This document shows, one piece after another, positions 1-64,000 of a DNA stretch of 64,000 nt. This stretch comes from Prevotella sp. (GTDB lineage: Bacteria > Bacteroidota > Bacteroidia > Bacteroidales > Bacteroidaceae). The stretch lies in assembly GCA_022775985.1 (NCBI GenBank), contig JALFIM010000039.1, positions 1 to 64,000 of the forward strand. The letters run 5' to 3'. Every line of letters begins with the position of its first letter. Position 1 is the first letter of the stretch. Under the pieces are notes generated by a model, which did no database searches, was not told where the DNA came from, and saw only the letters and a program-made list of their open reading frames with translations. The position numbers and the translations under genes were made by a program.

Positions 1-1
1 G

Positions 2-1144
2 TGGCTTACCGCCAAGGGCACCACGCTGGGAGCCGACGACGGCATAGGCTGCGCCATAGAGCTGGCAATCCTCGACAGCGACGACATAGAGCACGGCCCC
101 ATAGAGTGCGTTTTCACACGCGATGAGGAGACAAGCCTCACTGGAGCCATGGGCATGAAGGCCGGATTCATGAAGGGCGACATGCTCATAAATCTCGACT
201 CTGAGGACGAGGGACAGATTTTCGTGTCGTGTGCCGGTGGCAAATCCACTACAGCCACATTCAAGTTCAAGCGCGAGAGTGCCCCAGCAGGATACTTCTT
301 CTTCGAGATATCGCTGAAAGGACTCAACGGAGGACACTCAGGCGACGACATAGAGAAGAAACGCGCCAACGCCATAAAGATTCTTGACCGCTTCCTTTAC
401 AAAGAGTTGTCTAAGACAGACCTTCGTCTTGCATCATTCAATTCGGGCAAGATGCACAACGCCATCCCACGCGACGGCAAGGTGGTATTCGCCGTACCCG
501 CCGCCGACAAGGAGACCGTCAGGGCCGACTGGAACGTGTTCACGGCCGATGTGGAGGAGGAGTTCCATGTATCAGACACCACCATGCAGTTTGGCATGCA
601 GAGCGCAGAGCCCACAGACGTGCTGCCGCAGAATGCCGGCCGCAGGTTCATCCTTGCCATCCAGGGCATAGACAACGGCGTGTTTGCCATGTGCCAGGAC
701 GAGGCTTTGGCCTGGATGGTGGAGACTTCGAGCAATGTGGCAAGCATAGTGACAACCGACAGTGAGATAAAGGTGGTTACATCACAGCGCTCCAACGTGA
801 TGAGCAACCTCGAGAACGAGAGCAACACCATAAAGGCCGTGTTTGAGCTGGCCGGTGCCGACGTAGAGGTAAGCGAGGGCTATCCTGCATGGAAGATGAA
901 CCCCGACAGCAAGCTCACCAAGGTGGCCGTGGACTCGTACAAGAAGTTGTTCGGCAAAGAGCCCGTAGTGAAGGGCATCCATGCCGGACTTGAGTGCGGA
1001 TTGTTCTCCGAGCGCTACCCCGACCTTGACATGGTGTCGTTCGGCCCGACGCTCCGTGGCGTACACACCCCCGACGAGCGTCTGCTCATACCTACCGTAC
1101 AGATGGTTTGGGCTCATCTTCTTGACATCCTCAAGAACATCTGA
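2..1144 (+). CDS. pepD: Aminoacyl-histidine dipeptidase / cytosol non-specific dipeptidase (PepD-like, M20), 5' truncated by window edge
   Basis: Open frame from base 2 (WLTAKGTTLGADDGIGCAIEL) continuing into the 149..1144 ORF; metal-site-like motifs DDGIG, DEETSLTGA, GLNGGHSGDDI. Confidence 0.88.
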   Translation, partial: WLTAKGTTLGADDGIGCAIELAILDSDDIEHGPIECVFTRDEETSLTGAMGMKAGFMKGDMLINLDSEDEGQIFVSCAGGKSTTATFKFKRESAPAGYFFFEISLKGLNGGHSGDDIEKKRANAIKILDRFLYKELSKTDLRLASFNSGKMHNAIPRDGKVVFAVPAADKETVRADWNVFTADVEEEFHVSDTTMQFGMQSAEPTDVLPQNAGRRFILAIQGIDNGVFAMCQDEALAWMVETSSNVASIVTTDSEIKVVTSQRSNVMSNLENESNTIKAVFELAGADVEVSEGYPAWKMNPDSKLTKVAVDSYKKLFGKEPVVKGIHAGLECGLFSERYPDLDMVSFGPTLRGVHTPDERLLIPTVQMVWAHLLDILKNI

Positions 1145-1149
1145 CCCCT

Positions 1150-1524
1150 ATGACTTCACGCCATATCATCACATCGGCCTTGGCCTTGCTGCTGCTCACC
1201 GCTTGCGGAGAGAGCCACAAGGCCAAGTCCTTGGTGGAGGATTTCCTCAACGACAACCTTGCCGACAATGCCATGGGCAACGTCACGTTCACGAGGCTCG
1301 ACTCCACACGCTACGTCAGGAGCCAAGCCGTAGAGGCCATGCGTGATGCCACGGAGCGTTCGCATACGATGAAGCCCGGCACACGCTACGCCGACATACC
1401 GTCTGGTTCGTCGAAGCTCCTGTACATAGGCGTGAGTTTCTCCGACTCACATGGCCGGCAGGTGAAGCGCACCGTGTATCTCACGCCAGACCTGTCGGGG
1501 GTCGTGGCCATAAAGGAGAATTAG
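1150..1524 (+). CDS. Small putative lipoprotein of unknown function
   Basis: ORF with lipobox-like signal (ALALLLLTACGES) starting 6 bp after pepD. Confidence 0.7.
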   Translation: MTSRHIITSALALLLLTACGESHKAKSLVEDFLNDNLADNAMGNVTFTRLDSTRYVRSQAVEAMRDATERSHTMKPGTRYADIPSGSSKLLYIGVSFSDSHGRQVKRTVYLTPDLSGVVAIKEN

Positions 1525-1572
1525 CGCCACGCGCCTTGACCACTTGGCCAAAGCATGCGCACCGTCACTTGC

Positions 1573-1706
1573 AAATGAGTGTACGTCAAGCCCGGATACG
1601 GGGCAACAGGCTGAAGTCATAGTCCATGACTTCCACGCCGTCACCTCTCACACGAGGTAATGAGCATACGCCTTACACCGTATTCAGGCTTAGCGTACAC
1701 TCATTT
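1573..1706. other. Long imperfect inverted repeat with internal hairpins (possible structured RNA / attenuator / MITE remnant)
   Basis: Arms 1573-1606 and 1673-1706 match at 28/34 positions as inverted repeats; internal hairpins GAAGTCAT/ATGACTTC and ACCTC/GAGGT; followed by TTTCTTTTT. Confidence 0.6.
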
Positions 1707-1878
1707 TCTTTTTACGCAACGCCCCTTCCTTTATATTTCAGCATTCAGACATTCACGTATAATGGCATACGGTGATTAACACCTGTAAATACGGTAAAAC
1801 GTTCCGTATTTCGTTTAATGCCGCAACGCCTTGATTTTCGTAACTTTGCAGCCGTAAACCATATAAAACTACTGATAT

Positions 1879-2195
1879 ATGAGCAACAACAAGAAAGAAG
1901 TAGCCGTGCTCTTCGGTACAGGAAGCATAGGGCAGGCAATAATCAGCCGCATAGCCGTAGGCAAGCACGTCGTGCTGGCCGACTACAGCATAGAGAACGC
2001 GCAGAAGGCCGCAAGCATTCTGGAGAACGCAGGATATGAATGCAGCACCATCAAGGCCGACCCCGGAAGCAAAGAGGATATATGCCGCGTGGTAGACGTG
2101 GCCGCTTCATCTCTGGCACCGACATACTCATAGACGGTGGCACGACGGCCAGCTACTGGTACGGCGACTTGCAATATCTGAAGTCAACCCACTAA
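1879..2195 (+). pseudogene. Internally deleted short-chain dehydrogenase/reductase remnant
   Basis: N-terminal Rossmann start (VAVLFGTGSIGQAIISRIAVGKHVVLADYS) then a frame change to a typical SDR C-terminus (GRFISGTDILIDGGTTASYWYGDLQYLKSTH*) with the catalytic middle missing. Confidence 0.75.
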
Positions 2196-2209
2196 GAAAC
2201 ATTCTGTAT

Positions 2210-2824
2210 ATGAAAAATCTGATTAAGACTCTTGCACTGGCCACGGTAGGACTCCTGATGTCCGTATCATGCAGTGGCGGCAGCGCGACAAAAAGCAACA
2301 AGGCAATGAACAGCAAAGGCAAGGTACTGATAGTGTTCTTCTCACACGCTGGCGAGAACTACAGCGTAGGCAACGTGAAGGTAGGCAACACCAAGCTGGT
2401 GGCCGACGAGATACGACGTGTCACTGGCGGTGATGAGTTTGAAATTGTAGCAGAGAAAAACTACGACATGCCATACGATGCTCTCACCAAGCTGGCAAAG
2501 GAAGAGACCGAGAAGAGGGAGAAGCCGGCATTCAAGGGCGGAGTAAAAAACATAGACCAGTATGACACCATTTTCATCGGTGGCCCTATATGGTGGGGCA
2601 CGTACCCACGGGTCATGTTCACGTTCTTCAGCAAATACAATCTGAACGGCAAGACCATCATACCGTTCTCTACACACGAGGGCAGCGGACTCGGAAGTGT
2701 AGTGAGCGACCTGAAGTCCATCTACCCGAAAGCCAACTTCAAGGAGGCATTCAGCATATATGGCCATGAGACACGCAAGGACTCATCCAAGGTGGACAAA
2801 TGGCTGAAAAGACTCAACTTCTAA
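2210..2824 (+). CDS. Flavodoxin-family protein with lipoprotein-like signal
   Basis: KVLIVFFSHAGENYSVGNVKVGNTKLVADEI flavodoxin FMN-binding N-terminus; IFIGGPIWWGTYP. Confidence 0.85.
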   Translation: MKNLIKTLALATVGLLMSVSCSGGSATKSNKAMNSKGKVLIVFFSHAGENYSVGNVKVGNTKLVADEIRRVTGGDEFEIVAEKNYDMPYDALTKLAKEETEKREKPAFKGGVKNIDQYDTIFIGGPIWWGTYPRVMFTFFSKYNLNGKTIIPFSTHEGSGLGSVVSDLKSIYPKANFKEAFSIYGHETRKDSSKVDKWLKRLNF

Positions 2825-2840
2825 CATCCTACCCCGTCAT

Positions 2841-2880
2841 GCGGAAGTCATCGCGTACAGCAGTGGCTTCCGCTTTGCTT
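2841..2880 (+). terminator. Intrinsic terminator after flavodoxin gene
   Basis: GCGGAAGTCA...TGGCTTCCGC stem followed by TTTGCTTTT. Confidence 0.6.
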
Positions 2881-2934
2881 TTATACTGTCTATGGCCCTA
2901 CTCCACGCGCTCAAGCGACATGTTTTTATAACAA

Positions 2935-3040
2935 TCTGATACACAATGTATTGCAAAATGGGCCAAAACGCATTGCAAAACGGCCCATTTCAGAACGCGA
3001 AACGGCCCATTCCGCAATGCAAAACAGCCCATTTCGCAAA
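2935..3040 (+). repeat. GGGCC-core intergenic repeat element, copy A
   Basis: Four about 22-bp units: TTGCAAAATGGGCCAAAACGCA / TTGCAAAACGGCCCATTTCAGAA / CGCGAAACGGCCCATTCCGCAA / TGCAAAACAGCCCATTTCGCAA, preceded by TCTGATACACAATGTA. Confidence 0.85.
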
Positions 3041-3058
3041 CTGGTCTGGCAAGCTATG

Positions 3059-3164
3059 ATTTCTGACACAGGTTTACCTACAAACGAGGTAAGGATTCTT
3101 GGTGACGAGCAATGACATACATGGCACAAGATGGCCGCATGTTTGGAGACACATTGTCAGAAAT
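3059..3164. other. 10-bp terminal inverted repeat enclosing hairpins
   Basis: ATTTCTGACA (3059-3068) and TGTCAGAAAT (3155-3164); internal TTACCT/AGGTAA hairpin. Confidence 0.4.
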
Positions 3165-3209
3165 GACATACTTTTACACACACTTTTTCATACATTATAA
3201 TATTATAAT

Positions 3210-3240
3210 TTGGAAATGAAGTATATTTTATCTACCTTTG
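3210..3240 (+). promoter_or_regulatory. Bacteroidota-type sigma factor promoter for ileS
   Basis: TTG (3210-3212), 20-bp spacer, TACCTTTG (3233-3240). Confidence 0.65.
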
Positions 3241-3271
3241 CAGACAAAAATTAATTAATTATACTTGATAT

Positions 3272-6200
3272 ATGGCTAAGAAATTTGCCGAGCACAAAGG
3301 TCTGGATTTGACAAAGACCAATAAAGAGACATTGGCCATGTGGGAGAAGAACGACATCTTCCACAAGTCTATTGATGAGCGTGAAGGCTGCCCTCAGTTT
3401 ATATTCTTCGAGGGGCCTCCATCTGCAAACGGTCATCCAGGCATACACCACGTGCTGGCACGAAGCATAAAGGACACATTCAACAGATATAAGACCATGA
3501 AGGGATTCCAGGTACACCGCAAGGCCGGCTGGGACACCCACGGACTGCCTGTTGAGCTGGGTGTCGAGAAGGAACTCGGCATCACAAAGAAGGATATCGA
3601 CAACAAGGCTTCCGATAAGTACATCTCTACGGAGGACTACAACCACAAGTGTCGTGAGAACGTGATGAAGTTCACTGCCGAATGGCGCGAGCTGACCGAG
3701 AAGATGGGCTACTTCGTAGACCTCGACCACCCTTACATCACTTACGACAACAAGTATATCGAGACGCTGTGGTGGCTTCTCAAGCAGCTCTACAACAAGG
3801 GTTTGCTCTACAAGGGCTACACCATACAGCCTTATTCTCCAGGCGCAGGCACCGGCCTCAGCTCTCATGAGCTTAACCAGCCCGGCTGCTACCGCGACGT
3901 GAAAGACCTCACCACCACCGTACAGTTCCTCATCAAGGACCCGAAGGCAGAGTGGACCAAGTGGGGCAAGCCTTACTTCATAGCATGGACTACGACTCCC
4001 TGGACCTTGCCTTCTAACGTGGCTCTCTGCGTAGGCCCCAAGATTGACTATGTAGCCATTGAGACTTACAATCTCTACAACGGCGAGCCCATGACCCTCG
4101 TCATGGCCGAGGCTTTGGTAGGTTCTTACCTCAAAGCCGATCAGGAGTGCAAGGAGGGCGACCTCCTGCCGTTCGACAAGGAGAAGAAGCAGTGTCCGTG
4201 GCGCATCATCGACCACATGAAAGGCACAGAACTCGAAGGCTATCACTATGAGCAACTCATGCCTTGGGTGAAGCCTTGTGAGAAGGTTGACGCGTTCGCA
4301 CCTAAGTTTGTGACAGAGTATGCTGCCGCTCACCCTGATAAGGTATTTGCCTCAGAGGATGGCCGCGATAAGTTTGTGGAGATGGAGAGCGAGGCTTTCC
4401 GCGTTATCCTCGGCGACTACGTGACCACTGACGACGGTACTGGTATCGTGCATATAGCTCCTACATTCGGTGCCGACGATGCCAAGGTGGCCAAGGATGC
4501 CAACATCCCTGCCCTATACCTTATTAATAAGAAGGGCGAGACCCGCCCAATGGTTGACCTCCAGGGCAAGTTCTATGTGCTGGAAGATCTTGACGACAAC
4601 TTCATCACAGCCTGTGTCAACAAGGAGGCTTACGCTCATCATGCCGGCGACTACGTGAAGAATGCCTACGACCCGCAGTTCAACGTGGATGGTGTGTGGG
4701 ACAAGAAGGCTTCCGACAAGGCCGAAGACCTCAACATAGTGCTCTGCTACGAGCTCAAGCAGGAGGGCAAGGCCTTCAAGAGCGAGAAGCACGTACACAA
4801 CTATCCTCACTGCTGGCGTACCGACAAACCTATCCTCTACTACCCATTGGATAGCTGGTTTATCAAGGACACAGCACGCAAGGAGCGCATGGTGGAGCTC
4901 AACAAGACCATCAACTGGCAGCCGGAGAGCACTGGTACAGGCCGCTTCGGCAACTGGCTTGAGAACCTTAACGACTGGAACCTCTCCCGTTCTCGCTTTT
5001 GGGGTACTCCATTGCCTATCTGGCGCGACGAGAACCGTGGCGAGAAGTGCATCGGCAGCTTGGAAGAGCTCTATGCAGAGATAGAGAAATCGGTTGCCGC
5101 TGGCATCATGAAGAGCAATCCTCTGAAGGACAAGGGGTTCGTGGTAGGCGATTACAGTCAGGAGAACTATGATAAGATTGACCTCCACCGTCCATACGTA
5201 GACAACATAGTATTGGTCAACGACGAGGGTAAGCCCATGTATCGCGAGAGCGACCTGATAGACGTTTGGTTCGACTCAGGCTCTATGCCATACGCACAGC
5301 TCCACTATCCGTTCGAGGGTGAGATGGCTCGTGGCACAGAGGCTGACCGCGATGCGCTGATTCACAGCACTTACGAGGGCTATGCCATACCGCCGAAGTT
5401 CTACCCTGCCGACTTCATCAATGAGGGTGTGGACCAGACTCGTGGATGGTTCTTCACACTGCACGCCATTGCCACGATGGTGTTCGACAGCGTAGCCTTC
5501 AAGAACGTCATATCTTCTGGTCTCGTGCTCGATGCCAAGGGCAACAAGATGAGTAAGCACGTGGGCAACGTGACCAACCCGTTCGAGATGATTGACAAGT
5601 ACGGTGCCGACCCTGTACGTTTCTACATGATGACCAACAGCGAGCCTTGGGACAACCTGAAGTTCGACCCTAACGGTGTGGACGAGACACGTCGCAAGTT
5701 CTTCGGCACCTTATATAATACATACAGCTTCTTCGCCCTCTATGCCAACGTGGATGGTTTCGACCCACAGGCCGCACAGGTGCCTACGGAGAAACGCCCG
5801 GAGATTGACCGTTGGATTCTCTCTTCGCTCAACTCTCTCATCAAGGGTGTTGACAAGGAGTTAGCGGGCTATGACCCGACACGTGCAGGACGCTTGATAG
5901 ACGCTTTTGTCAATGACGACCTCTCCAACTGGTACGTTCGCTTGAACCGCAAGCGTTTCTGGGGCAAGGAGATGAGTGAGGACAAGCTCAGTGCCTATCA
6001 GACTCTCTATACCTGCCTGATGACTGTAGCCAAGCTGCTCGCGCCGTTCGCTCCGTTCTATGCCGATGAGTTGTATCACGACCTTGGCGGCGAGTTGGAG
6101 AGCGTACATCTGGATATGTTCCCAGTGGCCGATGAGTCGGCCATAGACCACGACCTCGAGGAGCGCATGGCCATAGCACAGAAGATTACGTCCATGGTGC

Positions 6201-6886
6201 TGGCATTGCGCCGCAAGGTCAACATCAAGGTTCGCCAGCCACTCCAGCAGATTATGATTCCTGCCGTAGATGCAGAGCAAAAGGCTCACATCGAGGCTGT
6301 GGCCGACTTGCTGAAGAATGAGGTGAATGTCAAGGAGGTGAACTTCGCTGACGGCCAGAGCATTCTGGTAAAGAAGGTGAAGTGCAACTTCCGTGTCATG
6401 GGCAAGAAGTTCGGCAAACTCATGAAGGGCATTGCCGCACAGATGTCAGCCCTTGACCAGACGCAAATCAACGACTTCGAGAACGCCGGCAACATCACGC
6501 TTAGCGTTGACGGCAACGAGGTGACTGTTGAGACAAGCGACGTTGAGATAATCAGCGAGGACATACCGGGATGGCTCGTAAGCAATGACGGAAACCTGAC
6601 CGTAGCCCTTGAGGTGGAGCTCAACGACAGCCTCAGACAGGAGGGCATGGCACGTGAACTCATCAACAGAATACAGAATCTGCGCAAAGAGAGCGACTTC
6701 GAGATAACAGACCGCATTGTGGTAACGCTCTCTGACAACGAGGAAGTAGCTGCCGCCGTGGCCAACTACGGTGAGTATATCAAGGGTCAGGTGCTGGCAG
6801 ATGCCATAACTATTGCCGCCAACAACGGCCCCGAGATAGAGTTTGACGACTTCAAGCTCAACATAACCGTTGAGAAATCGAAATAA
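3272..6886 (+). CDS. ileS: Isoleucine--tRNA ligase
   Basis: 1204 aa; PSANGHPGIHHVLARSIKD (HIGH-type), KMSKHVGNV (KMSKS-type), class Ia synthetase architecture. Confidence 0.97.
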   Translation: MAKKFAEHKGLDLTKTNKETLAMWEKNDIFHKSIDEREGCPQFIFFEGPPSANGHPGIHHVLARSIKDTFNRYKTMKGFQVHRKAGWDTHGLPVELGVEKELGITKKDIDNKASDKYISTEDYNHKCRENVMKFTAEWRELTEKMGYFVDLDHPYITYDNKYIETLWWLLKQLYNKGLLYKGYTIQPYSPGAGTGLSSHELNQPGCYRDVKDLTTTVQFLIKDPKAEWTKWGKPYFIAWTTTPWTLPSNVALCVGPKIDYVAIETYNLYNGEPMTLVMAEALVGSYLKADQECKEGDLLPFDKEKKQCPWRIIDHMKGTELEGYHYEQLMPWVKPCEKVDAFAPKFVTEYAAAHPDKVFASEDGRDKFVEMESEAFRVILGDYVTTDDGTGIVHIAPTFGADDAKVAKDANIPALYLINKKGETRPMVDLQGKFYVLEDLDDNFITACVNKEAYAHHAGDYVKNAYDPQFNVDGVWDKKASDKAEDLNIVLCYELKQEGKAFKSEKHVHNYPHCWRTDKPILYYPLDSWFIKDTARKERMVELNKTINWQPESTGTGRFGNWLENLNDWNLSRSRFWGTPLPIWRDENRGEKCIGSLEELYAEIEKSVAAGIMKSNPLKDKGFVVGDYSQENYDKIDLHRPYVDNIVLVNDEGKPMYRESDLIDVWFDSGSMPYAQLHYPFEGEMARGTEADRDALIHSTYEGYAIPPKFYPADFINEGVDQTRGWFFTLHAIATMVFDSVAFKNVISSGLVLDAKGNKMSKHVGNVTNPFEMIDKYGADPVRFYMMTNSEPWDNLKFDPNGVDETRRKFFGTLYNTYSFFALYANVDGFDPQAAQVPTEKRPEIDRWILSSLNSLIKGVDKELAGYDPTRAGRLIDAFVNDDLSNWYVRLNRKRFWGKEMSEDKLSAYQTLYTCLMTVAKLLAPFAPFYADELYHDLGGELESVHLDMFPVADESAIDHDLEERMAIAQKITSMVLALRRKVNIKVRQPLQQIMIPAVDAEQKAHIEAVADLLKNEVNVKEVNFADGQSILVKKVKCNFRVMGKKFGKLMKGIAAQMSALDQTQINDFENAGNITLSVDGNEVTVETSDVEIISEDIPGWLVSNDGNLTVALEVELNDSLRQEGMARELINRIQNLRKESDFEITDRIVVTLSDNEEVAAAVANYGEYIKGQVLADAITIAANNGPEIEFDDFKLNITVEKSK

Positions 6887-6903
6887 TAACTGAGACAATA
6901 ACA

Positions 6904-6947
6904 GGGATGCCCGCAGTCATTCTCCAATGTGGAGAAGCGGGCATTCC
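6904..6947 (+). terminator. Nested stem-loop downstream of ileS (no strong U-tract)
   Basis: ATGCCCGC agtca TTCTCCA atg TGGAGAA GCGGGCAT. Confidence 0.5.
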
Positions 6948-7087
6948 TGTCGCTTTCAATAACACCGACCTGTCTGCACCGCCCGTACATACACACGGCA
7001 CGCACACGCTACTATCGACAAGAAGCGTCGTCAGCAAATGACAGGTACTGGATGTACACATAAATTTACTTTCAAAACCAAACAACT

Positions 7088-7468
7088 ATGACAGAAAAAA
7101 GACGTTATAATGATGAGGAGTTGGAGGAGTTCCGCTCTATCATCGATGAGAAACTGCGTCTCGCACGCCGAGACCTCGACTCTATGATGAGACAAATCAG
7201 AAATGCCGACGGCAATGATGTCAGCGACACGTCACCCACATACAAGGCCCTTGAGGAGGGAAGCTCATCACAGACAAAAGAAGAACTCGTACAGATGGCC
7301 AACCGTCAGCACGAATTCATACAGAAACTTGAGGCTGCCCTGATAAGAATCAAGAACAAGACATACGGCATCGACCGCATAACAGGCGAGCTGATACCCA
7401 AGGAACGCCTTAGGGCTGTGCCTCATGCCACTCTCAGCGTGGCATCAAAGAATGCACGAAAGAAGTAA
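7088..7468 (+). CDS. TraR/DksA-family protein lacking zinc-finger cysteines
   Basis: Coiled-coil plus YGIDRITGELIPKERLRAVPHAT signature of DksA/TraR C-terminal domain; no Cys in the ORF. Confidence 0.8.
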   Translation: MTEKRRYNDEELEEFRSIIDEKLRLARRDLDSMMRQIRNADGNDVSDTSPTYKALEEGSSSQTKEELVQMANRQHEFIQKLEAALIRIKNKTYGIDRITGELIPKERLRAVPHATLSVASKNARKK

Positions 7469-8148
7469 TGAGAAAAGACAAAAACAGCACTTCCGGCGAT
7501 GGAATAATGGCCATTGCCATCATCGCCGGACTTATAATCATAGACCAGATTATCAAGATACTGGTCAAGACCAACATGTCAATAGGCGAGTCGTTGCACA
7601 TAACGGACTGGTTCCAGATTCTGTTTATCGAGAACAACGGCATGGCCTATGGCATGACGTTCTTCAATAAGCTCGTGTTGAGCGTATTCAGGCTCGTTGC
7701 CATTGCCGTATTGGGTTACTATCTCGTGAAGCTCATACGCATGCCACATAAGCGCGGCTATATCGTATGCATGTCGATGGTGCTCGCTGGAGCCGCCGGC
7801 AACATTTTCGACTCCATGTTCTATGGACTGATTTTCGACGCTTCCACGCCCTACTCTGTATCGCACCTGGTGTCATTCGGCTCTGGCTATGCGCCGTTCT
7901 TGTACGGCAAGGTGGTGGACATGTTCTATTTTCCACTCATTGTGACACATTACCCTGAGTGGTTTCCGCTGCACGGCGGAGAGGAATTCATCTTTTTCTC
8001 ACCTGTGTTCAACTTCGCCGACGCATGTATCAGCGTGAGCGTCGTCATGATATTCCTGTTCTACCGCAATGAGCTTGAGACCATAGGACAAGTGTTCAAG
8101 CGCAAGCCCCAGGACACAGAGACCACAGATGACCCGAAAGTCATGTAA
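7468..8148 (+). CDS. lspA: Lipoprotein signal peptidase (signal peptidase II)
   Basis: IIIDQIIKILVKTNM, FIENNGMAYGM, GAAGNIFDSMFYG, FNFADACISV catalytic Asp motifs. Confidence 0.93.
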   Translation: MRKDKNSTSGDGIMAIAIIAGLIIIDQIIKILVKTNMSIGESLHITDWFQILFIENNGMAYGMTFFNKLVLSVFRLVAIAVLGYYLVKLIRMPHKRGYIVCMSMVLAGAAGNIFDSMFYGLIFDASTPYSVSHLVSFGSGYAPFLYGKVVDMFYFPLIVTHYPEWFPLHGGEEFIFFSPVFNFADACISVSVVMIFLFYRNELETIGQVFKRKPQDTETTDDPKVM

Positions 8149-9217
8149 AACGAAAGGAGAAACAAGCATGTCTACGTCACGAAAGTCACTGACCGCCATA
8201 ATAGCAGCCGCATTCATGACCATACAGGTCATGGTGTCATGCAAGCCCTCCATACCGAGTGAGTACCTGTCAAAGGGCGAGTTGGAGGACATACTCTACG
8301 AGTACCATATCGCAGACCAACTGTTCAACCAGCAGGGCGGTGACTCACTGACCCTCATCTCATACCGTGCCAACATACTGAAGCGGCACGACGTGACGGA
8401 AGAGGAGTTCAAGTCTACGATGATGTACTACACCCGGCACACTAAATTGCTGCACGATGTGTACGAGTCGCTGTCAGACCGTCTCAACAAGGAGATTGTA
8501 GCGCAAGGCGGTTCAAGCACAGACATCAGCAACTATGGCCCAGGTGCAGCAGGATCCGACACCGCCAGTATCTGGAACCGTGACAAATGCTTCGTCCTCG
8601 CGCCCTACGCGCTCTCCAACAACTATCCTTTCGAGGTACAGGCAGACACGTCCTTCCACAAGGGCGACCGCATAATACTCGACCTTGACGTACACTTCAT
8701 GTACCAGGACGGCATGCACGATGCCATGGCCATGCTGGCAGTGACATACAGCAACGACAGTGTGTACTACCAGACGACACGCATGACCTCGTCATCGCAC
8801 TACCGAACGCAGATTGACGACAGCGGACATCTGGGCATAAAGCGCGTGTTCGGTTACGTGTATCTTGCCAATGACCTCAACAACTGGAGCTCAACAGCCC
8901 TCCGTTTCGCCGTGTTCTCAAACGTGAACCTGCTAAAGATGCACGTCAAAGAAGAGCCTGCCGCCGTCAGACCAGACTCCACAAGCACACCCAAGCCCAG
9001 TGACACTGGAAGGCCAGTCATATCCAATGAGCAGATGGAACAGGCCATCAAGAACGGCCCGAAGGAATTAGCGCCAGTGCAGACTGCCCCACCACCCACT
9101 GGCAACAAGCCCAAAGTGCAGTTCGTGAAGCCCCTGCGCACCATCAAACAGGTAGACATAAGCATGGGTACGGACAAGCCACGTGTGAAACCTAAGGACA
9201 TCAAGCGCAGACAATGA
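8129..9217 (+). CDS. DUF4296 domain-containing lipoprotein
   Basis: Signal/lipobox MVSCKPSIP; LSKGELEDILYEYHIADQLF region typical of DUF4296. Confidence 0.7.
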   Translation: MTRKSCKTKGETSMSTSRKSLTAIIAAAFMTIQVMVSCKPSIPSEYLSKGELEDILYEYHIADQLFNQQGGDSLTLISYRANILKRHDVTEEEFKSTMMYYTRHTKLLHDVYESLSDRLNKEIVAQGGSSTDISNYGPGAAGSDTASIWNRDKCFVLAPYALSNNYPFEVQADTSFHKGDRIILDLDVHFMYQDGMHDAMAMLAVTYSNDSVYYQTTRMTSSSHYRTQIDDSGHLGIKRVFGYVYLANDLNNWSSTALRFAVFSNVNLLKMHVKEEPAAVRPDSTSTPKPSDTGRPVISNEQMEQAIKNGPKELAPVQTAPPPTGNKPKVQFVKPLRTIKQVDISMGTDKPRVKPKDIKRRQ

Positions 9218-9435
9218 CACGTAGAATAGCCGTAAACAGGACTATGGGTGCGGTCATCAGCGACCGTCCTACGGTGCTTGTCATTGACGGAGAGACGGTC
9301 ACAGGCACATACCCTCTCGAGCATGAGCAAGCAGCGACTATATGGCTCGGCGGCACCGCAGTGCTGAAAAGGCACGATGGAGAGACGCGTGCATACGACC
9401 TGCATGGCGACATGATAAAGGAGACAGACATTTAA
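9214..9435 (+). CDS. Small conserved-looking hypothetical protein, translationally coupled (ATGA overlap)
   Basis: 73-aa ORF whose ATG overlaps the upstream TGA. Confidence 0.5.
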   Translation: MTRRIAVNRTMGAVISDRPTVLVIDGETVTGTYPLEHEQAATIWLGGTAVLKRHDGETRAYDLHGDMIKETDI

Positions 9436-9645
9436 AGGCGGCACACGAGTGCCGTCATAACGATAAACAACAAATTAACAACGGGTCACGGACTGCCATA
9501 CGGCCGTGTCTCCTATGGCTAAGTCATCAAGTAGTCAGGCAACGATGCCAACATCACGGCCGAGCATACTTGCAACATACAGCACGAGAGACAACGACAA
9601 AACGTGGCAAGCACGAATTCTACGGCCCGACTAAAAACATTTTTT

Positions 9646-10497
9646 ATGTATAGTGTCAACGAACTCGAAGACCGTCTGATAGACCTCGCATTCGCAGAGG
9701 ACATCGGTGACGGCGACCACACGACATTGTGTTGCATCCCTGAGGACGCTATGGGCAAGTCGCACTTGCTCATCAAGGAAGACGGCATACTGGCCGGAGT
9801 AGAAGTAGCGAAGCGAGTGTTCGCACGTTTCGACCCCACCATGCAGGTGGAAGTACTCATCAACGACGGCACACGGGTGAAGAAAGGCGACATCGCCATG
9901 ATTGTCACGGGCAAAGTGCGCTCACTGCTCCAGACAGAGAGGCTCATGCTCAACATCATGCAGCGCATGAGCGGCATCGCCACCATGACAAACCGCTATG
10001 TAGAACGCCTCAAAGGCACCAAGACACACGTCCTCGACACCCGCAAGACCACACCGGGAATGAGAATGCTGGAGAAACAGGCCGTGAAGATAGGCGGCGG
10101 CATGAACCACCGCATCGGCCTCTTCGATATGATACTCCTGAAGGACAACCATGTAGACTTCGCAGGAGGCATACGCAATGCCATAACGCGTTGCCACGAA
10201 TATCTGAAGGAGAAAGGACTCGACCTGAAGATAGAGATAGAGGTGAGAAACTTCGATGAGCTGAACCAAGTGCTCGAGTGCGGCGGCGTGAACAGGATAA
10301 TGCTCGACAACTTCAGCACCGACGACACCAAGAAAGCAGTGGAGATAATCGGCGGCAAGTACGAGACTGAGTCAAGCGGCGGCATCACCTACGACACGAT
10401 ACGCAGCTATGCAGAATGCGGTGTAGACTTCATATCAGTAGGAGCCTTGACACATTCTGTCAAAGGTCTTGACATGAGCTTCAAGGCCTGCGACTGA
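9646..10497 (+). CDS. nadC: Nicotinate-nucleotide diphosphorylase (carboxylating)
   Basis: EDIGDGDHTT, DTRKTTPGMRMLEKQAVKIGGGMNHRIGLFDMILLKDNH. Confidence 0.95.
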   Translation: MYSVNELEDRLIDLAFAEDIGDGDHTTLCCIPEDAMGKSHLLIKEDGILAGVEVAKRVFARFDPTMQVEVLINDGTRVKKGDIAMIVTGKVRSLLQTERLMLNIMQRMSGIATMTNRYVERLKGTKTHVLDTRKTTPGMRMLEKQAVKIGGGMNHRIGLFDMILLKDNHVDFAGGIRNAITRCHEYLKEKGLDLKIEIEVRNFDELNQVLECGGVNRIMLDNFSTDDTKKAVEIIGGKYETESSGGITYDTIRSYAECGVDFISVGALTHSVKGLDMSFKACD

Positions 10498-10565
10498 GCA
10501 AGCGTTCCAAGAACGACGAGAGGCGGAAACGCCCCGACATCTTTTCAGAACAATCATTCAACACA

Positions 10566-12221
10566 ATGAATATCACCAAGAACATTATCGCGGCGGCTCT
10601 AATAGCTGCCGCTTCTTTTAGCACCTCTGACACAGAGGCCTGCACCAACTTCATAGTAGGCAAGAAAGCCAGTGCCGACGGCTCCGTGATATGCACATAC
10701 AATGCCGACGACTACGGTATGTTCCAATGGCTGTGCCACTACCCTGCCGCCAGACACGCCAAGGGAGAGATGCGCAAGATATACGACTGGGACACGCAAC
10801 AGTACCACGGCGAGATACCCGAGGCCGCTGAGACTTACAACGTCATAGGCAACATCAACGAGTATCAGCTCACCATAGCCGAGACCACATACGGAGGACG
10901 CGAGGAGATGGTAGACACCACGGGCATCATGGACTACGGCTCGCTCATATACGTAGCCTTGCAGCGCAGCAAGACAGCCCGTGAGGCCATATCAGTGATG
11001 ACTTCCTTAGTGGAGCGTTACGGCTACTGCTCTGAGGGAGAGACCTTCACCATCTGCGACCCCAATGAGGCTTGGATTATGGAGATGATGGGCATGGGCC
11101 CAGGTTCGCACAGTGCTGTGTGGGTGGCCATGCGCATTCCCGACAATGCAATATGCGCACACGCCAACCAAAGCCGCATAGGCAAATTCAACATGAAGGA
11201 CAAGCAGAACGTCATCTACTCGCGAAACGTCATCAAGTACGCACGCAAGATGGGATGGTACAAGGGCAAGGACGAGGACTTCTCATGGAAGAACACCTAC
11301 GCTGCACCCGACTTCAGCGGCCGTCGTTTCTGCGACGCACGCGTGTGGAGCTTCTTCAGGCATTTCGACAACTCTTTCGACAAGTACCTCCCGTGGGCTC
11401 TCGGCGAGGATCCCAATGCCGAGGACATGCCGCTCTGGATTGTACCAAACCGCAAACTCAGCGTACAGGACGTGGAGGCATGCATGCGTGACCACTACGA
11501 GGGCACCGCCCTCGACATAGCCAACCGCAAGATAGCCGGCGGTATATGGAATATGCCCTATCAGCCGACACCCCTTACATACAAGGTCGGCGACAAGACA
11601 TATTTCAACGAGCGTCCCACGAGCACACAGCAGACCGGATTCACGTTTGTATCGCAGATGCGCTCATGGCTCCCGAGGGAAATAGGCGGCGTACTGTGGT
11701 TCGGCAACGACGACCCCAACATGGTGGCCTACACTCCCGTGTACTGCTGCAGCACCCGGCAGCCCGAATGCTACAACACCCCTGGAGCAGACGCACTGAA
11801 CTTCTCCATGAACAATGCCTTCTGGGTGTGCAACTGGGTCAGCAACATGGTATATCCACGATACAGCCAGATGTTCCCCTCGCTCAAGGCCGTACGCGAC
11901 AGTCTTGAGAACAGCTATTTCGTAGAACAGGCCAAGGTGGAGGCCAAGGCCGCCGACATGCTGAGGTCTGACCGCAACGCCACCGTGAAGTATCTCAACG
12001 ACTACTCCATAGAGAAAGCGCAGCAGATGCTCACGCGCTGGCAGTCGCTCGCTACCTACCTCATCGTGAAATTCAACGACATGGCTGTGAAGCCCGAGGA
12101 GAATGGAGCATTCAAGCGGACAAAGACAGGACTTGGGGCACCTGTACAACGCCCCGGCTATCCCGAGGACTACGCACGCAAGATGATAGAACTCACCGGC
12201 GACAAATACCGAGTGAAGTAG
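10566..12221 (+). CDS. C69-family dipeptidase (secreted)
   Basis: Signal peptide then ACTNFIVGKKASADGSVICTYNADDY N-terminal nucleophile Cys motif. Confidence 0.88.
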   Translation: MNITKNIIAAALIAAASFSTSDTEACTNFIVGKKASADGSVICTYNADDYGMFQWLCHYPAARHAKGEMRKIYDWDTQQYHGEIPEAAETYNVIGNINEYQLTIAETTYGGREEMVDTTGIMDYGSLIYVALQRSKTAREAISVMTSLVERYGYCSEGETFTICDPNEAWIMEMMGMGPGSHSAVWVAMRIPDNAICAHANQSRIGKFNMKDKQNVIYSRNVIKYARKMGWYKGKDEDFSWKNTYAAPDFSGRRFCDARVWSFFRHFDNSFDKYLPWALGEDPNAEDMPLWIVPNRKLSVQDVEACMRDHYEGTALDIANRKIAGGIWNMPYQPTPLTYKVGDKTYFNERPTSTQQTGFTFVSQMRSWLPREIGGVLWFGNDDPNMVAYTPVYCCSTRQPECYNTPGADALNFSMNNAFWVCNWVSNMVYPRYSQMFPSLKAVRDSLENSYFVEQAKVEAKAADMLRSDRNATVKYLNDYSIEKAQQMLTRWQSLATYLIVKFNDMAVKPEENGAFKRTKTGLGAPVQRPGYPEDYARKMIELTGDKYRVK

Positions 12222-12248
12222 CATCCTGCCTCACACATTATATATATA

Positions 12249-12290
12249 AGGGCATACGGCTGTGGACATCCGCATACGTATGCCCTTTTT
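12249..12290 (+). terminator. Intrinsic terminator
   Basis: GGGCATACG...CGTATGCCC followed by TTTTT. Confidence 0.8.
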
Positions 12291-12395
12291 GTTTACTCAC
12301 ACATACCGCCACGTGCGCCGTATATACGTTCATAAAGGCACTGCTTGCAATTAGTTTAATTATATTTCCGACTTAATATCAGTCTATTAAAAAGT

Positions 12396-12416
12396 TTTTT
12401 GTAAAAATTACAAAAA
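12396..12416. promoter_or_regulatory. Perfect palindromic operator candidate upstream of Fur/PerR-family gene
   Basis: TTTTTGTAA AAA TTACAAAAA, immediately upstream of the -33 TTG at 12421. Confidence 0.6.
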
Positions 12417-12420
12417 TAAT

Positions 12421-12451
12421 TTGGTCGTTTCGGGAATTGTTGTTACCTTTG
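12421..12451 (+). promoter_or_regulatory. Bacteroidota-type promoter for Fur/PerR-family gene
   Basis: TTG (12421-12423), 20-bp spacer, TACCTTTG (12444-12451). Confidence 0.7.
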
Positions 12452-12484
12452 CATTATAATCAAAACAAACAAGGAAAGAGAGCG

Positions 12485-12913
12485 ATGATAACGAATGACG
12501 CATACCATAGACTTGCAGCTTGCGAGCTACGCCCGTCGATGCAGCGGCTTGCCATTATGGACTACCTCCTTACCCACGCCACTCATCCTACGATAGACGA
12601 CATCCATAAGGACTTGAGCAAGAAGATGCCGCACCTGAGCAAGACCACACTCTACAACACACTGAGGTCACTCGCGAAAGGCAACGCGGCACAGATGCTC
12701 ACCATCGATGACCACCGCGTATGCTATGACGGCGACATCCGCCCACACGTACACTTCATGTGCGAGCGGTGCGGCAGGGTTATAGACCTCTTTGATGTCC
12801 CGGCACCCGACAAGTCGCTTATCAGTGACATCGACGGCAACATCGTGACCGATGCCCAACTCTACTACAAGGGCATCTGCACAGAATGCCAGAAGTCGGA
12901 AGAGCACGCCTGA
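12485..12913 (+). CDS. Fur-family transcriptional regulator (PerR-like by context)
   Basis: HTH region LSKTTLYNTLRSL; HVHFMCERCG and CTEC structural Zn motifs. Confidence 0.88.
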   Translation: MITNDAYHRLAACELRPSMQRLAIMDYLLTHATHPTIDDIHKDLSKKMPHLSKTTLYNTLRSLAKGNAAQMLTIDDHRVCYDGDIRPHVHFMCERCGRVIDLFDVPAPDKSLISDIDGNIVTDAQLYYKGICTECQKSEEHA

Positions 12914-12962
12914 CAAAAGATACAACTAACATTTATACAATAACATTCTAAAAAAAAGCATT

Positions 12963-13526
12963 ATGAAGAAGAAATTTATTTGCACCGTATGTGGATACAT
13001 CTATGAAGGAACAGAAGCCCCCGAGTCTTGCCCCATCTGCCACGCTCCCAAGAGCAAGTTCAAGGAGATGGCCGATGACGGCGGCGCACCAGCCTTCGCT
13101 ACCGTACACACCCTCGGCGCCGCTCACGACGAGAACGCCAACGAGGAGATGCTCAAAGACCTCAAGGACCACTTCAACGGAGAGTGCGGAGAGGTAGGCA
13201 TGTATCTCGCTATGAGCCGTCAGGCCGACCGCGAGGGCTATCCTGAGATTGCGGAAGCATTCAAGCGTTACGCATTCGAGGAGGCTGAGCACGCCAGCAA
13301 GTTCGCAGAGCTGCTCGGCGAGGTGCTCAAAGACACCAAGAGCAACCTGGAGGCACGCATCGCTGCCGAGAAGGGCGCATGCGAGGACAAGTTCCGCATA
13401 GCCAAGAACGCCAAGGCTGCCGGCATGGACGCCACACACGACACCGTACATGAGATGGCAAAGGACGAGGCTCGTCACTGCGCCGGCTTCATGGGCCTGT
13501 ACAAGAGATATTTCGGTGATAAGTAA
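12963..13526 (+). CDS. rbr: Rubrerythrin with N-terminal rubredoxin domain
   Basis: [23 protein letters not shown] rubredoxin motif then ferritin-like EExxH helices. Confidence 0.93.
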
Positions 13527-13562
13527 TATCACGGAATAGGCATTTAGATTTCACCACACTAC

Positions 13563-13600
13563 GACGGCGTGAGGAGCACAAGCATCCCACGCCGTCTGTG
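13563..13600 (+). terminator. Stem-loop downstream of rubrerythrin
   Basis: GACGGCGTG...CACGCCGTC inverted repeat; weak T-tract. Confidence 0.4.
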
Positions 13601-13626
13601 CGTCTTGGCAGCACCTGCGTAAATAT

Positions 13627-13732
13627 TTGATATACAACACGTTGCAAAACGGCCCATTTTAGGTTGCGAAATGGGCCGTTTTACACTCCAAAATGGGCCA
13701 TTTCGCAGCCTGAAACGGCCCATTTCGCAAAA
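13627..13732 (+). repeat. GGGCC-core intergenic repeat element, copy B
   Basis: TTTGATATACAACACGTTGCAAAACGGCCCATTTTAGG / TTGCGAAATGGGCCGTTTTACAC / TCCAAAATGGGCCATTTCGCAG / CCTGAAACGGCCCATTTCGCAA. Confidence 0.88.
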
Positions 13733-13923
13733 CCACTCGGCCAGTACCGTAGTCTTACACATAAGCATCACAAACCACGAAAAGCAATACACACGTATAG
13801 CCAGTGGTGTAAAAACATTACAATTTGACAGGCAAAAGCCCACAAAACGATAAAATTCCTACAATACTACCGTCACAAACCCAAAAACTACTACCCAAAA
13901 TGCCTATTATAAAAGAAAATTAT

Positions 13924-13931
13924 TATCTTTG
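13924..13931 (+). promoter_or_regulatory. -7 promoter box upstream of hisH; leader repeat begins at its last base
   Basis: TATCTTTG matching TAnnTTTG; no clear -33 TTG. Confidence 0.5.
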
Positions 13932-13996
13932 CATAGAATAAGCTACGGCTCAGCAATCGGAGCAAGCTCCATTGCACTCGCACTTGCATTATTCTT
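13931..13996 (+). repeat. Structured leader element, tandem copy 1
   Basis: GCATAGAATAAGCTACGGCTCAGCAATCGGAGCAAGCTCCATTGCACTCGCACTTGCATTATTCTT; outer stem AGAATAA/TTATTCT, inner hairpin GCAATcGGAGC-AA-GCTCCATTGC. Confidence 0.85.
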
Positions 13997-14062
13997 GCAT
14001 AGAATAAGCTACGGCTCAGCAATCGGAGCAAGCTCCATTGCACTCGCACTTGCATTATTCTT
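13997..14062 (+). repeat. Structured leader element, tandem copy 2 (66-bp period, near identical to copy 1)
   Basis: Exact repeat of 13931-13996. Confidence 0.9.
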
Positions 14063-14116
14063 CATAGAATAAGCTGCGACATGGCAGACGCGCTTTAGGG
14101 CCGCTACACTATTCTC
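14063..14116 (+). repeat. Third, divergent stem-loop unit of the hisH leader array
   Basis: Shares CATAGAATAAGCT and the closing TATTCT (14110-14115) with copies 1-2; interior unrelated. Confidence 0.5.
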
Positions 14117-14147
14117 ACATATTTATAACGAACGACTGCATAAGGGA

Positions 14148-14738
14148 ATGGATATCGCAATAGTAAAATACAACGCCGGCAACATCTACTCAGTAGAGAA
14201 CGCGCTACGAAGGCTCGGAGCCATCCCTGTGCTCACCGATAATCCCGAGACCCTCATGTCGGCAGACCACGTGCTGTTCCCAGGACAAGGCGAGGCCGGA
14301 CACACCATGAGGTACCTCCGTGAGCACAACCTCGACACCCTTATACGTGACTTGCGCCAACCCGTACTGGGCATCTGCATAGGCCAGCAACTGCTATGCC
14401 GACATTCGGAGGAGGGCGACACCGACTGCATAGGCATATTCCCCGTAGACGTAAAGCGTTTCAAGCCCACCAGCCACGACGAGAAGGTGCCCGCTATGGG
14501 ATGGAACACCATTGCCGACCTGAAGTCGCCGCTGTTCAAGGGCATCACCGATGACGACTTCGTATATTTCGTACACAGCTATTACGTGCCGGTATGCAGC
14601 CTCACAGCCGCCACTGCCGACTACATAACTCCATACAGCGCCGCACTGCACAAGGACAACTTCTATGCCACGCAGTTTCACCCTGAGAAAAGCGGAGCCG
14701 TGGGAGAGCGTATAATTAAAAACTTCCTGGATATATGA
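14148..14738 (+). CDS. hisH: Imidazole glycerol phosphate synthase subunit HisH
   Basis: LFPGQGEAG, PVLGICIGQQLL nucleophile Cys, TQFHPEKSG. Confidence 0.95.
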   Translation: MDIAIVKYNAGNIYSVENALRRLGAIPVLTDNPETLMSADHVLFPGQGEAGHTMRYLREHNLDTLIRDLRQPVLGICIGQQLLCRHSEEGDTDCIGIFPVDVKRFKPTSHDEKVPAMGWNTIADLKSPLFKGITDDDFVYFVHSYYVPVCSLTAATADYITPYSAALHKDNFYATQFHPEKSGAVGERIIKNFLDI

Positions 14739-15454
14739 TAGAGCTGATTCCTGCCATTGACATCATCGACGGCAAATGCGTGCGCCTCACCAAGGGCGAC
14801 TACACACAGCAGACGACATACAGCGACTCTCCCGCCGATGTGGCGAGAAGATTCGAGGACATGGGGTTCAAGCGGCTGCACGTCGTAGACCTCGATGGTG
14901 CCAAGTCGAGACACATAGTCAACAAGAAGTGTCTCAACGACATATCGCGCCTCACCAGTCTGGAGATAGACTTCGGTGGCGGCCTCAAGACCGACGACGA
15001 CATACAGACAGCGTTTGACAACGGCGCGTCCATGGTGACGGTTGGCAGCGTGGCTATAAGTGCCCCCGACCTGTTTGCCAAATGGATTGGCACCTTCGGA
15101 GCTGACAAGATAATACTCGGAGCAGACACGCGCGACGGCAAGGTGTCTATAAACGGATGGAAGGAAGATTCAGCTACCGACATCTTCGACATGCTCGACA
15201 CATACGTGTCTATGGGCATCAGCAAGGTGCTGTGTACCGACATCTCTAAAGACGGCACCATGCAGGGCCCTGCCATAAGCCTCTACGAGGAGATTATGCG
15301 GAGGCACCCGTCACTGCACCTGATAGCGAGCGGCGGCGTGTCTGGCAACGACGACATCATGAACCTCGACAGGAGCGGCATACCTGCGGTAGTGTTCGGC
15401 AAGGCGTTCTACGAAGGACGTATTGACATAGACAAACTCAGAGAAAATGTATAG
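14735..15454 (+). CDS. hisA: Phosphoribosylformimino-5-aminoimidazole carboxamide ribotide isomerase
   Basis: [21 protein letters not shown], (beta-alpha)8 repeats, overlaps hisH. Confidence 0.96.
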
Positions 15455-16217
15455 AGGACTGGCAAAACGGATTATACCGTGTCTTGACGTGAAGGACGGC
15501 GAGACCGTGAAAGGCACCAACTTCGTGCAGCTGCGCAGTGCCGGCGACCCTGTGGAGCTGGGCAAGGCATACAGCGACGCAGGTGCCGATGAGCTGGTGT
15601 TTCTCGACATAACGGCTACGTTTGAGGGACGCAAGACATTCACCGACATGGTGAGCCGCGTGGCACGGGAGATAAACATCCCCTTCACCGTGGGCGGAGG
15701 CATCAACTCCATAGCCGACGTGGAACGGCTGCTGCATGCCGGTGCCGACAAGGTGAGCGTCAACTCCGCTGCTATCATCAACCCGGGCCTCATCAGTGAG
15801 ATAACGTCAAAGTTCGGGTCGCAGGTATGCGTCTGCGCGATAGACGCACGCCACGACAGCGACGGATGGCACTGCTACATAAAGGGCGGACGTGAGCGCG
15901 TGGAGCTCTCGCTGTTTGACTGGGCTAAGGAGGTGGCCGACCGTGGCGCGGGCGAGATACTGTTCACAAGCATGGACCATGACGGCGTGAAGCACGGCTA
16001 TGCCAACGAGGCCCTCGCCCGACTCAGCGACATGCTCCACATACCTGTGATAGCAAGCGGCGGCGCCGGCAGCATGGCCGACTTCAAGGATGCGTTCACC
16101 ATAGGCAAGGCCGATGCCGCACTGGCCGCAAGCGTGTTCCACTTCGGGCAGATAGCCATACCTGAACTGAAGCGGTATCTCGCCGATGAGGGCATCAAGG
16201 TGCGCATACAGCACTGA
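15447..16217 (+). CDS. hisF: Imidazole glycerol phosphate synthase subunit HisF
   Basis: [43 protein letters not shown]. Confidence 0.97.
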
Positions 16218-16271
16218 CGGCCACAGCCATATAATAATAAGACAACTAAAAGATATAATATACATACAATC

Positions 16272-16886
16272 ATGCAAATCGACTTTGACAAAATGGGCGG
16301 ACTCGTTCCTGCCATCATACAGGATGCCGATACCAAGAATGTGCTCATGCTTGGCTTTATGAACGAGGAGGCATACAATAAGACAGTAGACACGGGAAAA
16401 GTCACGTTCTGGAGCCGCAGCCGCAACTGCCTGTGGACGAAAGGCGAGACTTCGGGCAACTTCCTTGAGCTCGTGAGCATCAAGAACGACTGCGACAACG
16501 ACACCCTGCTTGTGAAAGTCCACCCCACGGGGCCCACATGTCACAAGGGTACGGACACTTGCTGGGGCGAGACCAATGAGGCCAATCCCCTGCTGTTCCT
16601 CACTGAGCTGCAAGACTTCATCAACAAGCGCCACGAGGAGATGCCCGAGGGCTCATACACCACGAGCCTCTTCAAGGACGGACTCAACCGCATGGCGCAG
16701 AAGGTGGGCGAGGAAGCACTGGAGGCTGTCATCGAGGCGACCAACGGTACGGACGAGCGTCTCATATACGAGGCTTCGGACATGTTCTATCATCTGATAG
16801 TGCTCCTCACAAGCAAGGGCCTCCGCATAGAGGACATCGCCAAGGAACTGCAAGTAAGACACCGCCCCAACTGGCACAAACATTGA
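16272..16886 (+). CDS. hisIE: Bifunctional phosphoribosyl-AMP cyclohydrolase / phosphoribosyl-ATP pyrophosphatase
   Basis: TFWSRSRNCLWTKGETSGN plus C-terminal QKVGEEALEAVIEA HisE domain. Confidence 0.95.
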   Translation: MQIDFDKMGGLVPAIIQDADTKNVLMLGFMNEEAYNKTVDTGKVTFWSRSRNCLWTKGETSGNFLELVSIKNDCDNDTLLVKVHPTGPTCHKGTDTCWGETNEANPLLFLTELQDFINKRHEEMPEGSYTTSLFKDGLNRMAQKVGEEALEAVIEATNGTDERLIYEASDMFYHLIVLLTSKGLRIEDIAKELQVRHRPNWHKH

Positions 16887-17608
16887 CCGCAATGCTCATA
16901 AGCTACAACAAAGTGAACGTGTATCAGGGTGAGGAGCTTATCCTGAAAGACGTAGACCTCAACATAGACGAGGGCGAATTCGTATATATAATAGGTGTGG
17001 TGGGCTCTGGCAAGAGCTCACTGCTGAAAACCATGTACTGCGAGCTCGACGTGTTCAAGGACGAGGCAGAGAAGGCAGAGGTGCTCGGACGCGACCTCAT
17101 AAACATCAAGCGCAAGGACATCCCTGCCCTGCGGCGCGAGATGGGCATCATATTCCAGGACTTCAAACTGCTCCACGACCGCAATGTGTACAAGAATCTG
17201 GAGTTCGTACTCAAGTCCACTGGCTGGAAGAAGAGCAGCGACATAGAGGCACGCATCGACGAAGTGCTCGCCAAGGTGGGCATGGAGGGCAAGAAAGACA
17301 AGTGCCCTCATGAGCTGTCGGGAGGCGAGCAGCAGCGCATAGCCATAGCGAGGGCCCTGCTCAACCATCCCAAGATAGTGATAGCCGATGAGCCTACGGG
17401 CAACCTCGACCCCGTGACGGCCGACAAGATAGTGTCGCTCCTCCACTCCATCACGGCATCTGGCACCACCGTCATAATGTCTACACACAACCTGCCCATG
17501 CTCAACAAGTACCCGGGCACGGTGTACAGGTGCGCCGACGGGGAACTGTTTGCATGCGACGGCAAGCCTGCGACAGGCACCGACGGCAGTGGCAGCAAGG
17601 CAGAATAA
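16883..17608 (+). CDS. ftsE: Cell division ATP-binding protein FtsE
   Basis: ABC ATPase with VGSGKSSLLK Walker A, LSGGEQQRIAIARALLNHPKIVIADEPTGNLDP. Confidence 0.85.
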   Translation: MTAMLISYNKVNVYQGEELILKDVDLNIDEGEFVYIIGVVGSGKSSLLKTMYCELDVFKDEAEKAEVLGRDLINIKRKDIPALRREMGIIFQDFKLLHDRNVYKNLEFVLKSTGWKKSSDIEARIDEVLAKVGMEGKKDKCPHELSGGEQQRIAIARALLNHPKIVIADEPTGNLDPVTADKIVSLLHSITASGTTVIMSTHNLPMLNKYPGTVYRCADGELFACDGKPATGTDGSGSKAE

Positions 17609-17649
17609 GGCAAAACAATAGTCGTAAACAATATAACAGCACATATTAT

Positions 17650-18966
17650 ATGAAAGTAATGAAATTCGGAGGCACCTCCGTGGGCTCACCAGAGCGCATC
17701 AAAGGCGTGGCCTCATTGATAACAGAATCGGGAGAGCCGACATTCGTTGTATTGTCAGCAATGTCGGGAACTACGAACTCTCTTGTAGAGATTTCAAACT
17801 ATTTATATAAGAAGAATCCCGACGGAGCCAACGAGGTGATAAACAACCTGGAGAAGAAATACATGCAACACGTGGACGAACTGTTCACCACCGATGAGTA
17901 CAAGCAGAAAACGAGAGACTTCCTCATCAGCGAGTTCGGCTACCTGCGCTCCTTCACCAAGGACATCTTCACCAGCTTCGAGGAGAAGAGCATCGTGGCA
18001 CAGGGTGAGATTATGAGCACCAACATGATGGTAAACTACCTTGAGGAGCAGGGGGTGAAAGCCATTCTCCTGTCGGCATTCGACTTCATGCGCACCGACA
18101 AGAACGCCGAGCCCGATGCTCAGTACATCAAGGAGAAGCTCACCGCCATAATGAACGACAACGAGGGCTACCAGATCTACCTCACACAGGGATTCATCTG
18201 CCGCAACGCATACGGCGAGGTAGACAACCTCCAGCGTGGCGGAAGCGACTTCACGGCATCACTCATCGGAGTGGCCGTCAACGCGTCGGAGATACAGATA
18301 TGGACTGATATCGACGGCATGCACAACAACGACCCGCGCATCGTTGACAACACCGATGCCATAAGGCAACTCAACTTCGAGGAGGCCGCCGAGCTCGCTT
18401 ACTTCGGTGCCAAGATTCTTCACCCCACATGCGTTCAGCCTGCCAAGTATGCCGGCATACCTGTACGGCTGAAAAACACCATGGATCCGAAAGCCGAAGG
18501 CACCATCATAGACAACGTGCTCATCAAGGGCAAGATAAAGGCCGTGGCAGCCAAGGACAACATCACGGCGATAAAGATAAAGTCGAGCCGCATGCTCCTC
18601 GCTACTGGGTTCCTGCGCAAGGTGTTCGAGATATTCGAGACATACCAGACACCCATCGACATGATTGCCACGAGCGAGGTGGGCGTGTCTATGAGCATCG
18701 ACAACGTGGAGCATCTCAACGACATCGTGGACGAGCTCAAGAAGTACGGCACCGTGACCGTAGACTCAGACATGTGCATAGTATGCGTAGTCGGCGACCT
18801 CGACTGGAGCAACCTCGGCTTCGAGACCCTCGTGCTCGACGCCATGCGCAACATCCCTGTACGCATGATTTCGTACGGAGGCTCCAACTACAACATATCG
18901 TTCCTCATCAAGGAGGCTGACAAGAAGCAAGCCCTTCAAAACCTCAGCAAGCAGCTATTCGACTGA
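17650..18966 (+). CDS. lysC: Aspartate kinase
   Basis: MKVMKFGGTSVGSPERIKGV, GGSDFTASLIG, two ACT-like regions. Confidence 0.95.
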   Translation: MKVMKFGGTSVGSPERIKGVASLITESGEPTFVVLSAMSGTTNSLVEISNYLYKKNPDGANEVINNLEKKYMQHVDELFTTDEYKQKTRDFLISEFGYLRSFTKDIFTSFEEKSIVAQGEIMSTNMMVNYLEEQGVKAILLSAFDFMRTDKNAEPDAQYIKEKLTAIMNDNEGYQIYLTQGFICRNAYGEVDNLQRGGSDFTASLIGVAVNASEIQIWTDIDGMHNNDPRIVDNTDAIRQLNFEEAAELAYFGAKILHPTCVQPAKYAGIPVRLKNTMDPKAEGTIIDNVLIKGKIKAVAAKDNITAIKIKSSRMLLATGFLRKVFEIFETYQTPIDMIATSEVGVSMSIDNVEHLNDIVDELKKYGTVTVDSDMCIVCVVGDLDWSNLGFETLVLDAMRNIPVRMISYGGSNYNISFLIKEADKKQALQNLSKQLFD

Positions 18967-19085
18967 CAAGCACCTGATGTCTCATGCCAGTAAGCACGTC
19001 TCTGACGGTGCCCGGCGGCATGACGACAGGCAGAGGCATTGTCACCTGACCACGACATCACTCACAGCGATAACGAAAACGGCCC

Positions 19086-19114
19086 GTCCTGCATGCCTCA
19101 TCGGCATGCAGGAC
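19086..19114 (+). other. Perfect 12-bp stem hairpin between lysC and lysA
   Basis: GTCCTGCATGCC tcatc GGCATGCAGGAC, flanked by GGCC...GGCC. Confidence 0.7.
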
Positions 19115-19139
19115 TTGGCCATCTAAAAACATTTACAAG

Positions 19140-20297
19140 ATGAAAGGGATTTTTCCAGTCAACAAACTCAAGGCCATCAAGACGCCTTTCTACTATTACG
19201 ACACAGAGATACTCAACAAGACCATTGATGCTATAAAGGCAGCCACGGCCCATCATCCTAACTATCACGTGCATTATGCAGTGAAGGCTAATGCCAATCC
19301 TAAGCTGCTCGGCATTATACGCAGGGCTGGTTTCGGTGCCGACTGTGTAAGTGGGGGCGAGATACAGGCAGCCCTCAACGCGGGATTCAGCCCCGACGGC
19401 ATCGTCTACGCAGGTGTAGGGAAGAGCGACTGGGAGATAAACCTCGGACTTGACAACGGCATCTCGTGCTTCAACGTGGAGAGCGTGGCCGAGCTTGAGG
19501 TCATCAATGATTTGGCAGCAGCCAAGCACGCCGTGGCAAAAGTGGCCATACGGGTAAACCCCAACGTAGGGGCACACACTCATGCCAATATCACCACAGG
19601 ACTCGCCGAGAACAAGTTTGGCATAGCTCTGGAGGACCTTTTGCCCACCATCAGGCGCATCGGCTCTATGGAAAGCATATCGCTCGTGGGCCTTCACTTC
19701 CACATTGGCTCGCAAATCCTTGACATGAGCGATTTCGTGGCCCTTTGTCTGAAAATCAACGAGATACAGGACGACATCGAGAAAGAAGGCTTCAGCGTGG
19801 AGAACATAAATGTAGGCGGCGGCCTCGGCATCGACTATGAGTGCCCAGACAGCAATCCCATACCCGACTTCGAGGCTTACTTCAGCACTTATGCCGACAA
19901 TCTCAAGCTGCGCGACGGCCAGCAACTGCACTTCGAGCTTGGACGCTCCATCGTAGGACAGTGCGGTACGCTCATTACAAGTGTACTGTATGTCAAGCAA
20001 GGCACATACAAGCAGTTTGCCATTGTAGACGCGGGCATGACCGACCTCATACGCCCCGCCCTCTACCAGGCGCACCATAAGATAGAGAACATAAGCAGTG
20101 ACAAGCCATGCCATACATACGATGTGGTCGGCCCTATATGTGAGTCGAGCGACGTTTTCGAGAAAGGCGCGAGCCTGAACAAGTGCAGTCGCGGCGACCT
20201 CATAGCCATACGGTCGGCAGGAGCCTACGGCGAGATAATGGCAAGCCAGTACAACTGCCGTTCCCTTCCTAAAGGATACGTAACAGAAGAAATATGA
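19140..20297 (+). CDS. lysA: Diaminopimelate decarboxylase
   Basis: TPFYYYDTEILN, HYAVKANANPKLL PLP-Lys motif, INVGGGLGIDY, GPICESSDVF. Confidence 0.96.
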   Translation: MKGIFPVNKLKAIKTPFYYYDTEILNKTIDAIKAATAHHPNYHVHYAVKANANPKLLGIIRRAGFGADCVSGGEIQAALNAGFSPDGIVYAGVGKSDWEINLGLDNGISCFNVESVAELEVINDLAAAKHAVAKVAIRVNPNVGAHTHANITTGLAENKFGIALEDLLPTIRRIGSMESISLVGLHFHIGSQILDMSDFVALCLKINEIQDDIEKEGFSVENINVGGGLGIDYECPDSNPIPDFEAYFSTYADNLKLRDGQQLHFELGRSIVGQCGTLITSVLYVKQGTYKQFAIVDAGMTDLIRPALYQAHHKIENISSDKPCHTYDVVGPICESSDVFEKGASLNKCSRGDLIAIRSAGAYGEIMASQYNCRSLPKGYVTEEI

Positions 20298-21442
20298 TTA
20301 TCGACAATATCACATTAATAAGTTCCATAATAGTATTTATAACAAGCATCGCAGCCATCACCATAGCCGAGCCGTTCATACGCAGGCTGTCGCCAAAGAG
20401 AGGCAGGGGACGGCTTGACACGGCCGGGATGCCGCCTGTCTCGGTAGTAGTGGTGTCTAATGGCGATGCCGAGCAAATGGACAACCACCTGTCTGCTATC
20501 CTTACACAGGTCTATGAGCCTGGCTTTGAGGTAATAGTTGTAGCCACACAGCATGACTCCCAGACTGAGGATGTGCTGAAAAGATACTCCAACTCCAAGA
20601 ATCTCTACACTACTTTCGCCCCTGGTGACTCGCTGTTCATGAGCAAAGCGAAACTCGCCATCACCATTGGCGTGAAGGCAGCCCACAACGAATGGATACT
20701 GTTAACGGACTCACGCCACATGCCCGAGACCGACTCATGGATAGAGACAATGGCCGGCAACTGTCAGGAGTCCACGGATGTGGTCATGGGATACAGCAGA
20801 TATGCCGATGATACGAGGCATTTCTATAAGTTCAAGCACCTGCTTGAGAGCATGTACTCGTTCCACAGGGCTTGCAGAAAGAACGCAGTGGTCACCAAGA
20901 GTGCCAACATCATGTTCAGGAAGAGCGCGTTCATACAGAATGACGGATTCCGTGGCAACCTTGAGTTTATCCAAGGAGAGTACGACTTCCTTGTAAATAA
21001 GTACTCATCCAAAGGCACAGTGGCAGTGGAGACATCCCCGTCAGCATGGCTGACAGGTGACAAGCCGTCGGCCAACACATGGCGTGGAGAACAGGTGAGC
21101 CTCATAAACTACCGCCATAAGCTCTCAGGCATATCGGCATACAGGGCGCGTCATATCACCGACACCATCATACTGCACGCCGCCTTCATCATGACCGTAG
21201 CTGCTACGGCTCTCGGCGCGGCAATGAGCAACTGGATTCTCACCGCCACGGCAGCCGTATCGCTGATTATCCTTGTGACTATGAGGACGGTGTTCGCCGC
21301 CAAGAGGATAGCGATGTTCCAAGCCGGTGTTCCGATATGGAAAGTATTTCCGTACGAGATACGCTGCATGTGGAGCAATATTGCCAACAGACTGACGTAC
21401 ATACGTACAGACAAGAACGAATTTTCGACCCATAAGCTATGA
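20294..21442 (+). CDS. Glycosyltransferase family 2 protein
   Basis: PPVSVVVVSNGDAEQMDNHLSAILTQVYEPGFEVIVV; C-terminal TM segments. Confidence 0.85.
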   Translation: MIIDNITLISSIIVFITSIAAITIAEPFIRRLSPKRGRGRLDTAGMPPVSVVVVSNGDAEQMDNHLSAILTQVYEPGFEVIVVATQHDSQTEDVLKRYSNSKNLYTTFAPGDSLFMSKAKLAITIGVKAAHNEWILLTDSRHMPETDSWIETMAGNCQESTDVVMGYSRYADDTRHFYKFKHLLESMYSFHRACRKNAVVTKSANIMFRKSAFIQNDGFRGNLEFIQGEYDFLVNKYSSKGTVAVETSPSAWLTGDKPSANTWRGEQVSLINYRHKLSGISAYRARHITDTIILHAAFIMTVAATALGAAMSNWILTATAAVSLIILVTMRTVFAAKRIAMFQAGVPIWKVFPYEIRCMWSNIANRLTYIRTDKNEFSTHKL

Positions 21443-22269
21443 ACGTAAGCCTCATCATTGCCGGCGACACATGCCCAAGCCATGCCTACAATGAGCTTCA
21501 TGACTTGCTGAGAGTAGGTCTTGCGGCGCATGATGGGGCCCGTATTGTGGCCGACGGGGCCGACATAGTGCATCTGTTCGGCTCATACGACCGTGCCACA
21601 CTGCGTCTGTTGTCATGGTACAGGCGGCACATGATACCCACAGTGCTGACTATCTGCGATGGTCTGTCGGCATTCACTCGCTACGAGCGCGACCCACATG
21701 CCCCGAAGCGAGGGCTGAAGGCACACATACTGAGGAAGGCAACAGCCGTGCATGCAATGGGAAACGAGGAAAAGGACTTCATATCCAGCATAAGTGATAC
21801 CATCAAGACGGCGGTGATAAAGAACCCTATCGTGACATCACAGTGTACTGTTGACGGCACGATACGGCAGTTCATGTCTCTCTACACGTCAGCGATTGCC
21901 GCCAACGACAAAATCGTAGACGAGTACATAGAGGGTATAATAAAGAAGTCGGAGGCCACAGAGCCTGAGCTGAAAAGCATACTTTACGCCCTACTCCACT
22001 CAAGATACCTCAACAACCGCAATCTGTTGAGCGACGAACGCCTAACCAAACTGTCACGGAAACTTACCGACACCGTGTACAACGAGGACAAGTTGGCAGT
22101 CTGTCTGAAGTCATTGAGAATTGACGACTATACCGCACGGCTGCTGACACTACTCGAATCGAAAACCATGCTCACCGAAGGCTTCATGCCGATAGAGCCA
22201 TCCCGAAATCCGCTCAAGCAGAACCCGATGAGCATGCCGAAGTCTAAAGACACGAAAACCGACCAATAA
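21439..22269 (+). CDS. Hypothetical protein, glycosyltransferase-4-like N-terminus
   Basis: MNVSLIIAGDT..., GADIVHLFGSYDRATLRLLSWYRR; ATGA coupling with the upstream GT2 gene. Confidence 0.5.
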   Translation: MNVSLIIAGDTCPSHAYNELHDLLRVGLAAHDGARIVADGADIVHLFGSYDRATLRLLSWYRRHMIPTVLTICDGLSAFTRYERDPHAPKRGLKAHILRKATAVHAMGNEEKDFISSISDTIKTAVIKNPIVTSQCTVDGTIRQFMSLYTSAIAANDKIVDEYIEGIIKKSEATEPELKSILYALLHSRYLNNRNLLSDERLTKLSRKLTDTVYNEDKLAVCLKSLRIDDYTARLLTLLESKTMLTEGFMPIEPSRNPLKQNPMSMPKSKDTKTDQ

Positions 22270-22295
22270 TTCAACTACACAAACACGATAATAAG

Positions 22296-24275
22296 ATGGA
22301 ATCATATACCGAACAGGACATTAAATACCTACAACTCCTGTCGCAGTCGTTCCCTACGATAGCGACGGCAAGCACGGAGATAATCAACCTCCAGGCCATA
22401 CTGAACCTACCCAAGGGCACGGAGCACTTCCTTGCCGACATACACGGAGAGCATGAGGCGTTCAGACACATTCTGAAGAACGCCTCCGGCAACATCCGCC
22501 GCAAGGTGAACGACCTCTTCGGCAATACGCTCCGCGAGTCAGAACAGCGCGAACTGTGTACGCTCATATACTACCCTGACGAGAAACTTGAGCTCGTCAA
22601 GGCCGCAGAACCCGACATCAACGACTGGTACCACATCACGATACACTACCTTGTGGCCATCTGCCGTCTGGTGTCAAGCAAGTACACACGCTCCAAAGTA
22701 CGCAAGTCGCTGCCCTCAGACTTCAGTTACATCATACAAGAGCTGCTCCATGAGCGCACTGACGATGCCAACAAGGCGGCCTACGTCAACGGAATCATTG
22801 ACACCATAATATCCACAGGGCGTGCCGATGACTTCATAATAGCCATCTCCAACGTCATACAGCGGTTGTCAATAGACCTCCTCCACATCCTCGGCGACAT
22901 CTACGACCGTGGCTCCGGGGCCCACATCATCCTCGATACGCTGTCGGCCTACCACAGCTGGGACATACAATGGGGCAACCATGACGTGCTGTGGATGGGC
23001 GCACAGGCCGGCAACAGGGCTTGTATATGCAATGTCATACGCCTGTCGCTGCGCTACGCCAACCTCACCACGCTCGAGGACGGCTACGGTATAAACCTCG
23101 TGCCGCTCGCCACCTTTGCCATGGACACATACAAGGACGACCCCTGCAAGGAGTTCGGGCCAAAAGTGTCGGGCCAACAGCACATAGACAGAAAGACGCA
23201 CGACCTCATAGCCCTCATGCACAAGGCCATAGCCATACTCCAATTCAAGGAAGAAGGCCGCATATACGCCAAGCACCCGGAATGGGGCATGCAGAACCGC
23301 ATGCTGTTCAACGCCATAGACTACGCCAAAGGCACCATCAGCATAGACGGAGAGGAATACAAGCTGTTGAGCAACGACTTCCCAACGATAAACCCTTCAG
23401 ACCCTTATACGCTCACACCCGAGGAAGAGAGCCTCATGCAGAAGCTCGAACACTCGTTCCGCGTGAGCGAGAAGCTGCACAAGCACATACGTCTGATACT
23501 CCAGCACGGCTGCATGTTCTCCATCATCAACAACAACTTGTTGTTCCACGCGTCCATACCGCTCAACTCCGACGGCACGCTGAAAGAAGTGGAGATAGCC
23601 CCCGGGCGTAAGTACAAGGGCAAGGAACTGCTCTACAACATAGGCATGCTCATACGCTCTGCCTTTCAGGACGACACATCCGCTGCCGAGCGCGACTATG
23701 CCACAGACTACTTCCTGTACCTGTGGTGCGGCCCCGACAGCCCACTCTTCGACAAATCCAAGATGGCTACGTTCGAACGGTACTTCATAGCCGAGAAATC
23801 CACACACAAAGAGGAGAAAGGCTACTACTTCATGCTGCGCGACAATGCGGACATAGTAGACTCCATACTCGATGCCTTCAACGTAGACGGCCCCAACCGC
23901 CATATCATCAACGGGCACGTGCCAGTGCATGTCTCCAACGGCGAGAACCCGATAAAGGCCGACGGCAAGCTCATGGTCATAGACGGCGGATTCTCATCGG
24001 CATACCACAAGGAGACAGGCATAGCTGGCTACACGCTCGTATATCACAGCCGCGGATTCCAGCTCGTGCAGCATGAGCCGTTCACCAGTGCCGCCGATGC
24101 CATACAGAAGTGTCTTGACATACGCAGTACCACGTACATCATAGAGATGTCTCAGCGCAGGATGCTGGTGGCCGACACCGACATAGGAGCCGAACTGAAA
24201 AAGCAGATTGCCGACCTTAAGCGTCTGCTGTATGCCTACCGTCACGGCATAATAAAGGAGAACGCACGCCAATAG
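22296..24275 (+). CDS. fbp: Fructose-1,6-bisphosphatase class III
   Basis: FLADIHGEHEAFRHIL, HILGDIYDRGSGAH, IQWGNHDVLWMGA metallophosphatase motifs. Confidence 0.95.
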   Translation: MESYTEQDIKYLQLLSQSFPTIATASTEIINLQAILNLPKGTEHFLADIHGEHEAFRHILKNASGNIRRKVNDLFGNTLRESEQRELCTLIYYPDEKLELVKAAEPDINDWYHITIHYLVAICRLVSSKYTRSKVRKSLPSDFSYIIQELLHERTDDANKAAYVNGIIDTIISTGRADDFIIAISNVIQRLSIDLLHILGDIYDRGSGAHIILDTLSAYHSWDIQWGNHDVLWMGAQAGNRACICNVIRLSLRYANLTTLEDGYGINLVPLATFAMDTYKDDPCKEFGPKVSGQQHIDRKTHDLIALMHKAIAILQFKEEGRIYAKHPEWGMQNRMLFNAIDYAKGTISIDGEEYKLLSNDFPTINPSDPYTLTPEEESLMQKLEHSFRVSEKLHKHIRLILQHGCMFSIINNNLLFHASIPLNSDGTLKEVEIAPGRKYKGKELLYNIGMLIRSAFQDDTSAAERDYATDYFLYLWCGPDSPLFDKSKMATFERYFIAEKSTHKEEKGYYFMLRDNADIVDSILDAFNVDGPNRHIINGHVPVHVSNGENPIKADGKLMVIDGGFSSAYHKETGIAGYTLVYHSRGFQLVQHEPFTSAADAIQKCLDIRSTTYIIEMSQRRMLVADTDIGAELKKQIADLKRLLYAYRHGIIKENARQ

Positions 24276-24293
24276 CAGCCATACACACAAAGT

Positions 24294-24356
24294 ATCAGCG
24301 CCAGACAAGGCATGAGGACATGTCTATCCTCACCTTGTCTGGCGCTGATGCTTTTT
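24294..24356 (+). terminator. Strong intrinsic terminator (17-bp perfect stem)
   Basis: ATCAGCGCCAGACAAGG...CCTTGTCTGGCGCTGAT then CTTTTT. Confidence 0.9.
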
Positions 24357-24451
24357 ATATTGCGACGCACAGTTCATTATATTGCGACAGACCATACATT
24401 ATATTATGGTATATCACGCGTTACACTATGGCATGCCGTGTGGCACGATGT

Positions 24452-24979
24452 TCACCGACCGCTGCCGTCAGCCATGCCAAGCCTTGACACAATGCGGCGG
24501 TACTCGCCCTCGAAATTGGGCGTGAACACATCCTTGCCCATGCTGGCCTCTATCTCCGCCAGTGTCCAGAAGCGGCCGCCGTCAAGCTCCGCAGCAGACG
24601 GACAAACAGGGCCATCAAACGTCGCAGTGAACACATTGACGAGCTCACGCTCGCGACTGCTCTCGAACACATAGCTCGTGACATACTGCGGACTGAACTC
24701 AGTGATACCGAGTTCCTCGCGCACCTCGCGCACCAAGGCAACGCGCACGTCCTCACCGAAGTCTACATGTCCGCCGCATGCCGTGTCCCACCTGCCGGGC
24801 TGTATGTCCTTCCACGACGGGCGTTTCTGCAAATACAGGCGGCCGTCACTGTCAAACAGGTGCAGATGTACCACAGGATGCAGCTTCATGGAGCCGCCAT
24901 GCGCCTCACCACGCGTGATGCTTCCTATCACCGTACCGTCTGGTTCTACCCATGGGAAAAGTTCCTCTCTGTTGTCCAT
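24452..24979 (-). CDS. NUDIX hydrolase
   Basis: GGHVDFGEDVRVALVREVREELGI Nudix box. Confidence 0.93.
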   Translation of the reverse strand: MDNREELFPWVEPDGTVIGSITRGEAHGGSMKLHPVVHLHLFDSDGRLYLQKRPSWKDIQPGRWDTACGGHVDFGEDVRVALVREVREELGITEFSPQYVTSYVFESSRERELVNVFTATFDGPVCPSAAELDGGRFWTLAEIEASMGKDVFTPNFEGEYRRIVSRLGMADGSGR

Positions 24980-24983
24980 AGCG

Positions 24984-25823
24984 TCACAGTTTCATCTCAA
25001 ACACCTCGCATCCGTCAAACAAAGCCTTCATATCACGCGGAGCATCGGCAAATATTCCGAACAGTGCACTGCCACTGCCACTCATCTGAGCATACGCAGC
25101 CCCGGCCTCATAGAGTCTGCGCTTGATGTCGCCAAGCTCTGGATGCGCCTCAAACACAGGAGTCTCGAAGTCGTTAGTAAGCTCATCACGCCAAGTGTCT
25201 ATGGGCTGTCTCACCACATCACGGCAGCACTTGGCAGGATGCCGTGGCGTGATACGTGCATAAGCCTCCCTTGTAGACACCGCCACACCGGGCTTCACCA
25301 CCACGAGATGATAGCCCACGAGGTTGCCCTTAGGGCTGTCGGCCGGCGACAGCACGTCACCGATGCCCGTAGCATACGCCGTCTCGGCAGTGATGAAGAA
25401 AGCACAGTCGGCTCCGAGCCGTGCCGCATAACGCTCCATCTCAGCATTGCCGATATTGAGTCTGAACCGCTCGTCAAGCAGACGTATCATATAGGCGGCA
25501 TCACTGGAGCCCCCTCCGAGCCCGGCCTGCGATGGTATGCGCTTGTACAGATGAGCATGCACGCGCGGAATCTTGAAGTCGGCGGCTATGATGTCGTAAG
25601 CCCTCACCACGATGTTGTCGCTCTCAATGCAGTCAAGGGCGTTGCCCGTGACCTTCAGGTCGCAAGCCGACTCCGACGGGAAGCGGTCGTCCATGAGTTT
25701 TATCTCAAGAGCATCGTGCAGCGGTATGGGGTAGAACACCGTCTCTATGTCGTGATACCCATCGGGGCGGCGAGCCACGACATTCAGCCCGAGATTGATT
25801 TTAGCGCAAGGAAAAGTAATCAT
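24984..25823 (-). CDS. ispE: 4-diphosphocytidyl-2-C-methyl-D-erythritol kinase
   Basis: PCAKINLGLNVVARRPDGYHDIETVF, RIPSQAGLGGGSSDAA GHMP motif. Confidence 0.95.
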   Translation of the reverse strand: MITFPCAKINLGLNVVARRPDGYHDIETVFYPIPLHDALEIKLMDDRFPSESACDLKVTGNALDCIESDNIVVRAYDIIAADFKIPRVHAHLYKRIPSQAGLGGGSSDAAYMIRLLDERFRLNIGNAEMERYAARLGADCAFFITAETAYATGIGDVLSPADSPKGNLVGYHLVVVKPGVAVSTREAYARITPRHPAKCCRDVVRQPIDTWRDELTNDFETPVFEAHPELGDIKRRLYEAGAAYAQMSGSGSALFGIFADAPRDMKALFDGCEVFEMKL

Positions 25824-25880
25824 AGGTATATGCTTTTTTAGGATGATTATGTAATGTTATGTCCACCTCATAAACGAAAA

Positions 25881-25937
25881 GAGATTGAAGCCCCTCACCG
25901 TCGTGCCGTGCGGCGCGGCCGTGACTGCTCCAATCTC
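25881..25937 (-). terminator. Terminator for malic enzyme gene (minus strand)
   Basis: GAGATTG...CAATCTC inverted repeat; minus-strand U-tract TTTTCG. Confidence 0.55.
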
Positions 25938-25958
25938 ATTTGCGTACGTGCGCTTGTA

Positions 25959-28247
25959 TTACTTGTTGTCCTTTATCTTCTCTACGTAAGCATCAATCAC
26001 AGCCACGGCAGTGATGTTCACGATGTCACGCACAGAGCTCTCGAAGTCGGTGAAGTGGATAGGCTTGTTGAGTCCCATCTGTATCGGGCCGATAATCTCG
26101 GCATCCGGGTCAAGAGCCTGAAGGAGCTTGTAGCTGCTGTTGGCACTGCTCATATTGGGGAACACCAAGGTGTTGACATCCAGTCCCTTGAGGCGTGTAA
26201 ACGGGTACTTATCGTCACGCAGCTGCTTGTTCAGCGCGAAGTTGACCTGCATCTCGCCGTCTATGGCCATGTCGGGGTACTGCTTCTGCAGCTCCTCCAC
26301 GGCGGCATGCACCTTCATGGGTGAGCCCACCTCATCGGTACCGAAGTTGGAGTAGCTTATCATAGCGATGTGCGGTTCCTCGTTGAAGAACCGTACCGTG
26401 TGAGCCGACAGTTTGGCTATGTCCACGAGCACGTTCTGGTCGGGGTGCCTGTTGATGAGGGTATCGGATATATAGAAGGTGCCCTTCTGCGTGTTGAGGA
26501 TGTGCATGGTGGCGAAGGTGTTGTACTCCGGCCGTATGCCCACCACCTCCTTGGCCACCTTTATGGTGTTGGAGTACTTGGTGTAGAGTCCTGTGATGAA
26601 CGCGTCGGCCTCACCTGTCTCCACCATCATCATACCGAAATAGTTGCGCTCGTACATCTTGTCGTAAGCCTCCTCGAAGTTGTAGCCCTGACGTGCACGC
26701 TTCTTGGCCAAGTGCTTGGCGTATGTGGCGCGGCGGCCCTGCTCCTGGTCGGCACGCATGTCTATTATCTGTATGTCACTGAGGTCAAGTTTCAGACGCT
26801 GTGCCAGACGGTTCAGGCGGTCGGGGTTGCCCAGGAGTATAGGCTGGCAGATGCCCTCTGTCTTGGCCTGTACGGCAGCCTTCATCATGGTTGGGTGTCC
26901 TCCCTCGGCAAACACTACGCGCTGCGGGTGCAGACGTGCCGTGTCATGGAGCTTGCGCGTGAGCTTAGACTCCTGTCCGAGCAACTGCATGAGGTTCTTC
27001 TTGTATGCGTCCCAGTCGGTGATGGTCTTGCGTGCCACGCCGCTCTCGATAGCGGCCTTGGCCACAGCGGCACTCACCTCAGTGATGAGACGTGGGTCTA
27101 CGGGCTTCGGTATGAAGTACTTCGGGCCGAAAGTCAGGTCGTTCACGTGGTACACATCGTTCACCACGTCGGGCACGGGCTGCTTGGCGAGGTCGGCGAT
27201 GGCATGCACTGCCGCCATTTTCATCTCCTCGTTGATGGCCTTGGCATGCACGTCGAGAGCTCCACGGAATATGTACGGGAATCCGATGACGTTGTTTATC
27301 TGGTTGGGATAGTCGCTGCGTCCGGTAGACATGAGCACGTCGGGACGGCTCGCCATGGCATCCTCGTAGCTTATCTCGGGCACGGGGTTGGCCAAAGCGA
27401 ACACTATGGGGTTGGCAGCCATGGAGCGTATCATGTCCTGCGAGAGCACATTGCCCTTCGAGAGGCCCACGAATACGTCGGCACCGACAATGGCCTCGGC
27501 CAGCGTATGCACGTCGCGGCGGTCAGTAGCGAAGAGTTTTTTCTGCGGAGTGAGGTTCTCGCGGTCGGAGGTTATCACGCCCTTGGAGTCGAGCATCACT
27601 ATGTTCTCCACCTTCGCGCCCAGGGCCACGTACAGCTTGGTGCAGCTTATGGCGGCGGCGCCTGCTCCGTTGACCACTATTTTCACGTCAGCGATGTCTT
27701 TTCCTGCCACCTCGAGGGCGTTCTTCAGTCCGGCTGCCGATATGATGGCGGTGCCGTGCTGGTCGTCGTGCATCACGGGTATGTCGAGGTTCTTCTTCAG
27801 ACGCTCCTCTATATAGAAGCACTCTGGGGCCTTGATGTCCTCAAGGTTGATGCCTCCGAACGTGGGTGCTATCTTCTCCACGGCCTCGCAAAACTTCTCG
27901 GGGTCTTTCTCGGCCACCTCTATATCGAATACGTCGATGCCGCCGTATATCTTGAAGAGCAGTCCCTTGCCCTCCATCACAGGCTTTCCGCTCATGGCCC
28001 CGATGTCGCCGAGTCCGAGCACGGCAGTACCATTGGATATCACGGCCACGAGGTTGCCCTTGTCTGTGTACTTGTACACCTCATCCGGGTTTGCCTGTAT
28101 CTCCAGACAAGGGTAAGCCACACCTGGAGAATAGGCCAGACTGAGGTCTGTCTGGGTGTGGTATGGTTTTGTGGGTTTTACTTCAATCTTTCCTGGTCGG
28201 CCATTGTGATGATACTCAAGTGCGGCCTCTTTCGTAATCTTTACCAT
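25959..28247 (-). CDS. maeB: NADP-dependent malic enzyme fused to phosphotransacetylase domain
   Basis: SLAYSPGVAYPCLEI, NVIGFPYIFRGALDV malic domain; C-terminal PTA-like domain; start refined to MVKITKEAALEYHH. Confidence 0.94.
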   Translation of the reverse strand: MVKITKEAALEYHHNGRPGKIEVKPTKPYHTQTDLSLAYSPGVAYPCLEIQANPDEVYKYTDKGNLVAVISNGTAVLGLGDIGAMSGKPVMEGKGLLFKIYGGIDVFDIEVAEKDPEKFCEAVEKIAPTFGGINLEDIKAPECFYIEERLKKNLDIPVMHDDQHGTAIISAAGLKNALEVAGKDIADVKIVVNGAGAAAISCTKLYVALGAKVENIVMLDSKGVITSDRENLTPQKKLFATDRRDVHTLAEAIVGADVFVGLSKGNVLSQDMIRSMAANPIVFALANPVPEISYEDAMASRPDVLMSTGRSDYPNQINNVIGFPYIFRGALDVHAKAINEEMKMAAVHAIADLAKQPVPDVVNDVYHVNDLTFGPKYFIPKPVDPRLITEVSAAVAKAAIESGVARKTITDWDAYKKNLMQLLGQESKLTRKLHDTARLHPQRVVFAEGGHPTMMKAAVQAKTEGICQPILLGNPDRLNRLAQRLKLDLSDIQIIDMRADQEQGRRATYAKHLAKKRARQGYNFEEAYDKMYERNYFGMMMVETGEADAFITGLYTKYSNTIKVAKEVVGIRPEYNTFATMHILNTQKGTFYISDTLINRHPDQNVLVDIAKLSAHTVRFFNEEPHIAMISYSNFGTDEVGSPMKVHAAVEELQKQYPDMAIDGEMQVNFALNKQLRDDKYPFTRLKGLDVNTLVFPNMSSANSSYKLLQALDPDAEIIGPIQMGLNKPIHFTDFESSVRDIVNITAVAVIDAYVEKIKDNK

Positions 28248-28330
28248 AAAAAAGTAATTTATATTTATTGTCTTATCCGTTGTCTCTCTCATTTTCCGAC
28301 ATCATGCCACGACACTCCTGCGGCAGTGCC

Positions 28331-28351
28331 GTATGACATACGAAACCGTAT
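28331..28351. promoter_or_regulatory. Overlapping palindromes in maeB/tetR divergent promoter region
   Basis: GTATGaCATAC and ATACGaaacCGTAT. Confidence 0.4.
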
Positions 28352-28429
28352 CACAAAATTAATAAAAAACTTTCAATTCGATATAGGTTTTATATTTTTT
28401 TTGTAACTTTGTCGCAAAGAAAAATAATT

Positions 28430-29086
28430 ATGCAAAAAACAAACTATCCCACGGCCTATCGCCAAGAATTGCACGAGCGCATCCTGAAAGCATCCATGGA
28501 GGAATTCTGCAAGAAAGGCATCAAGGCCGTGAAGATGGACGACATAGCCAGCACCTTGGCCATATCCAAGCGCACGCTCTACGAGATATATGCCAACAAG
28601 GAGACGCTGCTGCTTGAGGGCATAAAGCACAAGGAGCAACAGGCAGACATGCACATGGCAGAGTTTGCCGCCAAGGACAACCACAACGTCATAGAGATTC
28701 TCATAGAATTCCTCAACATGCATATACAGTCGTCTACTGCCATCAATCCCGCTTTCTTCGACGAGCTTCACAAGTACCCCGACGTACTCAACTACTTCCG
28801 CAAGCGCCACGACGAGCGTCTGGCCAACCAGAATGCGTTTTTCAAGCGCGGCGTAGAGGAGGGCTTCTTCCGCAAGGACATAGACTACGACATACTGACG
28901 CGCATCACCGACGCATCAATGGACTTCGTCATGCAGACCCAGATGTACAGGGAGTTCAACCTCGACTACATCCTGCACAACGTCACGCTGCTCTACGTGA
29001 GGGGCATCTGCACCGAGGACGGCATACGGCTCCTCGACAAGGCTCTGGCACAAACGTCAGACACCATCAGCAAGAATGCCTGCTGA
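28430..29086 (+). CDS. TetR-family transcriptional regulator
   Basis: ERILKASMEEFCKKGIKAVKMDDIASTLAISKRTLYEIYANKETLL. Confidence 0.92.
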   Translation: MQKTNYPTAYRQELHERILKASMEEFCKKGIKAVKMDDIASTLAISKRTLYEIYANKETLLLEGIKHKEQQADMHMAEFAAKDNHNVIEILIEFLNMHIQSSTAINPAFFDELHKYPDVLNYFRKRHDERLANQNAFFKRGVEEGFFRKDIDYDILTRITDASMDFVMQTQMYREFNLDYILHNVTLLYVRGICTEDGIRLLDKALAQTSDTISKNAC

Positions 29087-29198
29087 CAAACGCCCGTTTT
29101 CATCGGCTCACGGCACCTGTCGGCAGCCACGCCGAGACCGGTCTTGGCGGCATATACGCATGTTTGCCACCGCGTTCAGCAACACACGCGCAACGCGC

Positions 29199-29303
29199 TA
29201 ATAACCAATACGTTGCAAAACGGCCCATTTCGCAGTGCGAAATGGGCCGTTTTAGCTTGCAATATGGGCCGTTTCGCAATGCGATTCGGCCCATTTCGCA
29301 ACA
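29199..29303 (+). repeat. GGGCC-core intergenic repeat element, copy C
   Basis: Contains perfect 18-bp inverted repeat AAAACGGCCCATTTCGCA-g-TGCGAAATGGGCCGTTTT (29217-29253) followed by two more units. Confidence 0.9.
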
Positions 29304-29576
29304 CGGCACGGCCACGCCCTCTTCTCATGCCATGCCATACTGCTCCAGTGCCAAGCACACAGCAGCATACATGCCACACCTAATCACATATTCAATAGGT
29401 GCAGAACGTTTTTGAGCCTGTCATCAATAAAAGGCTGATGATGCCACGTTATTAGCAGAACTTTTTATACCTTTGTACTCATAACGGCATGTTTCTCCGC
29501 ACGGGAACACGCCCACTGCGGGCACTACGCACCCAGCATGCTCGTACACACAATAATAAAACAAACACTACACCAC

Positions 29577-30974
29577 ATGAGACAATCAGCAATGAGAATC
29601 ATGCTCCTCGCATTTCTCGCAGCCATTACACTGACAACATCTGCCAAACGCAAGAGAGAACCGTTCCCAGGAGGCAAATGCTGGCTCTATCGCGTGAGCC
29701 TGAGCGACAAGAACGGCACGCCCTATTCCATCAAGAAACCATCGAAGTATCTGTCTGCCAAAGCCATAGAGCGCCGCGAGCGTCAGCACCTCGCCATAGA
29801 CTCCACCGACCTTCCAATAAACCCTGCCTACATCAAGGGCATAAGCAAAGCCGGATTCCAGATAGTGTCAAAGAGCAAGTGGAACAACACCGTGGTAGTG
29901 AGGGTGCAGGACACCACGAGCATAGCCAAGCTCAAGGCCCTGCCATACGTATGCTCCACACGGCGGGTGTTCACATCTCCCGACTCGGTGGCGGCCCCAT
30001 CGCGCCACGTCATACAGACCGACACCACAAAGGCCGACCCCAACAAGTACTACGGCCGTGCCGACGCACAGATAAGCACGCTCAACGGCAAGTTCCTGCA
30101 TGAGGCTGGTTTCAAGGGCAAGGGCATGACCATAGCCGTCATCGACGGCGGATTCATGAACCTCGACAGTCTGGAGCTGCTCTCCAACGTGAATATACTG
30201 GGTACCCGCAACTTCGTCTACCCCGACACGAAGAGCGTCTACGGTGAGCTCGACCACGGCACTGCCGTGCTCTCCACTATGGCTGCCAACCTGCCGGGAC
30301 GCATAGTAGGCACCGCTCCCGAGGCCGCTTACTGGCTGCTCCGCAGTGAGTACGGAGAGACGGAGAGTGAGTCGGAGGAGGACTTCTGGGCCGCAGCGGC
30401 AGAGTTTGCCGACTCGGTGGGCGTAGATGTCATCAACTCCTCACTCGGATACAATGAGTTCTACGACAAGTCCACGTCTCACACATACCGCCAGCTCGAC
30501 GGACACACGGCGCAGATAACCAAGGCTGCGGCACGTCTCGCGTCCAAAGGCATCATCCTCACCAACAGTGCCGGCAACGACGGGGCAAAGACATGGAAGA
30601 AGATAAGTTTCCCGGCCGATGCCGACGGCATACTCACCGTGGGCGCAATGCGCCCCGACAGTATCAACACCATATTCAGTTCGGTAGGCCCTACGGCCGA
30701 TGGACGGGTGAAACCCGATGTCATGGCCATAGGTTCGCCATGTGCCGCCATCACTGGATTCGGACTTATATTTTGGGTGTCGGGCACTTCGTTCTCATCA
30801 CCCATAACGTGCGGCATGGTGGCTTGCCTCTGGCAGGCACTGCCACACCTCACCGCCACGGAGATAATGAACCTCATCAGGCGCAGTTCTGACCGTGCCG
30901 CCTACCCCGACAACATATACGGCTACGGCATCCCCGACTTCGGCAAGGCTTATCTCGAAGGCAAGCGGCTATAA
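29577..30974 (+). CDS. S8-family (subtilisin-like) serine peptidase, secreted
   Basis: Signal peptide; AVIDGGF Asp, LDHGTAVLS His, VSGTSFSSPITCGM Ser motifs. Confidence 0.92.
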   Translation: MRQSAMRIMLLAFLAAITLTTSAKRKREPFPGGKCWLYRVSLSDKNGTPYSIKKPSKYLSAKAIERRERQHLAIDSTDLPINPAYIKGISKAGFQIVSKSKWNNTVVVRVQDTTSIAKLKALPYVCSTRRVFTSPDSVAAPSRHVIQTDTTKADPNKYYGRADAQISTLNGKFLHEAGFKGKGMTIAVIDGGFMNLDSLELLSNVNILGTRNFVYPDTKSVYGELDHGTAVLSTMAANLPGRIVGTAPEAAYWLLRSEYGETESESEEDFWAAAAEFADSVGVDVINSSLGYNEFYDKSTSHTYRQLDGHTAQITKAAARLASKGIILTNSAGNDGAKTWKKISFPADADGILTVGAMRPDSINTIFSSVGPTADGRVKPDVMAIGSPCAAITGFGLIFWVSGTSFSSPITCGMVACLWQALPHLTATEIMNLIRRSSDRAAYPDNIYGYGIPDFGKAYLEGKRL

Positions 30975-31023
30975 ATACTGCATCGGCCCACTGGCCGACA
31001 GCACCACTCAACTGACTACATAC

Positions 31024-32331
31024 ATGATTTCCACCACCGACAAAGCACTGAGCCTGTATGAGCTCAACCAACTCGTGGCCGAGGTTATACGCCTTGACTT
31101 GCCCGACAGATACTGGGTAGAGGCCGAGATAGCGGAGATGCGGATTGTGCGTGGGCACTGCTTCATGGACCTCGTGGAGAAGGACGACAGCACCAACACG
31201 CCCATAGCACGCGCCTCAGCCAAGTGCTGGGCCAGCCAGTGGGGGCGCATACACAGCGACTTCGAGCTCGCCACGGGGCAGCGCATAGCCGTGGGCATGA
31301 AAGTCATGCTGCTCGTCTACCCCGACTTCCATGAGGCTTACGGCTTCTCATGGATTGTAGCCGGCATCAATGCCGAGTACTCCATCGGCGGACTCGCGCG
31401 GCGGCGCAAGGAGATTATAGCCACACTGCGCAGCGAGGGAATACTCGAACTGCAAAAGGAACTGCGTCTGTCGCCATTCGCACAGGCCATAGCCGTGGTG
31501 TCGAGCGAGGGCGCAGCGGGCTACGACGACTTCATACACCAGTTGCACGACAACACAGACAATCTGGCGTTCAGCACCACGCTGTTCGCAGCCACTATGC
31601 AGGGCGAGGCCGTGGAGACGAGCATCATCAGTGCTCTCGACCGTATCAACGCGCGGGCCGACGACTTCGATGCCGTGGTGATAATACGTGGAGGAGGTGC
31701 TACAAGCGACCTCTCTGGATTTGACACCCTGCGGTTGGCAGAGAATGTGGCCAACTTCCCTCTGCCTATAATCACAGGCATCGGGCACAACCGAGACGAG
31801 AGCGTGCTCGACATAGTGGCCTACAAGAGTGTAAAGACCCCTACCGCCGCGGCAGCCATGCTCGTCGGCAACCTCACGGGCACCATACTGCGGCTCCGCA
31901 ACGCGAGCGAGGCCCTAAGCAAGCACGTCGGCAGGGTCATGGAGATAGAGAAGATGCGACTGGCAAGTCTTACCACAAGATTTGCATCGCTGTCGGGCAC
32001 CTTCTCCATAAGGCATGCCACACGCCTCAACAGTCTCCGCGACAGGTTGTCGTATGCCACATCACACTACATACATGAGGCCACGGCCCGACTTGACAAG
32101 CAGACCGACAGGCTCGGCAATGCCACGAAGGACTGCCTGACAAGGCAGCACCACAGGCTCGACATGCTGCAACAGCGTGCCGATGCGCTCGACCCCACAG
32201 TGTTGCTGAAGCGTGGCTACAGTCTCACCGTGAAGGACGGCAAGGCCGTGCGTGATGCCTCTGAGCTGTCGTCGGGCGACACCGTCACCACCATTCTGGC
32301 ACATGGAACGTTTGACAGCATAGTGAAGTAA
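31024..32331 (+). CDS. xseA: Exodeoxyribonuclease VII large subunit
   Basis: OB-fold N-terminus, VIIRGGGATSDLSGFD, ITGIGHNRDESVLD. Confidence 0.95.
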   Translation: MISTTDKALSLYELNQLVAEVIRLDLPDRYWVEAEIAEMRIVRGHCFMDLVEKDDSTNTPIARASAKCWASQWGRIHSDFELATGQRIAVGMKVMLLVYPDFHEAYGFSWIVAGINAEYSIGGLARRRKEIIATLRSEGILELQKELRLSPFAQAIAVVSSEGAAGYDDFIHQLHDNTDNLAFSTTLFAATMQGEAVETSIISALDRINARADDFDAVVIIRGGGATSDLSGFDTLRLAENVANFPLPIITGIGHNRDESVLDIVAYKSVKTPTAAAAMLVGNLTGTILRLRNASEALSKHVGRVMEIEKMRLASLTTRFASLSGTFSIRHATRLNSLRDRLSYATSHYIHEATARLDKQTDRLGNATKDCLTRQHHRLDMLQQRADALDPTVLLKRGYSLTVKDGKAVRDASELSSGDTVTTILAHGTFDSIVK

Positions 32332-32372
32332 GCATACACATTATTATATATATACACTAAAGACATAATATT

Positions 32373-32570
32373 ATGCCAAAGACAAAAGCTCCAAGATACG
32401 AGGAAGCCATAGAGCAGATAGAGCATATCGTCAGAAGCATTGAGAACGACGAGCTCGACATAGACTCGCTGACATCTGAGCTGAGGACTGCGCAGAAACT
32501 CCTGAAGCTCTGCAAGGACAAGCTCACATCCACGGAGGATGAGGTCAGGAATATACTCAATACGAAGTAA
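32373..32570 (+). CDS. xseB: Exodeoxyribonuclease VII small subunit
   Basis: YEEAIEQIEHIVRSIENDELDIDSLTSELRTAQKLLKLCKDKL, directly after xseA. Confidence 0.93.
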   Translation: MPKTKAPRYEEAIEQIEHIVRSIENDELDIDSLTSELRTAQKLLKLCKDKLTSTEDEVRNILNTK

Positions 32571-32593
32571 AGAGCGCAAAAGCATGGGAATAC

Positions 32594-32619
32594 GCAATAA
32601 TTTCGTCACGAAATATTGC
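32594..32619. promoter_or_regulatory. Near-perfect palindrome overlapping -33 region of ilvE promoter
   Basis: GCAATA(a)TTTCGT c ACGAAATATTGC; TTG at 32616-32618 and TACTTTTG at 32639-32646. Confidence 0.5.
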
Positions 32620-32684
32620 AAATTAAATTATTTCTTAGTACTTTTGCAACAACTTATAAGATTTATCATAAAATCACTTATGTT

Positions 32685-33707
32685 ATGAAAGACTTAGACT
32701 GGTCTAATTTATCGTTCGGCTACATGCCGACAGATTACAATGTTCGCTGCTGCTATCGCAACGGAAAATGGGGCGAGATAGAGGTTTGCTCCGACGAATA
32801 TATCAAACTCCACATGGCAGCGACATGCCTTCACTACGGTCAGGAGGCTTTTGAGGGACTCAAGGCTTACAGGTGTCCCGACGGCAAGGTGCGCGTATTC
32901 CGCATGGATGAGAATGCCGCACGCCTCCAAAGCACATGCCGTGGCATTCTGATGCCGGAAGTACCGACAGAGCTTTTCGAGGAGATGGTGAAGAAAGTGG
33001 TACGCCTCAATCAGGAATGGATACCCACATACGAGAGCGGCGCTACCCTCTACGTACGTCCGTTGCTCATAGGCACGAGCGCACAGGTAGGCGTTCATCC
33101 CGCAACTGAATACATGTTTCTCATCTTCGTGACCCCCGTAGGCCCGTACTTTAAGGGCGGATTCTCCACCAACCCATACGTCATCATACGCGACTACGAC
33201 CGCTCCGCGCCACTCGGCACTGGTATCTACAAGGTAGGCGGCAACTATGCGGCATCTCTCAAGGCCAACTCCATAGCCCATGAGAAAGGATATGCCTGCG
33301 AGTTCTACCTCGATGCCAAGGAGAAGAAATACATGGACGAGTGCGGTGCAGCCAACTTCTTCGGCATAAAGGACAACACTTACGTCACACCTAAGTCCAC
33401 AAGCATCTTGCCCAGCATCACAAACAAGAGCCTCATGCAGCTCGCCGAGGACTATGGCATGAAGGTAGAGCGCCGTCAGATACCCGAGGAGGAACTGTCA
33501 ACGTTTGAGGAAGCCGGCGCATGCGGCACGGCTGCCGTCATCAGTCCCATATCATATATCGACGACCTTGACACTGGCGTGCGCTATACATTCAGCAAAG
33601 ACGGCAAGCCCGGGCCCATCTCCACTAAGCTGTACCACCACCTCCGTGGCATACAGTACGGCACCGAGGAGGACAAGCACAACTGGACGACAGTCGTCAT
33701 AGGCTGA
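32685..33707 (+). CDS. ilvE: Branched-chain amino acid aminotransferase
   Basis: YGQEAFEGLKAYRCPDG, KVGGNYAASLKAN PLP-Lys, DECGAANFFGI. Confidence 0.95.
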   Translation: MKDLDWSNLSFGYMPTDYNVRCCYRNGKWGEIEVCSDEYIKLHMAATCLHYGQEAFEGLKAYRCPDGKVRVFRMDENAARLQSTCRGILMPEVPTELFEEMVKKVVRLNQEWIPTYESGATLYVRPLLIGTSAQVGVHPATEYMFLIFVTPVGPYFKGGFSTNPYVIIRDYDRSAPLGTGIYKVGGNYAASLKANSIAHEKGYACEFYLDAKEKKYMDECGAANFFGIKDNTYVTPKSTSILPSITNKSLMQLAEDYGMKVERRQIPEEELSTFEEAGACGTAAVISPISYIDDLDTGVRYTFSKDGKPGPISTKLYHHLRGIQYGTEEDKHNWTTVVIG

Positions 33708-33871
33708 CAGCAAGGGACATAATGCCGCACTTGACAGGCTATCACATGCCGCCAGCATCACGGCTATATAATGACACATGTACGGCTATACGTGACATAT
33801 CACCACTGCCATACACAAGACATGCACTCTCATGTATGACACAACATCACGGCTATACATGAATGCGCATC

Positions 33872-33916
33872 ACACAGCCGCCGCTCTACACAACAATCGT
33901 GAGCGGCTGTTACGTT
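33872..33916 (+). terminator. Possible terminator downstream of ilvE
   Basis: ACAGCCGC...GCGGCTGT stem then TACGTTTTCG. Confidence 0.35.
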
Positions 33917-34097
33917 TTCGTACCATCATGCCCGCACTACGGCCACGGAGAGCATACGCCTACGGCTTTCGGTATACGTGATATGATGTCATATACGGCA
34001 CGATATGGCCATTTAGTGCTGACAACGCCATAGCTTTGGCATGACTTTTGCACGGCTGTCATTGTAAAAGAATACTAATCATTAAACATCAGACATT

Positions 34098-34619
34098 ATG
34101 TTAAACAAGAAAATCGAAGAGGCTCTGAATGCCCAAATCAATGCTGAGATGTGGTCGGCATATCTCTATCTGTCAATGGCAGCATTCTGCCACACCAACG
34201 GAAACCCCGGTATGGGACACTGGTTTGAGGTTCAGTTCCAGGAGGAGCAGGACCATGCCAAAATCCTGTTCAACTATGTCATCCAGCGAAACGGCAAGGT
34301 TGACCTCAAGGCCATAAAGGAAGTACCCACCACATGGGAGTCGGTACTCGACGTGTTTGAGTCTACCCTGAAGCACGAGCAGACAGTAACTGCCCTCATC
34401 AACAACCTCTTCGCACTCACTACACAAGAGAACGACTATGCCACACAGAGCATGCTGAAGTGGTTTATAGACGAGCAGGTGGAGGAAGAGGAGAACGCCA
34501 CCAACATCATCGACAACCTGAAGATGATAAAAGACAACGGTTACGGCCTGTACATGCTCGACAAAGAGCTCGGCGCACGTACCTATACACAGGCTGCCCC
34601 GCTTGCCAACAAAGCATAA
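34098..34619 (+). CDS. ftnA: Ferritin (non-haem)
   Basis: EMWSAYLYLSMAAFC, EEQDHAKILFNY, EQVEEEENA ferroxidase ligands. Confidence 0.95.
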   Translation: MLNKKIEEALNAQINAEMWSAYLYLSMAAFCHTNGNPGMGHWFEVQFQEEQDHAKILFNYVIQRNGKVDLKAIKEVPTTWESVLDVFESTLKHEQTVTALINNLFALTTQENDYATQSMLKWFIDEQVEEEENATNIIDNLKMIKDNGYGLYMLDKELGARTYTQAAPLANKA

Positions 34620-34643
34620 CCATACAGCAACCACCATTCAACA

Positions 34644-34689
34644 CGAAGGGCTGTGCGACCTGCTTTCAAGCAGACCGCACAGCCCTTCG
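34644..34689. terminator. Strong terminator stem downstream of ferritin
   Basis: CGAAGGGCTGTGCG ac CTGCTT tc AAGCAG ac CGCACAGCCCTTCG. Confidence 0.75.
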
Positions 34690-34837
34690 GCTTGTCTTGT
34701 GACGTCATAAATACCGTATCTGCAAACGAGTCTTGCCCAACCTACGGTGGAAAGCACCCACATCAGCACGCAATACGTATAATATGCCGCATACAGACGG
34801 CCCATTGCCGATGGCAACAGACCGCATAGCGTTCGGC

Positions 34838-37387
34838 CTAAGCGCAGCCAAACAGACGCGCTACCTGATATACCGCCGCCGACACCACCCATGCCGTACA
34901 CGTGGTATAGGCCGCAACTGCCGCCGCCCACTTCCATGAGCCAGTCTCATTTTTTATCGCCGCTATTGTGGCAAGGCACGGGAAGTAGAGCAATACGAAC
35001 AGGAGGAAGCAATAAGCCGACAGTGGCGTTATGCCATCGGCCGTCATCTTGTCGTGCAGAGTCTTGTAACCTGCCTCATCACCCTCCTCTATCACCGTGC
35101 CGTCAGAGTAGAGAATACCCATCGTAGAGGCCACTATCTCCTTGGCACCAATGCCAGACACCAGTCCAACATCCAGTTTCCAGTCGAAACCCTGAGGCTC
35201 AAACACAGGCTCTATGGTCTTGCCTATGCGGCCAATATAGCTCTGCTCCTGCTGAGCCTGAGGCGATAACGTGTCGTCATGCGGGAAGTAGCCGAGTGCC
35301 CACACTATGATACTTGCCACAAGAATGATGCCTCCCATCTTCTTGAGGTACTCCTTTCCCTTCTCCCATGTGTGCCTTGCTATGGCCTTAGCGGTCGGGA
35401 AGCGGTAAGGCGGAAGCTCCATGACGAACGGAGTGTCCTCGCCCTTGAACACAGAATGGGTCATTATGCGGCTTGCCACCACCGCTACGATGATGCCTAT
35501 GACATAGAGCGATATGAGAATCGTAGAGCGCACGTGTGGCGCAAACATCGTTCCGACAATCATTATGTATATAGGCAGACGCGCCGAACAGCTCATAAAC
35601 GGCAGGATCATCATCGTAACGAGTCTGCTTCGGCGGCTTTCGATGGTACGAGTGGCCATCACCGCCGGCACGTTGCAGCCGAATCCCATGATAAGAGGGA
35701 TGAAGGACTTGCCGTGAAGGCCCATCTTGTGCATGAGCTTGTCCATGATAAACGCCGCACGGGCCATATATCCGCTGTCCTCCATAAGCGATATGAAGAA
35801 GTAGAGAATAAGTATCTGCGGCAGGAACACTATCACCGCCCCGACACCACCGATGACTCCATCGACAAGCATGGCCTTGAGCGGGCCGTCAGCCATGTTG
35901 TCCGACAGCAGCTCACCAAGCAAACTCACGCCGCTGTCTATCCAGTCCATTGGATACTGTCCCAACGAGAACGTCACCTCAAACATCAACCATATAAGCA
36001 ACAGGAATACGGGGAAGCCCACGTACTTGTTGGTTATCACGTTGTCTATGATATGAGTGAGCTGGTAAGTGTCCTTTTTAGTACCCGTCTTATACCCCGC
36101 TTCCTGCAAGGCACCGTGTATAAAACCGTACTTGGCATCCATTATGGCCGTCTCGCTGTCCTCATGCGTGTATTCCATCACCTCCGCAGCGGCCTTGTCA
36201 CGTGCTGCCATTATCCTGTCGTAGTTGGGGAATGACTCCACCACATGCTCCGTCTGCTTGTCGTTCTCAAGCAGTTTTATGGCGAGATAGCGCGTGGAAT
36301 AGCGTTGCCGCTGGTCCTCAACGGTTTTCAGTTCTTTCTGTATCTCACTGATACCCTTCTCAATATACGTGCCATGATTGATGTGTATATGTCTGAAAAC
36401 ATTGTTCCGTGGCTTCAGTCCACAGGCGAAGTCCTCCTCATGGTCGGCCACTCCCGTAGCCTTGTCGTACTCATCATGCCACGCCTTTATCTCCGCAGCC
36501 ACCTCAGGATTGAGGTTTCCGTCATTGTCAATGAAGTCAGAACCCTCATACAGATTGATTATAATATGAAACAGAAGTTCCACACCCCGTCCGCTCTTGA
36601 ACGATGTAGGTATCATGGGCACGCCGAAGAGCTGACCGAGCTTCGCGAAATCCACGTTGTCTCCACGCTTCTCCGTCTCGTCAAACATATTGAGCGCACA
36701 CACCATACGCAGGTGCATGTCTATGAGTTGGGTCGTGAGATAGAGGTTACGCTCAAGGTTGCTGGTGTCTATCACGTTTATAACCACGTCTGGTGTTTTC
36801 TCTATAATCTGCTTGCGGACATACAGTTCCTCGGGCGAATAGGCAGACAGGGAGTAAGTACCGGGCAAGTCTACTATATTGAACTCATAGCCCTCGAACA
36901 CGGCATGGCCCTCCTTAGCATCGACCGTCACGCCAGAATAGTTGCCGACACGCTCATGAGCCCCAGAGGCATAGTTGAACAGCGATGTCTTGCCGCAATT
37001 AGGGTTGCCCACAAGAGCCACGTTTATGATACGTCTCTTCTTCATGGCCACGGTGTGAAGCTGCTCATCAGACACATGAGAGCCACAGTCGGCCGAGGCT
37101 TCAGGCTCAAGTGACGACTGACCTCCAGCCACGCCGTCGGCCACGCTCATGGTCTTGGCCTCAGCCTCGGAGACAATCTCTATCATGTCTGCCTCCGAAC
37201 GCCTGAGCGAAACCTCATAACCCATTATCTTGTATTTCACGGGATCCTTGAGAGGAGCATTGAGAAGCACCTCCACCACTTTGCCCTTGATGAACCCCAT
37301 CTCCACGATACGCTTACGGAATCCGCCATGGCCAATGACCTTGACGATGACTCCGCGCTCTCCTGTCTTTAGTTCAGACAATTTCAT
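34838..37387 (-). CDS. feoB: Fused FeoA-FeoB ferrous iron transporter
   Basis: N-terminal FeoA SH3-like domain (MKLSELKTGERGVIVKV), then NVALVGNPNCGKTSLFNYASG G-domain and FeoB membrane domain. Confidence 0.96.
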   Translation of the reverse strand: MKLSELKTGERGVIVKVIGHGGFRKRIVEMGFIKGKVVEVLLNAPLKDPVKYKIMGYEVSLRRSEADMIEIVSEAEAKTMSVADGVAGGQSSLEPEASADCGSHVSDEQLHTVAMKKRRIINVALVGNPNCGKTSLFNYASGAHERVGNYSGVTVDAKEGHAVFEGYEFNIVDLPGTYSLSAYSPEELYVRKQIIEKTPDVVINVIDTSNLERNLYLTTQLIDMHLRMVCALNMFDETEKRGDNVDFAKLGQLFGVPMIPTSFKSGRGVELLFHIIINLYEGSDFIDNDGNLNPEVAAEIKAWHDEYDKATGVADHEEDFACGLKPRNNVFRHIHINHGTYIEKGISEIQKELKTVEDQRQRYSTRYLAIKLLENDKQTEHVVESFPNYDRIMAARDKAAAEVMEYTHEDSETAIMDAKYGFIHGALQEAGYKTGTKKDTYQLTHIIDNVITNKYVGFPVFLLLIWLMFEVTFSLGQYPMDWIDSGVSLLGELLSDNMADGPLKAMLVDGVIGGVGAVIVFLPQILILYFFISLMEDSGYMARAAFIMDKLMHKMGLHGKSFIPLIMGFGCNVPAVMATRTIESRRSRLVTMMILPFMSCSARLPIYIMIVGTMFAPHVRSTILISLYVIGIIVAVVASRIMTHSVFKGEDTPFVMELPPYRFPTAKAIARHTWEKGKEYLKKMGGIILVASIIVWALGYFPHDDTLSPQAQQEQSYIGRIGKTIEPVFEPQGFDWKLDVGLVSGIGAKEIVASTMGILYSDGTVIEEGDEAGYKTLHDKMTADGITPLSAYCFLLFVLLYFPCLATIAAIKNETGSWKWAAAVAAYTTCTAWVVSAAVYQVARLFGCA

Positions 37388-37715
37388 AGTTACTGATAAT
37401 ATAGATAAATTTATAATAATCAATGGCATAAACCCACATCGCCACGGTGCGACAGACACACGGTAATGACAGGCAAACGCCAGTCATGCACTGCGATATA
37501 GCGACTGCATACGGCATGATTACCCGACAATGCCCACGCATGCCTTACGGCCATTGATATACAAAATTACAAATAAAACATGAATTATCCGCCTACGCCT
37601 CCATTTTTATGGGCATACAGCACAGCGAACCGTATGATTGCGAGAGATACGGGGCGTGCAAGACCTCTACGGACACACACAACGCCTTGTCACGCCCCAC
37701 CCTGACACGCGGCGC

Positions 37716-39698
37716 TCAGCCCCTCAACGCCCTCATGGCATTGAGCACCGCAAGGACGGTAACGCCGACATCGGCAAACACGGCCATCCACATAGTGCCC
37801 AGACCGACAGCGGCCAGCACGAGCACCGCCACCTTCACGCCTATGGCGAACCACACATTCTGACGCGCTATGGCTATGGTGCGGCGTGCAATGGCCACGG
37901 CCGTGGCCACCTTAGACGGTTTGTCATCCATCAGCACCACGTCCGCGGCCTCAATGGCAGAGTCGCTTCCGAGCGCACCCATTGCTATACCTATGTCGGC
38001 ACGCTTCAGCACAGGCGCGTCATTGATGCCGTCACCGACAAATGCGAGGGCACCTCCCGACGGCCTCGACGCTATGAGGCTCTCCACATGCCCCACCTTG
38101 CCAGCAGGAAGAAGCCCTGAGTGCCACTCATCCACACCTACCTTAGATGCTACCTCGGCAGCCACCTCCTCGCGGTCGCCAGTGAGCATCACCACCTTCG
38201 ACACTCCGAGAGAGCGGAGCGATGCCACGGCCTCTGCGCTGTCGGCCTTCACACTGTCGCACACCACGATATGCCCGGCATACACTCCATCAACAGCCAC
38301 ATGTATGATAGTGCCGACATGGTGGCAGTCGTGCCACTCCACGCCGATGCGCTCCATCAGCTTGGCATTGCCCACGTACACCTTACGGCCGGCCACCACG
38401 GCACTGGCGCCGCACCCTGCTATCTCCTCAACATCTGACAACGGACACCCGTCGGTAGACTCCTGTGGGAAAGCATCGCGCAAGGCCGCCCCTATGGGAT
38501 GAGTGGAATAATGCTCCACGTGCGCGGCGAGGTGCAGCAACTCCTTCTCATCGAACCGACTGGGATGCACTACCTCCACGGCAAACTTGCCATACGTGAG
38601 CGTACCCGTCTTGTCGAACACCACGGTACTGAGCCTTGCGAGCGCATCCATATAGTTGCTGCCCTTGATGAGGATGCCCTTACGGGACGCTCCGCCGAGT
38701 CCTCCGAAGAAAGTCAGCGGCACACTGATGACCAACGCGCACGGACATGACACCACAAGGAATATCAGCGCACGGTGAAGCCACACCTGAAACGCCCCCA
38801 TGAACCCGCCATCCGACAGCAACGGCGGAACGAAAGCGAGCAGCAACGCGGCAAACACCACGACAGGCGTGTAGACACGGGCAAACCTCGTGATGAACGA
38901 CTCGCTCCGCGACTTGTGCTCATCGGCACTCTCCACAAGCGATATAATCTTAGACACGGTGCTCTCGCCAAATACTTTGGTGACGGTAATGCGCAATACA
39001 CCGCTGAGATTGACGCATCCCGACACCACATCATCGCCCTTAGACACATCGCGCGGCATGCTCTCGCCTGTGAGCGCCACCGTGTTGAGCGACGAGTCGC
39101 CTTCCGTCACCACTCCATCGAGCGGTATCTTCTCTCCCGGGCGCACCACTATCACCTCACCGACAGACACTTCGTCTGGCGACACCGTAAGCACCTCGCC
39201 GCCACGCTCCACGCTTGCCTTGTCGGGGCGTATGCTCATGAGGTGCGATATACTGTCGCGGCTCTTGCCCTCAGCATAGCCTTCAAACATCTCGCCTATC
39301 TGAAAGAACAGCATGACGAACACCGCCTCGGGAAACTCCGTCTCGGCTCCCGGCAGGAAACCTATGCAGAGAGCCCCCACCGTGGCTATCGTCATGAGGA
39401 AATTCTCGTTGAACACGTCGCCACTGGTGATTCCTTCCCATGCCTCCTTGAGCGTGTCGTGGCCCACGAGGAGATAAGGCACGAGGTAGACAAGCAGCAA
39501 CTGCCATGTGGCGAGTCCTGCATACCGCTCTATGAGCGCTGCCACTACGAGCAACACCGCCGCCACACCTATGAGCGTGAGTTTGCCCTTCATGCTCCCA
39601 TCATGGTCATGATGATGGTGGTGCTCATGCTCATTGCCGTGGTCATGGGCAGAGCATGCGCCGCAGCAACCTTCTTTACTGTGATTGTGATTTGACAT
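37716..39698 (-). CDS. P1B-type heavy-metal-translocating ATPase (Zn/Cd type) with His-rich N-terminus
   Basis: SCPCALVISVPL, DKTGTLTYGK, GDGINDAP motifs; HDHGNEHEHHHHHDHDG. Confidence 0.94.
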   Translation of the reverse strand: MSNHNHSKEGCCGACSAHDHGNEHEHHHHHDHDGSMKGKLTLIGVAAVLLVVAALIERYAGLATWQLLLVYLVPYLLVGHDTLKEAWEGITSGDVFNENFLMTIATVGALCIGFLPGAETEFPEAVFVMLFFQIGEMFEGYAEGKSRDSISHLMSIRPDKASVERGGEVLTVSPDEVSVGEVIVVRPGEKIPLDGVVTEGDSSLNTVALTGESMPRDVSKGDDVVSGCVNLSGVLRITVTKVFGESTVSKIISLVESADEHKSRSESFITRFARVYTPVVVFAALLLAFVPPLLSDGGFMGAFQVWLHRALIFLVVSCPCALVISVPLTFFGGLGGASRKGILIKGSNYMDALARLSTVVFDKTGTLTYGKFAVEVVHPSRFDEKELLHLAAHVEHYSTHPIGAALRDAFPQESTDGCPLSDVEEIAGCGASAVVAGRKVYVGNAKLMERIGVEWHDCHHVGTIIHVAVDGVYAGHIVVCDSVKADSAEAVASLRSLGVSKVVMLTGDREEVAAEVASKVGVDEWHSGLLPAGKVGHVESLIASRPSGGALAFVGDGINDAPVLKRADIGIAMGALGSDSAIEAADVVLMDDKPSKVATAVAIARRTIAIARQNVWFAIGVKVAVLVLAAVGLGTMWMAVFADVGVTVLAVLNAMRALRG

Positions 39699-39857
39699 AA
39701 CTATTATCTTTATCGTTTTGTTTTCTGGTGCAAAATTACAAAACATCCGCTGCAACCAAGTTGCATTCTGCACCGGCACAGAAGTCAGACAATAATCAAT
39801 GCGCAATAATTGGTACAAAAAAAGTGAGACAACCAATTGCTTGATTGTCTCACCTTG

Positions 39858-39930
39858 TGCGTCCTTAGGGGCTCGAACCCTAGACCCACTGATTAAGAGT
39901 CAGTTGCTCTACCAACTGAGCTAAGGACGC
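39858..39930 (-). tRNA. tRNA-Lys (CTT anticodon)
   Basis: Minus strand GCGTCCTTAGCTCAGTTGGTAGAGCAACTGACTCTTAATCAGTGGGTCTAGGGTTCGAGCCCCTAAGGACGCA folds as a cloverleaf. Confidence 0.95.
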
Positions 39931-39967
39931 TCTATGCTGCTGACACAGCGTACGTTTCGATATGATG

Positions 39968-40040
39968 TGCGTCCTTAGGGGCTCGAACCCTAGACCCACT
40001 GATTAAGAGTCAGTTGCTCTACCAACTGAGCTAAGGACGC
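39968..40040 (-). tRNA. tRNA-Lys (CTT anticodon), identical second copy
   Basis: Identical 73-nt sequence; preceded on minus strand by TACCTTTG. Confidence 0.95.
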
Positions 40041-40269
40041 TTCACCGAGATTTCTTCCAGAAGTCTCATTCTCGAAATGCGGTTGCAAAGGTATGACTTT
40101 TTCGCGAAACCGCCAAACGTTTTCGTAACTTTTTATCAATATTTTTTGTTTTTCGTCTCATTTTGCATGTTTTATGAATAAAGGCAGCACTATATAGCAG
40201 TCTGCATGCCGTCATATCCATGCCCTACACAATCAGCCAGGGCGGCACGGCAACGAGCATGCGCACACC

Positions 40270-41301
40270 TCACCTCACGACAACCGTAGTAAACCAGTCG
40301 CGCAACACGCCATGAGCCTGGTTCTGTGAGTCGGCCACAAGGATTATCGTGCGGCTGCCGTCAGCCAGGACAGGCCCCCAACACATGCCCTCATAGTTGG
40401 CAAACGAGCGTGCCGTCAGGGTCAGTTTGGTGTGCCACCGACATAGAAGCCGCTTCGGGAGAGCCTTGTCGGCATACGCATGCGATGCCTTGCCGTCAGC
40501 GGCAAACATGTCTGCGGCACGCACTTCATACAGTTTGTTGGTAACCCAAGCCCCTATTTTCTTCTTCGGCACGAACGCCTCGCGCTCCAGCACGAGCAGC
40601 GCAGTGTCTGACGGCAACAACTCACTCACGCCGAAAGCATAGTTGAGGGCCCTGGAAGCGTCAGACTCAGGTCTGTCGGTGACATACGTCCATGTGGCCA
40701 CACGGCTCAATCCATCATCGAAAGCCTGCAAGCGTATCAGCCCACCAGGCATACCGCCGGTGAAGCTCGCTGCCGCGTCAGCAGCAAGCGGCGACTCGGT
40801 ACACGTCCACAACAGTCCACGCCGCGCATCCCATGCAAGCGACTCGTAGCCGCCATTGCCCACACCCGGCACGAGACTAAGCTCTCGCCCCGTGGCCTTG
40901 CCGTCCTCGGCATACTCCACCACGCGGCTGTCGGCCTCGCCCACGACAAGCAGCGTGCCGCGCACAGGCACGTAGGCCACGCCCTCAGCATCGCGGTTGC
41001 CGTACTTGTCAGATGCCACATAGCCCTTGTCTACGACAGACTGTATGCTGCCCGTGATGCTGTCTACGCGTATATCCACAAGCCTGAAACCGTCAGACGG
41101 TGCCTTATCGTCAGCAAGTGCGTAGAGCGACCCACGCAGATGTGTTATGCCACTGTAATTGCCAGGCGGCACTTCGCCACGAAAATGCACCTGCCGCGTG
41201 ACGACAGCCGTGGTCTGGGCCCCCACGCAGACCGCTGTCGCGCACGACAGCGCAAGCACCGCGAGGCGAAAACGGCCCACAAAATACGCAAATACTCTCA
41301 T
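40270..41301 (-). CDS. Secreted phytase-like esterase domain protein
   Basis: Signal peptide from MRVFAYFVGRFRLAV; YSGITHLRGSLYALADDKAP, NRDAEGVAYVPVRGTLLVVGE, NYEGMCWGPVLADGSRTIILVADSQNQ. Confidence 0.75.
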   Translation of the reverse strand: MRVFAYFVGRFRLAVLALSCATAVCVGAQTTAVVTRQVHFRGEVPPGNYSGITHLRGSLYALADDKAPSDGFRLVDIRVDSITGSIQSVVDKGYVASDKYGNRDAEGVAYVPVRGTLLVVGEADSRVVEYAEDGKATGRELSLVPGVGNGGYESLAWDARRGLLWTCTESPLAADAAASFTGGMPGGLIRLQAFDDGLSRVATWTYVTDRPESDASRALNYAFGVSELLPSDTALLVLEREAFVPKKKIGAWVTNKLYEVRAADMFAADGKASHAYADKALPKRLLCRWHTKLTLTARSFANYEGMCWGPVLADGSRTIILVADSQNQAHGVLRDWFTTVVVR

Positions 41302-41572
41302 ACCTATTATAATATACTTAAAATGTCGGTGTACAGTACGGTTGACGTACAGAGTCTGCCTTACCGTGCGCCGACGTGCAAAGTTAGCATTTTCATACGA
41401 GCCCGACAAGACATGTGCACACATTATGAACGACATCACAGGCCTGGCGCACACCATACGCACATCATCAAGAGCAGCATAAGCAAGAATTCGGTGCAAT
41501 AGTTTCAATCCGCAACTTTAAGACCTCGTTTTATTACAGTTTTCCTCAGCAACCAGTCAAAACGCGTTCCTT

Positions 41573-41660
41573 TTCCGTTTCGGGCTATTTCGCAATGCAA
41601 AAGAGGCCGTTTCACGCCCCGAAATGGCCCGAAACGCAAGGCAATATGGCCCATATCAAT
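41573..41660. repeat. GGGCC-core intergenic repeat element, copy D (degenerate)
   Basis: TTTCGGGCTATTTCGCAA / TGCAAAAGAGGCCGTTTCACGC / CCCGAAATGGCCCGAAACGCAA / GGCAATATGGCCCATATCAATCC. Confidence 0.6.
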
Positions 41661-41772
41661 CCGTAACTTCGGCCCGACTGACGACGCATGCGCCATCATG
41701 CCAATACGGCATCGGCACGCGTTCCGCCACATAAGTACATGAGAGCCATGCAGCGCCCACCTCACAAGACGC

Positions 41773-41819
41773 AAAAAGAGCCATACCCCATCCGTTATCC
41801 GGACGGCGATATGGCTCTT
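41773..41819 (-). terminator. Terminator for PBP1A gene
   Basis: Minus strand AAGAGCCATA...TATGGCTCTTTTT. Confidence 0.75.
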
Positions 41820-41870
41820 GTCATGTCTTTATATGCTTCGTCTCACGCTCCGCGCGTGGCGGAGTACAGA

Positions 41871-44336
41871 CTAAATGTCATCAAATGTCACGGTCTCCTC
41901 GGTGTGGCCGTGCTTCTTCTCCTTGTTCTGATCGGGGGCTACAATCTGATGCTCGGTGGGGTTGCCCTCCTCATCGAGCACTATCTCCTCCTCTATGTGT
42001 ATGCTGTCGCTCTGCGTAGTATCGCGCTTGGCATGTGTCACATAGCTGTCGCAACTGTACATGCCGTATGTAATGGAACTGTCTTTCGGTTTGCCGAACT
42101 TGGCATGATACTTGCTGAACTGCGGGTCATTGAGCAATGCCTCCACGAAATATCCACAGATAGGCAGTGCCGTGCGGCTGCCCTGACCGAGAGCTCCCGT
42201 GCGGAAGTGTATGCAGCGGTACTCTCCTCCGACCCATGCTCCTACCACGAGGTTCGGGCTCACACCCATAAACCATGCGTCGGAATGATTGTTTGACGTA
42301 CCAGTCTTGCCGCCCCAGTCAGTGTCGCGGAACTTGCCTACATATCCTCCGAAACTCATCGATGTGCCGCCCGGCTCACGCAGACCTCCCATGAGGAGCT
42401 GCTGCATGAGGAACGCGCTGCGGTACGGTATGGCCTGTTCCTGTGTGGCAGGCGCGGCGTACACTTCCTTTCCATCCTTATCCACGATACGCGTCACTAC
42501 GATGGGGTCGCGGTGGCGGCCGTCATCGGCCACGGTGCAGTAGGCATTGGCAAGTTCGAGCAGATTGATGTCGCTGGAGCCGAGGGCGAGCGAGGGGGCG
42601 TCGTCGAGCGGACTCTTGATGCCCATCTTGTGAGCGGTCTCTATGATGCGCGGAATGCCCATCTCCTGACCGAGTCTCACTGCTATGGAGTTGATGCTTC
42701 GGGCAAAAGCACCCTTCAGAGGTATGGAGTCGCCAGTGAAGTAGCCATTGGCATTCGACGGTGTCCAAGTCACTTCCTGCTTCTTGGCCTTGTCGTACAC
42801 CTGCATGCTGAAGTATTCATCACGGCGTTTGTCACACGGCGTAAGGCCCTGATTCATGGCCTCGGTGTAGACGAAGAGCTTGAACGTGGAGCCCGGTTGG
42901 CGCATGGCCGTCACCTTGTCGTACTTCCACGACTTGAAGTCTATGTCGCCGACCCATGCCTTCACGGCTCCCGTCTGCGGCTCCATGGCCACGAATGCGC
43001 AGTGCATGAAATGCACCATGTAGCGTATGGAATCCATGGTAGACATCTGCTGCTCTATGACACCTTTCTCGTAGTCAAACAACTTGACGGTGTGTGGCTT
43101 GTTGAGATAGTAGTCTACGGAGTCGGGATTGTTAGGGAACTTAGCCGACAGGTACTTGTACACGGGCTGTCTCTGGGCTATGCCCTCTATGAATCCCGGT
43201 ATCACCTTGTGGTTCTCGTCCTGCCACGGGTCCTCTTTGCCCCAATGGTTTCTGAAGTTGCGCTGCACTATACGCATCTGTTTGTTGGCAGCCTCCTCCG
43301 CATACTTCTGCATACGTGAGTCGAGAGTGGTGTATATCTTCAGGCCGGAGCTGTAAAGGTCGTAGCCATTGTCCTGGCACCAGTCCTTGAGATAGCCGGC
43401 CAGATACTCACGGAAGTACAGGGCCTTGCCATCGTAGTTGTTCTCCACGCTGTAATTCAGCTCTATGGGCCGTGCCGACAGCGAGTCGTAGGCAGCACGG
43501 CTCAAGTCCCCGAGCCGCAACATATTGCTCAGCACCACGTTGCGGCGCTTCAGGCTGTTGTTGGGATTGGTCTTGGGATTGTAATACGTCGTGGCCTTGA
43601 GCATGCCCACGAGCACCGCCATCTGCTCCACGGTGAGCTTGGAAGGCGTGGTGTTGAAGTAGGTCTTGCTTGCCGTCTTTATGCCGAAGGCATTGGAGCC
43701 GAAGTCTACGGTGTTGGCATACATGGTGAGGATGTCCTTCTTGTCGTAGACTATCTCGAGCTTCGTAGCGATAATCCACTCCTTGCTCTTCATGATGAGC
43801 ATGCGCACTCCAGGTATGTAGCCGAGAAGTCCTGTGGAGTACTGCGTACGCACACGAAACATGTTCTTGGCCAACTGCTGGGTGATGGTGGATGCTCCTC
43901 GCGCGTCGTTGTGTACTATCATGTCCTTAGCCGCAGCCAGCATGCCGGGTAAATCTATGCCGTGGTGGCTGTAGAAACGCTCGTCCTCTGTGTCGATAAG
44001 CGTTTTCCAGAACATCGGGTTCACGTCCTCGTACTTCACGGGAGTCCTGTTCTCGTTGAAGAACTTGCCTATGAGCTGACCGTCGGCGCTGTATATCTCA
44101 GAAGCCTGATGGGTGTCTGGGTGGGAGATACGGCTGAAACCGGGGCTCTTGCCGAACAGCCACAGGAAGTTGATGTCCACCATCCCGAGATAGAGGAAGA
44201 ACAACACGATACACGAGGCGATGCCTACCGCACCCTTCGTGTACCACGCACGCCCTTTGTACAGGTTCTTGTACCAAGGCCAGAACGCCTTGATTTTCTG
44301 CCAAGAGCTGATGAGTAATTGTTTGATTTTGTTCAT
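41871..44336 (-). CDS. mrcA: Penicillin-binding protein 1A (GT51 transglycosylase / transpeptidase)
   Basis: EDERFYSHHGID, GASTITQQLAKN, ARSINS, GGKTGTSNN motifs. Confidence 0.94.
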   Translation of the reverse strand: MNKIKQLLISSWQKIKAFWPWYKNLYKGRAWYTKGAVGIASCIVLFFLYLGMVDINFLWLFGKSPGFSRISHPDTHQASEIYSADGQLIGKFFNENRTPVKYEDVNPMFWKTLIDTEDERFYSHHGIDLPGMLAAAKDMIVHNDARGASTITQQLAKNMFRVRTQYSTGLLGYIPGVRMLIMKSKEWIIATKLEIVYDKKDILTMYANTVDFGSNAFGIKTASKTYFNTTPSKLTVEQMAVLVGMLKATTYYNPKTNPNNSLKRRNVVLSNMLRLGDLSRAAYDSLSARPIELNYSVENNYDGKALYFREYLAGYLKDWCQDNGYDLYSSGLKIYTTLDSRMQKYAEEAANKQMRIVQRNFRNHWGKEDPWQDENHKVIPGFIEGIAQRQPVYKYLSAKFPNNPDSVDYYLNKPHTVKLFDYEKGVIEQQMSTMDSIRYMVHFMHCAFVAMEPQTGAVKAWVGDIDFKSWKYDKVTAMRQPGSTFKLFVYTEAMNQGLTPCDKRRDEYFSMQVYDKAKKQEVTWTPSNANGYFTGDSIPLKGAFARSINSIAVRLGQEMGIPRIIETAHKMGIKSPLDDAPSLALGSSDINLLELANAYCTVADDGRHRDPIVVTRIVDKDGKEVYAAPATQEQAIPYRSAFLMQQLLMGGLREPGGTSMSFGGYVGKFRDTDWGGKTGTSNNHSDAWFMGVSPNLVVGAWVGGEYRCIHFRTGALGQGSRTALPICGYFVEALLNDPQFSKYHAKFGKPKDSSITYGMYSCDSYVTHAKRDTTQSDSIHIEEEIVLDEEGNPTEHQIVAPDQNKEKKHGHTEETVTFDDI

Positions 44337-44501
44337 TTCTGCATGCTTATATGTCTGGCTGACACAGCCGACGTGTATAAATGATATTGGCACGCACAGC
44401 GTATTCGCTGCCAACCGCAGCCATTACGGCCACACACTGGCATCAAGAATTGCAGTAAAATGCCGTGCTTATGGTTGCAAATTTACAAAAATAGCGGCAA
44501 C

Positions 44502-45398
44502 CTACCTATTGTTTTCTATATAATTTATAATTTCTTTAATATTCTGAGGAGCAAACCACGCTATGCTGTCGTCTTTCTTAAACCACGTCTGTTGCTTACG
44601 GCAATACCGCCTGCTGTTGCTCTGTATCTTGTACACAGCCTCGTCAAGCGTCGTAAGTCCGTCGAAATGCTCAAACAGCTCCTTGTAGCCTACGGTGTTG
44701 AGGGCGTTGAGCTCTCTCAGATGATACACCCGCCTGGCCTCATCCACAAGCCCCTCGTCAAGCATCTTGAGTACACGGCGGTTTATCCTGTCGTACAGTA
44801 TGTCACGGGGAGCGGTCAGTCCTATCTTCAATATTCTGAATGGACGCTGCCTCACTTGGTTCGTCCTGAACGAAGAATAGGTCTTACCCGTCATGTGGCA
44901 TATCTCAAGAGCATGCACCACACGGCGTGGGTTGTTCTTGTCTACGACCTGCCAATGCTCATAGTCGAGCCGCCTAAGCTCATCCACAAGGGCAGGAAGG
45001 CCCTCCTCCGCAAGGCGGTGCTTCATGAGAGTGCGCGTGGCCTCATCTACGGTAGGGATGTCGTCTATGCCGTTGCACACCGCATCTATATACATCATGC
45101 TGCCGCCACACATCATGGCGATGTCTGACTCGGCAAACAGACTGTCAAGCAAGCCGATAACGTCCTGCTCATAAAGCGATGCACTGTAATAATCCTGTAT
45201 ATGGTGTGTGCCTACAAAGAAATGCCTCACCCGACGTTGCTGCTCAGCGGTAGGCGCCGCTGTGCCGATGGGTATCTCATAAAATATTTGCCGAGAATCA
45301 GCATTCACAATCGGAATGCTGAAATGCTCGGCAACATTTATGCTTGTCTCGGTCTTACCGATACCGGTAGGACCCAATATGACTACAAGGGTTTTCAT
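44502..45398 (-). CDS. miaA: tRNA dimethylallyltransferase
   Basis: VILGPTGIGKTETSINVAEHF, VNADSRQIF, GGSMMYIDAVCNGID. Confidence 0.95.
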   Translation of the reverse strand: MKTLVVILGPTGIGKTETSINVAEHFSIPIVNADSRQIFYEIPIGTAAPTAEQQRRVRHFFVGTHHIQDYYSASLYEQDVIGLLDSLFAESDIAMMCGGSMMYIDAVCNGIDDIPTVDEATRTLMKHRLAEEGLPALVDELRRLDYEHWQVVDKNNPRRVVHALEICHMTGKTYSSFRTNQVRQRPFRILKIGLTAPRDILYDRINRRVLKMLDEGLVDEARRVYHLRELNALNTVGYKELFEHFDGLTTLDEAVYKIQSNSRRYCRKQQTWFKKDDSIAWFAPQNIKEIINYIENNR

Positions 45399-46168
45399 TA
45401 ACGGATGATACCGCGTTTTGAAGATTCCACGAAATCAATGATGTACTGTATCTCCCTCGTAATCTGGAGATTCTTCTTTATCTCTGCTATACCTTCTGCC
45501 ATAACACCCTTGGAGTACAGCAAGCGGTATGCATCATGTATCAGCGTGATGAGCTCATTGGAAAACCCACGGCGACGCAGTCCCACAAGATTGAGGCCGC
45601 AATACTTAGTCGGCTCTTTCCCGGCAATGATAAACGGCGGGATGTCCTGGCTGAAACGGCATCCTCCCTGTATCATGACATAGCCTCCGATGTGGCAGAA
45701 CTGATGACACAGCACGGTGGCACTGATGATGGCATTGTCGTCCACCGTCACCTCACCGGCAAACTTCGTGGAGTTGCCAATGATAAGGCCATTGCCCAAA
45801 ACACAGTCATGTGCGACGTGCATATTCTCCATCAGCAGGTTGTTGCTGCCTACAATGGTGGTGCCTTTCGATGCCGTACCGCGCGAGATGGTCACATTCT
45901 CACGTATGCTGTTATTGTCGCCTATCTGACACGTGGTCTGCTCGCCTCTGTACTTAAGGTCCTGCGGCTTGGTGGAGATGCTCGCACCGGGGAATATCTC
46001 GTTGTTGTTGCCTATACGAGCCCCGCTGTTTATGGTGACACTATTCTGGAAAATGTTGTTATCACCTATCACCGCGTCCTTGTCTATGAAGCAGAACGGG
46101 CCTATCTCATTATTGTCGCCGAGCTTCGCCTCGGGGTGAACGTATGCTAAGGGGCTTATTCTATTCAT
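45398..46168 (-). CDS. lpxA: Acyl-ACP--UDP-N-acetylglucosamine O-acyltransferase
   Basis: Left-handed beta-helix hexapeptides, NRISPLAYVHPEAKLGDNNEIGPFCFI. Confidence 0.95.
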   Translation of the reverse strand: MNRISPLAYVHPEAKLGDNNEIGPFCFIDKDAVIGDNNIFQNSVTINSGARIGNNNEIFPGASISTKPQDLKYRGEQTTCQIGDNNSIRENVTISRGTASKGTTIVGSNNLLMENMHVAHDCVLGNGLIIGNSTKFAGEVTVDDNAIISATVLCHQFCHIGGYVMIQGGCRFSQDIPPFIIAGKEPTKYCGLNLVGLRRRGFSNELITLIHDAYRLLYSKGVMAEGIAEIKKNLQITREIQYIIDFVESSKRGIIR

Positions 46169-46176
46169 TTCGTTGA

Positions 46177-47562
46177 TTATTTGTTTTTTACAATCTGAGC
46201 TGTGAACGTGGCCTCAGACACCACATGGTCGCCCACGAACACATAACCCTTCATTGAGGATATGCCATGACGCACAGGGGCAAGCAAGTCTACCTTGAAC
46301 AGGAGTGTGTCTCCAGGTACTACCTTCTGGCGGAACTTCACGTCGTCAATCTTAAGGAAATACGTAGACCAACGCTCCGGCTCCTCCACAGTATTGAGCA
46401 CGAGCAGACCGCCACACTGAGCCATGGCCTCTATCTGAAGCACCCCAGGCATGACAGGTTCCTGCGGGAAATGCCCCTGGAAGAACGGCTCGTTTGCCGT
46501 AATGTTCTTCACTCCAACGATGCTTGTGGCTCCGAGAGCTATCACTTTGTCAACAAGCTGCATAGGATAGCGGTGCGGCAAAAGCTCACGGATGCGTATA
46601 TTGTCCATTATAGGAGCATCATTCGGGTCGTAGATAGGAGCCTGTATCTCGTGCTTACGTATCTCTCGGCGCATCTGACGGGCAAACTTGTTGTTGATGG
46701 TGTGGCCCGGACGCGTGGCAATGATGCGTCCCTTGATGGGCTTTCCGATAAGAGCCATGTCACCGATGATGTCGAGCAGTTTGTGGCGCGTACACTCATT
46801 CTCCCACACAAGGGGCTTGTGCTGTATGTAGCCGAGCTTGGTGGCATCCATGTGAGGCACCTTCAGGAAGTCTGCAAGCTGGTCAAGACGCTCCTGTGTG
46901 GTCTGTTTCTCGTATATTACTATGGCATTGTCGAGGTCGCCACCCTTTATAAGGTTGGCCTTGAGCAGCGGCTCTATGTCACGCACGAACACGAACGTGC
47001 GTGCCGGCGCTATCTCCTCAGCAAAGTCATCAATCTTGTCGAGTGTGGCAAACTGGCTGTTCACGAACTTGGAGTTGAACGAGCACATGGCAGTAAGGCT
47101 GAACTCCTCATCAGGAAGAATAGTTATGCACGAGCCAGTAGCCTCATCCTTGACCTCTATCTTGTGACGAATGATGTACCAGTCCTTAGGAGCATTGAGC
47201 TCCTCTACGCCTACTTCCTTGATTTTATTGATATAAAGGGCTGCGCTTCCATCAAGAATCGGGAACTCAGGGCCGTTGACCTGTATCAAGCAGTTGTCTA
47301 TACCCATAGCATAAAGGGCCGCCAAGCCATGCTCAACCGTAGACACGCGCACGTCGCCCTTGCCGAGCACAGTACCACGCTGTGTGTCGATGACATTCTC
47401 AGCCACAGCCTCTATGACGGGCATACCGTCCAAGTCTATTCGCTGTATTTTATATCCATGATTCTCAGGGGCAGGATTGAACGTCACCGTGAGGCTCAGA
47501 CCTGTGTGAAGTCCTTTGCCGCAAAGCGAGAAACTACCCTTTAAAGACATCTGTTTAAGCAT
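46177..47562 (-). CDS. lpxC/fabZ: Bifunctional UDP-3-O-acyl-N-acetylglucosamine deacetylase / 3-hydroxyacyl-ACP dehydratase
   Basis: LpxC N-terminus SFSLCGKGLHTG, STVEHGLAAL; FabZ HFPQEPVMPGVLQIEAMAQCGG. Confidence 0.96.
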   Translation of the reverse strand: MLKQMSLKGSFSLCGKGLHTGLSLTVTFNPAPENHGYKIQRIDLDGMPVIEAVAENVIDTQRGTVLGKGDVRVSTVEHGLAALYAMGIDNCLIQVNGPEFPILDGSAALYINKIKEVGVEELNAPKDWYIIRHKIEVKDEATGSCITILPDEEFSLTAMCSFNSKFVNSQFATLDKIDDFAEEIAPARTFVFVRDIEPLLKANLIKGGDLDNAIVIYEKQTTQERLDQLADFLKVPHMDATKLGYIQHKPLVWENECTRHKLLDIIGDMALIGKPIKGRIIATRPGHTINNKFARQMRREIRKHEIQAPIYDPNDAPIMDNIRIRELLPHRYPMQLVDKVIALGATSIVGVKNITANEPFFQGHFPQEPVMPGVLQIEAMAQCGGLLVLNTVEEPERWSTYFLKIDDVKFRQKVVPGDTLLFKVDLLAPVRHGISSMKGYVFVGDHVVSEATFTAQIVKNK

Positions 47563-47678
47563 ATCAGAATATTTTTGACGTATGGTCTTACCCTACGTTG
47601 TTGTATTTATAATAATACCTTATTGTATTTATAATAATGTGACAACAGCACCGACAGACTATATGCCGGTGCCGTGAA

Positions 47679-48713
47679 TCACTGATTGTTCTTCAATTCG
47701 TCAAGTTGTTTCTGCAGACTTGCCACCTGCTTGTACAGTTCAGGCAACCTACGGAAGATAGCCTGTGACTTAAAGTAAGCCTTCGGCTCCATGGGAGGAG
47801 TACCGATGAGGGTCTCGTTGCCCTTGATATTGCCTGGTACTCCCGACTGTGCTCCGAGGAAAGTCTTGTCGCCTATGGTGCTGTGCCCGGCTATTCCCAC
47901 CTGTCCGCCGAACATACACCACGCGCCAATCTTGGTACTTCCGGCTATGCCCACTTGCGCAGACATCACGGTGTTCTCCCCTATCTCCACATTATGCGCT
48001 ACCTGCACGAGGTTGTCGAGCTTCACACCCTTGCGCACAATGGTGCTTCCCATGGTGGAGCGGTCAACACACGTGTTGGCACCTATCTCCACATTGTCCT
48101 CTATGGTGACAATTCCTATCTGCGGTATCTTGTCGTAGCCGTCGCTGTTGGGAGCGAACCCGAAGCCGTCAGCACCGATTACGGAACCTGCATGAATCGT
48201 AACATTGTCGCCAATCACACATCCGTGATACACAGTGACATTGGGCTTTATCAAGCACTTGGCCCCGACCTTCACATTGTCGCCTATATACGCATGCGGG
48301 AACACCTGCGTACCATTGCCCAGCACGGCATTGTCGCCGATGTAGGCAAACGCCCCTACATAGCAATCCTCGCCCACCTTAGCCGTGGGAGAGACGAAAG
48401 CGAGAGGGTCTATGCCCTTCTTCACAGGCATGCTTGCCTGATAGAGCTGGAGCAACTTGGCTATGCACTCATACGCATTATCCACACGTATGAGGGTAGT
48501 ATGCACAGGCTCCTCCAGTACCACATCATTGTTTACAAGTACGATGGATGACTTCGTACTATATATATAATGTGTATATTTTGGGTTAGAAAGGAAAGAC
48601 AACGCACCTGGGACACCTTCCTCTATCTTGGCGAAAGTATTGACCGCAGCATTCGCGTCACCTTCGACTTTTCCATTTATAAAGTCAGCAATTTGTTTGG
48701 CTGTGAACTCCAT
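47679..48713 (-). CDS. lpxD: UDP-3-O-(3-hydroxymyristoyl)glucosamine N-acyltransferase
   Basis: N-terminal LpxD domain then hexapeptide repeats. Confidence 0.95.
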
Positions 48714-48795
48714 TCCTATATGTTTTATACTATTTAATTTTGCAAAAATAGTGATTTTTATTTATAAGAGCTAACATTATGCCTTATTTTTCTCT

Positions 48796-49623
48796 TCAGG
48801 CCCCTATTTTGCCGAGTTCTTCAGCCATTTGCTCCTGCAGCTCCTTGGCCTTGAGTGCGGCCACCTCAGCGAAATCGGTGCCATTGCCGGCATATATTAT
48901 GCCGCGTGAGCTGTTGACGAGCAGTCCGCAGTCCTTGTTCATGGCATACTTGCACACCTCGCTGAGCGAGCCGCCCTGCGCTCCAACACCAGGCACGAGC
49001 AGGAAATGGTCTGGAGCGAGCCGCCGCACGTCCTTGAACAGCTCACCCTGTGTGGCACCCACCACATACATCATGTTGCTGGCATCGCCCCACTCCTGCG
49101 ACTTCGTGAGCACACGCTCAAAGAGACGCATGCCGCTATCATCCTTCGTCATCTGGAAGTCGTGGCTGCCCTTGTTGCTCGTGAGCGCGAGCAGCACCAC
49201 CCACTTGCCGTCATATCCGAGGAACGGGGTCACACTGTCCTCGCCCATGTATGGAGCCACCGTGAGCGCGTCAATGTCATACTCCTCGAAGAAGGTGCGT
49301 GCGTACATGGCACTGGTGTTGCCTATGTCACCGCGCTTGGCATCCGCAATGACAAGATGGTCAGGACAATGCTCGCGGAGATACCTCACGGTTTTCTCAA
49401 ACGCCACCATGCCTTTCACCCCGAAAGCCTCATAGAAGGCGAGGTTGGGCTTGTATGCCACGCAGTAAGGTGCCGTAGCATCGATGATGGCCTTGTTGAA
49501 AGCGAATATAGGATCCTCCTCTGTGAGCAGGTGCTGCGGTATCTTCTTCAAGTCGGTATCGAGTCCCACGCAAAGAAACGACTTCTTTGCGAATATCTGC
49601 TTAATGATGTCTTGTCTGTTCAT
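48796..49623 (-). CDS. pyrF: Orotidine-5'-phosphate decarboxylase
   Basis: [35 protein letters not shown]. Confidence 0.96.
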
Positions 49624-49647
49624 ATCTGTGATAAATATGGTTCGTTG

Positions 49648-50760
49648 TTAAAGTTCTGACTCTTTCATGCGCTCTGCGTTCTCAGCCACGGTGAGAGCGT
49701 CTATCATATCCTGTATGTTTCCGCCGAGGAATCCCTGCAAGTCGTGCGTGGTATATCCTATGCGGTGGTCGGTGACACGCCCCTGCGGGAAGTTGTAGGT
49801 GCGTATCTTGGCACTTCTGTCGCCCGTAGACACAAGGGTCTTGCGCCTGTTGGCTATGTCATCAATATACTTCTGGTGCTCGCGGTCGTATATGAAGGTA
49901 CGCAAGCGCGACAGAGCACGCTCCTTGTTCTTGGGCTGGTCACGCGTCTCGGTACACTCGATGAGAATCTCCTCCACCTCTCCCGTGTTGGGATTCTTCC
50001 ACGGATAGCGCAGACGCACACCCGACTCCACCTTATTGACGTTCTGACCGCCAGCGCCACTGCTTCGGAACGTGTCCCACTTGATGTCGCCCTCGTTGAT
50101 GTTCACCTCAAACTTGTCGGCCTCAGGCAGTACGGCCACCGTGGCGGCACTCGTATGCATGCGTCCCTGCGTCTCCGTAGCCGGCACACGCTGCACGCGA
50201 TGCACGCCCGACTCGTACTTCAGCGTGCCGTACACATTGTCACCGCTCACGGCGAAGTCTATCTCCTTGAATCCGCCCACGGCACCCTCGCTGGCACTCG
50301 TCACGGACAGACTCCAACCCTTCTGGTCACAGAACTTCTTGTACATATTGAACAAGTCGCCCGCGAAGAGGGCCGCCTCGTCGCCGCCCGTGCCAGCCCT
50401 TATCTCCATCTGCACGTTCTTGCCGTCCTCAGGATCCTTGGGTATGAGCGCGATTTTTATCTCCTCCTCTATCTTAGGCTGCAGGGCTTCGTTCTCGGCC
50501 AGCTCCTCACGCGCCATCTCCCGCATGTCGGCATCGCTCTCGTTGGCCATGATGTCCTTGGCCTCCTTTATGGAGTTGAGGCAACTGATGTAGCGTTTGC
50601 GTGCGTCCATGATGTCGCTGAGGTCCTTGTACTCCTTGGTGAGCTTCACGAACCTCTGCTGGTCGGCTATCACCTCAGGGTCGGTGATGAGCGTAGACAC
50701 TTCCTCGAACCTGCTCTCAAGCCCCTCGAGTTTCTCCAGAATATTGTTGTTCTCAGGCAT
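49648..50760 (-). CDS. prfA: Peptide chain release factor 1
   Basis: RSSGAGGQNVNKVESGVRLR GGQ motif. Confidence 0.96.
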   Translation of the reverse strand: MPENNNILEKLEGLESRFEEVSTLITDPEVIADQQRFVKLTKEYKDLSDIMDARKRYISCLNSIKEAKDIMANESDADMREMAREELAENEALQPKIEEEIKIALIPKDPEDGKNVQMEIRAGTGGDEAALFAGDLFNMYKKFCDQKGWSLSVTSASEGAVGGFKEIDFAVSGDNVYGTLKYESGVHRVQRVPATETQGRMHTSAATVAVLPEADKFEVNINEGDIKWDTFRSSGAGGQNVNKVESGVRLRYPWKNPNTGEVEEILIECTETRDQPKNKERALSRLRTFIYDREHQKYIDDIANRRKTLVSTGDRSAKIRTYNFPQGRVTDHRIGYTTHDLQGFLGGNIQDMIDALTVAENAERMKESEL

Positions 50761-50791
50761 AATTGCTGATAGTATGTGGATGATGTTGCTG

Positions 50792-51961
50792 TTAATAATC
50801 GAATGTTCCGAACTCCGACTTTATGGTGAGGCTCCTCGGGCCCTCCTCTATGTGTCCCACCACCTGCGCGTCGATATTGAAACTCTTGCTGATGGCTATG
50901 ATATCGTCGGCCAGGGCGGGGTCTACATATATCTCCATGCGGTGCCCCATGTTGAACACCTTGTACATCTCCTTCCAGTCGGTCTTGCTCTCCTGCTGTA
51001 TAGTCTTGAACAATGGCGGCACGCTGAACATGTTGTCCTTCACCACACGGCAGTTGTCGCCCACGAAGTGCAGCACCTTGGTCTGCGCTCCGCCCGTGCA
51101 ATGCACCATGCCATGGATGTCGGCGTGGTGGGCATCGAGTATCTTCTTGATGACGGGAGCATACGTGCGTGTGGGCGAGAGCACCAGTTGCCCGGCATTG
51201 ACACTCACTCCCTCTATGCTGTCGTCGAGCCTGTGCGAGCCGCTGTACACTAGTTCGTTGGGCACTGCGTGGTCGTAGCTCTCGGGATACTTCTCAGCGA
51301 GGTACTTGGCAAAGACATCATGGCGTGCGCTTGTCAGTCCGTTGCTGCCCATACCGCCGTTGTAGCGGTCCTCGTAGGTGGCCTGCCCGAACGAAGCCAG
51401 ACCCACTATCACGTCACCGGGCCGTATGTTGGCGTTGTCTATGACATCCGAACGCTTCATGCGGCACGTCACCGTAGAGTCTACGATGATGGTGCGCACG
51501 AGGTCGCCCACGTCTGCCGTCTCGCCGCCAGTGGCATATATGCCGATGCCCATCTCGCGCATCTGCTTGAGCAGCTCGTCAGTACCGTTGATGATGGCCG
51601 ATATGACCTCACCCGGCACGAGCATCTTGTTGCGCCCGATGGTGCTCGACACGAGTATGTTGTCTACGGCACCCACGCACAGCAAGTCGTCGGTGTTCAT
51701 GATGAGCGCGTCCTGTGCTATGCCCTTCCACACGCTGAGGTCGCCCGTCTCCTTCCAATACATGTATGCGAGCGACGACTTAGTGCCGGCTCCGTCGGCA
51801 TGCATGATGTTGCAGTATTCGGGGTCGCCGCCGAGGATGTCGGGGATAATCTTGCAGAAGGCCTGCGGGAATATGCCCTTGTCGATGTTCTTGATGGCGT
51901 TGTGAACGTCCTCTTTGGCTGCGCTTACGCCGCGCATCATATATCTGTTAGAATTGTCCAT
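50792..51961 (-). CDS. purM: AIR synthase-related / phosphoribosylformylglycinamidine cyclo-ligase
   Basis: HADGAGTKSSLAYMYWKETGD, GETADVGDLV PurM fold. Confidence 0.88.
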   Translation of the reverse strand: MDNSNRYMMRGVSAAKEDVHNAIKNIDKGIFPQAFCKIIPDILGGDPEYCNIMHADGAGTKSSLAYMYWKETGDLSVWKGIAQDALIMNTDDLLCVGAVDNILVSSTIGRNKMLVPGEVISAIINGTDELLKQMREMGIGIYATGGETADVGDLVRTIIVDSTVTCRMKRSDVIDNANIRPGDVIVGLASFGQATYEDRYNGGMGSNGLTSARHDVFAKYLAEKYPESYDHAVPNELVYSGSHRLDDSIEGVSVNAGQLVLSPTRTYAPVIKKILDAHHADIHGMVHCTGGAQTKVLHFVGDNCRVVKDNMFSVPPLFKTIQQESKTDWKEMYKVFNMGHRMEIYVDPALADDIIAISKSFNIDAQVVGHIEEGPRSLTIKSEFGTFDY

Positions 51962-52036
51962 GATGTATTATGTCACTTGTATGTATTACTTGTTTACTTT
52001 CTTATAGTCTGTACCATGCGGCCATGCACCGCACCG

Positions 52037-52792
52037 TCAGAGCGTCTCCTTGCCATGCCAGAACTCCCAGCTGGCGAACGCCTGCAGCAGGAGCATCTCG
52101 AGTCCGTTCTTGGTGTTGGCTCCGTACTGTGCACCGCGCTTCATGAAGAGAGTCTGGTCGGGGTTGTATATGAGGTCGTAGAGTATGTTGCGCGAGTCCA
52201 TGGCCTCGTAGGGCAGCTTAGGGCAGCAGTCCACCTTGGGGTACATGCCGCACGGAGTGCAGTTGACGATGACGTTGTACTCCCTCACCATGTCGGCCGT
52301 CACATCATCGTAGGTGAGCATGCCGGGGTGCTCGGTGCGGCTCACGAACATCGTCTCCAGACCGAGCGACCTCAGTCCGTAGTCCACGGCCTTGGACGCG
52401 CCGCCCGTGCCGAGAATCAGTGCCTTGCGGTGCGTGCTGGCCTCTATCATGGGCTCTATGCTCCGCGTGAATCCTATGACATCGCTGTTGAAGCCCTTGA
52501 GCACGGTGCTCTTGCCCTTGTGCGTGACACGGATGACGTTCACCGCCCCTATCTCCCGCGCCTCAGGGCTGAGGTAGTCGAGATAGCTTATGACCTTCTG
52601 CTTGTATGGTATTGTCACGTTGAGCCCAAGCAGCTCAGGGTTGGAGGCGAGTATCTCAGGGAGGCTCTCGATGCTCGGTATCTCGAAGTTGATGTACTGT
52701 GCGTCGATGCCCTCGTTGTGGAATTTCTCATTGAAATACCCTATTGAGAAGGAATGTCCGAGCGGATATCCTATCAAGCCGTATTTATCCAT
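52037..52792 (-). CDS. aroE: Shikimate dehydrogenase
   Basis: YGLIGYPLGHSFSIGYFN, GLNVTIPYKQKV, LGTGGASKAV. Confidence 0.95.
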   Translation of the reverse strand: MDKYGLIGYPLGHSFSIGYFNEKFHNEGIDAQYINFEIPSIESLPEILASNPELLGLNVTIPYKQKVISYLDYLSPEAREIGAVNVIRVTHKGKSTVLKGFNSDVIGFTRSIEPMIEASTHRKALILGTGGASKAVDYGLRSLGLETMFVSRTEHPGMLTYDDVTADMVREYNVIVNCTPCGMYPKVDCCPKLPYEAMDSRNILYDLIYNPDQTLFMKRGAQYGANTKNGLEMLLLQAFASWEFWHGKETL

Positions 52793-52839
52793 GTCGTATA
52801 AGTTTTTATTCGTGTCTCATTGGTGCGGCGGCCATGGCA

Positions 52840-53619
52840 TCACTTCGTGGCCACATACATGGTGCATATACCGAACGTGAGCCGCCTGAACGAAGCCTCG
52901 GCGAAGCCCGCCTTCCTCAGTATGCCCACCATCTGCTCGCCTTGCGGAAACGCCTCTATCGTGGCGGTGAGGTAAGAGTATGCGGTGCTGTCCTTGGATA
53001 TCATGCGGCCATAGGCCGGCAGCACCGTGTGTGAATATATCCTGAAGAGCTGGCGCATGGGAAACGCCACAGGCGTGGTCAGCTCCAGGATGACCAGCAT
53101 GCCACCCTTGCGCAGCACACGGCACATCTCGCGGAGTCCTCCGTCGAGGTCGGCGAAATTGCGTATTCCGAACGCCGATATCACGGCATCAAACGACCCG
53201 TCGGCGAAAGACATGCCGAGGCAGTCCTCCTTTCTGAACGTGATGACGTGCTGCAGCCCTGCGGCCTCCACCTTGCGGCGGCCTATCTCCATCATCTTCT
53301 CGCTGATATCCACGCCCACTATGCTGTCGGCATGGAGCTTCTGCGCGGCCTTTATGGCGAAGTCGCCCGTGCCGGTAGCCACATCAAGCACGGTGTGCGG
53401 ACACGCCTTGGCTATCTGCCTTATGGCGCAGCGGCGCCATATCTTATCGATATTCCACGACAGGCGGTGGTTAAGTGAGTCGTACGTACTGGCTATATGG
53501 TCGAACATGTGCTCCACCTGCTCGCCCTTGTCGGCATCCTGCCTGTATGGCTTTATCTCTTCTTGTCCGTAACCCATGGGTGTGGTCTCCGTAGTTTTAT
53601 GTACTGTGGTGTATGTCAA
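52840..53619 (-). CDS. ubiE/menG: Demethylmenaquinone methyltransferase
   Basis: [61 protein letters not shown]. Confidence 0.94.
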
Positions 53620-53690
53620 GGCCGTGGCTCTCCGGCTGCAAGTGCCGTCGGAGAGCGGCGTGCCTTATGGTCATTGGCCGCGGCCGTGCG

Positions 53691-54638
53691 TCAGCGTGTG
53701 GCGAGGTAAGCCTTCACGTTACGCTCTATGCGTGCGGCTATGTCGCCGTCCTCGGCGGTCTTGTCAAACTTCTCGCCCGTGATGTGCTCGTAGAGCTCTA
53801 TATACCTGCTGCTCACGCTCTCGCAGTACTCGTCGGTCATCTCTGGAACGGTCTGCCCCGGCTCGTTCATGAAGTCGTGCTCTATGAGCCACTGGCGCAC
53901 GAACTCTTTGGAGAGCTGCTTCTGGGGCTCTCCCTTGGCGAGTTTCTCCTCATAGCCGTCGGCATAGAAATAGCGGCTGCTGTCGGGCGTGTGTATCTCG
54001 TCGATGAGGTACACCTTGCCATCGCGCTTGCCGAACTCATACTTCGTGTCCACGAGTATCAGTCCGTGGCGGGCGGCTATCTCCTGTCCGCGCTGGAACA
54101 GCTTGCGCGTGTAGTCCTCCACTACGGCGTAGTCCTCAGCACTGACTATGCCCTGACTGATTATCTCTTCCTTAGATATGTTCATGTCATGTCCCTCGTC
54201 TGCCTTTGTGGTAGGCGTGATGATGGGCTCGGGGAAACGCTCGTTCTCCCTCATGCCGTCGGGCAGACGCACTCCGCACAACTCGCGGCATCCGTCCTTG
54301 TATGCCCTCCATGCCGAGCCTGTGAGTATGGAGCGGATAATCATCTCAACCCTGAATCCCTCGCAGCTCAGGCCCACCGTCACCATGGGGTCGGGCGTGG
54401 CGAGCTTCCAGTTGGGACAGATGTCCTTGGTGTCGTCGAGAAACTTGGCTGCTATCTGGTTGAGGACCTGCCCCTTGAAGGGTATGCCCTTTGGCAGGAT
54501 GACGTCGAAAGCCGAGATTCTGTCGGTGGCCACCATGACGATCACATCGTCGTTGATGTTGTACACATCACGCACTTTGCCGTGATATACGCTTTTCTGT
54601 CCATCAAAATGGAAATCAGTGTTTGTCAGTGCTTTCAT
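53691..54638 (-). CDS. purC: Phosphoribosylaminoimidazolesuccinocarboxamide synthase
   Basis: [48 protein letters not shown]. Confidence 0.96.
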
Positions 54639-54646
54639 AATGTTTG

Positions 54647-55678
54647 TTACTGTTTATGATTGTTTTGAACGTATAGTGTCTCGTCGTGGCCACCGTCCGT
54701 GGCCTGTGCCGCGCTGCGCGGCGGCAGCTGTTGCTGTACGCACTTGTGGTCGTACTCCTCGTAGGCGTGTACTATGCGCGTCACGAGCTTGTGCCTTACG
54801 ATGTCCTTCTGCGTGAGGTTGATGATGGCGAGGCCCTCTATCCCGCCGAGTATGGATATGGCCTCCTTCAGGCCGCTGCGCTGTCCGCGCGGCAGGTCTA
54901 TCTGCGTCATGTCGCCGTTGATTATCATCTTGGTGTTCATGCACATACGGGTGAGGAACATGCGTATCTGCGCCGGCGTAGTGTTCTGCGCCTCCTCGAG
55001 TATCACTACGGCATCGTTGAGCGTGCGTCCGCGCATGAAGGCGAGTGGTGCTATCTGTATCACGTTCTTCTCCATCATGTCCTGCAGCTTCACTGCGGGT
55101 ATCATGTCCTCAAGAGCATCGTAGAGCGGTTGCAGATAGGGGTCTATCTTGTCTTTCATGTCGCCGGGCAAGAACCCGAGCTTCTCCCCTGCCTCCACGG
55201 CGGGGCGGCTCAGTATGATGCGCCTCACCACCTTGTCCTTGAGTGCTTTCACGGCAAGGGCTATGCTGAGGTAGGTCTTGCCCGTGCCGGCAGGGCCCAC
55301 GGCAAACACCATGTCGTTGGCCTCATACGCGTCTATGAGCTGCTGCTGGTGCTCGCTGCGGCTCTTTATGGGCTTGCCCGATATGTTGTATATGAGCGCA
55401 CCCTTCACGGAGTCGGCCTTCGTCTGCTTGCCTTTCACGATGTCGAGTATGTCCTCATCGTCTATGGCGTTGTACTTGAGCACATGCCTGCGTATGTTCT
55501 CCACGTTCTCCTCGAACGCCGCCATCTCTTCCTCATCGCCAAGCACCCTGATGACATTGTCGCGTGCCACGATGCGGAGTTTCGGAAAGAGCGACTTTAT
55601 CATTTGGAAGTGCATGTTGTTCACCCCGTAAAACGTGACGGGGTCTATGTCTTCTAATATGATATGCTTCTCTATCAC
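54647..55678 (-). CDS. phoH: PhoH family ATPase
   Basis: [45 protein letters not shown]. Confidence 0.94.
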
Positions 55679-55870
55679 CTTAATATAATAGTTGTTTTCT
55701 TGTTCTTACTCAGTACGCGGCGGCACATCCTGCCGCCTCTGTACGCACAGCGGGCATGCCACCGATTTATTTATGCAAAGGTACGCCAAAAAAATGAGAA
55801 AAGCACAATTTTACGGCAAAATGATAATGCGTCACACAAAATAGCGGCTCACCGCCAAGCGTCCCTTTAC

Positions 55871-55962
55871 TGCAACGCCTTGCGAAATGGCCCATTTCAC
55901 AGCGCAAAACGGCCCATTTTGCAACGCGAAATGGGCCGTTTTGCAACACACTCATAATCAAT
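55871..55962 (-). repeat. GGGCC-core intergenic repeat element, copy E
   Basis: TTGCGAAATGGCCCATTTCACAG / CGCAAAACGGCCCATTTTGCAA / CGCGAAATGGGCCGTTTTGCAACAC; 14-bp inverted repeat 55906-55942. Confidence 0.88.
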
Positions 55963-56290
55963 ATACTACGCCAAGCAAATCCATAGCATCAGACATGCGG
56001 CGCGACACACCGCCAACAGGCCATCCATACAGCACCCCACTCACCCGATGTGCTCACGACAACACACGTGTCTCACCACTAATTGCCGCCGCACGGCAAA
56101 ATTATCACATCCGTGCGGCAGTTATCTCAGACTATTTTTGTACTTTTGCGCGAAGAAAGCGGCGGGCCACACTGGCACGAGCCACCCTCCCCTGCGGCCG
56201 TCCAAGGCCCTCACGGCAACACATAGCCCACGCCGCACAAAGCCGCCGAAACACGTCCACGTGCCACAGCGGCGCAAACACAGCATACAA

Positions 56291-57133
56291 ATGAGAATCA
56301 GCAAGAAAAGATATATACAGACATTCGGAATGACGGTGATAGCTCTCGCCATCATAAGGGCCGTGTGCCCATCAGTGGATGATGGCGGCACCACGACCTC
56401 CACAAGCGGTGCCACAGCCACCGACACTACGGCCGTAGTAGCCGACACCGCCAGTGCCGATACGCCACGCCACGACGACCCTGCCGACATGCCTGAGCTG
56501 CCGGCACGATACAGCGGCAAGCTCTCCACCACGCGTTTCTTCAACCCCGACGGCACGCCGGCCAAGCACCGCATATACAGCGTGCCACACTTCGGCAACA
56601 CGTTTCCCGACCAGAACGACGTGCAGCTCGCGGCCGCACAGAAATACGGTGTGAAACCCGTAGCCAACCGCGCCGACGCGGAGCATCGCATGAAAGAACT
56701 CGTCTACGTGGGCAGCAACATGTACTTCCATGTAGACAAGCTGCGCAACAGCATCCCCTACCTCGTGCCGCGTGCCTCGGTGCTGCTTCAGGACATAGGG
56801 CGCAGCTTCTTCGACAGCCTGCAGGTGAAAGGCATACCACTGCACAAAATCATAGTGACGAGCGTGCTGCGCAGTAAGGAGGACGTGAGCAAGCTGCGCG
56901 GACACAACGGCAACGCCACCCAGAACAGTTGCCACCTCTACGGCACCACATTCGACGTATGCTACAACCGCTACAAGACCGTGTACGACCCCGACGGACC
57001 GGCACGCCGCAGCGTGCGCAACGACACGCTGAAATGGGTTCTCAGCGAGGTGCTCAACGACATGCGCACCAACGGCCGCTGCCTGATAAAGTACGAGGTA
57101 CATCAAGGGTGCTTCCACATCACCGTAAACTGA
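56291..57133 (+). CDS. DUF5715 family protein
   Basis: Signal anchor then VTSVLRSKEDVSKLRGHNGNATQNSCHLYGTTFDVCYNRY. Confidence 0.8.
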   Translation: MRISKKRYIQTFGMTVIALAIIRAVCPSVDDGGTTTSTSGATATDTTAVVADTASADTPRHDDPADMPELPARYSGKLSTTRFFNPDGTPAKHRIYSVPHFGNTFPDQNDVQLAAAQKYGVKPVANRADAEHRMKELVYVGSNMYFHVDKLRNSIPYLVPRASVLLQDIGRSFFDSLQVKGIPLHKIIVTSVLRSKEDVSKLRGHNGNATQNSCHLYGTTFDVCYNRYKTVYDPDGPARRSVRNDTLKWVLSEVLNDMRTNGRCLIKYEVHQGCFHITVN

Positions 57134-57244
57134 GGCACGTACCTGTACATCAGCAGCACGCACGCCCTCTTACATATCAGGCGGCTGCACTATTCACTGC
57201 CGCCAGAAATTGTAAAATACATATTATAACTATTGCGACAATAC

Positions 57245-57289
57245 AAAAAAGGCATTGCCTCCGCCCACAGGGCGAAGTCAATGCCTTTT
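57245..57289. terminator. Bidirectional terminator between convergent genes
   Basis: AAAAAAGGCATTG...CAATGCCTTTT. Confidence 0.85.
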
Positions 57290-57319
57290 CATGTTTACCA
57301 TCTGTTTGCTTATACTGTA

Positions 57320-59875
57320 TCAGCCAAGCCACTTCACATAGCAGAAGTCCTGACGGTGCGGCAGGTTCTCGTTCTTCGGGAACATGCGCACGCAGCTCCT
57401 GAACGAGCCGGCCACATCGGGCTCGAAGGTTGCCTCGAAAGTGTAGAGATTGCCCTCACGGCCCACCACCTTGAACGGACGGATGTTGAATATGCGGTCA
57501 TTGCCATTCTCGTCCTTGGTGACGGAGACGAGCTCCAAGCCTACGGCATCGTTCAAGCCCTGCTCGTCGATGACGTAGCGCATGGTGTAATTCTTGCCTG
57601 TCTCTGCACCGTAAAGCACGGAGTCGTCCTTAGACACCACGCTTATGGCATCCCAACGCTCTGCCACGGTCTCCTTCCACTGCGCGAGTTCCTTGGCCAG
57701 ACGGTTGTCGTCGGCAGCGAGTTTGTGGAAGCGTGCGGCCTCCTTGGTGTAGAACTTGTCGTAGTAGTCGTCGAGCTGACGCTTCATAGTGTAGTGAGGA
57801 GCGATGGTGGCGATAGAGTTCTTTATGGTCTTTATCCAACCCTCGCTGTAACCCTTCTCGTTGCGGTCATAGTAGAGAGGGATAATCTCGTTCTCGAGCA
57901 GACTGTATATGGTGGCAGCATCGAGCTGATCCTGATACCCCTGGTTCTGATAGGTACGCTTCTCAGGAAGTGCCCATCCAGCACCCTTGCGGTAGCCCTC
58001 TACCCACCAGCCATCGAGTACGGAGAGGTTCACCACACCATTCATCTCGGCCTTCTCGCCAGATGTGCCCGATGCCTCCAGAGGACGGGTCGGGGTGTTC
58101 ATCCAGATGTCTACTCCAGACACAAGACGGCGTGCGAGCTGCATGTCGTAGTCCTCCAGGAAGATAATCTTGCCGAGGAACTCAGGACGCTGGCTTATCT
58201 CAAATATCTTCTTGATAAGGCCCTGGCCTGCGCCATCGGCAGGGTGTGCCTTGCCCGAGAAGAGGAACTGTACGGGATGCTCCGGGTCGTTGACAATCTT
58301 AGACAGACGGTCGAGGTCGGTAAAGAGAAGGTGCGCACGCTTGTATGTAGCGAATCGGCGGCAGAAGCCTATGATGAGTGCGTTGGGGTTGATACGCTCA
58401 AGCAGCGACACCACACGCGACGGGTCGCCCTGATTCTTGAGCCATGTCTGGCTGAACTTCTCGCGTATGTAGTTGGTGAGTTTCTTCTTAAGAGCCATAC
58501 GGGTCTCCCATATCTCGTCATCGGGCACATTGTATATAGCATGCCAGATGCTCTCGTTGCTCTGGTCGCCCATGAAGTTCTCGTCGAAGTACTTGGCATA
58601 GAGCTTGCGCCACTCGGTAGCAGTCCATGTGGGGAAGTGTACGCCGTTGGTGACGTAGCCTACGTGATTCTCCTCTGGATAGTAGCCTTTCCAGATGGGG
58701 GCGAACATCTGCTGGCTCACCCATCCGTGCAGCTTGCTCACGCCATTGACCTCCTGACAGGTGTTGCATGCGAACGTAGACATGCAGAAACGCTCCGAGT
58801 GGTCATCGGGATTCTGACGCCCCATGCCGATAAACTCATCCCATGAGATGCCGAGCATCTGAGGATAGCCGCCCATGTACTTTCCGAAGAGAGCCTCATC
58901 GAAGTAGTCGTGACCTGCGGGCACGGGAGTGTGTACGGTGTAGAGGGAAGAGGCACGCACGAGTTCCAGTGCCTGATTGAATGTGAGGCCCTGCTTAACA
59001 TAGTCGCACAGACGCTCCAGGTTGCACAGGGCAGCATGACCCTCGTTGCAGTGGTACACGTCTTTCTTTATGCCGAGTTTCTTGAGCATGAGCATACCGC
59101 CTATACCGAGCAGTATCTCCTGCTTCAGGCGGTTCTCCCAGTCGCCACCATACAGAGAGTGCGTGATGGGCTTGTCGAACTCAGAGTTCATGTCGTTGTC
59201 GGTATCGAGCAGATACAGCTTCACACGGCCAACGTTCACCTGCCATACGTAGGCATGCACCTGATAGTTCATGTAAGGCACATCCACCACCAAGGGGTTG
59301 CCGTTCTCATCGTGTACGCGCTCTATGGGCAGCGAGTTGAAGTTCTGTGCATCGTAGTTGGCTATCTGCTGGCCGTCCATGCTGAGCGACTGCTTGAAGT
59401 AGCCGTAGCGGTAGAGGAAGCCGATGGCGCACATATCCACGTTGCTGTCGGACGCTTCCTTCACATAGTCGCCAGCGAGCATGCCCAGACCGCCAGAGTA
59501 AATTTTCAGCACCTGATTGATACCGTACTCCATACAGAAGTAAGCTACGGACGGACGCTTCTTATTGGGCTTTACGTCCATGTATGCGCGGAACTGCTTG
59601 TACACGTCCTTCACACGCTTCATGATGGACTTGTCCTTCACGATGGCCTCCTTACGCTCGTAGCTCAGACGCTCCAGCAGCAGCACGGGGTTGCAGCCCA
59701 CCTCGTCGTAGAGTTTGGAGTCGAGGCTCTCCCACATGTCGCGGGCTTCGTAATTCCATGCCCACCACATGTTGTGGGCAATCTCATCAAGACACTTCAA
59801 CTGCTCAGGGAGTGTAGACTTGATGCTTACTTCCTTCCACTGAGGAGCGTTTGAATAATCTGCTTTAATTTTCAT
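57320..59875 (-). CDS. glgP: Alpha-glucan (glycogen) phosphorylase family
   Basis: [67 protein letters not shown]. Confidence 0.95.
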
Positions 59876-59887
59876 TACTATGTATTT

Positions 59888-61546
59888 TTATTTGTCTGTT
59901 CGTTTTGCGGCCTTACGCAATGCCATATCGTAAGCCTCATGATAATACTTTATGAAGTGTGACCACAGGGCTTTCTCCGACAGGGCGAGGGCCTTGCGGC
60001 GTACCTTGGTCACGTCTTTCGGGCTGAGTGCCGAGTACTCCACTATGGTGTCGCATATCTCGGTGGTCAATGCGTCATAGTTGGTGTCGGTACGGTGTAC
60101 CACCTTCACGCCGTCGGCTATCTCGCCATAACGCCCTATGACACTGTTGGCCCACAGGCCGAACCCGGCCAAATCGGTGGTAATGCACGGCACATGGAAC
60201 GCCACGGCCTCAAGAGGAGTATAGCCCCAGGGCTCATAATAAGAAGGATACACGCACAAATCGTTGCCGAGAATGGCATCATAGTACGGCATGTTGAAGA
60301 TACCATCGTCGCCCGTAAGGTAGCACGGAACGAATATCAGCGTGACACGGTGGTCGGTGTTGTCAATGCCGAGGCGCGATGCCATGCCGAGCACCTTATC
60401 CTCCCACTCATTATTGAGCTCATGCGTGATGACGGGATTGGGCAGCGGAGTATCGTACACGCGGCTGCTGTCGGCCAGACGGGCCTTGACATCCTCACGA
60501 GGTGCCTTGACCCATGCCGGCACCTCTATCAGTGCTATGACACGCTTGCCGAGGCTGTCTGCTCCACGGAGCTTGGATATGCTGTCAATGAACGCGTCTA
60601 TGCCCTTGTTGCGGAACTCATAGCGGCCACTCGTAGACACTATCATCGTGGACTTGTCATCGAAGGTGTCGCCAGTAAGCACGTTTGCGAGACGGAGGAT
60701 GAACTTGCGCACCTCCTGACGGCGGCTCTTGAACGCTGCTGCCGAAGGCACGAAGGAGTTGTCGAAACCGTTAGGCAGCACCACGTCTACTGGTTTGTCG
60801 AGAAGTTGCGCACACTCCTTAGCCGTGATGTCGCTTACCGTAGTGAAGCAGTCTACGTTGTGCGCTGTCTGCTTTTCTATCGAGTGCTTGCTCTGCATGT
60901 TGAGTTCGCCGGCCATCTGGTCGCCATTGTAGCCCTCAAAATATTCATACAGGGCCTTGTTGTTGCCGGCTATGCTGCGGCCTATGCTCGTGGCATGCGT
61001 CGTAAACACCGTGGCGACAGCCGGAAGGTACTTCTTAATGTATAGCAGTCCGAGTCCTGTCATCCACTCATTGCCATGATATATCACGCGGTCGTGGGCA
61101 GAGAGGTAGTGCTTGTAGTAGCTCTCCACCACGCGTGCGGCTGCATACGAGAACATGGAAGCCTCATCGTAGTCGCCATAGGCATGAAGGCTGTCTACGC
61201 CGAAGTCCTCCCACATGCGGCCATAGATACTGTCTTTGTCTGAGTAGAAAGGAGTGAAGTCTACGAGTATGGCGACAGGATTGCCAGGAACAGTCCAGCG
61301 TCCTGTTCTGACCTTCAGCCCCTGATGGGCAGCCTCGACTTTCCAATCGGAAAACAACGAGCCGTCCTCCATAAAATATGGGCACTCCGTCTTTGACCAA
61401 CAGTCTGGGCCAATGAATATTATTCGGTCTGGCATTTCGTTCTGCAAGGTTTGCGCACGTGAGGACAAAACTGTATAAATACCTCCTACTTTATTACAAA
61501 CCTCCCAACTTGACTCGAATATGTAATCTGGTTTTAAGAGTTTCAT
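59888..61546 (-). CDS. Glycogen synthase (eukaryote-like GYS/GT3 type)
   Basis: FESSWEVCNKVGGIYTVLSSRA, FTTHATSIGRSIAGNN, PSYYEPWGYTPLEAVAFHVPCITTDLAGFG. Confidence 0.93.
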   Translation of the reverse strand: MKLLKPDYIFESSWEVCNKVGGIYTVLSSRAQTLQNEMPDRIIFIGPDCWSKTECPYFMEDGSLFSDWKVEAAHQGLKVRTGRWTVPGNPVAILVDFTPFYSDKDSIYGRMWEDFGVDSLHAYGDYDEASMFSYAAARVVESYYKHYLSAHDRVIYHGNEWMTGLGLLYIKKYLPAVATVFTTHATSIGRSIAGNNKALYEYFEGYNGDQMAGELNMQSKHSIEKQTAHNVDCFTTVSDITAKECAQLLDKPVDVVLPNGFDNSFVPSAAAFKSRRQEVRKFILRLANVLTGDTFDDKSTMIVSTSGRYEFRNKGIDAFIDSISKLRGADSLGKRVIALIEVPAWVKAPREDVKARLADSSRVYDTPLPNPVITHELNNEWEDKVLGMASRLGIDNTDHRVTLIFVPCYLTGDDGIFNMPYYDAILGNDLCVYPSYYEPWGYTPLEAVAFHVPCITTDLAGFGLWANSVIGRYGEIADGVKVVHRTDTNYDALTTEICDTIVEYSALSPKDVTKVRRKALALSEKALWSHFIKYYHEAYDMALRKAAKRTDK

Positions 61547-61874
61547 ATATAATTATATAAATAGCCTCGCAAATGTACGATTAAAAATGCGAATAAAAAA
61601 CTTTATAACAAACAAAATCGAAAATTCCGATGCTTTCTTGATTTAATTCTGTGTCAGTGCGTGATTTAAATCCGTATCACAGCTAAAAACCATCACGAGA
61701 AGCCGTACCAGCCTAATAATCAGCAAAAGACATGGCATTTCTTCAGGAACGTGCAAAACAACCGTCAGCCATGTTTGCCACATAGCATGATTTATCTGAA
61801 GAAAAGACGAAATTGAACGCACCCGACACCGTAAGCAGATTGTTCAGGACTGAAATTCATACCAGAACATATCA

Positions 61875-61980
61875 GTTTGCGAAATGGGCCGAATTGCACT
61901 GCGAAATGGGCCGTTTCGCAGCCTAAAACGGGCCGTTTTACGCTGCATTTCGGGCCATCTTGCAACACATTGTGAATCAG
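61875..61980 (-). repeat. GGGCC-core intergenic repeat element, copy F
   Basis: TTTGCGAAATGGGCCGAATTGCAC / TGCGAAATGGGCCGTTTCGCAG / CCTAAAACGGGCCGTTTTACGC / TGCATTTCGGGCCATCTTGCAACACATTGTGAATCAGA. Confidence 0.88.
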
Positions 61981-62154
61981 ACCGATACGGAACAGCATGT
62001 ATTTGCATCAATGACAATGCTATTACAGATTTCTGATTGGCTAAACGTAGTCTCTCTAATTATTGAAATAATATGTGAGAAAAGACTCTAATATAAATCC
62101 ATCCTGTGTACTTCCTTGTCAATACTGCCTTTATCAATGATTTTACCTCAAGCC

Positions 62155-62186
62155 TTGTTTACTCTCAACTTTTTTATGTAAGTTTG
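62155..62186 (+). promoter_or_regulatory. Bacteroidota-type promoter adjoining leader element
   Basis: TTG (62155-62157), 21-bp spacer, TAAGTTTG (62179-62186). Confidence 0.65.
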
Positions 62187-62250
62187 CATAATGTAAGCTA
62201 CGGCTCGGCAATTGAAACAAGTTCCACTGCCCTCGCACTTGCATTACATC
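62186..62250 (+). repeat. Structured leader element, dispersed copy 3
   Basis: GCATAATGTAAGCTACGGCTCGGCAATTGAAACAAGTTCCACTGCCCTCGCACTTGCATTACATC; aligns to the hisH leader repeats, outer stem ATGTAA/TTACAT. Confidence 0.85.
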
Positions 62251-62271
62251 CGCGTTTAAAATATCTTGATT

Positions 62272-62706
62272 ATGAGAAAATTAGTATTATCATTGCTCAC
62301 GGCATTCATATCGCTCACGGCACTGGCACAACAGGGCGACGGCACATTCAAGGGTTATCTCTACAATAAGGAGTATCAGGTGTTTCTGAAGATAAACTTC
62401 GTTGACAACAACGTGGTGCCCAACGGGCAGGAACTGTTCGGAGAACTGCCTGGTTTCTTCGGCGCGAAACGCGACCCACGCCAATGGCTCATAACCAAAG
62501 CCAGTGTCACAGGCAAGAAATCGGCAAAACTCGACATAATAAACGACTACGGCAGCGAGGATCTCACCGCCACTCTGTCTTACGACGGCAACGGCACCTA
62601 TACGCTGAAACAGGAGTCGGGCAGCAGAATAAAGATAGCTGTAAACCGCAAATGGGTGAAGATACCCACTTCACTGAAGTTTACCAGAGCCGACGAGAAG
62701 GACTGA
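62272..62706 (+). CDS. Secreted hypothetical protein
   Basis: Signal peptide MRKLVLSLLTAFISLTALAQQ; about 20-residue signal and small beta-rich domain. Confidence 0.7.
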   Translation: MRKLVLSLLTAFISLTALAQQGDGTFKGYLYNKEYQVFLKINFVDNNVVPNGQELFGELPGFFGAKRDPRQWLITKASVTGKKSAKLDIINDYGSEDLTATLSYDGNGTYTLKQESGSRIKIAVNRKWVKIPTSLKFTRADEKD

Positions 62707-62721
62707 ACATCACTCCAGGCA

Positions 62722-63855
62722 TCACACCATCATCATGTCGCTCATCACCATATCGCTGACGAACAAGCCCTTACGCGTCAGGCGGAGATGATTGTCATGC
62801 AGCTCGAGCAGCCCGTCGGCCATGCTCTTGCGTGCGCATTTGAGAGCGAAAGCACGATGTCTGTCACTAAGCACTCCAAGATTGAGCCCCTCACAAGTGC
62901 GCATAGCTGTGGTCACAAGGTCGTCATAGTGCGTGTCAGCGTCTATCCGCTCACCCTCCTGCGGCACGATGCCATCACTGACAGACCTCACATACTCTGC
63001 CACATCAGCCACGTTCCAGCAACGTCTTGTCTTTAGGTACGAGTGGGCAGAGGCACCAAAGCCGAGATACGGCACATCATGCCAATAGCTGCTGTTGTGC
63101 AACGAGCGCCGCCCTGGCTTCGCGAAATTGCTTATCTCATAATGCTCGTAGCCATTAGCCGCAAGCATGTCCATAAGCTCGGTGTACATCGCAAGGCAGA
63201 TATCATCGTCGGTCTGTGCCACACGGCCCGACTGGAGCATGGCATACAGCGGTGTGCCCTCCTCGTACATCAGACTGTAAGCCGAGATATGCTCCGGCTC
63301 CAATGCCACAGCCGCCCTCAAGTCGTCGCGCCATTGCGCCAATGTCTCACCGGGGAACCCGAACATGAGGTCTATGCTCACATTGTCGATGCCGGCACGT
63401 CGCACTGCGGCCACTGCCTCAACAGCCTGTCGCGCTGTATGACGGCGGTGTATCATGCGCAGACGCTCATCGCTGAAGGTTTGCACGCCCATGCTTATGC
63501 GGTTTACGCCGCAATCCTTGAGTGCCATTACCACATCACCGCTCACATCGTCGGGATTCATCTCCACCGTTATCTCACGAGGACGACACGTGTATGTCTC
63601 CCCCACTTTTCCTATTATCGCGCACAAGTCATCGACAGGCAGCACCGAAGGGGTGCCTCCACCTATATATATAGTGTCTACCACGCTGTCGCCCATCGGC
63701 GCGAGAGCATCCATTTCACCGCAGCGAAGTTCCATCTCACGCATCAGTGCCTCCACGTATTGCGAGCGAAGCGAAGCCGAAGTGGTGCTATAAAAACCGC
63801 AATATATGCAACGGCTCTTGCAGAATGGTATATGTATATAAATGCCTGTTCTCAT
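62722..63855 (-). CDS. hemW: Radical SAM family heme chaperone HemW
   Basis: GIYIHIPFCKSRCIYCGFYS radical SAM CxxxCxxC, YIGGGTPSVLP. Confidence 0.94.
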   Translation of the reverse strand: MRTGIYIHIPFCKSRCIYCGFYSTTSASLRSQYVEALMREMELRCGEMDALAPMGDSVVDTIYIGGGTPSVLPVDDLCAIIGKVGETYTCRPREITVEMNPDDVSGDVVMALKDCGVNRISMGVQTFSDERLRMIHRRHTARQAVEAVAAVRRAGIDNVSIDLMFGFPGETLAQWRDDLRAAVALEPEHISAYSLMYEEGTPLYAMLQSGRVAQTDDDICLAMYTELMDMLAANGYEHYEISNFAKPGRRSLHNSSYWHDVPYLGFGASAHSYLKTRRCWNVADVAEYVRSVSDGIVPQEGERIDADTHYDDLVTTAMRTCEGLNLGVLSDRHRAFALKCARKSMADGLLELHDNHLRLTRKGLFVSDMVMSDMMMV

Positions 63856-64000
63856 AATGATGACATGTTTTTATGACACGCAAAATTAGCAATAAACTCT
63901 GATTCCACAATATTTTCGCACCCAACAAAAATACGATTTATGCGCAAACACACGTCTGCTGACATACACACCACCGCATTTTCCGTCATCACGCCGCCGA

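Follow-up and report, generated by a model that had tools for sequence, protein, structure and literature searches.

A 66-bp hairpin repeat at Prevotella promoters, probably a small mobile DNA element

Near-identical 66-bp copies of a structured sequence stand in tandem at the promoter of a histidine operon in a Prevotella sp. contig, and the question they raise is whether this repeat serves the his transcript or is a piece of DNA that has inserted there. The original prediction, made on the 64,000-nt stretch of DNA analyzed here (the window), named three possible functions: a cis-regulatory RNA, a transcript-stabilizing element, and a small mobile repeat. The last of these fits our results best, while the cis-regulatory RNA is weakened by empty orthologous promoters, unrelated downstream genes, stem substitutions that do not favor G·U pairs, and a bias of the occupied promoter boxes toward TATCTTTG. 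In our view, we are probably dealing with a mobile hairpin of ~66 bp, non-coding and non-autonomous, that as DNA inserts directly 3' of the -7 promoter box and regenerates that box.

The tandem copies upstream of hisH are real; a mechanical repeat search recovered direct 66-nt repeats at 13922-13987 and 13988-14053, and as delimited here, with all features on the forward strand, unit 1 occupies 13932-13997 (90 bits with covariance model R1) and unit 2 occupies 13998-14062, the latter missing the final G and identical to unit 1 at all 65 of its nucleotides (repeat search, covariance model, and sequence). The -7 box of the his-operon promoter, TATCTTTG, was placed at 13924-13931 from the sequence and the profile of 80 occupied promoters, and position 13931, originally given as the start of the repeat, is therefore the last G of the box. 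A -33 TTTG would be expected at 13901-13904, where the sequence has no clear match. The outer stem (AGAATAA/TTATTCT) and the inner hairpin (GCAAT.GGAG/CTCC.ATTGC) both form as claimed in the predicted fold, at -19.3 kcal/mol and a z score of -2.7 relative to dinucleotide shuffles. A third, decayed unit follows at 14063-14118, recognized by repeat search and fold and lying under the covariance-model threshold; its core has been replaced, but the outer stem (AGAATA/TATTCT) is preserved and the 5' arm CATAGAATAAGCTGCG largely so, with most of the first 16 nt retained. A presumed native leader of 29 nt (14119-14147) leads from the array to hisH (14148-14738), the first gene of a presumed transcript with the order hisH-hisA-hisF-hisIE-ftsE-aspartokinase-lysA (NCBIfam and open reading frames [ORFs]), in which the FtsE-type ATPase scores under the cut-off of that NCBIfam model. 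The position directly after the -7 box would put the first unit at the extreme 5' end of this predicted his-ftsE-lys transcript, in agreement with the original prediction. The window holds one more element locus, where a -7 box (TAAGTTTG, 62179-62186) precedes a single family unit (62187-62252, covariance model and sequence) with the outer stem AATGTAA/TTACATC and a same-strand ORF shortly downstream; the original prediction missed both this unit and the decayed one.

A second dispersed repeat is also present in the window, with direct and inverted copies of AAACGGCCCATTTCGCA at 2978-3038, 13665-13729, 29218-29300, 55881-55941, and 61878-61916 (16 matches at up to 2 mismatches, compared with 0 in shuffles). 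Its cluster at 13665-13729 is a short distance upstream of the his promoter, and the repeat also adjoins hairpin units at two further loci (L021 and L039).

The hairpin itself belongs to a large family. A covariance model built from 48 copies (R1) has 82 matches in the source genome at E < 1, and the 79 of these that score at E < 1e-4 exclude a chance origin; these roughly 80 units, together with the 20 to 56 units per genome in four relatives, mark it as a high-copy intergenic palindrome. The original prediction had missed this extent, along with the resemblance of each unit's 3' end to a -7 box (TATCTTTG in most copies, TATTCTTG at the his locus). The source assembly (2.86 Mb) is fragmented, and several of its contigs terminate at the hairpin repeats. 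R1 has matches in 212 of 250 species of the Prevotella-type genus, and a broader model (R2) has matches in 24 of 198 genomes from across the order, representing 19 genera (18 besides that of the source genome); many of the R2-matching genomes carry tandem arrays with a spacing of 66 to about 84 bp. Near-identical units occur at unrelated loci. Three core types can be distinguished by their length and a 2- to 3-bp middle stem, and all share a 7-bp outer stem, a GC/GC pairing, CTC on both sides of the internal loop, a GCAA/TTGC stem, and an apical hairpin. Where a classical MITE, moved by a DDE transposase, would have terminal inverted repeats and a target-site duplication, the unit has inverted arms of 7 bp and an 8-bp box on both sides; the left and right boxes agree in 51 of 80 cases (40 expected) and often differ. 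A coding repeat was rejected: one frame of the 66-nt unit is open, yet other species have units of 64 to 67 nt and longer, so the reading frame is not kept. The unit has no Rfam match up to E = 1, which removes known RNA families as candidates, and a literature text search for its sequence found nothing. A description of the family was likewise not found in a literature search whose coverage left out most subscription journals, and the family is apparently undescribed.

Several variants and neighbors of the family were observed. In one genome (G179), eight loci hold the hairpin inside a near-identical repeat of ~250 bp that also contains a further palindrome, GTGTAGCTCGCTACAC, and the hairpin there does not follow a -7 box. 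At seven other loci, a small hairpin that begins where transcription is expected to start, and that has a different sequence at each locus, separates the -7 box and the unit. Two units of the source genome are reversed (L018, 6622-6687; L039, 5088-5153), and the other end of each touches a -7-like box of a gene on the opposite strand. In a phage collection, six unannotated contigs from human feces match the unit. A DNA search for near relatives of a Segatella element locus gave results dominated by another dispersed repeat. On a Segatella hominis plasmid (L364, 2600-2770), a stretch of 140 to 170 bp carries the annotation of a small hypothetical protein; it has matches in 277 of 399 genomes of the genus, with two per genome being typical.

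Across the family, units are found at promoters. We surveyed nearly all arrays of three well-assembled relatives (G010, G153, and G061; 61 arrays), and a perfect TAnnTTTG immediately precedes the first base of the array in 54 of them, a count that the frequency of this motif in the window makes impossible by chance; a same-strand ORF of at least 98 amino acids starting no more than 200 nt away was likewise found for 54 of the 61. The promoter association first proposed for the his locus extends to copies genome-wide, the outcome that the original prediction required. An alignment on 80 occupied boxes shows TTTG or TTG at -31/-30, a 19-bp spacer, and TAnnTTTG, together with A/T tracts, which is the profile of the sigma-ABfr promoter with its -7 TAnnTTTG and -33 TTTG (PMC7366714). 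Counting from this -7/-33 convention, the predicted start of transcription falls at about nucleotide 4 of the unit, where the outer stem begins.

This arrangement is what would be expected of the main alternative to a mobile hairpin, namely, a 5'-leader RNA in which selection maintains, at many promoters, a 5'-terminal hairpin that stabilizes the mRNA or serves as a binding site for a protein or ligand: the units sit exactly at the predicted +1, they are in the sense orientation, and the promoters are intact. The conservation of the structure and of the CTC/CTC internal-loop motif within the genus and beyond also speaks for a leader RNA, and conservation of structure and internal-loop sequence over such wide distances counts against the mobile reading, since a host function would also explain it. 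We nonetheless regard a selected leader as unlikely, for reasons that begin with the genes concerned. As judged by eye, the genes behind the units are unrelated (a sigma factor, metA, trpS, folP, and transporters) and do not form a coherent regulon.

Orthologous promoters are a further argument against a leader RNA. The sigma-factor gene of the source genome has two units at its promoter, and this unit is present at none of the promoters of 29 sigma-factor orthologs in the genus, although 27 of the 29 have TAnnTTTG upstream, nearly all at 22 to 34 nt before the ATG. In the source genome, the last box of the array lies 27 nt before the ATG and is followed by CAACATG..., much as in the empty leaders, and given the 22 to 34 nt at the orthologs, the leader looks preserved. 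At about 100 hisH orthologs, this unit was absent from every promoter; in most orthologs, the box is 20 to 41 nt ahead of the start codon. Both the position of the unit and the length of the leader are as expected if the unit had entered after the -7 box and ahead of the native leader without any loss of sequence, although the empty sites compared are those of different species, and no excision or transposition event was seen between near-identical genomes. In one Bacteroidaceae metagenome-assembled genome (RUI473; L170, 2904-2980), hisH is directly preceded by a unit that belongs to the same superfamily yet clearly differs from this one, which points to an independent insertion at the same gene.

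Occupied and empty boxes also differ in sequence. The box is TATCTTTG in 51 of the 80 occupied cases and has C at position 4 in 72 (90%), compared with 2 and 17, respectively, of 52 empty orthologous promoters of the sigma-factor and hisH genes (p about 4e-13 and 7e-12) and with 22 and 53 of 110 sense intergenic boxes of the source genome (p about 1e-9 and 6e-10). Such a bias toward the unit's own 3' terminus is what sequence-directed insertion would predict, though a preference for strong promoters could be an alternative cause; it is a further point against a selected leader RNA. The orientation of the units is also less telling than it appears: 78 to 85% of intergenic TAnCTTTG and TATCTTTG sites (85% for TATCTTTG) already lie in the sense direction upstream of a gene, so most of the units' sense orientation follows from the target alone.

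The stems show a covariation that exceeds all 500 shuffles and is far above slid controls as well, which establishes the hairpin as real and is a point in favor of a conserved RNA structure. The kind of pairing involved, however, is not the one expected of RNA. Selection on a sense RNA should favor G·U over A·C, yet among the stem cells of 200 units we counted 2,402 Watson-Crick, 46 G·U, 71 A·C, and 42 other combinations, and distinct events, which are not phylogenetically independent, numbered 29 for G·U and 41 for A·C; tRNA acceptor stems, meant as the positive control for this test, yielded too few usable sequences to serve as one. The lack of a G·U preference joins the absence of an Rfam match as evidence against a leader RNA, and covariation almost confined to Watson-Crick pairs suggests either that the DNA is what is constrained or that palindrome correction is at work.

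A mobilizing enzyme was sought among the Y1 transposases. The Y1 transposase domain (PF01797) was undetected by Pfam in 8 of 12 element-rich genomes, the source genome among them. None of 55 scanned Y1 loci has a unit beside the Y1 gene, with one copy located ~1.5 kb away and two other matches marginal. There is no flanking unit at the Y1 genes of G010 (which adjoins a tnpB-like gene) or of G061 and G391 (YxxxQxxHH type), nor at any of 49 other Y1 loci, about ten of them RAYT-like, where the copy at ~1.5 kb is the only clear one. A Y1 or RAYT partner was therefore rejected for most genomes. With an arm, a hairpin, and a terminal box, and with the same box again on the opposite side, the unit is built much like the ends of IS200/IS605 elements, in which a guide sequence located 5' to the hairpin base-pairs with the site to be cleaved. 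The 5' arm of the hairpin unit is complementary throughout to the 3' end of that unit, and between this guide and the unit's own upstream flank we counted 484 pairs against 470 expected, a small excess that comes from two genomes: the match exceeds that of permuted pairings in G010 (p 0.001) and in G153 (p 0.01) and not in G061 or the source genome. Guide-directed choice of the individual target is accordingly a weak candidate.

These results bear on a second alternative, which we think quite improbable, that the unit is a REP-type palindrome moved by the Bacteroidetes RAYTs of subclass 2.6 (group 5). The hairpin, the high copy number, and the phylum agree with it, and RAYT-like genes exist in some element-carrying genomes; genes of this subclass reportedly have "atypical secondary structures" (hairpins) on their flanks, and these recur at other places in the genome (PMC6006769). 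Against membership in this system, however, none of the Y1 loci is flanked by the unit (0 of 49, including the roughly ten RAYT-like ones), and eight element-rich genomes, that of the source included, are without a Pfam-detectable Y1 gene.

How the arrays arise bears on one more alternative. Some arrays, for example those at loci L013, L014, L017, and L034, are composed of mixed subfamilies and therefore reflect independent insertions at one site, while in three others (L315, L317, and L322) the units share an unusual locus-specific stem, which indicates local duplication; on this evidence, growth by insertion and growth by duplication both occur. That local slippage and recombination account for everything, with an ancient leader hairpin duplicated in tandem, gene-converted between promoters, and kept in its stems by quasipalindrome correction, is improbable to a similar degree, for while the locus-specific stems agree with it and palindrome correction would also yield strict Watson-Crick covariation without a G·U preference, homologous conversion would need more shared sequence than the -7 box, the one stretch that the flanks of separate loci have in common, and neither the mixed-subfamily arrays nor the empty orthologous promoters are accommodated.

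A mobile DNA hairpin is thus favored over a regulatory leader by the empty orthologous promoters, the mixed-subfamily arrays, the Watson-Crick covariation, and the TATCTTTG bias. In the mechanism that we propose, the unit would insert 3' of a host -7 box (TAnnTTTG, preferably TATCTTTG) and in the direction of transcription, and its 3' end would bring a copy of the box that leaves the host promoter intact. The transcript would then start at the foot of the hairpin, with the native leader displaced downstream and otherwise unchanged, and the regenerated box could accept or duplicate more units to form tandem arrays. Movement would presumably involve single-stranded DNA in its folded form and an enzyme supplied in trans, and the 5' arm AAGATAA may, as at IS200/IS605 ends, recognize TATCTTTG as the cleavage and target site. 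As a passenger, the 5'-terminal hairpin may be tolerated or even mildly useful to the host. We further propose, tentatively and with somewhat less than even confidence, that this family could represent order-wide, promoter-parasitic minimal hairpin transposons that target the melted promoter (the -7 box and transcription start), each insertion supplying a structured 5' end and a fresh target box.

If the mobile hairpin is confirmed, tens to about eighty transcripts in a single Prevotella genome, including those of housekeeping genes, would start with a mobile hairpin, which would bear on gene expression, promoter annotation, and genome assembly in a genus that ranks among the most abundant in the human gut and the rumen. 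It would also offer a concrete case of an element that inserts where transcription starts, and with its boundaries and empty sites defined, both mobility and the effect on mRNA can be tested directly in species available in culture, Hoylesella oralis among them.

Comparison with known systems places the unit among several types of element. Like the 5'-terminal mRNA-stabilizing stem-loops of the ompA leader type, it would begin the transcript with a hairpin, but those are features of single genes that are conserved at orthologous genes, whereas the hairpin unit is dispersed and missing from orthologous promoters. We also considered a similarity to attB sites of the CTnDOT type, for which we assumed the string GTANNTTTGC; the literature searched did not contain this string as such a site. 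Like REP and REPIN sequences mobilized by RAYT (TnpA-REP), the unit is a short imperfect palindrome present in dozens to hundreds of non-coding intergenic copies and presumably recognized as a single-stranded DNA hairpin; it differs in its length of ~66 bp, its conserved internal loops, its locking to a -7 box that is regenerated, and its lack of a noted GTAG-type tag and of a flanking RAYT. BrickBuilt consists of a 23-bp minisatellite within a longer MITE with terminal inverted repeats. This element of Porphyromonas gingivalis resembles the hairpin family in being a non-coding mobile Bacteroidales element with tandem repeats (PMC4596501), but the hairpin unit is 66 bp and promoter-locked. The ends of IS200/IS605 elements and PATEs differ from the family in that most carriers of the hairpin have no TnpA, its target is a promoter box, the unit is a single hairpin, and its guide-target complementarity is weakly supported, but they are like it in consisting of one non-coding hairpin with a 5' arm complementary to both cleavage sites and in inserting immediately 3' of a short fixed target, here the TAnnTTTG found at 54 of 61 arrays.
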